In this document: piece by piece, positions 1 through 47,401 of the stretch | How the letters are laid out: each line of letters opens with the position of its first letter | Position numbering within the stretch: the first letter of the stretch is position 1 | NCBI GenBank assembly: GCA_015494075.1 | Contig: WGBX01000124.1 | Location: 1 to 47,401 of the forward strand | Source of the DNA: Flavobacteriaceae bacterium | GTDB taxonomy: Bacteria > Bacteroidota > Bacteroidia > Flavobacteriales > Flavobacteriaceae | Length of the DNA stretch: 47,401 bases | Direction: 5' to 3' | Position numbers and translations under genes: made by a program | The notes under the pieces: model-generated | What the model saw: the letters and a program-made list of their open reading frames with translations, nothing else | Databases searched by the model: none | What the model was told of the DNA's origin: nothing

Positions 1-563
1 AAGTATTCTCTAGCAATAATAACAACTTCATCATACCAATCTTGTCCAAATTTTCTAATAAGAGGCTCTTTTAAAAACTGATATAATGGAACTTGTAGTG
101 TTTTCCCCAATTCACAAGCATTGCTACAAATATCCCATTGATGATAATTAAGCGTTTGAAATTCAGGAAAATCTTTTACTCTTACCGGATATAGATGACA
201 AGAAACAGGTTTAGGCCAATTTATTTTTTTATCACGAAAAGCTTTTTCAATACCACACAAATAAGTACCGTCATCAGATCTGGTAACATACGCACACTCT
301 CGTCCATTTATCAAAGGTGTTGTCAACTCGCCTTCCACATCAATAACATATTTGCCTTGCGCTTCGATAGCATTAATACCTTCTTTGGTTAAATAATTTT
401 TTATTAAAGGATAAATTTGCTCTAATATTACTTTTTCATTATCTAGTAGCGGTGCGCCCGAATCGCCTTCTATACAACACATACCTTTACAGGCTGTTAA
501 ATTACAAACAAATTCTTCTTCAAATAAATCATCTGAAATAATGGTTTTTCCAACTTGAAACAT
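1..563 (-). CDS. DUF3109 family protein (3' end runs off the window)
   Basis: Open frame on the minus strand starting MFQVGKTIISDDLFEEEFVCNLTACKGMCCIEGDSGAPLLD, with a Cys-rich N-terminus (CKGxCC). Absent from the ORF track because it is open at the window edge. Confidence 0.85.
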   Translation of the reverse strand, partial: MFQVGKTIISDDLFEEEFVCNLTACKGMCCIEGDSGAPLLDNEKVILEQIYPLIKNYLTKEGINAIEAQGKYVIDVEGELTTPLINGRECAYVTRSDDGTYLCGIEKAFRDKKINWPKPVSCHLYPVRVKDFPEFQTLNYHQWDICSNACELGKTLQVPLYQFLKEPLIRKFGQDWYDEVVIIAREY

Positions 564-627
564 GGTTTTATTTTTATAAAATAATAAGTAAGGCTTAAAT
601 TTACCGGACTTATGTAAAGTATTTTTA

Positions 628-2055
628 TTATAACGCTGACATATAAGCAACTATCAATTTTTCAATAGCTTTTTTAACGGCTTTGTGTGTTCCTATAAAA
701 TAGTTAGTCATAATAGAAAAACTGTAATAATGCCCTGATTTTGCCTTAAAAATTCCGGTATAATTTTGTACTTTACTCACCGAACCGCTTTTAACCCATA
801 CCTGTGATTGCATGGGATGTTTCTTAAGAAAATATTTTGCATAGCCATCTTTACCGCCATGAGGTAAAATATCTAAAACCGTTGATTGGCCTAATTTATC
901 GGTCATTAATTTTAAAAATGCTGTCATTTGAGTCGGTTGCACCAAATTGTCCGGGGCTAATCCGCTGCCATCTTCTATATCAGCAGCTTCAAAACCATAA
1001 GGTGCAAAAAAATCATGTATAGCTCGTTTATTTAAATATCCGTTGGCAGGTTTATCACCATTAATAAGTAACCATGCTAAAGCTTCACTAAAGTGATTAA
1101 TACTAAAATCATTGGTATACTTTGCCAGTATGATTAAAGGCTGAGATTGATGATGCCAAATTTGTTTAAATTCACTCGGATAAGCATTGCGAATAGCTAT
1201 ATTTTGAACCTGGATATGGTTTTCGACCAACTTTTTCTTAAAAATTTTTAAAAATGACAATGGCGGATTCGGAATACCTCCTTTTATTTTAAATATTTTT
1301 TTTCCGCCGGGTATTGTCCCTAAAATGTAACGCGACGTGTCAAATGGAGCTGCATAAATATAGGCTTCATCATTTGAATCCGGAGCATTTGTCAAAACTT
1401 TGTTTATATATGTAATGCCTTCAATTTCGGGTTCGGTATTAAGCAATCCGGTTGGTTCACCAATATGTTCACCTGGTTTTAAAAATATATCAATACGATT
1501 ATCGTTAAAATTAAAATCCCAAGCGCCTGTACCGTAATAGTTTCCTATATCTTCAATAGGCCAGCTGCCTGGTGCAGGATATCGCCACCCATTGCATGCC
1601 ATAACTATTTGTCCTGTTATGGTTGTTATCCCCAAATTTCGCAATTTAGAGAGCATTTCTTCCATGAGTTGCCGGTAATCTTCTTTCATTCTCATAGATC
1701 CGAAACTCGGATCTCCTGATGTTTTGATAATTAAATCACCAAATAACATATTATTAACGATCTTACCGGAATAACCCAATTGCGTATCATAACGAAAATC
1801 CTTACCTAATTGATCAATAGCTGCCAAAGTATATAGTAATTTTAAATTAGAAGCTGGCGTAAAATTTTGTTGGCCGTGCCATTGAAAAACTTCTTGACCA
1901 TTTTGAAGATTCCGAATAGAAATACCCAAATGAGCTCCTTTTAAAGCCGGTGATTTTTTAAATTCTTGTAAAGCTTCTTTTAATGTAGAAACTGTTTGTT
2001 GTGACTGTAAATTACTGATTAACAGTAGTAAAAATGCTAAAATTATTTTTTTCAT
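628..2055 (-). CDS. dacB: D-alanyl-D-alanine carboxypeptidase/endopeptidase (PBP4/DacB-like, peptidase S13)
   Basis: TPASNLKLLYTLAAI (SxxK), SINHFSEALA (SxN-like), VKSGSVSKVQNYTG (KSG). The start is probably the internal Met MKKIILAFLLL (2055), which begins a signal peptide, rather than 2103. Confidence 0.85.
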   Translation of the reverse strand: MKKIILAFLLLLISNLQSQQTVSTLKEALQEFKKSPALKGAHLGISIRNLQNGQEVFQWHGQQNFTPASNLKLLYTLAAIDQLGKDFRYDTQLGYSGKIVNNMLFGDLIIKTSGDPSFGSMRMKEDYRQLMEEMLSKLRNLGITTITGQIVMACNGWRYPAPGSWPIEDIGNYYGTGAWDFNFNDNRIDIFLKPGEHIGEPTGLLNTEPEIEGITYINKVLTNAPDSNDEAYIYAAPFDTSRYILGTIPGGKKIFKIKGGIPNPPLSFLKIFKKKLVENHIQVQNIAIRNAYPSEFKQIWHHQSQPLIILAKYTNDFSINHFSEALAWLLINGDKPANGYLNKRAIHDFFAPYGFEAADIEDGSGLAPDNLVQPTQMTAFLKLMTDKLGQSTVLDILPHGGKDGYAKYFLKKHPMQSQVWVKSGSVSKVQNYTGIFKAKSGHYYSFSIMTNYFIGTHKAVKKAIEKLIVAYMSAL

Positions 2056-2065
2056 AATCAAATTT

Positions 2066-3112
2066 TTATTCAAATTTATTGGCCAATTGACCACAAGCTG
2101 CATCTATATCCTGCCCTTTACTTTTTCTTAGAGTAGCAACAATACCTGCATTATTTAGGGCTGTTTTATAAGCTTCTAAAATGTGCGCATCTGCTTGTTG
2201 AAATCTATCTGATGCATCTATGGGATTGTATTCAATTAAATTGACTTTAGATGGCACTTTTTTAGCATAATCTACCAATGCTTTTATTGACTGTTCATCA
2301 TCATTTATTCCTTTAAAAACCAAATATTCAAAAGTAATCTTTCTTTTGGTTTTATTATACCAATACTGTAAAGCTGACAATAATTCTTTCAAACCGCCTT
2401 GTCTTTTATTTACCGGCATAATTTGTGTGCGAATATCATCAATTGCCGAATGTAGAGATACCGCCAAACCAACCTTTGCATTCTCATCGGCCATACGACG
2501 AATATTTTTGGGAATACCTGATGTAGATATCGTAATACGTCTTGCTGCCATACCCAAAGCCTTATCAGAAGTAATTTTTTCTACGGCACGCATAACGTTA
2601 TCATAATTAAGTAAAGGTTCTCCCATACCCATAAAAACTATATTGGTAAGTGAATGTCCATAATAATCACAACTTTGCTTATCGGCTTCAATAACCTGAT
2701 CGACAATTTCATCAGGGGTGAGATTACGCATGCGCTTTAGACGGGCAGTAGCACAAAAATGACAATCTAATGAACAACCTACCTGCGATGAAACACAAGC
2801 TGTTGTGCGTTTTTTTGCCGGTATGAGTACTGATTCTACAACCAAGTCATCTTGTAATCCAATAGCATTTTTTATGGTCCCGTCGATACTATGTTGAAAT
2901 TTTTTAATTTTTATATGTGGAATACTAAAATGGTTATCTAAAAATAATCTAAGATTTTTAGATAAGTTAGTCATTTCTTCAAAACTTCGGGCATTTTTTT
3001 TCCATAACCATTCATAAACCTGTTTGGCTCTGTATGATTTCTCGCCATTTTTAACAAAAAAACGGCTTAATTCATCTAAATCAAAACTTCTAATGTTCGG
3101 TTTACTATTCAT
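2066..3112 (-). CDS. rlmN: 23S rRNA (adenine(2503)-C(2))-methyltransferase RlmN
   Basis: Radical SAM motif CSLDCHFCAT, GMGEPLLNYDNV, C-terminal AACGQLA. Confidence 0.95.
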   Translation of the reverse strand: MNSKPNIRSFDLDELSRFFVKNGEKSYRAKQVYEWLWKKNARSFEEMTNLSKNLRLFLDNHFSIPHIKIKKFQHSIDGTIKNAIGLQDDLVVESVLIPAKKRTTACVSSQVGCSLDCHFCATARLKRMRNLTPDEIVDQVIEADKQSCDYYGHSLTNIVFMGMGEPLLNYDNVMRAVEKITSDKALGMAARRITISTSGIPKNIRRMADENAKVGLAVSLHSAIDDIRTQIMPVNKRQGGLKELLSALQYWYNKTKRKITFEYLVFKGINDDEQSIKALVDYAKKVPSKVNLIEYNPIDASDRFQQADAHILEAYKTALNNAGIVATLRKSKGQDIDAACGQLANKFE

Positions 3113-3312
3113 ACCACAAAGGTAAGATATATTTATGAAAATTAAACCGGCAACTATTTTTGAAAATAAAAATTTTTAAGCTTTTACTTAACAACTTAAA
3201 GTATGTTTTGCAATTATAATATACTTTAAAACCATATTTTAATCATAAATTTTATTTATAAGCCAATAAGAAAAACATTACTTAAAGACTTTATTTCAGG
3301 TTTCAAATCATT

Positions 3313-3320
3313 TATCTTTG
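3313..3320 (+). promoter_or_regulatory. Putative Bacteroidota -7 box (TATCTTTG) upstream of sod
   Basis: TAnnTTTG match about 24 nt upstream of the ATG. Confidence 0.45.
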
Positions 3321-3343
3321 TACATAATCAAAAAAAATAAATT

Positions 3344-3952
3344 ATGAGTTTCAAATTACCAGAATTACCATATACATACGATGCATTAGAACCCTACATC
3401 GACGAAGCTACAATGCGCGTGCATCATTTAGGTCATCATCAAGGTTATACTAATGGTTTAAATGCTGCCATTAAAGATACTTGCTTTGAAAATAAAAATA
3501 TTGAAAACATTTTACAGGACATCCATATTAATGATACTGCTATTAGAAACAATGGTGGTGGCTATTGGAATCATATTTTGTATTGGCAAATTATGTCACC
3601 AAATGGTGGCGGAATACCACAAGGAGAATTAAGCGAAGCTATTAAACGTGATTTTGGCTCTTTTGAAAACTTTAAAGAGCAATGGACAAAAGCCGGTGGT
3701 GCCCGCTTTGGAAGTGGCTGGGTTTGGCTATTATGTAATCATGGAAAATTAAGTATTTGTCACACGCCTAACCAAGATAATCCTTTAATGAAATTTGTTG
3801 ACTGCAAAGGCGAGGTTATATTAGGAATGGATGTTTGGGAACATGCATATTATTTAAAACATCAAAATAAAAGAGGGGCATATATCAATGATTTCTTTAA
3901 TGTAATCAATTGGGATGAAGTCGCTAAAAGATATGCCGATTGCATGAAATAA
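3344..3952 (+). CDS. sodB: Superoxide dismutase (Fe/Mn family)
   Basis: FKLPELPYTYDALEPYID, HHxxHHQGY, DVWEHAYYLKHQNKRGAYI. Confidence 0.95.
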   Translation: MSFKLPELPYTYDALEPYIDEATMRVHHLGHHQGYTNGLNAAIKDTCFENKNIENILQDIHINDTAIRNNGGGYWNHILYWQIMSPNGGGIPQGELSEAIKRDFGSFENFKEQWTKAGGARFGSGWVWLLCNHGKLSICHTPNQDNPLMKFVDCKGEVILGMDVWEHAYYLKHQNKRGAYINDFFNVINWDEVAKRYADCMK

Positions 3953-3980
3953 ATCGGTTTTTTTCATAATAATTGGGGAG

Positions 3981-4014
3981 CCTGGGTTTGATTTATTAAA
4001 CCCAGGTTTTTTTT
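3981..4014 (+). terminator. Rho-independent terminator after sod
   Basis: CCTGGGTTT-gatttatt-AAACCCAGG followed by TTTTTTTT. Confidence 0.9.
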
Positions 4015-4023
4015 GCCTGCATG

Positions 4024-5097
4024 TTAGATTTTACTTAAATTTTCATACTTATAAGTTTGAAAATGTTTATAATATTTCATCATTTTCTGATAAGATTTGT
4101 TATTATTAAAATAATCAGGTTTATGTTTAAATTTTTCAACAGGCAATATTTGGTAATGCCATTTTGAGTTTTCTTTAAATTTATACACCCAAATCGGATG
4201 CACTTTTATATGGCTTAAAGATAAATCCGTGCCTTCTTTCTGAACAAAAGATAATTCAAGCATCATACTGCCATCTCTTGGAAAAGTACGCTGATTGCTG
4301 ATAAAATTGCCCAATGAAAATACTGTTAATTGATCTGTTTGAGCATTATAGACTATGTCTTGGATTACATGCGGATGCGCACCTATAATATACCTGACAC
4401 CATTTTGATGCAAAAATTTCACTAAATCTTTTTGGTTTTTATTCGGATGGTGCTGGTATTGTTCTCCCCAATGCAAAAAGACTATGAGCAAATCCGGTTT
4501 TAACTGTTTAACTTTAAGTAAATCATTTTTTATCTGTTTTTTTTGAATCAAATTAACAACAGTTGGACGCGGAATTGGCAATCCATTGGTACCATATGTA
4601 TAATTCAAAATAGCAATAACCTGATTATTTCGTTTTAAAACAAGCGGATTTTTCTGTTCCCTTGCTTGTATACTTTCAAATGTTCCCGTATGTTCTATTA
4701 CCAAACTATCTAAAATATTTAACGTTTTATGTATCCCTCGCCGACCTTTATCACAGCTATGATTATTGGCCGTAACCAACACATTAATACCGGCTTTTTT
4801 GCAAGCTGAAGCTAAATCGGGTGGTGCACTAAATTGAGGATAACCATGATAAGGTTTAACTCCCAAAGTGGTTTCTAAATTAGCAATAACATAGTTTGAA
4901 TGGTCAAAATAAGGTTTTAAATAATAAAAGTTTTCGGTATAATCGTATGAGCCGTCAGCCTTAAGAGCCGCTCTTATTTGAGGACCGTGGCTCATAATAT
5001 CTCCTATAAAAGTAAGTTTTAAAGTATCCTTAACAACTTCCTGGGCTTTGATGTCAAATAAATAGATTAATAAAAATAAGGTATAAATTTTACGCAT
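4024..5097 (-). CDS. CapA family protein (poly-gamma-glutamate/capsule synthesis, metallophosphatase-like)
   Basis: FIGDIMSHGPQ, ANLETTLG, VTANNHSCDKG, VFLHWGEQY, IGAHPHVIQ motifs. Confidence 0.9.
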   Translation of the reverse strand: MRKIYTLFLLIYLFDIKAQEVVKDTLKLTFIGDIMSHGPQIRAALKADGSYDYTENFYYLKPYFDHSNYVIANLETTLGVKPYHGYPQFSAPPDLASACKKAGINVLVTANNHSCDKGRRGIHKTLNILDSLVIEHTGTFESIQAREQKNPLVLKRNNQVIAILNYTYGTNGLPIPRPTVVNLIQKKQIKNDLLKVKQLKPDLLIVFLHWGEQYQHHPNKNQKDLVKFLHQNGVRYIIGAHPHVIQDIVYNAQTDQLTVFSLGNFISNQRTFPRDGSMMLELSFVQKEGTDLSLSHIKVHPIWVYKFKENSKWHYQILPVEKFKHKPDYFNNNKSYQKMMKYYKHFQTYKYENLSKI

Positions 5098-5150
5098 AGT
5101 ACGAATAAAAATTAAAAATACAAATAAAATAAAAAATGAGGGACTTTTTT

Positions 5151-5158
5151 TATCTTTG
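5151..5158 (+). promoter_or_regulatory. Putative -7 box (TATCTTTG)
   Basis: TAnnTTTG match 24 nt upstream of the FAD oxidoreductase start. Confidence 0.45.
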
Positions 5159-5182
5159 TAAAAATTTGTAAATTAATAAAAA

Positions 5183-6613
5183 ATGTGGAATAAAAATTTA
5201 GATCATTCACAAAAGAAAAGCCATTATGTAGCTATTGTAGGCGGTAGTGTTTCCGGTTCGGAAGCTGCTGCAATGCTTGCTGATAAAGGCGTTAGGGTAG
5301 TTGTATTAGACCAAAATACTTTGCCCTATGGCAAATTGGAAGATGGATTACCAAAATGGCATCATAATTTGAGAGACAAACAAGAAGCTGAGATAGATAA
5401 AAAATTAGATCAAAATTTAATCCGTTTTATCCCGAATATAAAAGTAGGTAAGGATATTTCTTTTAAAGATTTGGTAGATTTAGGATTTACAGCAGTAATA
5501 TTAGCAAACGGCGCATGGAAAGACCGTCCATTACCTGTTGCCGGAATTGAAAAGTTTAAAGATACCCAATTAATATATCAAAATGACTTATTAAAATGGT
5601 ATAATCATTATCATGAGCCCGATTATAAAGGTAAACAATATGATATAACAGATGGGGCAATTGTAATAGGTGGCGGCTTGGCCTCTTTAGATGTTATGAA
5701 AATTGTGATGATGGAATTGGTAGAAAAAGCGCTGAAAGAAAAATTAGGAAAGGACATATTGGTTGATCAATTTGAAATGGAAAAAAAAGGCATTGATAAA
5801 TATTTAGAAAAATTCGGCTTAAAATATGATGATCTAGGCTTAAAAGGTGCAACCTTAATTTATCGTCGTCAAGCAAAACACATGCCTTTAAAACAACCAC
5901 AAGGCGGCACACAAGAAGCTAAAGAAAAAGCGCAAGTGGTCTCTCAACGAATCTTAGATAATTATAAAAAGAAATTTCATTTCGATTTTATTCCCGAAGC
6001 CACACCGGTAGACTATATTGAAGAAAATGGTAAACTCAAAGGTTTAATTCTTCAAAAATTTCAAACCTTAGATGATGGAAAATTGATCCCCATAAAAAAT
6101 GAAACCTTTCCAATATATACTGAACAGGTTATCTCCTCTATTGGAAGTATTCCGGAAAAAATAGAAGGTGTACCTTATGATGGCGACCGCATCAAAACAG
6201 AAGGCGATGAAGATATATCACGTATTGCCGGCTATAAAAATGTTTTTGCTATCGGAAATGCTGTAACAGGTAAAGGGAATATTAAAACCGCCAAAGAACA
6301 CGGCTCTATGGTGACACAACGGTTATTAGATGAATATTTGGAAAAAAATACACAAGCTTTTGATATGGAATTAGAAGCTTACAACCAAGAAATTCGAGAA
6401 AAAACCGACAATAAAATAGGAAAAATATTTAAAGAATTATTTAATAAAGAACTACCCGATGATGCTACGGTTGATCATATTTGGGAAGTTAGTAAAGAAT
6501 ATCAAGATAAGGTAGGTTATAAAGATTATAAATCATGGGTAGCACTACATAAACCTATACGTTATGAGGAAATAATTTCTGATAAGAAAAATGCTGATGA
6601 AGCCAAACAATGA
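5183..6613 (+). CDS. FAD-dependent pyridine nucleotide oxidoreductase (glutamate synthase small-subunit / adrenodoxin reductase-like)
   Basis: VAIVGGSVSGSEAAAMLADKG dinucleotide-binding motif, VIGGGLASLDVMK second nucleotide-binding motif, VFAIGNAVTGKGNIKTA C-terminal FAD motif. Confidence 0.8.
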   Translation: MWNKNLDHSQKKSHYVAIVGGSVSGSEAAAMLADKGVRVVVLDQNTLPYGKLEDGLPKWHHNLRDKQEAEIDKKLDQNLIRFIPNIKVGKDISFKDLVDLGFTAVILANGAWKDRPLPVAGIEKFKDTQLIYQNDLLKWYNHYHEPDYKGKQYDITDGAIVIGGGLASLDVMKIVMMELVEKALKEKLGKDILVDQFEMEKKGIDKYLEKFGLKYDDLGLKGATLIYRRQAKHMPLKQPQGGTQEAKEKAQVVSQRILDNYKKKFHFDFIPEATPVDYIEENGKLKGLILQKFQTLDDGKLIPIKNETFPIYTEQVISSIGSIPEKIEGVPYDGDRIKTEGDEDISRIAGYKNVFAIGNAVTGKGNIKTAKEHGSMVTQRLLDEYLEKNTQAFDMELEAYNQEIREKTDNKIGKIFKELFNKELPDDATVDHIWEVSKEYQDKVGYKDYKSWVALHKPIRYEEIISDKKNADEAKQ

Positions 6614-6643
6614 TTTTCAAATAGTCTAATAAATATAAAAAAT

Positions 6644-6675
6644 AAAAAAGCGCCACTTTAAGTGACGCTTTTTTA
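6644..6675. terminator. Bidirectional terminator between convergent genes
   Basis: AAAAAAGCGCCACTT-TAAGTGACGCTTTTTT with A-run and T-run flanks. Confidence 0.85.
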
Positions 6676-6690
6676 ATAATTTAAAATTAG

Positions 6691-7173
6691 TTATTGATTA
6701 TCTAATACACTACCCTTCTTAGTAGAATAGTTTACTTTCAAAGCATTAACTTTTCTCAATTCCTCTTTAATGTCTGTAATAATTCCCATACCGACATCTT
6801 CATCTGCTTTGATTGAAGTAATCATCAGAGGTTTTTCTTCCTCACGTTTGGCAGCCTTTTCCTTTAACACAAAAGGACCAACTTCACTAACATCAGCAAA
6901 AGCATCATTTAGCTGGATACGAGGTTCTTTACCATATTTAGCTTGATATTTAGGAATTGGTGTTCCAACATAAATAAATGATACCAAACCTTTTTTCTCT
7001 ATTTTTTTCACTTGATCTGCAGACGGTAAACGAACTACTACTTTCTTTTCACCGTTTTCACGCATAACTGTTGCCACCATAAAAAAGAATAACAGCATAA
7101 ATACAATATCCGGTAAGGAAGCCGTTGAAATAGCCGGCGTTCCACTATCTTTTTTCTTTGAAAATTTACCCAT
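6691..7173 (-). CDS. exbD: ExbD/TolR family biopolymer transporter
   Basis: ISTASLPDIVFMLLFFFMVATVMRE: single N-terminal TM helix with the conserved Asp. Confidence 0.85.
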   Translation of the reverse strand: MGKFSKKKDSGTPAISTASLPDIVFMLLFFFMVATVMRENGEKKVVVRLPSADQVKKIEKKGLVSFIYVGTPIPKYQAKYGKEPRIQLNDAFADVSEVGPFVLKEKAAKREEEKPLMITSIKADEDVGMGIITDIKEELRKVNALKVNYSTKKGSVLDNQ

Positions 7174-7176
7174 AAT

Positions 7177-7704
7177 TTATCTTTTTGGTGTTGATTCAGC
7201 AATTTTCTGAGGATAGGCCTCTTTAACTGCTTTTTGTTCTTCTTCGGTTAATTTGTCAAAAGGCTTACCATATTTTTGGCGTGCATAGCGATTTCTGATT
7301 TCATTATATGCAGCGATGAGCTCATTATAAACAGAAATATACTTTTTATAAGAAGTTTCACGCGAATGCTTAATACTAATAACTGCTTTTTGCGGACTAT
7401 CAGATGATTTCGGATCCTTACCATTATTAGTAATGAAATCAATAGCTATTTTTTTGACATCTTTGACATCTGCCGGTTCTTCTTCAATAAGCATTTGGTC
7501 TTGTCCGTTAATAACAATTTCCAAAACATTTTTCTTTTTAATAACCGGCGGCTTTTCAGTTTGCTCGGAATCTGGCGGTGGTAATTTTCTTCTGATTCCA
7601 TAGTTACTTTCCATAGTGGTCGTAACCAAGAAGAAAATTAATAGCAAAAAAGCTATGTCTGCCATTGACCCGGCATTTATTTCTTGTAATTTTCTTTTAG
7701 CCAT
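7177..7704 (-). CDS. exbD: ExbD/TolR family biopolymer transporter
   Basis: INAGSMADIAFLLLIFFLVTTTM: ExbD TM helix with the conserved Asp. Confidence 0.9.
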   Translation of the reverse strand: MAKRKLQEINAGSMADIAFLLLIFFLVTTTMESNYGIRRKLPPPDSEQTEKPPVIKKKNVLEIVINGQDQMLIEEEPADVKDVKKIAIDFITNNGKDPKSSDSPQKAVISIKHSRETSYKKYISVYNELIAAYNEIRNRYARQKYGKPFDKLTEEEQKAVKEAYPQKIAESTPKR

Positions 7705-7734
7705 TGTTAATAGTTTAAATTAGTCTCTCTTTAG

Positions 7735-8214
7735 TTATTCGGCTTCTTCCTCATATACTTCTTCTGTAGAAGCACTGCCACCACTACCTAATGCAGATAA
7801 TACAGGAGATAAAAACATTAACAAAACAGCAATAGTTCCTAATATATAAAAAGTGTATAATCCGGTATCTACCCAATTAGATGTTTTGGCATCTACATTA
7901 ATATTTGGATAATAATGAACCGGTTGGTTTGACGCTAAAACATATTTTGAAAAAGCAACAATACCTAAAAATACAAGTGTAACAATAGCTGTTTGTTTTA
8001 ATTTTTGCGGGTGTGAAAGTAAATCTTTCAACCATACCCAAATAGAAGCAATAACTGCAAAGGCTAATACCAAATAAGTAAAATTTAGCATGGCATCAAT
8101 AGCAGTATCAGCATTATCCGGGTCTTTCATAATCATAATGAAAAGCACGAAGCTAATAATAGCTATGGCTCCCACAATGATTTTTGTGATGAGTTTTAGA
8201 GTTTTATTTTCCAT
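7735..8214 (-). CDS. Hypothetical multi-TM membrane protein within the ExbB/ExbD cluster
   Basis: 159 aa with several hydrophobic helices and an acidic C-terminus. Same strand and tightly packed with exbB and exbD. Confidence 0.75.
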   Translation of the reverse strand: MENKTLKLITKIIVGAIAIISFVLFIMIMKDPDNADTAIDAMLNFTYLVLAFAVIASIWVWLKDLLSHPQKLKQTAIVTLVFLGIVAFSKYVLASNQPVHYYPNINVDAKTSNWVDTGLYTFYILGTIAVLLMFLSPVLSALGSGGSASTEEVYEEEAE

Positions 8215-8224
8215 TTGTAAAATC

Positions 8225-9001
8225 TTATTTTTTGTTGTGACTATATTTTACCAATAAATCGACTAATGAGATAGAAGCATCTTCCATTTTGTTTACAATG
8301 CTGTCGATTTTTGCGATGATAAAATTATAGAAAACTTGTAAGATGATAGCCACAATCAAACCAAATACGGTTGTTAATAAAGCGACTTTAATACCACCAG
8401 CTACCAATGAAGGTTGCATATCACCGGCTGCTTCAATTTTATCAAAGGCTTGAATCATACCGATAACTGTTCCCATAAATCCAAACATAGGCGCAACAGC
8501 AATAAATAAAGCTAACCAAGATACATTTTTTTCTAATTGTCCTACTTGAACATTACCATAAGATACTACGGCTTTTTCAGCTGCATCAACACCTTCGTCC
8601 ATACGTTCTAAACCTTCATAAAAGATAGAAGCGATCGGGCCTTTTTTATTTCTTAACAATTCTTTGGCTTCTTCTACGCCTCCTTCATCTAAAGCTTGCT
8701 CTACTTCTTCTAATAATTTATCAGTATTAGTATCAGCGAAAGATAAATATATAATTCTTTCAATAGCTACTGCTAAACCTAAGATTAAAGTTAAAAGTAC
8801 AATACCCATAAATGCAGGGCCACCTTCAACAAAACGTTTTTTTAATTCTTGATGAAAGGAAGTAGTCGTTTGGGCATCATCAGCTTTTTTAGTTTTTTCT
8901 ACTTTTTTTTCCGTTTGCGCTTTGGTTTCTTGCGCCTGAATGTTAGTTGTTACAAAAAATAACATTCCTACAATAGCTAGGATCGTAAATACTTTTTTCA
9001 T
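8225..9001 (-). CDS. exbB: MotA/TolQ/ExbB proton channel family protein
   Basis: GLAVAIERIIYLSFA, VAPMFGFMGTVIGMIQAFDKIE, VALLTTVFGLIVAIILQVFYN, preceded by a signal-peptide-like N-terminus. Confidence 0.9.
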   Translation of the reverse strand: MKKVFTILAIVGMLFFVTTNIQAQETKAQTEKKVEKTKKADDAQTTTSFHQELKKRFVEGGPAFMGIVLLTLILGLAVAIERIIYLSFADTNTDKLLEEVEQALDEGGVEEAKELLRNKKGPIASIFYEGLERMDEGVDAAEKAVVSYGNVQVGQLEKNVSWLALFIAVAPMFGFMGTVIGMIQAFDKIEAAGDMQPSLVAGGIKVALLTTVFGLIVAIILQVFYNFIIAKIDSIVNKMEDASISLVDLLVKYSHNKK

Positions 9002-9074
9002 ATCGATTTTAATTTAATAGTGATTTAACTTTTCTTTTTTATTATTGATTATTAATTATCTTTTTTCAAGTTAG

Positions 9075-9162
9075 CGGAGAGAGAGGGATTCGAACCCTCG
9101 GTACGCTTGTGGCGCACACACGCTTTCCAGGCGTGCACCTTCGGCCTCTCGGTCATCTCTCC
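9075..9162 (-). tRNA. tRNA-Ser (anticodon GGA)
   Basis: Minus strand GGAGAGATGACCGAGAGGCCGAAGGTGCACGCCTGGAAAGCGTG...GGTTCGAATCCCTCTCTCTCCG. 7-bp acceptor stem, CACGC-CTGGAAA-GCGTG anticodon arm, long variable arm, GTTCGAATC T-arm. Confidence 0.95.
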
Positions 9163-9325
9163 AGCGCCACAAATATAATTTGTTTTGATGGAAACACCAA
9201 ATTTCGTTTTTTTATTTCTCTTATAACGAAACTTAACAGCCATATTATATAAAAAAGCTATAAAATTACATTTTTTTTAATTTTCGATTATCTTTTTTAG
9301 GATTTTAATAATATGTTAAACTTTC

Positions 9326-10351
9326 TTAAAAGCTCATTTCACCTCTTAAAGGCCGCTCAAATGCACTTTTTATTGTTTTGTCGGTTAAATTTTTACCTAA
9401 TAAATACATCATTTTAGTTAATGCAGCTTCCGTAGTCAAGTCTTTACCGTTAATAACGCCTAAATCCATCAAGCGCCTACCTGTTTCGTATTTATACGGC
9501 GCAATACGTCCATATTGACACTGCGTAATATTAATAATAAAAATACCTTTGTTTATTGCTTCCTGCAAGGTATTCAAAAACCATTTATCAGTCATGGCAT
9601 TACCAGAACCATATGTTTCTAATATTATACCTCTTAACCCGGGTATATTTATAATGTATGTAAGCTCATTTGGTGTTAAAGCAGGATGTAAACGCAAAAC
9701 CAATATTTCGGAAATCAATTTGGTGTGAACTTGAAAAATACCGTCCGGCACAGGAAGTATCCTTTCTCTGAAAAATTTCAGGTCGACACCTGATTGTGCC
9801 AATGGCAAATAATTGGGTGAATGAAAAGCATTAAAATGTTCGGCACTTGATTTGATAGTCCGGTTACCTCTTAATAATTTGAATTCGAAATAAATGCCAA
9901 CCTCAGGTACTATCGGTGTTTGTCCATCATAACTACCGGCAATTTGAATAGATGTAATAATATTTTCTTTTGCATCTGTACGCAAATCGCCAATAGGTAA
10001 TTGTGATCCTGTTAAAATCACAGGTTTAGACAAATTTTCTAACATAAAACTCAATGCCGATGCCGTATAGGCCATTGTATCAGAACCGTGCAAAACCACA
10101 AATCCATCATAAATATCGTAATGTCGAGCAATGATTTGGGCCAATTTCACCCAGTGCTCGGGTTTGATATTAGACGAATCAATCGGCGTCTCAAAGGCAT
10201 ATGTATCAATTTGCTTATCTATCAATTTTAATTCGGGAATTTGCTCCATCAATTTCGAAAAATCGAAAGGAACCAAAACACCTGAATTGTTATCTTTTTG
10301 CATTCCAATGGTGCCACCGGTATAAATCAATAAAATTTTATTGTTGGTCAT
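9326..10351 (-). CDS. ansA: Type I L-asparaginase
   Basis: ILLIYTGGTIGM, VVLHGSDTMAYTASALSFML, VILTGSQLPIGDLRTDAKEN. Internal Met (MTNNKILLI, 10351) is the likelier start. Confidence 0.9.
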   Translation of the reverse strand: MTNNKILLIYTGGTIGMQKDNNSGVLVPFDFSKLMEQIPELKLIDKQIDTYAFETPIDSSNIKPEHWVKLAQIIARHYDIYDGFVVLHGSDTMAYTASALSFMLENLSKPVILTGSQLPIGDLRTDAKENIITSIQIAGSYDGQTPIVPEVGIYFEFKLLRGNRTIKSSAEHFNAFHSPNYLPLAQSGVDLKFFRERILPVPDGIFQVHTKLISEILVLRLHPALTPNELTYIINIPGLRGIILETYGSGNAMTDKWFLNTLQEAINKGIFIINITQCQYGRIAPYKYETGRRLMDLGVINGKDLTTEAALTKMMYLLGKNLTDKTIKSAFERPLRGEMSF

Positions 10352-10493
10352 GCTCAAATTTTGTGTAAAAATATAAATAATCAATTGAAAAATAACTGAA
10401 ATATAAATCTTTTTAAAAATTAAAAGATAATTGAATGGCAGTGTTTAATGACACATTTTTTTTATTAAATTTGTTTTTACGAAAAAGTAACTT

Positions 10494-11426
10494 ATGAGAT
10501 TAGAAACCTACATATCCGATTTATTGTATCGTTATGATTTAGTGATTATTCCGGGATTTGGTGGTATTATTGGACGTAGAAGTCCGGCACGCTACAGTGC
10601 TGAAAATTATCTTTTTTTACCGCCTCACAAAGATTTGAGTTTTAATGCTCAATTAAAAGATAATGACGGATTATTGGTTAATTACATCTCTGAAATGACG
10701 AACTTGTCTTATGATGATACGCTTCAATATATTGAAAACGAAGTACAAAAATGGCAAAAACAACTGGAAGAGGTTAAACGTTTAAAACTGGACAACATTG
10801 GCATTTTTAATTTGGTCGGTGATGCACAAATTATTTTTTTACCTCTTACAACAAAAAATTATTTAGCGTCTGCCTATGGATTAATTTCTTTTAGACGAAA
10901 ACCTGTCAGTCAAAAAGCTTCTGAAAATATTTTAAAAGCGGTTCCTACACGGCAAGTGTCAGAAGTTGATACAGCGGTTAAAAATTTAACACCTCAAGCC
11001 GTTCACAAAACCAATTATACAAATTGGAAATATGCTGCTGCAATAATTGTTGGATTAGGGTTATTTACAACCGGTATTAGTTGGTTAAAATCTCAAAACA
11101 AAGTTGCCGAGCCTGTTTTTCAAAAAGCGACTTTCGTTTTAAAGAAGGATTTTCCGGCTATTCAAATTACCAATCTGAAAACACCTGACAAAATCTTAAA
11201 CCAAACTCAATATTATATTATTAGTGGCGCTTTTCGTGATAAAACAAATGCTGAAATGAAAAAGCAACAATTACAAAACATAGGTTTTCCGGCTAAAATA
11301 ATCGGTCAAAACAAATATGGTTTATGGATGGTTGCTTCTAATGTATTTGAATCTAACGAAAGAGCTCATGAAGAATTGTCAATCATCAAAAAACAAATTC
11401 CCGATGCTTGGGTTTGGTCCAAATAA
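10494..11426 (+). CDS. HU-like (CCDC81-type) domain plus TM plus SPOR domain protein
   Basis: N-terminus MRLETYISDLLYRYDLVIIPGFGGIIGRRSPARY, central TM helix, C-terminal YYIISGAFRDKTNAEMKKQQLQNIGFPAKIIGQNKYGLWMVASNVF (SPOR). Confidence 0.8.
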   Translation: MRLETYISDLLYRYDLVIIPGFGGIIGRRSPARYSAENYLFLPPHKDLSFNAQLKDNDGLLVNYISEMTNLSYDDTLQYIENEVQKWQKQLEEVKRLKLDNIGIFNLVGDAQIIFLPLTTKNYLASAYGLISFRRKPVSQKASENILKAVPTRQVSEVDTAVKNLTPQAVHKTNYTNWKYAAAIIVGLGLFTTGISWLKSQNKVAEPVFQKATFVLKKDFPAIQITNLKTPDKILNQTQYYIISGAFRDKTNAEMKKQQLQNIGFPAKIIGQNKYGLWMVASNVFESNERAHEELSIIKKQIPDAWVWSK

Positions 11427-11435
11427 TTAAAAATA

Positions 11436-11966
11436 ATGAAATATTTTTCTATACTGCTCATTTTATTTCTAATAATGGGCAGTTTTTATTTATGGGATGC
11501 ATCTCAACGTTATAAAAATATTTCGGTGTGTCCTTCTGCTAAGGAAATAAAAGCTTTTGCAACTACAACACAAAAAACCAACAGGCAGCAGGTTTATCAA
11601 AAACAGATGGATAATCCGGCTTTTAAGTTTCCTCGTCAAGCTGTTAAAAGTGTGAAACTAATTAAAAATACAGCTTTTATAGGTCGATTATTGGGTAAGG
11701 ATTTAACAAACGAAAAAATCGACACTTTATTGAATTTTTTAAACCAACCTGAAAATTATAATTGGCAAAAACCTCATATGCGCTACGCAGACAGTGATTA
11801 TATTTTAATTTTTTATAATCATAAAGGATTAATTATTGGTAAAATATGGTTTTGTCACAAATGTCATCAACTAATAACAGCACCCTTTTCTCCTCGTATG
11901 AAATATGGCTGCCTAAAACCTCAAAAAGCCGGTTGGTTATATCATTTTTTAAAAACATTAAGCTAA
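11436..11966 (+). CDS. Hypothetical protein with N-terminal signal/TM segment
   Basis: 176 aa ORF directly downstream of the SPOR gene; hydrophobic N-terminus MKYFSILLILFLIMGSFYLW. Confidence 0.65.
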   Translation: MKYFSILLILFLIMGSFYLWDASQRYKNISVCPSAKEIKAFATTTQKTNRQQVYQKQMDNPAFKFPRQAVKSVKLIKNTAFIGRLLGKDLTNEKIDTLLNFLNQPENYNWQKPHMRYADSDYILIFYNHKGLIIGKIWFCHKCHQLITAPFSPRMKYGCLKPQKAGWLYHFLKTLS

Positions 11967-13934
11967 TCTGTAAAGTTTTGTTGATAATATTCTGAATAAT
12001 AGCAGATAGTCTTTTAACAAGTTAAAAATTTGTATTCGCTCAGATGCTTCGATAGGTGCTTTTAGGCTCTCCTTTTGTTCCTTAATTAATTCTTGAATTA
12101 ACAAACGCCTTAAATTAAGTAAGATGTCCATGACATGCCAACCTAATGTATCCGTTTTGGATTTCACTTCAATCTGTCTGTCTTTCCAATTTGCCAACTG
12201 ATATTTTTCTTCCTCCATAAGAATATCAGAAATAAGTTTAGCTTCCTCTTCATTCAACTCAGGCATAAGTTTAGCAATATCCAATATTTCTCCTTGCATA
12301 ATCTTACTAGACAACAGGTTAAACAAACGGTTAAAAACCGGATTTGAAAACTCTAGCTCATCATCCTGCAAATATTTATAAATCAATTCGGTAACTTGTG
12401 ACTTCCTTACTCTTTTCTCTAAAATAGGCTCAGAGTTGTCTTCGGGTATTTCTTTTAAGTCCCATTCTTCCACTTCGACATCATTATGACCATAAAGTAA
12501 GAGCAATTTTATGATTTCTCTTTCTAGAATTTCACGTCGACTTAAACCGGGCATTACTTCAGCTTTTTTATCTACGGGTTTTAAAGTTGTTGTTGTACGC
12601 TGTCGTAATGCTTCTTTATCCGAACGATTTTGGGCAGTTTTTAAAACAATTGCTAATTCTTTAAAAAGCACTTCTTCGGAAATGGCCATAATACGAGCTA
12701 CTTCTTTAATATAAATTTCTTGTTGTATGGCATTGGGTATTTTTCCGATACTCTGTATAATGCTTCGTATAAGAGCGCCTTTTTTGAGTGGATCATTTTG
12801 CGCCTCATCTTGTAATAACAAAGCTTTAAACTTGATAAAATCCTTAGTGTTAGTATGAATAAACTTTTGTAAATTTTCTGTCGAAAGTTTTTTACTAAAA
12901 CTGTCAGGATCTTCACCATCGGGCAAAAGTAAAACTTTGACATTCATTCCTTGTGCCAAAATCATATCAATACCTCTTAATGCAGCATTTATACCAGCTT
13001 TATCACCATCAAAAATGACTAAAATATTAGGTGTTAAACGTTTGATCAATTGAATTTGCTCAACGGTCAAGGCCGTACCCGACGATGCTACTGTATTGGT
13101 TAAGCCGGCTTGATGTAAAGCCAAAACATCTGTATAACCTTCAACTAAGATACATTGATCTTGTTTAACAATACTTTGTTTTGCTTGATATATACCATAT
13201 AGAATTTTACTTTTATGATATACTTCATTTTCGGGCGAATTAATATATTTAGCCGTTTTAAGACTTGTATTGAGTATGCGTCCGCCAAAACCTAAAACAC
13301 GACCGCTTAAACTATGAATAGGAAACATTATCCGTCCGCGAAAACGATCAGACAAATGACCATTGCGCTCTACACTAATACCTGCTTTTATTAAAAATTC
13401 TTCTTTAAAGCCTTTTTGTAAAGCTGCCCGGGTTAAAGCATCGTGTTTATCTGGCGAAAAACCGGTTTCAAAAATTTGTAATGTTTCCTGTCTAAATCCA
13501 CGTTCTTTAAAATAATTTAAACCTACTGAACGCCCTATAGAAGATTCAAACAGTTGTGTTTTGAACCAATTTTTGGCAAAATCCAAGACTAAAAATATAC
13601 TCTCTCGTTCGGTTTGTTTTTGTCGTTCTTCATTAGTTTGTTCAGCTTCTTCAATTTCAATATTATAGCGCTTAGCTAGCCAACGTAAAGCTTCCGGGTA
13701 AGTCATACGTTCATGCTCCATTAAAAAAGATACGACATTACCACCTTTACCAGAGCTGAAGTCTTTCCAAATTTGCTTTGAAGGAGAGACCATAAAAGAG
13801 GGACTTTTTTCATCGTTAAAAGGACTATAACCTTTTAAATTGCTTCCGGAACGTTTAAGATTGACAAAATCGCCTATGACTTCTTCAACTCGGGCCGTAT
13901 CAAAAATTTTTTCTATGGTTTCGCGTTTTATCAT
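11958..13934 (-). CDS. dnaG: DNA primase
   Basis: GYSPFNDEKSPSFMVSPSKQIWKDFSSGKGGNVVSFLMEHE, LVEGYTDVLALHQAG, LVIFDGDKAGINAALRGID (TOPRIM). The zinc-finger region is partly degenerate at the expected CPFH-type position (YSPFND). Confidence 0.95.
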   Translation of the reverse strand: MIKRETIEKIFDTARVEEVIGDFVNLKRSGSNLKGYSPFNDEKSPSFMVSPSKQIWKDFSSGKGGNVVSFLMEHERMTYPEALRWLAKRYNIEIEEAEQTNEERQKQTERESIFLVLDFAKNWFKTQLFESSIGRSVGLNYFKERGFRQETLQIFETGFSPDKHDALTRAALQKGFKEEFLIKAGISVERNGHLSDRFRGRIMFPIHSLSGRVLGFGGRILNTSLKTAKYINSPENEVYHKSKILYGIYQAKQSIVKQDQCILVEGYTDVLALHQAGLTNTVASSGTALTVEQIQLIKRLTPNILVIFDGDKAGINAALRGIDMILAQGMNVKVLLLPDGEDPDSFSKKLSTENLQKFIHTNTKDFIKFKALLLQDEAQNDPLKKGALIRSIIQSIGKIPNAIQQEIYIKEVARIMAISEEVLFKELAIVLKTAQNRSDKEALRQRTTTTLKPVDKKAEVMPGLSRREILEREIIKLLLLYGHNDVEVEEWDLKEIPEDNSEPILEKRVRKSQVTELIYKYLQDDELEFSNPVFNRLFNLLSSKIMQGEILDIAKLMPELNEEEAKLISDILMEEEKYQLANWKDRQIEVKSKTDTLGWHVMDILLNLRRLLIQELIKEQKESLKAPIEASERIQIFNLLKDYLLLFRILSTKLYRLA

Positions 13935-13987
13935 ATAAAAGAGATAAAGATGACTGCAAAATGTTAAGTAAAATACTACGTAATTAT

Positions 13988-14962
13988 TTATTTTTTGCGT
14001 TCGATAACATAATTTACCATTAATTTAAGGCTTTCTTTTGCAGGATTATCCGGATATTTATCTAAAATTTGCAAAGCTTCTTGTTGGTAATATTTCATTT
14101 TCTTTATGGTGTATTCTATTCCACCATGACTTTTGACAAATTGAATTAATTCTTTAACCTTTTTTTTGTTATTATGGTGTTTTTTAACAATATTAATAAT
14201 CCATTTTTTAGTTTTATCATCTACTGTATTAAGGGTATAGATCAACGGTAATGTCATTTTTTGTTCTTTAATATCAATACCTGTCGGCTTTCCTATACTA
14301 TTATCAGCATAATCAAACAAGTCATCTTTGATTTGAAAAGCCATGCCTACCAATTCGCCAAAACGGTGCATATCATCAATGGTTTTTTGATCACTATCTA
14401 CCGAAGCTGCGCCCATAGCTGTACATGCTGCAATCAAAGTGGCGGTTTTTTGCCGTATAATTTCATAATATACAGCTTCTGTAATATCTAATTTTCGAGC
14501 TTTTTCTATTTGCAAAAGTTCGCCTTCACTCATTTCTTTGACGGCAACGGATATTATACGAAGTAAATCAAAATCGCCATTGTCAATAGACAAAAGCAGT
14601 CCTCTTGATAATAAAAAATCGCCTACTAAAACAGCAATTTTATTTTTCCACAAAGCATTGATAGAAAAAAATCCGCGTCTGTAATCGCTTTCGTCAACGA
14701 CATCATCATGTACTAAAGTGGCTGTATGAATTAGTTCTACGACGCCGGCACCGCGATAGGTTCTTTCTTTGACTTGTCCATTGAGCATTTTAGCAGTCAA
14801 AAAAATGAACATCGGACGCATTTGTTTTCCTTTGCGAGATGCAATAAAAGCTGTAATTCTATTTAATAAAACAACTTTAGTCTGCATCGATGCTCTAAAT
14901 TTTTTCTCAAAGAGATTCATCTCTTCAATAATTGGTGCTTTTATTTTTTCAACAGTTTTCAC
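13988..14962 (-). CDS. Polyprenyl synthetase (trans-isoprenyl diphosphate synthase)
   Basis: GKQMRPMF, LVHDDVVDESDYRRG (first Asp-rich motif), FQIKDDLFDY (second). Confidence 0.93.
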   Translation of the reverse strand: MKTVEKIKAPIIEEMNLFEKKFRASMQTKVVLLNRITAFIASRKGKQMRPMFIFLTAKMLNGQVKERTYRGAGVVELIHTATLVHDDVVDESDYRRGFFSINALWKNKIAVLVGDFLLSRGLLLSIDNGDFDLLRIISVAVKEMSEGELLQIEKARKLDITEAVYYEIIRQKTATLIAACTAMGAASVDSDQKTIDDMHRFGELVGMAFQIKDDLFDYADNSIGKPTGIDIKEQKMTLPLIYTLNTVDDKTKKWIINIVKKHHNNKKKVKELIQFVKSHGGIEYTIKKMKYYQQEALQILDKYPDNPAKESLKLMVNYVIERKK

Positions 14963-15007
14963 AATATAGGTTTGTGTTTTTGAGATTGCCAGAAATTAAA
15001 TCTGTCT

Positions 15008-16051
15008 TTATTTTTTTAAAGCATTCCAACCTTGAGCTTTTAAAGCAACTTTCTGGTTGTCTTGAGTGATTAAATATGCACCGGGGTCGTCGGTTATATG
15101 GCCTATAACAGCAAATTCTTTCCTGTATTGTATCTTTTCATAATCTTTTTGACTTATGGTAAACAACAATTCATAATCTTCGCCACCATTTAAAGCTGCT
15201 GTTAACTCACTTATATTAAATTCTTCTGCTGTTAAAACAGTCTGAGGATCAATGGGTATTTTGTCTGCATAGATATGAGCTCCTACATTTGATTGTTTTG
15301 TGATATGTAAAACTTCAGATGACAAACCATCTGAAATATCAATCATAGCAGTAGGTATAATATCGAGTTCATTTAAAATTTTAATAATATCTTTTCTTGC
15401 TTCGGGTTTTAATTGCCGTTCTACCACATAAGCATACGGGGATAAATCTGGCTGATGTTGCGGATTTGCTTTAAAAGTTTCATGTTCACGTTGTAATACC
15501 AACAAACCCGTATATGCAGCTCCTAAATCACCGGTAACGACAATTAAATCATTAGGTTTGGCACCTGAACGATAAACTTCTTTACCTTTAGCTATCTGTC
15601 CCAAGGCTGTTGGTGCCAAAATAAGACCTGAACGTGAAGATGTTGTGTCACCGCCTACTAAATCAACATCGTAAATTTTACAAGCCAGCTTAATGCCTTC
15701 ATATATTTCTTCAATGGCTTCTAATGGGAACCTGTTAGAAACGGCCAATCCGGTTAGTAGCTGGGTTGTTTGCCCATTCATGGCATAAATATCTGAAAAA
15801 TTGACTACTGCTGATTTGTATCCTAAGTGTTTTAAAGGAAAATAGGCTAAATCAAAATGAATACCTTCTACCAACAAATCTGTCGATACTAAAGTTTGCT
15901 TGTTTTTGTATGACAATACTGCGGCATCGTCTCCAACACCTTTAATTGTTGAGCTATTTTTTATCAGAAAATCTTTGGTTAAAGTTTCAATTAAACCAAA
16001 TTCTCCCAATTGACTTAAATCTGTTTTTGAAGGATTTTTATCTTGTAGCAT
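15008..16051 (-). CDS. thiL: Thiamine-phosphate kinase
   Basis: GVGDDAAVL, STDLLVEGIHFD, VGGDTTSSRSGL, MIDISDGLSSEVLHI, NGGEDYELLFT. Confidence 0.95.
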   Translation of the reverse strand: MLQDKNPSKTDLSQLGEFGLIETLTKDFLIKNSSTIKGVGDDAAVLSYKNKQTLVSTDLLVEGIHFDLAYFPLKHLGYKSAVVNFSDIYAMNGQTTQLLTGLAVSNRFPLEAIEEIYEGIKLACKIYDVDLVGGDTTSSRSGLILAPTALGQIAKGKEVYRSGAKPNDLIVVTGDLGAAYTGLLVLQREHETFKANPQHQPDLSPYAYVVERQLKPEARKDIIKILNELDIIPTAMIDISDGLSSEVLHITKQSNVGAHIYADKIPIDPQTVLTAEEFNISELTAALNGGEDYELLFTISQKDYEKIQYRKEFAVIGHITDDPGAYLITQDNQKVALKAQGWNALKK

Positions 16052-16055
16052 ATAT

Positions 16056-16496
16056 TCAATTTTCTAACTTTAAAAATAACAATTCTTTTTCATATTGAAT
16101 AATTCCTTTTGCATGATGTAAAATATCTGATCCGATAATACCATCAACTTCAATATCAAAAACGGACAAAGCCTGATTGATGTGGGATAAATCCATAACG
16201 ACTAATGTCATTTTTTTTTGTTGCCATTGTCCAATTTTTAATTTGTTTTTTTTGGATAAACGAATATCAATATTAGCTGTCCCCGCACCTGTTGCTTTAT
16301 GTTTAGTGTGTTTTGTTTTAAGTTTAAATTTTTTAGATTTTGCTTCATCTAAGCAAGTATTTGAAGCGCCTGTATCTAGAATAAAATAGCCCTTTTGGCC
16401 ATTGAGTTTGGCACGAAGCATATGATGACCGGACGGAATGGTTGTTAAAGCTACACTTTTGTAATTTTGAGATTTTAAAAACTTTTTAAGTTTCAT
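16056..16496 (-). CDS. Retropepsin-like aspartic protease
   Basis: GYFILDTGASNTCLD (DTGAS) and DGIIGSDILHHAKGIIQYE; single-domain clan AA-like protein. Confidence 0.75.
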   Translation of the reverse strand: MKLKKFLKSQNYKSVALTTIPSGHHMLRAKLNGQKGYFILDTGASNTCLDEAKSKKFKLKTKHTKHKATGAGTANIDIRLSKKNKLKIGQWQQKKMTLVVMDLSHINQALSVFDIEVDGIIGSDILHHAKGIIQYEKELLFLKLEN

Positions 16497-16537
16497 TAAA
16501 ATGATTTTTTATTTACAAAGATACGTAAAGAAAAAGA

Positions 16538-16563
16538 AAGCCATTGCAATTGCAATGGCTTTT
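16538..16563. terminator. Palindromic terminator
   Basis: AGCCATTGCA-AT-TGCAATGGCT with A-rich and T-rich flanks, between convergently useful gene ends. Confidence 0.65.
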
Positions 16564-16584
16564 ATAATAGAAAAAAATTAAATA

Positions 16585-16938
16585 TCAATCAAATAATTCT
16601 AGAACATTCGGAATAGCTATATTTATTAGTACTCCTAAACTCACTTGTGATGTATCTACAATTGAACCCATAAAATTATTATTATTTAGGTTTATAATTA
16701 CTACCATAGAATTTGCATCTAGATCAGCAATTATAAATTTACTTAATTTTGGGAATCCTAAATTTTCTAATGATTTTTCAAAACTATTAGATATTTTAGC
16801 AAAAAGTGCCGTCGCTTTTGGATTAGGATTGTAACTTTCTAATGATAGACCAGTTTTTTTATCCCAAATATCACAAGCTAATAAAGCATCTTCTAAATCA
16901 TTTTTATAAGTTTCAATAACTTTTTTATAATTATTCAT
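16585..16938 (-). CDS. Roadblock/LC7-like domain protein
   Basis: Short alpha/beta protein with LEDALLACDIWDKKTGLSLESYNPNPKATALF...FIIADLDANSMVVIINL...IVDTSQVSLGVLINIAIPNVLELF, resembling bacterial roadblock domains. Confidence 0.6.
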   Translation of the reverse strand: MNNYKKVIETYKNDLEDALLACDIWDKKTGLSLESYNPNPKATALFAKISNSFEKSLENLGFPKLSKFIIADLDANSMVVIINLNNNNFMGSIVDTSQVSLGVLINIAIPNVLELFD

Positions 16939-16949
16939 AGTAAAAATAT

Positions 16950-17933
16950 TTAAATTTTATCAACTGTTAAGGTTACTAGTGTTTGATTGAGTAATTGATA
17001 AGCTATTTCACCAAAGGTAATCGGGCCTTTGATATTATTAATTTTTTGGCCTTCCAGTCCACCGTATAAATAATTTAAAATACAGTTACAAGAAAATTCA
17101 TTATCGACCTCATAGTCTAAGGTTTTAATTTCAAAACGTTCAAGATAATTTTCAATAGGCTTGGCAAATTTATAAACTTTACTTTCAAAAACCGGAGCAT
17201 AAAAACTTACTAAACCATTTTCAATATCTACTTCTTTAATACTTACATTAATAGAAGCCCCTGAATAATCAGCTATCAATGGTAATTTTATATCTATATT
17301 GTTTTGATGTATATATTCTGCCAAATTAGTTTCTTTACCGTCCACTAAGCAATTTAAAACATCAAAGCTGTCAAAATAAAATTCGATAGAAGGACTTTCT
17401 TCATCTCTTTCAAAAATATTGACAATATCAAGTTGTGCAAAATAATCTTCGGGCAGTTTTATATGTATGGCAACGGCTTTGTCTATGTATTCTTCATCTA
17501 ACTTACCATTAAAAGTTTTAGGAACATCATCCGAATTTAAATTAATACCCGAAACCCAACCAACAACAGGATTATTATATAAGCCTTCCATATTTTCAGC
17601 TTTAAGGGCAAAGTCGTGATGTATTTTCTGAAAGGCGGGAATAATTAACAATGTATAGCCGTTATTATAAGAATTCGGAATTATTTGATCAATTGAAGTT
17701 TCATCATAAGTTTTAATTTTAAAATCAATTATATTTTGATCAAAGAAATTAACAAATATCTTATTTTGATCAAATTTTCCGAGATCTTCGTCCATAAAAT
17801 AAGGAATTGTTCCGGCAATCCAATTACCTTTTGGTAATTTTTTCAAAACTTTTTCATCACCTGACAAACTCATTAATCTCCCTTCATTGATAAAGTCTAT
17901 AACTTCATCAACTGCATATAATTTATTGTTCAT
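16950..17933 (-). CDS. Conserved uncharacterised protein (resembles a family I recall as DUF6976; possibly FIST-like)
   Basis: 327 aa ORF, N-terminus MNNKLYAVDEVIDFINEGRLMSLSGDEKVLKKLPKGNWIAGTIPYFM, C-terminal CNCILNYLYGGLEGQKINNIKGPITFGEIAYQLLNQTLVTL. Family assignment is from memory and unverified. Confidence 0.55.
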   Translation of the reverse strand: MNNKLYAVDEVIDFINEGRLMSLSGDEKVLKKLPKGNWIAGTIPYFMDEDLGKFDQNKIFVNFFDQNIIDFKIKTYDETSIDQIIPNSYNNGYTLLIIPAFQKIHHDFALKAENMEGLYNNPVVGWVSGINLNSDDVPKTFNGKLDEEYIDKAVAIHIKLPEDYFAQLDIVNIFERDEESPSIEFYFDSFDVLNCLVDGKETNLAEYIHQNNIDIKLPLIADYSGASINVSIKEVDIENGLVSFYAPVFESKVYKFAKPIENYLERFEIKTLDYEVDNEFSCNCILNYLYGGLEGQKINNIKGPITFGEIAYQLLNQTLVTLTVDKI

Positions 17934-17942
17934 ATCCCTTCT

Positions 17943-18617
17943 TTAATTTCTAAAAAAATTATCAATAAAAGAACCAAAAAAAGATTTCTTTTTAACCACT
18001 TTTCTCTTTTTATTTTTGATAGCTTTAAGCCGTTGCATTTCAGCTTGTTTTTTTTCTTGTGAGATAAGTTCTTTTTTATTCAGGTTATGACTCTCTGTTT
18101 TTTCTATTGCTTTTTTTTGTCTTTCTAATGCCAGCCTTTCCTTAATTGCTTTTTCGGCTTCTAATCTAATTCTTTCTGCCTCAAGTCTTCCTTTTTCTGC
18201 CTCTTGTTTAGCTCTTTCTTCTTGTTTTCTTATCTGTTCTATAATGGCACGTTTTTTCCTTTCAGTATCTAATTTTTTTTGTTTTTCAGCTTCTTCCATT
18301 ATATACTGCCTATCGTCGTGCTTAAATTTCGCAATAGGCTGTTGTTTATTTTCTTGAGTAGGTGCTTCTTGTAAATAATCTCCAAAAATATTGGCTAAAT
18401 CGGTATCCATATTTTTTGCCTTGATAAATTTTTTACACAAAGCATAAATATTATCGACTTCTTCTTCAAGTGAAAATTTGCCTGTTTTTATCTGGTTACG
18501 GGCTTGAGTAACTTTCATTTGAAAAAAATAATTTTTGAGCGGCACATTTATGGTGCCATTTAATAAGTCTCGCCATTCCTGTCTATCTTTGGACGGTAAA
18601 GGGTAATGCTTTTCCAT
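17943..18617 (-). CDS. Charged coiled-coil protein
   Basis: Long Glu/Lys/Arg/Ala-rich heptad-like stretch (EEAEKQKKLDTERKKRAIIEQIRKQEERAKQEAEKGRLEAERIRLEAEKAIKERLALERQKKAIEK) and a basic tail. Start MEKHYPLPSKD chosen over 18644. Confidence 0.65.
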   Translation of the reverse strand: MEKHYPLPSKDRQEWRDLLNGTINVPLKNYFFQMKVTQARNQIKTGKFSLEEEVDNIYALCKKFIKAKNMDTDLANIFGDYLQEAPTQENKQQPIAKFKHDDRQYIMEEAEKQKKLDTERKKRAIIEQIRKQEERAKQEAEKGRLEAERIRLEAEKAIKERLALERQKKAIEKTESHNLNKKELISQEKKQAEMQRLKAIKNKKRKVVKKKSFFGSFIDNFFRN

Positions 18618-18641
18618 TTTAATCATTTTTGGTTTCAAACA

Positions 18642-18649
18642 CAAAATTA
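18642..18649 (-). promoter_or_regulatory. Putative -7 box (TAATTTTG) for the coiled-coil/roadblock unit
   Basis: TAnnTTTG on the minus strand, about 25 nt upstream of the 18617 start. Confidence 0.4.
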
Positions 18650-18713
18650 ATAAAAATTTAATAAATATTTAAGCTTTATTTGAATTTTTATTAATTTTTT
18701 TATGAATCGTTTT

Positions 18714-19277
18714 TTATTCGTCCTCGTTACCATCTTTTATTTGCGTGGTTTTAATCGGGTTATAGACAGCCTGTCTAAAACCTTCTTGTAATTGGTTCAT
18801 TTTTTCTATTACACCATTAGGATCTTTGAGAAAATACAAGTCTTTGAGGTAATTCATATCTTTATACATTACCCACGTGCGCCCTTCGGCATCTTTATAT
18901 ATTAAAACTTTCATTGGCAACTCGATGCCAACTTCAGGATTTTCTTGCATTAAGTAACCGCCCATTTTAGGATTACCAAATATCATTAGATAAACCGGTC
19001 TTAACTCAACATTTGCATTTTTAGCGGCTGTTTCGTGATCAACAATGTGAGGATAATACATTCCTTTGTCTTCCAAATATGATTTTAATTTCCGGTAGGT
19101 TTTTTTAGGACCATAATCACTGCGAAACAATACAAATTTGGTTTTGCTATGATCTGCTTTTCGCTCAACGGCTTCTACTTTTGGTTTTTCAGGTTTTGAT
19201 TCCGTATTTTTTTTTACTGTTTTTTTGCAAGCGCTCATCATTAAGAGCAAACTCAATACTAAACTGATTTTTTTCAT
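18714..19277 (-). CDS. DUF302 domain lipoprotein
   Basis: Lipobox-like LLMMSAC; ELRPVYLMIFGNPKMGGYLMQENPEVGIELPMKVLIYKDAEGRTWVMYKDMNYL is DUF302-like. Confidence 0.8.
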   Translation of the reverse strand: MKKISLVLSLLLMMSACKKTVKKNTESKPEKPKVEAVERKADHSKTKFVLFRSDYGPKKTYRKLKSYLEDKGMYYPHIVDHETAAKNANVELRPVYLMIFGNPKMGGYLMQENPEVGIELPMKVLIYKDAEGRTWVMYKDMNYLKDLYFLKDPNGVIEKMNQLQEGFRQAVYNPIKTTQIKDGNEDE

Positions 19278-19284
19278 GGTAAAT

Positions 19285-21894
19285 TTATTTTCTAACTTTT
19301 TTATTTCTTGTTAACATACGTTTTATCTCATTTAATTTCATCAAAGCTTCCACGGGTGTTAAGTGGTCGATATTTGTATCTAATATTTCTTCTTTTATTT
19401 CTTCAAGCAACGGATCGTCTAATTGAAAAAAACTGAGTTGGAGTCCTTGTGTTGAAGATTTTAAACTATTTTTTAAGTTATCTTTTTGTTTGGATGCTTC
19501 TAGTTGTTGTAAAATTTTTTTTGCTTTATTGACAACCCTTAAAGGCATACCTGCAAGTTTTGCTACATGAATTCCAAAACTATGTTCACTACCTCCCGGA
19601 ACCAACTTTCTAACAAAAATAATATGATTATCAACTTCTTTTATAGAGACGTTAAAATTCTTAATCCGTTCAAATGTTTTGGTCATGTCATTTAACTCAT
19701 GGTAATGTGTTGCAAATAGAGTTTTTGGACGATCCGGATGTTCATGTAGATATTCAGCAATAGCCCAAGCAATAGAAATACCATCATAGGTGCTGGTGCC
19801 ACGACCAATTTCATCTAACAAAATTAAACTTCTAGGAGACAAATTATTAAGAATGCTGGCTGTTTCATGCATTTCGACCATAAAAGTTGATTCGCCCATA
19901 GAAATGTTATCGGAGGCACCTACCCGCGTAAATATTTTATCAACAATACCAATACGTGCATCTTTTGCAGGTACAAAACTCCCAATTTGTGCCATCAATA
20001 CGATTAATGCGGTTTGTCTTAATAAGGCTGACTTCCCGGACATATTAGGACCGGTGATCATTATAATTTGCTGATGTTGTCGATCTAAATAAACATCATT
20101 AGGTACATATGATTCACCTGCCGGCAATTGTCGTTCAATAACAGGATGGCGTCCATCTTTAATATCAATATCAAAGGATTCATCAATCTGTGGACGCGTA
20201 TAATTATAACGAACTGCTATTTCGGCTAACGACTGATAAGTATCTATGTCACCGGTTAGTTTTGCATTATTTTGAATGATTTGAATATAATCTTGTAACC
20301 AAATGACTAGTTGTTGAAAAAGTTTTTGTTCTAAAATGCTGATTTTTTCTTCAGCTCCTAAAATTTTAACTTCTAATTCTTTAAGTTCTTGTGTAATATA
20401 CCGTTCGGCCGCTGTCAATGTTTGTTTACGTATCCAGTTATCAGGAACTTTATCTTTATAAGTATGGCGTACTTCTAAGTAATATCCGAAAACATTGTTA
20501 AATCCTATTTTTAAAGAATTGATACCTGTATTTTTTATCTCACGTTGTACAATTTCTTCTAATATTTGTTTGGATGATAATTTTAGATGACGCAATTCGT
20601 CCAGCTCAGCAGAAATACCTGGTTTTATAACGCCTCCCTTTTGAATATTGACAGGTGCTGATTCGTCTATTGTTAATCTTATTTTATCTCTCAAAACCGT
20701 CAATGCATCAAGTTGCGCAGCGATATTTTGTAAATCTATGTCTTTTTGTTGCGACAACATTGTTTTAATAGGCACTAAGGCATCAAGCGAATGTAACAAT
20801 AACAATATTTCACGTGGATTAGCTTTTCCTGTGGCTATTTTAGAAATTAAACGTTCTAAATCACCGATTTGTTTGAGTTGGGCCTGTAAATCTATACGTA
20901 ATAATTGATTTTTAGCTAGTTGTGCTACAATATTTAAACGTGTCTCAATTTGAAATTTATCCTTTAAAGGCAAAGCCAGCCATCGCCGAATATTGCGGCC
21001 GCCCATAGGTGTTTGGGTTCGGTCAATAATTTCTAGCAGTGTGACTGCATTAGGTTGCTGACTCCCATACAATTCTAAATTTCTTATTGTAAACTTATCC
21101 ATCCATACATAAGCATCTTCTTCAATACGGCTTATTTTATTAATATGTTTAAGCTCATTTTGCTTAACATCTGACAAATAATGTAATATAGCACCAGCAG
21201 CTATTAAGCCTGCTTTTAGATCGGCGACGCCAAAACCCTTTAAATTAGCAGTCTGAAAATGATTCGTTAATAGTTCTTGACTGTAATCTGACTGATATAT
21301 CCATTCGTCTTGTTTAAATGTATAAAAATTTTGTCCAAAAGCTTGTTCAAATTTATGCTGTTGATGATAAGGATATAAAACTTCTGATGGTTGAAAATTT
21401 TGCAACAGCTTATCAATATATTCTTTTGGACCTTCGCTCACCAAAAATTCTCCGGTTGAGATATCTACAAATGCCAAGCCTATTTTCTTTTTGGCAAAAA
21501 AAACAGAAGCTAAAAAATTATTTGATTTGGCTTCAAGAACATCATCATTTAATGCAACGCCGGGCGTAACAACTTCTGTAACACCTCTTTTTACAATTTT
21601 TTTGGTCATTTTGGGATCTTCCAACTGGTCACAAATAGCGACCCTTAGTCCGGATTTAACCAACTTTGGCAAATATGTATTCAGAGAGTGATGTGGAAAA
21701 CCTGCCAAAGCCGTTTCCGAAGCCGACCCATTACCTCTTTTGGTTTGGACAATTCCTAAAATTTTAGCTGCTTTAATAGCATCTTCGCCAAAGGTTTCAT
21801 AAAAATCTCCGACTCTAAACAACAATAAAGCATCAGGATATTTTGCTTTGATGCTGTTATATTGCTTCATTAAAGGCGTTACTTTCTTAGCCAA
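19285..21894 (-). CDS. mutS: DNA mismatch repair protein MutS
   Basis: TPLMKQYNSIKAKYPDALLLFRVGDFYETFGEDA (mismatch-binding FxE context), ITGPNMSGKSALLRQ (Walker A), LILLDEIGRGTSTYDG. Confidence 0.97.
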   Translation of the reverse strand: MAKKVTPLMKQYNSIKAKYPDALLLFRVGDFYETFGEDAIKAAKILGIVQTKRGNGSASETALAGFPHHSLNTYLPKLVKSGLRVAICDQLEDPKMTKKIVKRGVTEVVTPGVALNDDVLEAKSNNFLASVFFAKKKIGLAFVDISTGEFLVSEGPKEYIDKLLQNFQPSEVLYPYHQQHKFEQAFGQNFYTFKQDEWIYQSDYSQELLTNHFQTANLKGFGVADLKAGLIAAGAILHYLSDVKQNELKHINKISRIEEDAYVWMDKFTIRNLELYGSQQPNAVTLLEIIDRTQTPMGGRNIRRWLALPLKDKFQIETRLNIVAQLAKNQLLRIDLQAQLKQIGDLERLISKIATGKANPREILLLLHSLDALVPIKTMLSQQKDIDLQNIAAQLDALTVLRDKIRLTIDESAPVNIQKGGVIKPGISAELDELRHLKLSSKQILEEIVQREIKNTGINSLKIGFNNVFGYYLEVRHTYKDKVPDNWIRKQTLTAAERYITQELKELEVKILGAEEKISILEQKLFQQLVIWLQDYIQIIQNNAKLTGDIDTYQSLAEIAVRYNYTRPQIDESFDIDIKDGRHPVIERQLPAGESYVPNDVYLDRQHQQIIMITGPNMSGKSALLRQTALIVLMAQIGSFVPAKDARIGIVDKIFTRVGASDNISMGESTFMVEMHETASILNNLSPRSLILLDEIGRGTSTYDGISIAWAIAEYLHEHPDRPKTLFATHYHELNDMTKTFERIKNFNVSIKEVDNHIIFVRKLVPGGSEHSFGIHVAKLAGMPLRVVNKAKKILQQLEASKQKDNLKNSLKSSTQGLQLSFFQLDDPLLEEIKEEILDTNIDHLTPVEALMKLNEIKRMLTRNKKVRK

Positions 21895-21961
21895 TGGTTA
21901 TAATTTTAGAATGGCTAATTTACGAAAAAGAACGGATATTATAAATTGCTTTGATAATGAC

Positions 21962-22978
21962 TTAATGTATCAATTTCAAACCTTTAGTTTGATAAGTTTT
22001 AAGTGTCCCTTTGGCATCACTATATACTAAAAATGCTTGTAATTCGGGATGTAGATTTAGAAATTTCTTTGAGGCTTCTAAACCCATAACCATCATAGCA
22101 GTAGCATAGCCATCAGCCATTGTACAATTATCAGCAACTACCGAAGCACTAAGCAAATGCCTTTGTATGGGATAGCCGGTTTTTGGATTTATAGTATGTA
22201 CATATTTTTTTCCGGTGTCCGGATCAATATAAAATTTTCGATAATTACCTGAGGTAGCTATGGCTTGATTATTAAGAATAATTTTGGAAATAAACTTTTG
22301 TTTTTCATGCCTGTCCGGATTGTCAATCGCGACCATCCAATTTCTATTTTGTAAAGTATTTTTACCTTTCGCTAAAACTTCACCACCTATTTCTACAATA
22401 TAATTATTTATACCTTTATGCTCTATCATTTTGCCCACACGGTCAATAGCATAACCTTTTGCAATAGAATTATAATCGATATAAACTTGTGGAAAACGTT
22501 TTTGCAAAAAACCATCCTCATCAATGTTTAAGAAATCATAGCCGACATATCGTTTTAATGAATCTACCAAACTGGAATCTGTTTCTATTCCCTGTAATTT
22601 CTTTTTAGGGCCAAATCCCCAGGCATTAACCAAAATACCAATAGTGGGATCATACAAACCGCCCGTTTCACGATAGATTTCTTTTGCTGCATTATATACG
22701 TCTTTAAATTGCTGATCGACATGTAAGGTCTCTCCTTTGTTTATTCGCGATATTAAAGAGTTTGGTCTATATGTGGATAGAGACGCATTGATTGCTTCAA
22801 TTACACTATCTATATCTTTTTTGTAAACCGCCTTTGAGGTAGTTGACGGAATTATTTTAATATGGTAGGTCGTCCCTAAGGCTTCGCCTTCAAAATGATG
22901 AGGGTTTGCTGTTTTAGATTGCTGACACGCCGACAATAAAATTAAAACTATTATTGAAAACCTATAAATTATTTTCAT
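21962..22978 (-). CDS. apbE: FAD:protein FMN transferase (ApbE family lipoprotein)
   Basis: EGEALGTTYHIKI, DYNSIAKGYAIDRVG, VHTINPKTGYPIQRHLLSASVVADNCTMADGYATAMMVMG. Confidence 0.92.
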   Translation of the reverse strand: MKIIYRFSIIVLILLSACQQSKTANPHHFEGEALGTTYHIKIIPSTTSKAVYKKDIDSVIEAINASLSTYRPNSLISRINKGETLHVDQQFKDVYNAAKEIYRETGGLYDPTIGILVNAWGFGPKKKLQGIETDSSLVDSLKRYVGYDFLNIDEDGFLQKRFPQVYIDYNSIAKGYAIDRVGKMIEHKGINNYIVEIGGEVLAKGKNTLQNRNWMVAIDNPDRHEKQKFISKIILNNQAIATSGNYRKFYIDPDTGKKYVHTINPKTGYPIQRHLLSASVVADNCTMADGYATAMMVMGLEASKKFLNLHPELQAFLVYSDAKGTLKTYQTKGLKLIH

Positions 22979-22988
22979 TTCATTAAAT

Positions 22989-23022
22989 TAAAAAAAGTAG
23001 AGACGTTTAAAAACGTCTCTAC
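22989..23022 (-). terminator. Hairpin terminator between nqrF and apbE
   Basis: GTAGAGACGTTTaaAAACGTCTCTAC inverted repeat, followed on the minus strand by a T-run (TTTTTTTAATTTAATG). Confidence 0.75.
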
Positions 23023-23043
23023 AAATATAATTAAGTTTATCAA

Positions 23044-24351
23044 TTAACCTCCAAAATCATCAAAACGAATATTTTCAGGAGGGACACCTTGATTTTCAAG
23101 CATATTTACCACTGCTTTATTCATCATTGGCGGTCCACAGAAATAATACTCAATATCTTCAGGCGTTTCATGTTTGCTCAAATAGTTGTCATATAAGGCT
23201 TGATGCACAAATCCCACGAAACCATCACCTGGACAATCTAAACATTCTTTAACTTTCCAGTTATCCTCAGGTCTGGGTTCAGAAAGTACTAAATAAAATT
23301 TAAAATTCGGGAATTCTTTTTCTAATTCTCTAAAATGATCGACATAAAATAATTCACGTTTTGACCGGCCTCCATACCAATAAGATACTTTACGATTGGT
23401 TTTTAGTGTTTTAAATAGATGGAACAAATGCGAACGCATTGGGGCCATACCTGCACCACCACCAATATAAACCATTTCGGCATCGGAATCTTCATTGATA
23501 AAGAACTCACCATAAGGACCGGAAATTTTGACAATATCTCCGGGCTTGCGAGAGAAAATATAAGATGATGCGACGCCCGGATTGACATCCATCCAAGTAT
23601 TCTTTTCACGATCCCAAGGTGGTGTAGCAATACGCACATTTAGCATAATGCGACGTCCTTCGGCGGGATAACTAGCCATTGAGTAAGCCCGAGTCACTTC
23701 TTCGTCATTTTTCATCACTAAGGGCCAAAGGTTAAATTTATCCCAGTCTTCTTTAAATTTGTCGGGTTCACCGGGGTGTTCAACCGGATGCGCTGTAATA
23801 TCAATATCTTTATACGGAATGGTTGCCGGTGGTACATCTATTTGAATGTAGCCACCTGCTTTATAGTTGATGTCTTCAGGAACCTCCACTATAAATTCTT
23901 TGATAAATGACGCGACATTATAATTAGAAACCACCTTAGCATCCCATTTTTTAACACCGAATACTTCTTCGGGGACTTCAATTTCCATATCTTCTTTGAC
24001 TTTGACCTGACAGCCTAAACGCCAACCTTCTTCTTTTTCTTTAAGTGTAAAATGCGGCTCTTCTGTTGGGAGCATATTGCCACCACCTTTAAGTACTTTA
24101 ACTTTACATTGTAAACAAGTACCACCACCGCCACAGGCAGATGGTAAAAAGACTTTTTCATTAGACAAAGTAGTCAATAATGAAGCGCCGCTTTCCACTT
24201 CTAATTCTTTTTCACCGTTTACTAATATTTTGACTTTGCCACCGGGTAATAGCTTGGCTTTTGCCCATAAGAGTAACACGACTAAAATTAAGACGATTAC
24301 CAAAAATACCACAACACTGGCGATAATAACTTTCATTGTATTCTGATCCAT
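23044..24351 (-). CDS. nqrF: Na+-translocating NADH:quinone reductase subunit F
   Basis: 2Fe-2S motif [23 protein letters not shown] (FAD), [25 protein letters not shown]. Confidence 0.95.
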
Positions 24352-24368
24352 TTTCTACAATCTTTGAA

Positions 24369-24983
24369 TTAAATTTTGATTCCCATAAAGGCCATAAAGG
24401 CAATTGCCATAAGACCGGTAATAATAAAAGTAATGCCTAATCCGCGTAATGGTGCCGGCACGTTTGAATATGAAATTTTCTCCCGAATGGCTGCCAATAA
24501 TATAATAGCCAATAACCATCCGATTCCAGAGCCAAGACCATATACCAAAGCTTCAGATACTTGCGTAAATTCTTTTTGTTGCATAAACAATGAGCCACCT
24601 AAAATAGCACAGTTTACGGCAATAAGCGGCAAGAAAATTCCCAAGGAAGCATATAATGCCGGTGCAAAACGTTCGACAAACATTTCTACTAATTGTACCA
24701 TGGCTGCAATAACGGCAATAAACATGATAAAACTTAAGAAACTCAAATCGACATCAGCAAATGACGGGTCTAACCATTTTAAGGCGCCGGGCTGCAATAA
24801 ATACTTATCAATCAAAAAGTTAACCGGAACCGTTATTGTTAAAACAAAAACAACGGCTGCCCCCAAACCGACGGCTGTTTTTACCTTTTTAGAAACGGCC
24901 AAATAAGAACACATTCCCAAGAAAAAGGCAAAAACCATATTTTCAATAAAAATACTTCGTATAAATAAATTCCATAATTCCAT
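24369..24983 (-). CDS. nqrE: Na+-translocating NADH:quinone reductase subunit E
   Basis: [52 protein letters not shown]. Confidence 0.95.
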
Positions 24984-24998
24984 AATAGACTTCCTTTT

Positions 24999-25628
24999 TT
25001 ATTCTTTTTCAGTTAATTGCGGATACATACTACGTTGTACCCAAATGACGATTCCTACGGTTATCAATGCCATAGCCGGCAATAACATCATGGCGTTATT
25101 GACGTAACCGGCATCATAAAATGACTGCGGAATGACTTGCTTATCAAACAAAGTGCCGGAGCCCAATAGCTCACGGAAAAATGCGACAATGATTAAAATT
25201 AATCCGTAACCTGCACCGTTACCGATTCCATCTAATAACGAATCAAAGGGTTTATTTGCCAAAGCAAATGCTTCCAAGCGTCCCATAACAATACAGTTGG
25301 TAATAATCAAACCGACAAAAACCGATAATTGTTTAGATACATCGTAAGCAAAAGCTTTTAATATTTGGTCAACCAAAATTACCAATGTGGCAACGACCAA
25401 TAATTGTACGATAATACGAATTCGATTTGGAATATAATTTCGCATCAAGGATACAATTAAGTTACTAAAAGCAACTACGACCATAACCGATAAAGCCATA
25501 ACGATAGCCGGCATTAATTTAACCGTAATAGCCAAAGCCGAACAAATACCCAAAACCTGAACGGTTATCGGGTTATTTTCGTTTAGAGGATCTTTAATAA
25601 GGTCTACCCATTTATTTTTTTTAGCCAT
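24999..25628 (-). CDS. nqrD: Na+-translocating NADH:quinone reductase subunit D
   Basis: NPITVQVLGICSALAITVKLMPAIVM, FVGLIITNCIVMGRLEAFA. Confidence 0.95.
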   Translation of the reverse strand: MAKKNKWVDLIKDPLNENNPITVQVLGICSALAITVKLMPAIVMALSVMVVVAFSNLIVSLMRNYIPNRIRIIVQLLVVATLVILVDQILKAFAYDVSKQLSVFVGLIITNCIVMGRLEAFALANKPFDSLLDGIGNGAGYGLILIIVAFFRELLGSGTLFDKQVIPQSFYDAGYVNNAMMLLPAMALITVGIVIWVQRSMYPQLTEKE

Positions 25629-25634
25629 AATATT

Positions 25635-26399
25635 TTAATTTTTTTGTTGTCTCACTTTTTTAAAGAACGGTAAATAATGCTTTAAACGTTCTTGAATCAT
25701 ATTGGTAACACCGTTACTGGTTAAGGTTGAACCGGAAATAGCATCTATTTCATGGTCTTCTTTATCTTTATTTTCAGGGTCATTATTACCTTTTAACAAA
25801 GTAATACCTCTAAAAGTACCATCTTTATCAAAGATTTTTTCACCGGTAAATTGATTTTCAAACCATTTTTTTGTGATTTCAGCGCCTAAGCCTGGGGTTT
25901 CTCCTTTATGACCGAATTTAACACCTTTTACCGTATTAGCATCTTGTTCTAATGCAATATAACCCCATATATCATCCCACAAGCCTTTGCCGTATAAAGG
26001 GATTACATAGTAGGTTTTACCATCAACATCCGCAATAAAAATAGGATATCGTTGTTTATTTTCAGGTTTTTTTAATTCGGTTTTAAGATTTATATCAAAA
26101 GCATTGACTGATTTATCAATGGTGCCATCTGATTTTAGAGCATATTGTTTAAGAAAATATTTTTTAAAATATGCTTCGATAGTTTTATAGTTTAGTTTTA
26201 AACCTTCTGCCGCAGCCTTTTTTGTCAAAGCTTCCTGATCAAAACCGATGGTATACATAATATCGGTCATCTTTTCCTGTCTTTTATTGCGTTCTTGTGC
26301 CGGTTTTAAGACCATTACCGCCACTGCTAATAATACAGCAGATACGGTTACGACAACGGCTGCAAATAAAATTGTATATAAATTACTGTTTCTGTCCAT
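25635..26399 (-). CDS. nqrC: Na+-translocating NADH:quinone reductase subunit C
   Basis: GLWDDIWGYIALEQDANTVKGVKFGHKGETPGLGAEITKKWF, EIDAISGSTLTSNGV (flavinylation motif). Confidence 0.95.
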   Translation of the reverse strand: MDRNSNLYTILFAAVVVTVSAVLLAVAVMVLKPAQERNKRQEKMTDIMYTIGFDQEALTKKAAAEGLKLNYKTIEAYFKKYFLKQYALKSDGTIDKSVNAFDINLKTELKKPENKQRYPIFIADVDGKTYYVIPLYGKGLWDDIWGYIALEQDANTVKGVKFGHKGETPGLGAEITKKWFENQFTGEKIFDKDGTFRGITLLKGNNDPENKDKEDHEIDAISGSTLTSNGVTNMIQERLKHYLPFFKKVRQQKN

Positions 26400-26410
26400 A
26401 ATTCAAGAGA

Positions 26411-27565
26411 TTAAGCCGTTTGTTTTTCTAATCGTTTCATTCTTTTTTTGATATTAGCTTGTACTACATAGTAATCAATAGTCGGCGCAACGACATTTAA
26501 TAATAAGATAGCCAACATCACACCTTCGGGATATGCCGGATTAAAGACACGTACCAAAATAGCAAATACGCCGATTAAAAATCCATATATCCATTTCCCT
26601 TTTTGTGTTTGAGCTGCCGTGACGGGGTCTGTTGCCATAAAGACGACACCAAATGCTAAACCTCCTACTAACAAGTGTTGCCACCAAGGTAATTGCATTA
26701 AGGTATTGGTACCCCAAAGATTAAATATAAACGCCATTAAGGCAGCACCTATAAAACCGGATAGCATAATACGCCAACTGGCAACTTTGGTCAATAATAA
26801 TAATGCTGCACCAATTAAAATCATCAAAACTGACGTTTCACCAATACTACCGGGAATTGTTCCAAAAAACATTTCCTTCCAAGTATAAGCCAAATGATGT
26901 CCTTGTCCCAAAGCGCCCAAAATAGTTTCACCGGAATAAGCATCGGCATTTTCAGGCTTTGGAATCCAGACTTCATTACCTGACATAAAGGTTGGATAAG
27001 CAAAAAAGGCAAAAGCTCTGGCCGTAAGTGCCGGATTGACAATATTCATGCCTGTACCACCAAATACTTCTTTACCGATAATAACAGAAAAGGCTACTGA
27101 TACGGCAAGAATCCATAATGGTATAGTTACCGGCATAATTAAAGGAATTAATAATCCGGTGACCAAATAGCCTTCATTGACTTCATGCCCACGTAAAACA
27201 GCAAAATAAAATTCAATACCTAAACCGACTACGTACGATACAACAATCATTGGCAATACTTTCCAAAAGCCATACATAAAAGCATCTATGTTGGTAAACG
27301 CCATACCGGCTTGGTGATAGTACTGATAACCGACATTCCACATGCCGAAAATAGTAGCCGGAATTAAGGCTAATACTACTGTAAACATCACCCGTTTTAA
27401 ATCGACGGCATCACGAATATGGGCACCTTTCTTAGTAGTTTCATCGGGTGTAAACATAAAAGTATACATTGCCATATAAGCAGGACGATACTTTTCATAC
27501 TTACCACCTTCAAGAAACAGATGTTCGTATTTATTAAAAAATTTTTCTAATACTTTCATTTTCAA
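26411..27565 (-). CDS. nqrB: Na+-translocating NADH:quinone reductase subunit B
   Basis: RDAVDLKRVMFTVVLALIPATIFGMWNVGYQ, FGGTGMNIVNPALTARAFAFFAYP, VFMATDPVTAAQT. Confidence 0.95.
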   Translation of the reverse strand: MKMKVLEKFFNKYEHLFLEGGKYEKYRPAYMAMYTFMFTPDETTKKGAHIRDAVDLKRVMFTVVLALIPATIFGMWNVGYQYYHQAGMAFTNIDAFMYGFWKVLPMIVVSYVVGLGIEFYFAVLRGHEVNEGYLVTGLLIPLIMPVTIPLWILAVSVAFSVIIGKEVFGGTGMNIVNPALTARAFAFFAYPTFMSGNEVWIPKPENADAYSGETILGALGQGHHLAYTWKEMFFGTIPGSIGETSVLMILIGAALLLLTKVASWRIMLSGFIGAALMAFIFNLWGTNTLMQLPWWQHLLVGGLAFGVVFMATDPVTAAQTQKGKWIYGFLIGVFAILVRVFNPAYPEGVMLAILLLNVVAPTIDYYVVQANIKKRMKRLEKQTA

Positions 27566-27604
27566 TTTATTATTTTCTAAGGTTTTGACCTGTTTGTTAC
27601 AAAT

Positions 27605-28942
27605 TTATCCCATTTCGACTTGCATAATATCCAAGCCTTTTCTTATGAGTTCTTGTGTATCTATTTTAGATGAGCTGATATAATCCAATAATGCAAAATC
27701 TTCAGGGGCAACTTCTAAAATGCCCAATTGTTCCATTTTTTCTACATCACCCAGTAAAGCCGCTTTGAGCAAATGCACCGGATAAATATCCAAAGGCATC
27801 ACTGATTCTAACTCTTCATTCATTACAAAAGCTCTTTCTTCGCCATACATATTAGCATCAATATCTAATTGCTTTTTAGTAAATCCGAAGTTATAAAAAC
27901 TCTTTCTGTTTTCAGCTAAGAAAGGCATCCATCCTAAAAACCTTGATTTTTTCCCCAAAGGAATAACTGTTACTTCATTATCATAGAAATTTAAAATCTT
28001 ATCCTTGGTAATATTGGCACCTGTTAAAACATTCCCACTGATAATTCGTACATCATCATCGACCAGCTTATCTTTTAAAAAGTCTGTCATATCGGCGCCT
28101 GCTTTGATAGTATAATACATCGGGGCTTTTACTTTTGAGCCTGCCAAAGCAATGTTTCGCGTAGGATTATAACGACCTGTTTCAAAAAAATCTCCAATTA
28201 AAGCAACATCAGCAGGGTTTACAGTCCAAATACGATCACCTTTGTTAATTGGTTCAAATTTTTCGATACTAACACTAACATTACCAACAGGATGCGGCCC
28301 GAAAGCTTTAACGATTTCAATATCGTTAAGTTTATCAAAATCGGAAGCTGTTTCGCCATTAACAATCAGATAAACTTTACCTTCCGTTAATTTTTTTAGT
28401 GCTTTAAGGCCGTTTTCAAATGCTTTCATTTTATTTTTTAAGGCGAAAGCATAATCCACGCCCAATGGAGCAGAATCATAAGTCGATACAAAAATGGCTT
28501 TGGGATTATCATCCGGATTTGCTATTAAATCATAAGGACGTTGTTTAATTGTAGCAAACAAACCACTTTCTAATAATAAATCTAAAATTTGTGTTTTGTC
28601 TAACTGTTCCGGATTACTGACTTTAAAACTTTTATAAGTATCTTCCGCATCAGCTTTAATGACAATTTTTAGAATCTTACGACGCTCTCCTCGAATAATA
28701 TCTTCGACGGTTCCGCTTACCGGTGATGTAAATTTAATTTTATCAATATATTTGTGATAAAAAAGTGGCTGACCGGCCTCTACATGATCACCTACTTTTA
28801 CAGATAATCGCGGATTAATGCCGTAAAACTCAGTAGGCTTAACGACATATTTGGAGGAACGAGGCGCTTCGGCAATTTTCAAAGCCGGTTTTCCCTTTAA
28901 ATTAATGTCTAAACCTTTTGATATTTTAACTTGTTTATGCAT
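27605..28942 (-). CDS. nqrA: Na+-translocating NADH:quinone reductase subunit A
   Basis: ISKGLDINLKGKP, FTSPVSGTVEDIIRGERRKI, FGPHPVGNVSVSIEKFEPINKGDRIWTVNPADVALIG. Confidence 0.95.
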   Translation of the reverse strand: MHKQVKISKGLDINLKGKPALKIAEAPRSSKYVVKPTEFYGINPRLSVKVGDHVEAGQPLFYHKYIDKIKFTSPVSGTVEDIIRGERRKILKIVIKADAEDTYKSFKVSNPEQLDKTQILDLLLESGLFATIKQRPYDLIANPDDNPKAIFVSTYDSAPLGVDYAFALKNKMKAFENGLKALKKLTEGKVYLIVNGETASDFDKLNDIEIVKAFGPHPVGNVSVSIEKFEPINKGDRIWTVNPADVALIGDFFETGRYNPTRNIALAGSKVKAPMYYTIKAGADMTDFLKDKLVDDDVRIISGNVLTGANITKDKILNFYDNEVTVIPLGKKSRFLGWMPFLAENRKSFYNFGFTKKQLDIDANMYGEERAFVMNEELESVMPLDIYPVHLLKAALLGDVEKMEQLGILEVAPEDFALLDYISSSKIDTQELIRKGLDIMQVEMG

Positions 28943-28979
28943 AATAAGTATATGTTTTCTCGTAATTTGAAAATTAAAG

Positions 28980-28987
28980 CAAATTTA
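28980..28987 (-). promoter_or_regulatory. Putative -7 box (TAAATTTG) for nqrA
   Basis: TAnnTTTG on the minus strand, about 38 nt upstream of the nqrA start. Confidence 0.35.
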
Positions 28988-29079
28988 TAAAAAACAAGTA
29001 TAACAAAACTGATATTTATCTTTTTATTTATTTATTTTTGCATCAATACTTTGTTATACAAAAGTTTAAAATTTTCTGA

Positions 29080-29742
29080 ATGATGTTAAATATTCCGGTT
29101 TATAAATTTAATCCTGCAACATATAATCAAACAATTGCTACCTTGATAGATATTTGCAATCAATATGGGTTTAGCCATTTGCCAGTAGTTGAAAAAGGTA
29201 TTTACAGAGGTATGATTCGTTATGATGATTTAGTCAACATAGAATCGAAAAATGACCTTTTAAAAAATCATACATACTTTTTAGAAAAAATTTACTTGTC
29301 AGACCGGATGAATTGGACTGAGAGTTTAAGTAATTTAATGCGCAATGAAGCTAATATAATGGGGGTATTAGATTTATCAGGATCATATGTAGGTGTCTGT
29401 TTACTGGATGATATTTTAAACTTAATTAGCGAAAAATCTTTTATCAATGAAAAAGGTTATGTGTTGGTAATCAGCAAATTGACTTCTGATATCAGTTTGA
29501 GTGAGGTGGCGCAAATTATTGAATCTGACGGTGGTAAAATATTAGGTATTTTGCTTAATGAACAAGGGCATACAACTGAATTAGAAGTTAAAATTCAAAC
29601 GGATGATATCAATGAAATCATCCAAAGCTTTCGGCGATATGATTATCATATCATCAGTCAAATGGAAGAAGACTTACATTTACAAGAACTTAAAGAACAT
29701 TCTGATTTTTTGCGTCGTTATCTCGAAATGGGCGAAAATTAA
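29080..29742 (+). CDS. CBS domain-containing protein
   Basis: FSHLPVVEKGIYRGMIRYDDLVN and ANIMGVLDLSGSYVGVCLLDDILNLI (paired CBS motifs). Confidence 0.75.
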   Translation: MMLNIPVYKFNPATYNQTIATLIDICNQYGFSHLPVVEKGIYRGMIRYDDLVNIESKNDLLKNHTYFLEKIYLSDRMNWTESLSNLMRNEANIMGVLDLSGSYVGVCLLDDILNLISEKSFINEKGYVLVISKLTSDISLSEVAQIIESDGGKILGILLNEQGHTTELEVKIQTDDINEIIQSFRRYDYHIISQMEEDLHLQELKEHSDFLRRYLEMGEN

Positions 29743-31619
29743 GCTCTAATAACCAGCACTGGTATATTTAATTTATGTCTTACAGCGTTAATGGTAGTAC
29801 CAAAAATTAGATCTTTCAACAATTTGTGTCCATGTGAACCAAGCACTAATATATCTGCTTCAAAATTGTTGACAATTTCAGGTATTGCTATCTTAGGATT
29901 TCCAAACCCTATCTGTGTTTTGACATCATAGCCTATTAGTCGCATTCTTTGTGCATAACGCTCAATTACTTCTTTATCTTTCAGAGTTTCTAAATCGGAT
30001 GTTTTTTTGCCATGATAAATAGCCGGTGCACTTTCTACAATATGAATCAATAAATATTTAGATCTCGAACTGCCTAATGCCAAGGCATGTTTTAATACGT
30101 CTTGATCTATTTGAGAAAAATCCAAAGCAATGGCAATCTTTTTATAAATAGGTTTAGAAAATGATAGATCTATATCTTGTAAAGCATGTATTTTTAGAGA
30201 TTTCGTAATAATAGGTTTAAAAACAGGAGTAAATGTGATATAAAATAATAGAATCAGGAGCATTCCTATTAATATTAACAACAAAATTAACACAAGCAAA
30301 TTTACAGCACCGGTTGCGACCCAACTTTTTAGCTCATTTATAACAAGCATACTATTCAAACCAATAATAACGCCGGCTATTAACCAAGCAGCCACTTTTA
30401 TTTTGGCACTTATTACATAAGTTCCCATTAATTGTTTACTGCTTACAAAATGAATAAGAGGAATAACCGCAAATCCCAGCTGTAAACTTAAAATAACTTG
30501 ACTAAATATTAATAATTTTCCGGTATATGACGCACCAAAAATCAAAATAGTAACAATAGCGGGCAAAATAGCTAACAAACGTGTAATCATACGACGCACC
30601 CATGGTTGAATTCGAAAATTAATAAACCCTTCCATAATAATTTGACCCGCCAAAGTACCTGTTATAGTTGAGCTTTGTCCTGCGGCTATTAAGGCTATAG
30701 CAAATAATATTGGTGCCCAATGTGACCCTAATAAAGGCTCTAGCAATTTATAGGCATCTTGTATCTCTGCCACTTGATACAAGCCGGCTTTATAAAATGT
30801 TGCTGCTGCTAATATCAATATGGCAGCATTGACAAAAAAAGCAAGGTTTAAGGCAACTATACTGTCTATAAGATTAAAACGTAAAGCATTTTTAATACTT
30901 TTAACAGTATTTCCAAACTTTCGAGTTTGTACTAATGATGAATGTAAATATAAATTATGAGGCATAACTGTAGCTCCTATAATTCCTAAACCAATATATA
31001 AAGCATCTTTATTAGGAAGACTTGGCACAAAACCTCTAACAATACCATGAAAATCAGGTTTGGCTAAAATCAATTCAATCAAAAAAGATAATCCGATAAC
31101 AAATACCAATGCCAAAATAAAAGCTTCCATTTTACGCATCCCTTTATCTATTAAAAACAGTAACAGAAAGGTATCTAAAAAAGTCAAAATAATACCCCAA
31201 ATTAAAGGCAGACCAAACAAAAGATTTAGACCTATAGCCATACCAATTACCTCGGCCAAATCAGTAGCAATAATGGCAATCTCTGCTAAAAAATATAAAG
31301 CATAATTAACTATTGGCGGATATGAAGCCCGACAAGCTTGTGCCAAATCACGACCGGAAACAATGCCTAAACGCGTACTTAGACTTTGCAATAAAACAGC
31401 CATAATATTTGACATAAGTAACACCCACAATAAAGTATATCCAAACTGACTGCCTCCTGCCAGATCGGTTGCCCAATTGCCAGGATCCATATAACCGACA
31501 CTAATTAAATATGCCGGCCCCATAAAAGCAAATAGTTTTTTTACAAAGCCTTTTTTTTGTTCAGTATCGATACTTCCATGAACTTCTTCTAATGACTTGC
31601 GCTCTCTTTTTTGCAACAT
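29739..31619 (-). CDS. mntH: Nramp family divalent metal transporter with C-terminal universal stress protein domain
   Basis: ISVGYMDPGNWATDLAGGSQFGYTLLW (Nramp DPGN), GATVMPHNLYLHSSL (Nramp MPH), then KIAIALDFSQIDQDVLKHAL...DILVLGSHGHKLLKDLIFGTTINAVRHKLNIPVLVIRA (UspA). Confidence 0.92.
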   Translation of the reverse strand: MLQKRERKSLEEVHGSIDTEQKKGFVKKLFAFMGPAYLISVGYMDPGNWATDLAGGSQFGYTLLWVLLMSNIMAVLLQSLSTRLGIVSGRDLAQACRASYPPIVNYALYFLAEIAIIATDLAEVIGMAIGLNLLFGLPLIWGIILTFLDTFLLLFLIDKGMRKMEAFILALVFVIGLSFLIELILAKPDFHGIVRGFVPSLPNKDALYIGLGIIGATVMPHNLYLHSSLVQTRKFGNTVKSIKNALRFNLIDSIVALNLAFFVNAAILILAAATFYKAGLYQVAEIQDAYKLLEPLLGSHWAPILFAIALIAAGQSSTITGTLAGQIIMEGFINFRIQPWVRRMITRLLAILPAIVTILIFGASYTGKLLIFSQVILSLQLGFAVIPLIHFVSSKQLMGTYVISAKIKVAAWLIAGVIIGLNSMLVINELKSWVATGAVNLLVLILLLILIGMLLILLFYITFTPVFKPIITKSLKIHALQDIDLSFSKPIYKKIAIALDFSQIDQDVLKHALALGSSRSKYLLIHIVESAPAIYHGKKTSDLETLKDKEVIERYAQRMRLIGYDVKTQIGFGNPKIAIPEIVNNFEADILVLGSHGHKLLKDLIFGTTINAVRHKLNIPVLVIRA

Positions 31620-31720
31620 AAAATTTAGTTCTTTAAGTGCTCAAATATAAATAAATTATCATATAGCTACTGACCAACCAACGGTTTTAGTATTATAAAT
31701 TATAATTATATTTTACAAGT

Positions 31721-31728
31721 CAAAGATA
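31721..31728 (-). promoter_or_regulatory. Putative -7 box (TATCTTTG) for mntH
   Basis: TAnnTTTG on the minus strand, about 100 nt upstream of the transporter start. Confidence 0.35.
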
Positions 31729-31807
31729 AATTAATATAATATAACATATATAGATTAAAGTAAAAAAGAATGGTATGTTTGTATTGCTAATCATAAAATA
31801 AAAAAAA

Positions 31808-32311
31808 ATGGCAAAAATTACTTTAAAAGGCAATCCTATACATACGATAGGCGAACTTCCGGACATTGGCACGCAAGCGCCTGATTTTAAACTCACGGCT
31901 ACTGACTTAAGTACCAAAACATTATCTGATTTTGAAGGCAGCAAATTAGTATTAAATATATTTCCAAGTTTAGATACGCCTACCTGTGCTGCATCAGTCA
32001 GACGCTTTAATGAATTGGCAACAAAATTAAAAAACACCAAAGTGTTAGCTATTTCTAAAGACTTGCCATTTGCGCATGCACGTTTTTGCACCAGTGAAGG
32101 TATTGAAAATGTAATAGATCTTTCCGGCTTTAAGTGTACCAGTTCTTTTGGTAAAGACTATGGCATAGAAATCATTGATGGACCTTTAGCTGAATTATTT
32201 TCCAGAGCAGTAATTATTATTGATGAAAACGGAAAGATTGTCTATACCCAACAAGTGCCTGAAATTGTTGATGAACCTAAATATGAAGATGTATTAAATG
32301 CTCTAAAATAA
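31808..32311 (+). CDS. tpx: Thiol peroxidase
   Basis: LKGNPIHTIGELPDIGTQAPDFKLTATDLS, IFPSLDTPTCAASVRRFNE, SKDLPFAHARFCTSEGIENV. Confidence 0.95.
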   Translation: MAKITLKGNPIHTIGELPDIGTQAPDFKLTATDLSTKTLSDFEGSKLVLNIFPSLDTPTCAASVRRFNELATKLKNTKVLAISKDLPFAHARFCTSEGIENVIDLSGFKCTSSFGKDYGIEIIDGPLAELFSRAVIIIDENGKIVYTQQVPEIVDEPKYEDVLNALK

Positions 32312-32332
32312 CAATAAACGTATTTCTTTTTC

Positions 32333-32361
32333 AAAAGTGTTGCTTTAGCAACACTTTTTTT
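32333..32361 (+). terminator. Rho-independent terminator after tpx
   Basis: AAAAGTGTTGC-TTTA-GCAACACTTTTTTT. Confidence 0.9.
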
Positions 32362-32443
32362 ATGGAGTATATTTAATCAATTTTAGTTATAGTGCTATAA
32401 ATTATTATCATAAAATATTATGGTTATAGGCATTTTATTGCCT

Positions 32444-32451
32444 TACTTTTG
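32444..32451 (+). promoter_or_regulatory. Putative -7 box (TACTTTTG) for dps
   Basis: TAnnTTTG match 27 nt upstream of the ATG. Confidence 0.45.
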
Positions 32452-32477
32452 TCATAGAAACAATAAAAATAATTATC

Positions 32478-32954
32478 ATGAATAAACTAAACAGAATAGG
32501 CCTAAACATCAAAGAAAGTGAAATGTTAGCCATCCAACTAAACGAATTATTAGCAAACTACTCTATTTTTTATCAAAATGTACGTGGTTATCACTGGAAT
32601 GTACAAGGTGAAAAATTTTTTGAACTTCATACCAAATTTGAAGAATTATATAATGATTTGTTTATTAAAATAGATGAAATAGCAGAAAGAATCTTAACCT
32701 TAAGTTCCAAACCCGAATATAGGTTTTCAAAATATGTAGCTATTGCCACTATAAAAGAAAGCACCGAAACAACAAATGGCATTAAAGACGTTGAAGAAAT
32801 ATTAAAAGCCTTTCAATTTTTAATCTTAAAACAACGTGAAATTTTAGAATTATCTGACAAAATTGGTGATGAAGGCACTAATGCCTTGATGAGTGATTAC
32901 ATCCGTGAACAAGAAAAACTCGTATGGATGTATTCTGCTTTTCTTGGGAAATAG
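32478..32954 (+). CDS. dps: Dps family DNA-binding ferritin-like protein
   Basis: LNELLANYSIFYQNVRGYHWNVQGEKFFELHTKFEELYNDLFIKIDEIAERI (Dps ferroxidase residues). Confidence 0.95.
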   Translation: MNKLNRIGLNIKESEMLAIQLNELLANYSIFYQNVRGYHWNVQGEKFFELHTKFEELYNDLFIKIDEIAERILTLSSKPEYRFSKYVAIATIKESTETTNGIKDVEEILKAFQFLILKQREILELSDKIGDEGTNALMSDYIREQEKLVWMYSAFLGK

Positions 32955-32976
32955 TAAAACAAAAAACGTCTTTAAT

Positions 32977-33009
32977 AATACCGGTTAAATAAAAATAACC
33001 GGTATTTTT
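32977..33009 (+). terminator. Rho-independent terminator after dps
   Basis: AATACCGGTTA-aataaaaa-TAACCGGTATTTTT. Confidence 0.9.
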
Positions 33010-33055
33010 GTTTAATACAAATCGACTTAAAATATGACAATTAAATACAGCTTTT

Positions 33056-33093
33056 AAATGGTAAAAGCTAAAATGGTAAAAGCTAAAATGGTA
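33056..33093. repeat. 15-bp tandem repeat (about 2.5 copies)
   Basis: aaatggtaaaagcta x2 plus aaatggta. Confidence 0.85.
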
Positions 33094-33150
33094 TATATTT
33101 CAAACTGCATCGACACAATCATAAATATTTGCAACAAGTATTGTATTATC

Positions 33151-33350
33151 CGGAACTTTGTTGATTCTTGGCGAACATCTTAAAAAATATCATCATATAC
33201 CCGAAAAAAATCTAGGGGGTATGGCCGGTCCTTGTCATGCCGAAGAAGTGGCTATGGAACGTTTGTCGTATTTAACCATTGCTGCCAAACGCAATCCGTA
33301 GCCAAACAAATGTCCGGCTTTTTAAATTCGTGGTTTATCAAAACAACGGG
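33151..33350 (+). pseudogene. gpsA: gpsA (glycerol-3-phosphate dehydrogenase) remnant, frameshifted
   Basis: TLLILGEHLKKYHHIPEKNLGGMAGPCHAEEVAMERLSYLTIAAKRNP* resembles the GpsA core; homology appears to continue in another frame as QSVAKQMSGFLNSWFIKTT. No N- or C-terminal domains are present. Confidence 0.65.
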
Positions 33351-33588
33351 GCAAGCAATGAGCAACACAGCTACCAACATTGGCACTGCCGGGTGCATCC
33401 TAAAACCGAAGTAAACGGCGGCATATTAGCTAGTGAAAGTGAAGCTTTGCTTAAAACGTTTTTTGCACAAATGCGTCGGTAGTAATTGGTTAATCGGTTA
33501 TTTGGTGATATGGTTATTTGATAAGATAGCAAATTGTGTGTCTCTTTTTTCGTAGGGGATTGATTTATTTGTTTTTAGACAGGACTCA

Positions 33589-34785
33589 TTATTTCTTATT
33601 TAAAAATAACTGCTGTTTTAAAGCTTTAATTCGAGATTTGACAAAAGCCGTTTTATCTTTGTTTTTTGAAGCAAAGTCTGAAAAATAAGTTTCATAATAT
33701 TGCAAGGCTTTATCGAGTTGTTTTAAAACTTCTTCCGACAAAATTGCCATTTGTAATAAAGCATCGTCATTTTTATGATTGTTCCGGTAAGCTTTTTTAA
33801 ATTGTTTAAAAGCCGTGCGGTATTGTTTACGCGCTTTGGCAATCATGCCCAATTCGAAGTATTCTTTGTCAATATCCGGTTTCTTTAATCCGATAGCTGA
33901 TAAAAAATAAAGACGTGCTTTAATTAATTGTCCGGTCGCTTGATAAATTTTTCCCAAATAATAATATAAAACGGCATCTCTTCCATCTAATTTTAAAGCT
34001 TCTCGAATATATTTTTCGGCCGTGTCATATTGTCTTAGCATTAAGTAAGCCAAACCGGTATTTTTCTTGACAAATAAATCGTCATAATAATGTAAACTAT
34101 CCAATTTTTGCAGCGTTTTGAGCATAGTTTGATATTGCTTTTTACGATAAGTGGCAATGACTTTTTGGCGTAAAAACTTGGTATCGTTAGGGTATAATTG
34201 TAAACCCTTTTGCAAATAATAATCGGCAGAGTCCAAAAATTTGATGCGTTTATAATTTTTAACCAGCATCATTAGTGTTTTTTTGTGTTGCGGGTCGCGG
34301 TGATAAGCTTCGAGAAAGGCATCGAGCTTTTGGTTCATATTATTGCTGTACAAACCTATTTTATACGGATAATTCGGATTGTACGGGTCAATTTCGGAAA
34401 GTTTTTGCAGTATAACGATTGCCGTATCCTTGCGACCGGATTGCGCATATAAGCTTGCCAGATCATACCGGTTGCGGTAATCGGTGCTGTCCAATATGTT
34501 TATTTTTAACCTGACTTTAATGGCTGCCGCAGGTTTACCGTAGCGAACATAAACTTTTGCCAAGCGATTCATTGTAACAATATCCGGTTTTAATTCCAAA
34601 GCTTTTTGATAATATTGTATGGCTTTACTATCAAATCCGGTATCATCGTATATTTTACCCAATTTTTGAAATTTTTCAAAACTATCCTGCTGTTTTTGCA
34701 GGCGATTGATAGCTTCCAAATAATTACCTTGAGCATTAAGAATCAAGAGTTTAAAAACAATTACAAGCAAAAGTGTTTTTTTCAT
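33589..34785 (-). CDS. Tetratricopeptide repeat protein with signal peptide
   Basis: Repeated TPR units, e.g. SKAIQYYQKALELKPDIVTMNRLAKVYVRYG, DTAEKYIREALKLDGRDAVLYYYLGKIYQATG. Confidence 0.85.
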   Translation of the reverse strand: MKKTLLLVIVFKLLILNAQGNYLEAINRLQKQQDSFEKFQKLGKIYDDTGFDSKAIQYYQKALELKPDIVTMNRLAKVYVRYGKPAAAIKVRLKINILDSTDYRNRYDLASLYAQSGRKDTAIVILQKLSEIDPYNPNYPYKIGLYSNNMNQKLDAFLEAYHRDPQHKKTLMMLVKNYKRIKFLDSADYYLQKGLQLYPNDTKFLRQKVIATYRKKQYQTMLKTLQKLDSLHYYDDLFVKKNTGLAYLMLRQYDTAEKYIREALKLDGRDAVLYYYLGKIYQATGQLIKARLYFLSAIGLKKPDIDKEYFELGMIAKARKQYRTAFKQFKKAYRNNHKNDDALLQMAILSEEVLKQLDKALQYYETYFSDFASKNKDKTAFVKSRIKALKQQLFLNKK

Positions 34786-34827
34786 CGATTTCTTTTTTCA
34801 AACCTGCCGGATTTTTTTCATTTAACC

Positions 34828-34976
34828 GACCTACCTAGTAGGTCTTACAGACCTGCTAGGTCTATTCTATTAATTGATTATCATACATTCTACATAGACC
34901 TGTCAGGTCTTAAACATTAATTTACAACAACTTAGTTTATTTCAGACCTATCAGGTTTTGGAAACCTGACAGGTCT
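34828..34976. repeat. Cluster of AGACCT/AGGTCT palindromes (four copies)
   Basis: gacctacctagtaggtc (34828-34844), agacctgctaggtct (34849-34863), agacctgtcaggtct (34896-34910), agacctatcaggttttggaaacctgacaggtct (about 34945-34976). Confidence 0.85.
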
Positions 34977-36319
34977 TAGTCTTCCACTTTAAAAATAATA
35001 GGCAAAGTATAGGTTGCCGCTACGGGCTTTTCTATTTGGGTGCCGGGTTTCATCTGTGGCAACATGGCTATAACACGTTTGGCTTCTTTTTCAAGACTTC
35101 TATATTTTGAACGGGCTTTAATTTTTCCGACTTTGCCGTCTTTGCCAATAGTAAACATGGTGAGAATTTTAACTCTTTCGCCTTTCAATCCTAAAGTTTT
35201 AGCCACTTCCGTATTGAAGTGACGCATTACGAATTTTTGTATTTTATGACTCATGCAATCTTTAAGTTCTTGTCCGGTTTTACTTTCGCAACCCGGGTAA
35301 ACCGGCGGATTTTTCATAAATTGAAAAGCCACCTCTACATCATCATCATTCGTAATATCTTCATCATCAACAACTTTTACTTGAATCTTTTTACCGTTTT
35401 TTAAGTGAACAACCGTATCGTGATCGATTTGTTCAATACCGGATTCAGTTTTCTTGTTTGAAGTTTTCGAATTACAAGCATTAACGACTAAAATCAATCC
35501 GGATAAGATTAAAGCAAAACTTAAATATTTCAGAACAGTTTGTTTTATGGTGGTATTCTTTTTTTGTATCATGATACGGGTTTTTAAGAGTGATGGGTTA
35601 TAAAATTGATTGATAAATGAAACTTGCCGGCTAGCGAAATGTTCTTGAAGAAGCCGTTGAAAATAGTCGGCAAAATTATGTTGTTTTAAAACTTGCTTGT
35701 CAGCAATGAATTCGTGAATAGCACTAAGGCGTTTTTGATAGAACCAAATAAAGAGATTAAACCAAAACAGGATTTTCAGGATTTCAAAGACTAGTAAATC
35801 CAACCAATGTTTCTCACGATAATGCACTAATTCATGTTGTAAAATCGGCAAATTTTGATTTTGATATAAATCTTTATCTATAAAAATATAATTGACAAAG
35901 GTAAAGGCTTCACGATGTTGCTGCAACAAAACAATTTTTATACCATGCTGATAATCAATGATTTCATTTGTTTTGGTCAAGCGAAATATTTGGTAAAGTT
36001 TGTAAACGAACCAATAGCTCATAACCAAAACACCGGCAACATATACATATAACAACAAATTGCCGTGACCGGATGTAATTTGCCCGCTCAGTTGAGTTTG
36101 AACCGACTGACTACCGATAATAACAGGTTTGAGGGTTTCGGTAAAAACCGGTTTTTCAAACCAATGGATTTTGACTAATGGCAAGAAAAATGACAACAGG
36201 CCGGTTGCCAACAAATACCACCGGTTCCAATTAAAAAGACTTTCGCGGCGTAAAAACCGGTCGTAAAACAAGATAAAAACCGCTTGTATCAATACGAGTT
36301 GTAAAACATAAAATAACAT
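34976..36319 (-). CDS. M56 (BlaR1-type) family metallopeptidase with C-terminal TonB-like domain
   Basis: ILQHELVHYREKHWLDLLVFEILKILFWFNLFIWFYQKRLSAIHEFIADKQVL (HExxH-type HELVH), C-terminal FTIGKDGKVGKIKARSKYRSLEKEAKRVIAMLPQMKPGTQIEKPVAATYTLPIIF. Confidence 0.88.
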   Translation of the reverse strand: MLFYVLQLVLIQAVFILFYDRFLRRESLFNWNRWYLLATGLLSFFLPLVKIHWFEKPVFTETLKPVIIGSQSVQTQLSGQITSGHGNLLLYVYVAGVLVMSYWFVYKLYQIFRLTKTNEIIDYQHGIKIVLLQQHREAFTFVNYIFIDKDLYQNQNLPILQHELVHYREKHWLDLLVFEILKILFWFNLFIWFYQKRLSAIHEFIADKQVLKQHNFADYFQRLLQEHFASRQVSFINQFYNPSLLKTRIMIQKKNTTIKQTVLKYLSFALILSGLILVVNACNSKTSNKKTESGIEQIDHDTVVHLKNGKKIQVKVVDDEDITNDDDVEVAFQFMKNPPVYPGCESKTGQELKDCMSHKIQKFVMRHFNTEVAKTLGLKGERVKILTMFTIGKDGKVGKIKARSKYRSLEKEAKRVIAMLPQMKPGTQIEKPVAATYTLPIIFKVED

Positions 36320-36678
36320 TAGTTGTCTTTTTTGAGTTCTTTTAAAATTTCTTCTAATTCGTTGATATCTATGTCTTCATTTTTGGCAAAAAACGAGACA
36401 AGATTTTTAAACGATCCGTCAAAATAATTGTTAATCATTTTGCGCATACTAAACTTGGTGTAATCTTCCTTTTTGACAAGCGGAAAATACACAAATCCCC
36501 GCCCTACTTGTTCGTGTCCGACAAATCCTTTGCTTTCCAAAATGCGGATAATCGTGGAAACCGTGGTAATTGCCGGTTTGGGTTCAGGTAAAAGATTTAA
36601 TACTTCTTTGACACTCGCTTTGTCGAGCTGCCAAAGGATTTGAATGATTTGTTCTTCGGCTTTGGTTAGGTTTTTCAT
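36319..36678 (-). CDS. BlaI/MecI/CopY family transcriptional regulator
   Basis: LTKAEEQIIQILWQLDKASVKEVLNLLPEPKPAITTVSTIIRILESKGFVGHEQVGRGFVYFPLV; stop overlaps the M56 start (TAATG). Confidence 0.93.
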   Translation of the reverse strand: MKNLTKAEEQIIQILWQLDKASVKEVLNLLPEPKPAITTVSTIIRILESKGFVGHEQVGRGFVYFPLVKKEDYTKFSMRKMINNYFDGSFKNLVSFFAKNEDIDINELEEILKELKKDN

Positions 36679-36730
36679 TTTTTGGTTATTTGATAATATT
36701 GGTTATTTGCTTATTTGATGACCTGCGCTT

Positions 36731-36900
36731 CGGTGACTTCGGTATACTGTTCGCTATGCTCTCAGCACTCAGTCACCTTTGTGTCGGGACACTCAGCGAC
36801 CGGCTTCGGTACATCATCGGGATACTCACTCATCTTTGATACTACTACGTTAGGTCATTGAGTGATCCCTATTTTTAATCGAGGTATATCGAAGTGACCG
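36731..36900. repeat. 170-bp element with 17-bp imperfect terminal inverted repeats
   Basis: cggtgacttcggtatac at 36731-36747 against the reverse complement of 36884-36900 (cggtcacttcgatatac): 15/17 identical. Interior is locally GC-rich relative to its surroundings. Confidence 0.6.
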
Positions 36901-37068
36901 GTGTATATAACACACTTTCTACTAAACAATAACGCAAAGTTAAACTAAATATTTCGTTTAAACTAATTTTTTAGTTATTTTTATTTAAAACTTTTTTGAT
37001 ATTTTTATAAAACATCGACTCTTTGTTAAAAAAATGTATATAAATTATTGTCTATTAATTACATGCAA

Positions 37069-37101
37069 AGACCTACTAGGTTTTGAAAACCTAGTAGGTC
37101 T
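37069..37101. repeat. Perfect palindrome of the AGACCT/AGGTCT family
   Basis: agacctactaggtttt-g-aaaacctagtaggtct. Confidence 0.9.
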
Positions 37102-37126
37102 CATAAAAAATTTAATCATCGTTAAA

Positions 37127-37390
37127 TCAATCTTTAAAAGGTCGATAAGAACTTCGGTCGCCATTGAGGATTTTTAAAGTAACTACACAATGTTCTTGAT
37201 TTTGAAACGTGTCGTCGAAATGATTGGTAAGCCAAGCCATAACTTCAGTAAAATCGCCGTAAATCTGTGTGCTTAAAGGGGTTTCTATTAACTCAAATTT
37301 GCTTTTACGCAATTGCCGGATCAAATCTTTGATCGGTTGGTCAAAATCTTGATGTAATGGATAAATACTTAAATCAAATGAAGCTTTCAT
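37127..37390 (-). CDS. YkoF/MTH1187-like small protein (thiamine-binding-like)
   Basis: 87 aa; LSIYPLHQDFDQPIKDLIRQLRKSKFELIETPLSTQIYGDFTEVMAWL resembles YkoF-type ferredoxin-like folds. Confidence 0.55.
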   Translation of the reverse strand: MKASFDLSIYPLHQDFDQPIKDLIRQLRKSKFELIETPLSTQIYGDFTEVMAWLTNHFDDTFQNQEHCVVTLKILNGDRSSYRPFKD

Positions 37391-37580
37391 AAGGGTAATT
37401 TTTTACAAATTTACGTTAAATACAGGTCGTTTGTCAAGAAAATTGTAAATCTCTATCCTATTATCCACCACAACACATAAATATGTGTTAAAATTAAAAT
37501 TTATTATTTTTATTTATTTTATCATTTAGTTGGCCAACATAAATGACTTAACTGAAAATTAATTTATAAAACTTAAATCA

Positions 37581-37816
37581 ACGAAAAAAATAGTTATATT
37601 TTTGCATTGTTATTATTTTCTTTTAATAGCTTTGCAAAGTCAGATGTTATTTCTGATATAGAATTTTGTAATGATAATATGTATGCTCCTATGCAATACT
37701 CATATTTGACTTCTTGTGGTGTAACTGCTGTAAGTTATTCTTACGAACAAGTAAGTCTGGAAGCTTATCTAGCTTGGGGAAAAGAAAAGGAAGAATGGTA
37801 TTGTGAAGAATTATAA
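37581..37816 (+). pseudogene. Probable decayed gene for a small secreted protein (ACG in place of ATG, plus a frameshift)
   Basis: ACG-AAA-AAA-ATA-GTT-ATA-TTT-TTG (TKKIVIFL) followed after a frame change by LLLFSFNSFAKSDVISDIEFCNDN...WYCEEL*. Together they look like a split signal peptide; no in-frame ATG before codon 25 of the tracked ORF. Confidence 0.45.
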
Positions 37817-37912
37817 GAACTGTTATTTGGTAATTACTTGAACAAAAAGAGTAGCACTACTCAAATTATATTAATCTTAAAATTTTTAACTAATAAATAC
37901 GTTAAAAGTATT

Positions 37913-38770
37913 ATGAAATCTAAGTATAAATTTTTACTATATCTGCTTATTTGGGGGCTTTCACAAACAATAATTGCCCAAAACATTAAAGTAGAATACC
38001 AAGTTAAAGCTAAACAAAGTTTGAACAGTTCGGCATTTGAAGAACCTTTTTTATTATTTATTGATACAAACCATTATAAAAGTTTGTTTATTTCTAAAAA
38101 TAAACTGATACATTCAAAAATTTTTTCCAAATATTATAACAAACTCAAAGCCAAGGATCCCTATAACATTAGTATGTCAGCTTCTGACCCTGCCGTTGTT
38201 GAAGCAAACAAGTATAAAAATAAATATAAAGTTATTGTTGAAAAATCCTTTTCTACTCATCATTTTAAATTACAGCAAGATGCCTTCATGAGCAAGCTGC
38301 AATACGATGCGGACTTGCCAAAACTTAACTGGAAAATTACCGGAAAGCAAAAGCAATTACTGGGTTATACAGTCAATCAGGCAAAATCGCATTACAAAGG
38401 CAGGGATTATACTGCATGGTATGCACCGGCTATAGCTGTAAGTGACGGCCCCCTCAAATTTTGGGGACTGCCCGGCTTAATTTTAGAAATCTATGATAGT
38501 AAAGACGATTACCATTTTATTGCAACAGGTATAGAGTTTCCGGAGACAATTGAGTTGCCAAAAAAATATTTTGCTAAAAATTCAACATTTTTTTCAGTTA
38601 TTCAAACTACAGAACAAAATTTTCAAAAAGATTTTGACAAAACTTTTAGTCCCGACAATGTATTAGGAACTGCCGCTTATATTGGGAAGAATACTGAAGA
38701 AATGAAAGCTGCAAGAGTGCAAAAAATAAAAAGTAAGTATAACAATCCGATTGAATTAACAGATGATTAA
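37913..38770 (+). CDS. GLPGLI family protein
   Basis: Signature FWGLPGLILEIYDSKDDYHFIATGI; signal peptide MKSKYKFLLYLLIWGLSQTIIAQ. Start at 37913 preferred to the TTG at 37838. Confidence 0.88.
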   Translation: MKSKYKFLLYLLIWGLSQTIIAQNIKVEYQVKAKQSLNSSAFEEPFLLFIDTNHYKSLFISKNKLIHSKIFSKYYNKLKAKDPYNISMSASDPAVVEANKYKNKYKVIVEKSFSTHHFKLQQDAFMSKLQYDADLPKLNWKITGKQKQLLGYTVNQAKSHYKGRDYTAWYAPAIAVSDGPLKFWGLPGLILEIYDSKDDYHFIATGIEFPETIELPKKYFAKNSTFFSVIQTTEQNFQKDFDKTFSPDNVLGTAAYIGKNTEEMKAARVQKIKSKYNNPIELTDD

Positions 38771-39497
38771 AAACCTGTTTGGAGCTTTACTATTATTACT
38801 AAATTTAACGGTTCACGGGCAAACCGAAATAAAGGGAATTGTCAAAAATCAAAATGGTGAAACTTTAATCGGAGCAAATATCTTGGTAATGCAACCTAAA
38901 ACACACCGGATACTAACCTATGCTATAACCGATAAACAGGGTTTTTACACTCTTACACTTAAACATACTACGGATAGTCTTTTGGTCAATGCTTCATTTT
39001 TAGGGTATCAACCCCAAAAAATTCGTGTTGCCAATCGTTCTCAAAAACTGGATTTTACATTACAAGAATCTCATCAAAAACTTAAAGAAGTTGTCATTAA
39101 AACTCAACCGGTAAAACAACTTGGCGACACCATTAATTACCGTGTATCTGCTTTAAAACAAGCAGAAGACAAAGTATTGATAGACGTTATTAAACGCATT
39201 CCGGGTGTAGATGTCATGACCAACGGCAAGATTTTGTATCAAGGAAAACCTATTAACAAGTTTTATATTGAGAATATGGATATGCTTGAAGGGCGTTACA
39301 ATCTGGCAAGTAACAATCTGCCGGTTGATCAAATCGCATCGGTGCAGGTTTATGAAAATCATCAGCCCATAAAACTCTTGGATAGTTTGGTGTATTCCGA
39401 AAATGCCGCTCTAAATATTCGATTAAAAAAGAATTTTTCGTATGCCCTACCTTACAGCTGCCGGTTATTAGCCGGTTATTTAGCATTCAATTTATGA
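38763..39497 (+). pseudogene. 3'-truncated carboxypeptidase-regulatory-like/TonB-receptor-plug protein
   Basis: Signal peptide, then GIVKNQNGETLIGANILVM (CarboxypepD_reg-like) and VIKRIPGVDVMTNGKILYQGKPINKFYIENMDMLEGRYNLASNNLPVDQIASVQVYENHQPIKLLD (plug-like). Ends abruptly at 244 aa, with no barrel domain. Confidence 0.7.
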
Positions 39498-39519
39498 GTT
39501 TATTTGAAAAGCAACTTTT

Positions 39520-39807
39520 TTTAGTCTAACAAAACATGCTAATCAGATGGCTTTAAAATTAGCCAATGGTCTTACATAAGCCCAATATACTTTGGCATTT
39601 CCCCTTTTAAGCAACCAAATTTTTGCCATATTACCAAATAAACTTGTTGAGCAACTACAAAAGCAATTTATATTTCATATATGGCAAAAATCCGGTGAAA
39701 ATCAATCCGTTGTACGCTTAGTAACTTCTTGGACGACTTCCGAAACAGCGATTCAAAAATTTATAAAAAGCATAAACTCTTATAGATCAGGATTAAAAGA
39801 AAATTAA
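39520..39807 (+). pseudogene. Threonine aldolase family C-terminal remnant
   Basis: In one frame: SLTKHANQMALKLANGLT*AQYTLAFPLLSNQIFAILPNKLVEQLQKQFIFHIWQKSGENQSVVRLVTSWTTSETAIQKFIKSI*, resembling the C-terminus of low-specificity L-threonine aldolases. In-frame TAA at 39577 and no N-terminal two-thirds. Confidence 0.65.
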
Positions 39808-39839
39808 TATCTTTGCTATAAAGCTTGAAAGAAACTCAA

Positions 39840-40895
39840 ATGAAAAATAAAATAAATAAAATAAAAGTCGGTATAAGCGTAGGAGATTTAAATGGAATTG
39901 GTGCCGAAGTAATTTTAAAAACTTTTCAAAACAATTTGATGTTTGATTTTTGCACACCAATTGTTTTCGCCTCAACAAAAGCTCTTTCTTTTCAAAAAAA
40001 AATTTTAAATCTAAAAATTGATCTGCATGGCATAACGAATGTAAACCAAGCATTTCCTAACAAATTAAACGTTTTAAACCTTTGGAAAGAACCTGTGCCA
40101 ATGGTGCCAGGTAAGCCTACAAAAATAATTGGACAATATGCCGTTGACTCCTTTGTTAAGGCGGTACAAGCACTTAAACAAGGTGATATTGACGTATTGG
40201 TTACAGCACCTTTTAACAAAGAAACTATTCAAAGTGATGCTTTTGATTTTCCGGGCCATACCGACTATTTAGCACAAGAATTAGCTGGAAAACCTTTGAT
40301 GTTTATGGTGAGTGAAGATTTAAAAATAGGACTAGTTACAGATCACCTTCCCATTAATGAAGTTGCTAAGCATATTAATGAAGAAAAAATCATTGAAAAA
40401 ATTCAAACAATGTCCAAAAGTCTAGTACAAGACTTTGGCATAGACAAACCAAGAATAGCTGTTTTAGGATTAAATCCGCATGCTGGTGACGGCGGCATTA
40501 TCGGTAATGAGGAAAATCAAATTATTCAACCGGCTATTGAAGCTTTACAAAGTGAAAATCATTTGGTTTTTGGTCCTTATGCAGCCGATGGTTTTTTTGC
40601 AGGCAACAATTACAAAAAATTTGATGCTGTACTGGCTATGTATCATGACCAAGGATTAATTCCGTTTAAAACCATAAGTTTTGGTAAAGGTGTAAATTAT
40701 ACTGCGGGTTTAAATAAAATTAGAACTTCACCGGACCATGGTACTGCCTATGAAATTGCAGGAAAAAATTTGGCCGATCCGGGATCATTTAGAGAAGCTG
40801 TTTTCACCGCTATTGATATTTATAAAAAACGCCGTGAATGGAACGCTTTAAATAAAAATCCATTAGAAATACAGCAGGAAAAGAGCAAGAACTAA
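39840..40895 (+). CDS. pdxA: 4-hydroxythreonine-4-phosphate dehydrogenase
   Basis: VGISVGDLNGIGAEVILKTF, TAPFNKETIQ, FPGHTDYLAQ, GLNPHAGDGGIIGNEE, AMYHDQGLIPFK, RTSPDHGTAYEIAGK. Confidence 0.95.
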   Translation: MKNKINKIKVGISVGDLNGIGAEVILKTFQNNLMFDFCTPIVFASTKALSFQKKILNLKIDLHGITNVNQAFPNKLNVLNLWKEPVPMVPGKPTKIIGQYAVDSFVKAVQALKQGDIDVLVTAPFNKETIQSDAFDFPGHTDYLAQELAGKPLMFMVSEDLKIGLVTDHLPINEVAKHINEEKIIEKIQTMSKSLVQDFGIDKPRIAVLGLNPHAGDGGIIGNEENQIIQPAIEALQSENHLVFGPYAADGFFAGNNYKKFDAVLAMYHDQGLIPFKTISFGKGVNYTAGLNKIRTSPDHGTAYEIAGKNLADPGSFREAVFTAIDIYKKRREWNALNKNPLEIQQEKSKN

Positions 40896-41003
40896 CTTTG
40901 ATATTATATGCTCTCTATGATATTAGACTAGAGTGATACAAAAAACAGTATCAAAATTAAGCTCATTAAAAATACTTTAATATCAAATTATGATAAGACA
41001 AGA

Positions 41004-41765
41004 TTAATTTTCTTTATTTTTAAATTTATTTAAAAACGCTTTAGCAAAGTCTTGTAATACCAATCGAGCAGAAATTTGCGCCTTTTCTGCTAATAAGGTT
41101 GACCAGTGTTCTGTGCCGTCCCATAATTCTTTTTTTAGAAGTGCCGTTGCCAATGGATCATATTCAGATAGTTTTGCAGCTAAAGTTTCTACCGCATCTC
41201 CAAGTTCGGTTTGTGACGGCCATATTTTGGCATATAATGATTTCTCTCTGGCCCAAAAAGCCGTATGCCAGCTAGTTGCATTTATAGATAATTCTGAAAA
41301 CGCCGCCACTCCTATTTTTCTTTTAATTACAGGCGCTATAACATAAGGGCCTAGTCCTATTGATAGTTCTGAAAGCTTAATAGCAGCTTTATCAGTAGCC
41401 ATAGCATAATCTGCCGCAGCTATAAGCCCCACACCACCGCCTACCGCTTTTCCTTGCACTTTTACAATGACAAACTGTGGAACTTGACGCATGATATTTA
41501 TAACATTGGCAAATCCCATGAAAAATTGCACAGCCGTTTCATGATCTTTTAAAGCCAATAATTCATCAAACGATGCACCGGCACAAAAAGTACGCCCTTC
41601 ACTTTGTAAAATTATGGTTCTGACTGACTTATCTTGAGATGCACTCTGAAAAGTTGAAACCAACTGTTCTAGCAAATAGCTCGGTAACGCATTACTAGAT
41701 GGATGATAAAAAGTTATTGTGGCAATATGATTATTAATTGCTAAATTTACGTAACCTTGTGTCAT
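41004..41765 (-). CDS. Enoyl-CoA hydratase/isomerase family protein
   Basis: FCAGASFDELLAL, VQGKAVGGGVGLIAAADYAMATDKAAIKLSELSIGLGPYVI. Confidence 0.9.
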   Translation of the reverse strand: MTQGYVNLAINNHIATITFYHPSSNALPSYLLEQLVSTFQSASQDKSVRTIILQSEGRTFCAGASFDELLALKDHETAVQFFMGFANVINIMRQVPQFVIVKVQGKAVGGGVGLIAAADYAMATDKAAIKLSELSIGLGPYVIAPVIKRKIGVAAFSELSINATSWHTAFWAREKSLYAKIWPSQTELGDAVETLAAKLSEYDPLATALLKKELWDGTEHWSTLLAEKAQISARLVLQDFAKAFLNKFKNKEN

Positions 41766-41782
41766 GTTGATGGTGTTTTTAA

Positions 41783-42634
41783 TTATAGAACATTCAATAC
41801 TTGTTCCTTTATTTTTTCTAATGCATCTTTCATTTTAACCACTTCTCTTTGGATACGGCTGTCATTGGCTTTTGAGCCTATTGTATTAATTTCGCGACCT
41901 ATTTCTTGTGTTATAAAACCCAATTTTTTACCTTTTAAAATATTGTTGTCAGCTAGCTCTTGGAGAAAATAATCTAAATGATTGGTTAACCGTACCTTTT
42001 CTTCATTAATATCTAATTTTTCTAAATAATAGATTAACTCTTGTTCAAACCTATTGGTGTCTACTTCTATTTTTAACTGTTCTAAGGCATCATTAAGGCG
42101 GTTCTTCATTCTAGTCAATCGATTTTTGTCTAATTGAGAAATTTCTTTTAAACCGTCATGAATGGTGTTTAACTGTTTCTTTAAGTCTAATTCCAAAGAC
42201 TGACCTTCATCAAAACGATATTGCATTAATCTGTCAACAGCAGTATCTAATATTTCTAAGATTTGTTGCCATTCAGCCTCATCTATATTTTCTTTTTCTG
42301 TTTGTAAAACATCTGGCAATCTTAAAGTGGCTACTAAAAGTTGGGTGTCATCGGCAGCTGGTTGAAGTTCTTTTAATTGTTTTAAATAAGCCAGCAAAAC
42401 AGGTGTGTTAATTTTATTTTTGGGTTGTTCTATAACATCCTCCACAGTCAAATTAAAATCTACTTTTCCCCTTTTTAATTTATGAGATAATAACTTTCTA
42501 ATCTCCATTTCTTTTTCTCGATAAGCCGCTGGGATTCTTGTTTTTAAATCGAGGTTTTTACTATTTAAAGCCCGTAGCTCAATACTAATATTTTTATTCC
42601 GGAAGTTATGTTCGGCTTTGCCGTAGCCCGTCAT
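41783..42634 (-). CDS. YicC family protein
   Basis: MTGYGKAE start, RALNSKNLDLKTRIPAAYREKEMEIRKLLSHKLKRGKVD, C-terminal KKLGFITQEIGREINTIGSKANDSRIQREVVKMKDALEKIKEQVLNVL. Confidence 0.95.
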   Translation of the reverse strand: MTGYGKAEHNFRNKNISIELRALNSKNLDLKTRIPAAYREKEMEIRKLLSHKLKRGKVDFNLTVEDVIEQPKNKINTPVLLAYLKQLKELQPAADDTQLLVATLRLPDVLQTEKENIDEAEWQQILEILDTAVDRLMQYRFDEGQSLELDLKKQLNTIHDGLKEISQLDKNRLTRMKNRLNDALEQLKIEVDTNRFEQELIYYLEKLDINEEKVRLTNHLDYFLQELADNNILKGKKLGFITQEIGREINTIGSKANDSRIQREVVKMKDALEKIKEQVLNVL

Positions 42635-43553
42635 GGATAGAATCATTGTTTGTTTTACTTTTGGTAGATAAATTTACTAAATATACGCCAAAAACTATGA
42701 GTATGGCAGAAATAATTTTGACAACACTCAATTGATCGGCCCCCACAAAGATAGCAAAAATACTCGCAATAAGCGGTTGTAAATATATAAACACACTCAT
42801 AGTTGTAGGTTTAAGAGCCTTTAGGGCTATCAGATTAAATAAATAGGTTAAGACCGTTGAAAAAAGAACGACAAAACCAATTTTTAAATGAATGTTTAAT
42901 GGAATAACAGACCAATTAAGTTGTAAAAACTCTTTTAAACTAAAAGGCAATATTAAGACAAAACCAAAAGTATAAAGCCATTTGGCAAAAGTAACCGGAT
43001 GATATTTAGTTAATATTGGCTTAGCCAAAATTAAGTATAAAGCATATGAAATGGCATTTACAGCAATTAAAAAATTACCTAAACGCGGATTACTTCCGCC
43101 ACTTTGATCGCCTTTACCATATAAAATAAGAAAGGTAGCTCCAGCCATTCCCAATAAAACACCTATAACTTTATATCTATTAATGGTGTTTTTCAAAAAA
43201 ATAAAAGAAAAAAGCATAACAAAAATGGGTGCTGTAATCATTAATACAGAAGCTGAAATAGGAGAAGTATAAGACAATCCGGTTAAAAAGCTCATCATAT
43301 TAATTGCAATTCCAAACAAAGCTGCTGTAAAAAACTTAAAATAATCTTGAGATTCTACCTTTTCGTAAGGTAAAAAAAGAGATAAAATCCAAAAAATGAC
43401 CATCGCACCACTTACACGCATTAAAACAAACGCAAAAGACGGAATATGAATTTTCATTACATCTTTGGCAATAGTAAATGTGACACCATAAATTAATGCC
43501 GCCAAAAATGCAAAAAGCAAACCTTTTTGTCTATTAGTCATAATTTTTGACAT
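42606..43553 (-). CDS. EamA/DMT family transporter
   Basis: About 10 hydrophobic segments in two EamA repeats (LSYTSPISASVLMITAPIFVMLFSFIFLKN; LKALKPTTMSVFIYLQPLIASIFAIFVG). Confidence 0.9.
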   Translation of the reverse strand: MSKIMTNRQKGLLFAFLAALIYGVTFTIAKDVMKIHIPSFAFVLMRVSGAMVIFWILSLFLPYEKVESQDYFKFFTAALFGIAINMMSFLTGLSYTSPISASVLMITAPIFVMLFSFIFLKNTINRYKVIGVLLGMAGATFLILYGKGDQSGGSNPRLGNFLIAVNAISYALYLILAKPILTKYHPVTFAKWLYTFGFVLILPFSLKEFLQLNWSVIPLNIHLKIGFVVLFSTVLTYLFNLIALKALKPTTMSVFIYLQPLIASIFAIFVGADQLSVVKIISAILIVFGVYLVNLSTKSKTNNDSIHDGLRQSRT

Positions 43554-43900
43554 TTTTGTACCAAAGCAGCTATATTTTTTTTACTACTACCTATAAATAT
43601 ATCATCATCAATAATAATCACCGGTCTTTTTAAAAAAGTATAATCATTTAAAAGATAATATTTGTAGTCTTGCGCTGTCAAATCTTGATTTTTCAAATTC
43701 ATTGCATGATATTTTTTTGCCCTACGACTAAAAAGTGCTTCATATGAGCCTGCTCGTTCATACATTTCTTCTAACTGTTGAGATATAATAGGTTGTGACT
43801 TTATTTCTTGAAACTCAAAACCATCAAATAAAGGGGTTAATTGTTTTATAATTTTTCGTGAAGTATCACATGTTTTTAAATAATATATTTTACGCAACAT
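43538..43900 (-). CDS. ArsC/Spx-like thioredoxin-fold protein
   Basis: YYLKTCDTSRKIIKQL (CxxS-type), DYKYYLLNDYTFLKRPVIIIDDDIFIGSSKKNI (KRPVI). Confidence 0.75.
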   Translation of the reverse strand: MLRKIYYLKTCDTSRKIIKQLTPLFDGFEFQEIKSQPIISQQLEEMYERAGSYEALFSRRAKKYHAMNLKNQDLTAQDYKYYLLNDYTFLKRPVIIIDDDIFIGSSKKNIAALVQKCQKL

Positions 43901-44050
43901 ATTGTTTTTAATTATTTCTTACAAAAATAATTTTTTTAAAATAGGATAAGCTTGTTACTATATAAAGATTTTTTATATAACAGCAGCGTTATTTTAATTA
44001 AACCTTTTTATTTAAAAAATGTCATATAAATAAAATTAAAAGTCAGTCTT

Positions 44051-44377
44051 ATGAAAAAATACATTTGGTATGCTCTTGCATTAGGAACATTTTTAATATT
44101 AAATGCCTGTCGCCCAAGCTATGCTGTCGCCCAAAGACAAACTCGAGTATCAACTGTGGTTTATGTACGAAAAGCACCACCAACACCTAAACCAGAAAAA
44201 ATTCGTAAATGTAGACGAAATCAAATTTGGATTAGAGGCCATTGGAAGTGGAACGGCCATGTATATGTATGGATAAAAGGACGTTGTGTTCGAAAAAGAC
44301 ATGGTTTGACATGGGTTCCCGGTCATTGGAAACACACACGCCACGGTTGGCAATGGGTGCCGGGACATTGGCGATAA
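44051..44377 (+). CDS. YXWGXW-repeat lipoprotein
   Basis: Lipobox-like LILNAC and repeated IRGHWKW / WVPGHWKHTRHGWQWVPGHWR. Confidence 0.8.
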   Translation: MKKYIWYALALGTFLILNACRPSYAVAQRQTRVSTVVYVRKAPPTPKPEKIRKCRRNQIWIRGHWKWNGHVYVWIKGRCVRKRHGLTWVPGHWKHTRHGWQWVPGHWR

Positions 44378-44412
44378 ATCATTGTATAACAACTCGATAA
44401 TTTTATTTGGTT

Positions 44413-44442
44413 AAGCCGGTTATAAATAAACCGGCTTTTTTT
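44413..44442 (+). terminator. Rho-independent terminator
   Basis: AAGCCGGTT-ataaat-AAACCGGCTTTTTTT. Confidence 0.9.
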
Positions 44443-44479
44443 AGATTAAAAATTGTTAGAATTAGAAAAAAATTAACAG

Positions 44480-44518
44480 CTGTCATTTTGACAGAAGTTT
44501 ATTTTTTAGCTATCTTTG
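44480..44518 (+). promoter_or_regulatory. Promoter (TTTG-N20-TATCTTTG) overlapped by perfect inverted repeat CTGTCA-TTT-TGACAG
   Basis: -33 TTTG at 44487-44490 lies inside the inverted repeat 44480-44494; -7 box at 44511-44518; CDS starts at 44565. Confidence 0.6.
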
Positions 44519-44564
44519 CAGTACTAAGCATACGATAACACCCTTTAAACTTCCGGCAAATAAT

Positions 44565-45791
44565 ATGTATGAACACTTACAAAGTATCAAACAACGTTTT
44601 GGCATAATAGGAAATGACCCGAAACTCAACAGAGCATTAGATAAAGCCATCCGTGTTGCTCCTACGGATATTACTGTATTAATTACCGGTGAAAGTGGTG
44701 TCGGAAAAGAAAATATACCTAAAATAATTCATCAATATTCTCATCGTAAGCATGGACCTTATTTTGCGGTTAATTGTGGTGCCATTCCTGAAGGCACCAT
44801 TGATAGTGAGCTATTTGGTCATGAAAAAGGCGCTTTTACCGGAGCTTCTACTACTCGCAAAGGTTATTTTGAAGTTGCTGATGGAGGCACACTATTTTTA
44901 GATGAAGTAGGAGAATTGCCATTAACTACACAAGTTCGTCTATTACGTATTTTAGAAAATGGCGAATTCTTAAAAGTCGGCTCTTCAAAAGTACAAAAAA
45001 CAGATGTTCGTATTGTTACTGCCACCAACAAAAACTTAATTAAACTTATTAATGACGGCAAATTTCGTGAAGATTTATTTTATCGTCTCAATACAGTTGA
45101 AATAGATCTGCCTCCCTTACGCGAACGACAAGGTGATGTGCATTTGCTTTTTAGAAAGTTTGCCTCGGATTTTGCCCAAAAATATGGCAAACCAACTATT
45201 AGACTTACACCAGAGGCTATTTCTATATTAGAAAGTTATGACTGGCCGGGTAATATTAGGCAACTTCGAAATGTTGTAGAAGAAATTTCGGTTATGGAAG
45301 AAAACCGAATTATAGATGCTGAAACCCTAAAAAAATATTTACCAAATTACAAACATGCTTTACCAACGGTTATTCCAAGCGAATCGGCACAATTTGATTT
45401 TAATAAAGACCGGGAAGTACTTTACAAATTAATTTTCGATTTAAAAAAAGAAATAGATCATCTGAAAGACCAAATACATTTGATACAAAACGGTCCGTTG
45501 CGGCTCAATGAAACAAATATACAACCCAAAGCCAAACAAATTGACCATGGCGTTGAATTGATTTATCATAATGACACCAAATTACATTCACATAATAATG
45601 GTTTTCAAGATGGTCACACGGTAATTGACGTTTCTCATCACGAAGAAGAATCTTTATCTTTACAAGATAAAGAAATAGACCTTATCAAAAGAGCACTTGA
45701 TAAACATCATGGTAAACGGAAAAAAGCCGCAGAAGAATTAGGTATTTCCGAACGTACATTATATCGAAAAATAAAGCAGTATAATTTATAA
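44565..45791 (+). CDS. Sigma-54-dependent transcriptional activator (AAA+ and Fis domains, no receiver)
   Basis: GESGVGKENIPKIIH, FGHEKGAFTGAS (GAFTGA), GGTLFLDEVGELPL, C-terminal Fis-type HTH RKKAAEELGISERTLYRKIKQY. Confidence 0.95.
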   Translation: MYEHLQSIKQRFGIIGNDPKLNRALDKAIRVAPTDITVLITGESGVGKENIPKIIHQYSHRKHGPYFAVNCGAIPEGTIDSELFGHEKGAFTGASTTRKGYFEVADGGTLFLDEVGELPLTTQVRLLRILENGEFLKVGSSKVQKTDVRIVTATNKNLIKLINDGKFREDLFYRLNTVEIDLPPLRERQGDVHLLFRKFASDFAQKYGKPTIRLTPEAISILESYDWPGNIRQLRNVVEEISVMEENRIIDAETLKKYLPNYKHALPTVIPSESAQFDFNKDREVLYKLIFDLKKEIDHLKDQIHLIQNGPLRLNETNIQPKAKQIDHGVELIYHNDTKLHSHNNGFQDGHTVIDVSHHEEESLSLQDKEIDLIKRALDKHHGKRKKAAEELGISERTLYRKIKQYNL

Positions 45792-45792
45792 A

Positions 45793-46296
45793 ATGCAAAA
45801 AAAAATATTCATAGGATTATTCATCATTTTGATCATACAAGCCTGTAAAGTAAACTATTCGTTTTCGGGAATAAATATTTCAAAAGATATTAAAACTTTT
45901 GAAGTCGGCTACATTCCTAATAACTCTTCATTTATTGTACCGGGTTTAAATGAAGAATTTAGAAATATGCTAATTGATAGAATTGACCAACAAACTAACC
46001 TGGTACAAGTTAAAGACAATGGAGATGTCAATTTTCAAGGTGAAATAACCGGATATAAAGTTGAACCCGTTGCCCTAACAGCCGGACAAACAGCTGCTAA
46101 AAACCGTATAACGATTAATATCAAAATTGAATATGTAAATAGAAAAAACGAAGAAGAAAATATACAAAAAACATATTCGTGGTATTATGACTATCCGGCA
46201 GATTTGACACGAGATGAAGTTGCCGATGAGGCTCATAAATTAATTCTTGAAACAATTTTAGATAACTTGTTTAGCGATACTCTTGCCAAATGGTAA
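45793..46296 (+). CDS. lptE: LptE-like LPS assembly lipoprotein
   Basis: Lipobox IIQAC, KVNYSFSGINISKDIKTFEVGYIPNNSSFIVPGLNEEFRNMLIDRI; conserved position after the sigma-54 activator. Confidence 0.8.
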   Translation: MQKKIFIGLFIILIIQACKVNYSFSGINISKDIKTFEVGYIPNNSSFIVPGLNEEFRNMLIDRIDQQTNLVQVKDNGDVNFQGEITGYKVEPVALTAGQTAAKNRITINIKIEYVNRKNEEENIQKTYSWYYDYPADLTRDEVADEAHKLILETILDNLFSDTLAKW

Positions 46297-47006
46297 ATGC
46301 TCAAATAAACATATTAAATGCCTTAAATTCCGGTAATATTGATAATTTAGATATTGACAATATCAATCAACTAATTGAAAAATATCCATACTTTCAAGCA
46401 CTTAAAGTCCTAAAAATCCAATGGCTCAAAAAAAAACATAAAGATTATCATAACTGCTTGCAACAAGCAGCTGCACGTACCATTGACCGTCAAGTATTAT
46501 ATGAAATCATCGAACAAAAAAAACCAGACAGAAAAAAAACAGAACTACCTATAAGCAGTTCCAAGCTTTCTAAACCCGTTTTTAAACCTAAGACAAAGCA
46601 AACAGCTGAAAAAGTCAGTATAAGAAAACCGGCTTTAAAACCTATAAAGCCAAAAAAGTCAACCATAGAAAAAAATGAAAAGCGCAATTATATAGATTGG
46701 CTTAATCAATTTAAAACAAAACATAAAACAACTACAACACCAAGTTTAGATCCCATTGAAAAATTTTTAAAAGAACGACCTAAAATTGTACCTAAGAAAA
46801 ATGTTACGATCAAAACTCCCGAAATTATTGAAAAAAGTGTAGTTGAAAAACAAATGCTAATGACCGAAACATTAGCCAATTTATATGTCAAACAAAAAAA
46901 ATATGACAAAGCAATTCAAGCTTTTCGAATATTAAGTTTGAAATATCCAAAAAAAAGTAGTTATTTTGCAAATCAAATCAAAGAAATAAAACAAAATTTA
47001 AAATAA
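46290..47006 (+). CDS. Hypothetical protein with C-terminal TPR-like motif
   Basis: Basic/proline-rich middle; C-terminus ETLANLYVKQKKYDKAIQAFRILSLKYPKKSSYFANQIKEIKQNL. Confidence 0.75.
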   Translation: MVNAQINILNALNSGNIDNLDIDNINQLIEKYPYFQALKVLKIQWLKKKHKDYHNCLQQAAARTIDRQVLYEIIEQKKPDRKKTELPISSSKLSKPVFKPKTKQTAEKVSIRKPALKPIKPKKSTIEKNEKRNYIDWLNQFKTKHKTTTTPSLDPIEKFLKERPKIVPKKNVTIKTPEIIEKSVVEKQMLMTETLANLYVKQKKYDKAIQAFRILSLKYPKKSSYFANQIKEIKQNLK

Positions 47007-47012
47007 TAAATT

Positions 47013-47366
47013 ATGAGTTTATACATTTTTATACTATTAATTGCCATTGTGGCATTTTTATTAGTTACAGTTGTTATGGTACAAAACCCTAAAGGCGGTG
47101 GCTTAGATTCAAATTTCGGAGGTGGTGGTGCCAATATGTTTGGAGGCGTTCAACAAACTACCGACTTTCTCGACAAAGCTACTTGGTTTTTATTCGGTTT
47201 ACTAGTTGTTTTGATCTTAGTTTCAAATGCTGCCATTATGAGTACTAATGACAATGATATTTCGCCGGCTCAACAAGCAATTGAAAATCATATTCCAACT
47301 GCTGACGAGCAACAAAAACCTATGCCTAATCCTATTATTCCGGCAAATAAACCGGACAAAAAATAA
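47013..47366 (+). CDS. secG: Preprotein translocase subunit SecG
   Basis: VMVQNPKGGGLDSNFGGGGANMFGGVQQTTDFLDKATWFLFGLLVVLILVSN. Confidence 0.92.
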   Translation: MSLYIFILLIAIVAFLLVTVVMVQNPKGGGLDSNFGGGGANMFGGVQQTTDFLDKATWFLFGLLVVLILVSNAAIMSTNDNDISPAQQAIENHIPTADEQQKPMPNPIIPANKPDKK

Positions 47367-47401
47367 ATATTGAAAAGCTTAATGAAAAGTGCCAGTCTGA
47401 C

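Follow-up and report, generated by a model that had tools for sequence, protein, structure and literature searches.

Three consecutive open reading frames on the minus strand of a flavobacterial contig raise two questions, namely whether they form a single unit and what a unit of this composition could do. The stretch of DNA analysed, hereafter the window, is the 47,401-nucleotide contig C124 of a 2.16-Mb metagenome-assembled genome (MAG) of ~95% completeness, whose close relatives are metagenome-assembled Flavobacteriales and Flavobacteriaceae. An earlier note on this DNA had read the three genes as a self-contained unit and as a candidate for an undescribed system, and we take up its claims where the evidence bears on them. 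All features of the unit described below lie on the minus strand.

A conserved three-gene operon

The three reading frames span positions 18644/18617-17943 (gene 1), 17933-16950 (gene 2, 327 aa) and 16938-16585 (gene 3, 117 aa) and are separated by gaps of 9 and 11 nt. For gene 1, the ATG at 18617, which gives a protein of 224 aa (17943-18617), is a more likely start than the TTG at 18644, since homologues start near there. That the three genes form a real unit, as the earlier note had supposed, follows from these short gaps, from purifying selection, from a hairpin terminator and from the same gene order, which recurs in nine other Flavobacteriales-type loci. In comparison with the nearest relative (L021), dN/dS is ~0.16 for gene 1, ~0.06 for gene 2 and ~0.04 for gene 3. 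The hairpin, AAAGCCATTGC-AATT-GCAATGGCTTT (16538-16563), already described in the note as a palindromic terminator, is perfect over its 26 nt, including a 4-nt loop, and is followed by a T-rich stretch; at -16.3 kcal/mol (z -5.23), it was matched by none of the shuffled sequences. It serves as the intrinsic terminator of the unit and could act in both directions. A near-identical hairpin stands 3' of gene 3 in L021, and hairpins are found there in three further relatives too (L023, L025 and L027), but these are different ones.

The proposed opposite boundary, a promoter-like TAATTTTG box (18642-18649), fared less well. It is present, yet the pattern TAnnTTTG occurs in the window at chance frequency (87 observed vs 85 expected) and no -33-like TTG was found 5' of it; it is therefore not evidence for the unit, and we rejected it as a sign of autonomy. 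Also rejected were a phage or viral origin, as no relative was found in viral contigs, and an anti-phage defence system, as PADLOC models matched none of the three proteins at E ≤ 1. Upstream of the unit, on the same strand, lies a DUF302 lipoprotein-like gene (18714-19277), which adjoins it only in the nearest relatives.

Gene 2, a DUF6976 protein

The product of gene 2, which the note had considered of unclear family, is a full-length member of a named one, PF22396 (DUF6976), whose profile it matches over residues 7-324 (E 4.6e-126, 420.5 bits vs a cutoff of 27). No paper naming DUF6976 was found in the literature searched, and the family has no described function. Its relatives occupy at least 565 loci in a one-genome-per-species collection, and the 80 best of these were analysed.

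Several lines of evidence relate DUF6976 to the FIST proteins. The Pfam FIST_C profile does not match the gene 2 protein itself, and it gives weak matches in 17 of 81 DUF6976 members at E ≤ 1, the best at E 0.0013 and none convincing. With hhalign, a collinear alignment of the DUF6976 family to full-length FIST proteins extends across 271 columns (E 3e-4, though at a probability of only 40%), and the FIST motif residues SC(VGR)...GEI...NxT are present in gene 2. A Foldseek search with the AlphaFold2 model of gene 2 (pLDDT 92.6) against 350,542 PDB chains returned FBXO22, the human FIST protein, as the top four matches (E 3.7e-3 to 1.9e-2, TM ~0.2-0.4, with a poor global rmsd); the DUF6976 profile found no convincing match among PDB sequences. 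On this combined profile, motif and fold evidence, we take gene 2 to be a distant FIST relative, though not a member by Pfam's rule, in agreement with the earlier suggestion of a possible FIST-like sensor. The term 'undescribed system' is too strong, because gene 2 belongs to a named family related to FIST sensors.

Residues C282, C284 and E309 of gene 2 are invariant in 81 sequences, N316 and Q317 are found in 80 of the 81, and the relative L011 has C282 replaced. Because the C-terminal motifs SC..., GEI and NQT correspond, C282 and E309 match Cys326 and Glu362 in the CVGR and GEI motifs of FBXO22, a functional pair that combines an aldehyde-reactive cysteine, Cys326, with a required glutamate, Glu362 (PMC13316043). 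By analogy, C282, C284 and E309 could form a reactive cysteine site, and gene 2 would then be a thiol/electrophile or redox sensor. Their invariance and the correspondence of motifs favour this reading, but the reactivity of FBXO22 was demonstrated with synthetic degraders (PMC13316043), conserved cysteines could be structural or metal-binding, and C282 is lost in L011, so that we regard it as doubtful.

Gene 1 and the partner domain of DUF6976

In gene 1, the earlier note had seen a charged coiled-coil protein. The charge is evident in a K/E-rich segment (residues 106-209; 17991-18302) in which 53% of the residues are charged and whose length differs among homologues; the coiled coil is unproven, as a crude test gave no significant heptad periodicity for residues 78-209 (p about 0.3), and the N-terminus is instead a conserved, predicted helical domain of ~77 residues (18387-18617), for which Pfam has no family. 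Seventeen short proteins whose genes lie just 5' of DUF6976 in other bacteria served to build a profile, which detected 90 copies of this domain; of the 80 best loci, 74 have at least one copy immediately 5' of DUF6976 and in the same orientation. Judged from its sequence, this part of gene 1 is an undescribed domain, new here, and a near-universal partner of DUF6976.

The 80 loci span Bacteroidota, Ignavibacteria, Beta- and Gammaproteobacteria, Clostridia, Selenomonadaceae, Anaerolineae, Spirochaetes, Opitutales and Calditrichia, as well as Bdellovibrio-type and Anaeromyxobacter MAGs. Among 297 Bacteroidota genomes, confident matches to the partner domain (E ≤ 3.3e-15) were found in the same five as DUF6976, and the two are adjacent in each of them; at least three of the five (G064, G104 and G184) are outside the set from which the profile was built. 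The domain stands alone in most phyla (~72-88 aa), but Reinekea and a Cellvibrionaceae MAG have it as three tandem copies, L074 has it fused to DUF6976, and in many proteobacteria it makes up the C-terminus of a longer protein. The longer partner protein of L093 (7227-7973) carries a cysteine-rich ribbon with matches, below cutoff, to the ISL3-transposase zinc ribbon and HTH; it and the partner proteins of L039, L042, L048 and L054 appear to be domesticated ISL3-transposase N-termini joined to the partner domain, with zinc ligands that seem mostly lost.

At the other end of gene 1, the C-terminal tail KVVKKKSFFGSFIDNFFRN (17946-18002) shows an aromatic/basic pattern that recurs in most homologues and is possibly an amphipathic membrane anchor.

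Gene 3 and the question of a GTPase

According to its AlphaFold2 model (pLDDT 88.8, pTM 0.81), the product of gene 3 has the roadblock/LC7 fold, with the topology α-β-β-α-β-β-β-α, as its designation as roadblock-like in the earlier note had anticipated. In Foldseek, the model's 50 top-ranking PDB hits are either roadblock proteins or complexes with roadblock-type domains, Ragulator/LAMTOR among them (probability 1.00, E from about 1e-6 to 2e-5). It is the fold, not the sequence, that carries this assignment: Pfam Robl_LC7 matches none of 10 gene 3 homologues, nor anything in the window genome at E ≤ 1, and the similarity of the gene 3 profile to canonical roadblock proteins is weak.

The folds nearest to gene 3 are those of archaeal Roadblock3 and MglB, which would fit an MglA/MglB- or conservon-like module in which gene 3 regulates a small GTPase encoded elsewhere; conservons indeed combine a sensor kinase, a roadblock protein and a Ras-like GTPase (PMC13343842; PMC4316618). 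The absence of a GTPase from the window, pointed out in the note, extends further, however. No kinase, cyclase or GTPase was found in or directly beside the operon, none of the MglA-like kind was recognised next to the homologous loci, and an Arf-family search of the ~95% complete window genome gave four matches only, none of them MglA-sized. Because all four lie in ORFs of 344-531 aa, which are the sizes of housekeeping GTPases, an MglA partner elsewhere in the genome was rejected and the G-protein reading is weakened to the point where we consider it quite improbable.

Distribution and genomic neighbourhoods

The note had looked to co-occurrence of the three genes in other genomes, and this was found in part: they are together in nine other loci, but not across phyla, which only the gene 1 domain and gene 2 span. 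The window and these nine loci (L021-L029) have DUF6976, a gene 1 with the charged extension and usually the aromatic/basic tail, and the roadblock gene, and they form one clade (SH-aLRT 99). The next relatives (L030-L033) have the bare domain only, and no roadblock gene was found there (L030 ends soon after DUF6976). Since the charged extension and the roadblock gene are both confined to one Flavobacteriales-type clade, a marine lineage, they appear to have been added together, and late, to an ancient pair.

The family of gene 3 is itself narrowly distributed. Among the 297 Bacteroidota genomes it was found in the window genome only, and 11 of the 13 genomes of the window's genus have a member. 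Most members in the genus sit in a second locus (L114, 7064-8262, and L115-L121), where one gene encodes a protein that begins MWNFFKK..., contains a basic stretch and has a roadblock-like region at its C-terminus, and the adjacent gene encodes a 124-aa roadblock paralogue of gene 3; this locus was not found in the window genome. An existing roadblock module likely joined the ancient sensor pair, and the aromatic/basic ends in both roadblock loci suggest membrane contact. One could also argue, since gene 3 is limited to one clade and the genus has paralogues of it at a separate locus, that the roadblock gene adjoins genes 1 and 2 by chance and has no functional link to them. This is very improbable given that the three genes are kept in 9 of 9 related loci despite changed flanks, with two copies in one genome, that the gene 1 extension shares the distribution of gene 3, and that the genes are under purifying selection.

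In L117 (5415-7270), a canonical Robl_LC7 protein and a protoglobin are encoded in a four-gene cluster with two more roadblock-like proteins, an arrangement that suggests a roadblock module for gas sensing. In an Anaeromyxobacter MAG (L095, 614-1624), a single protein with a roadblock-like N-terminus and a C-terminal partner domain adjoins DUF6976; as an independent roadblock link it is suggestive only, because Robl_LC7 matches it at no better than E 0.051 and neither the PDB nor the gene 3 profile yielded a match.

The six loci without the partner domain form one clade (SH-aLRT 100). In four of them, a bacteriohemerythrin is encoded directly upstream of DUF6976 or, in L036, fused to it (7530-8993). 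A run of several hemerythrin-like genes lies 5' of DUF6976 in L041 (5729-8978). Also in four of the six, the directly downstream gene ran into or contained a SpoIIE-type phosphatase or homologue, assigned by Pfam in L034, L035 and L037 and by clustering in L036, two of them with GAF domains. Elsewhere, DUF6976 is followed by a GAF-histidine kinase (L067), an overlapping response regulator (L093) or a GGDEF protein (L058), and such neighbours point to signalling.

These neighbourhoods also bear on a NosP-type gas or haem sensor, in which DUF6976 would bind a haem or iron cofactor and sense NO or O2 and the roadblock scaffold would relay the signal. Among FIST proteins, NosP and CdpA are sensors of NO or haem (PMC12570481; PMC8846402), a hemerythrin adjoins or is fused to DUF6976 in one clade, and in G004 the second roadblock locus, with its related roadblock pair, includes a canonical Robl_LC7 protein and a protoglobin. 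Yet hemerythrin itself could bind the gas, and no DUF6976 was seen in the protoglobin locus. Moreover, because the histidines of DUF6976 are not invariant (H105 in 65 and H157 in 64 of 81 sequences), haem binding is without support from a universal His ligand, the invariant residues being Cys-x-Cys and Glu. On balance, we find a sensor of this type unlikely.

A proposed signalling module

With moderate confidence, we propose that the operon encodes a cytoplasmic signalling module made of a FIST-like sensor and its partner, here placed on a roadblock scaffold. The analysis establishes the fold or family of genes 2 and 3, the conserved association between gene 2 and the gene 1 domain, and the joint distribution of the extension and the roadblock gene; the contacts between the proteins, the membrane association, the ligand and the output of the module are inferred. 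Gene 2, as a sensor of the FIST superfamily, would bind or react with a small ligand at a pocket of the invariant SC-x-C and GEI motifs, and the N-terminal domain of gene 1 would be its dedicated binding partner, relaying the state of the sensor to its own fusion partner. In this lineage, gene 1 would have gained its charged helical extension and aromatic/basic tail together with the arrival of the roadblock gene in the operon. The gene 3 protein most likely forms a dimer and would dock on this extension, thereby tethering the sensor complex to the inner membrane or offering it to an output protein. The hemerythrin clade, which does without the partner domain, is a point against this explanation.

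More tentatively, DUF6976 and its upstream helical domain may be a previously undescribed, widespread two-protein sensor core in the FIST superfamily that is coupled to lineage-specific outputs, including a SpoIIE phosphatase, a histidine kinase, a diguanylate cyclase and an ISL3-transposase-derived protein, and in this lineage to a membrane-associated roadblock scaffold that works without a GTPase. For a family that is without described function despite its many loci, the constant upstream partner domain provides a concrete handle. If the FIST link holds, an anonymous bacterial family would be tied both to bacterial haem/NO sensors and to the cysteine pocket of human FBXO22. In its Flavobacteriales form, the module would exemplify a roadblock protein acting as a scaffold without a GTPase.

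Comparison with known systems

Gene 2 resembles FIST proteins (Pfam FIST/FIST_C; e.g., NosP with NosK/NahK) in its weak collinear profile match and its C-terminal SC...GEI...NQT motifs, and DUF6976 resembles them as a putative stand-alone sensor that in relatives is sometimes found beside signalling proteins. It differs from them in that gene 2 has no convincing FIST_C match, is shorter and has a second cysteine, and in that DUF6976 has a near-obligate partner domain and its copy in the window has no adjoining histidine kinase; within PF22396, gene 2 is a full-length member. No paper with both 'FIST domain' and 'roadblock' was found in the literature searched. The neighbourhoods of Group 1 Rup GTPases include a predicted coiled-coil cytoplasmic protein, proteins with unknown domains and a signalling output (PMC4316618); unlike the unit in the window, they contain a GTPase, and the available part of that paper reports no DUF6976 in them. 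The model of gene 3, finally, is like the roadblock/LC7 proteins (MglB, conservon CvnB, LAMTOR/Ragulator) in its topology and best Foldseek matches, but the protein differs from them in having no Pfam sequence match and no MglA-sized GTPase, and in being coupled to a FIST-like sensor.
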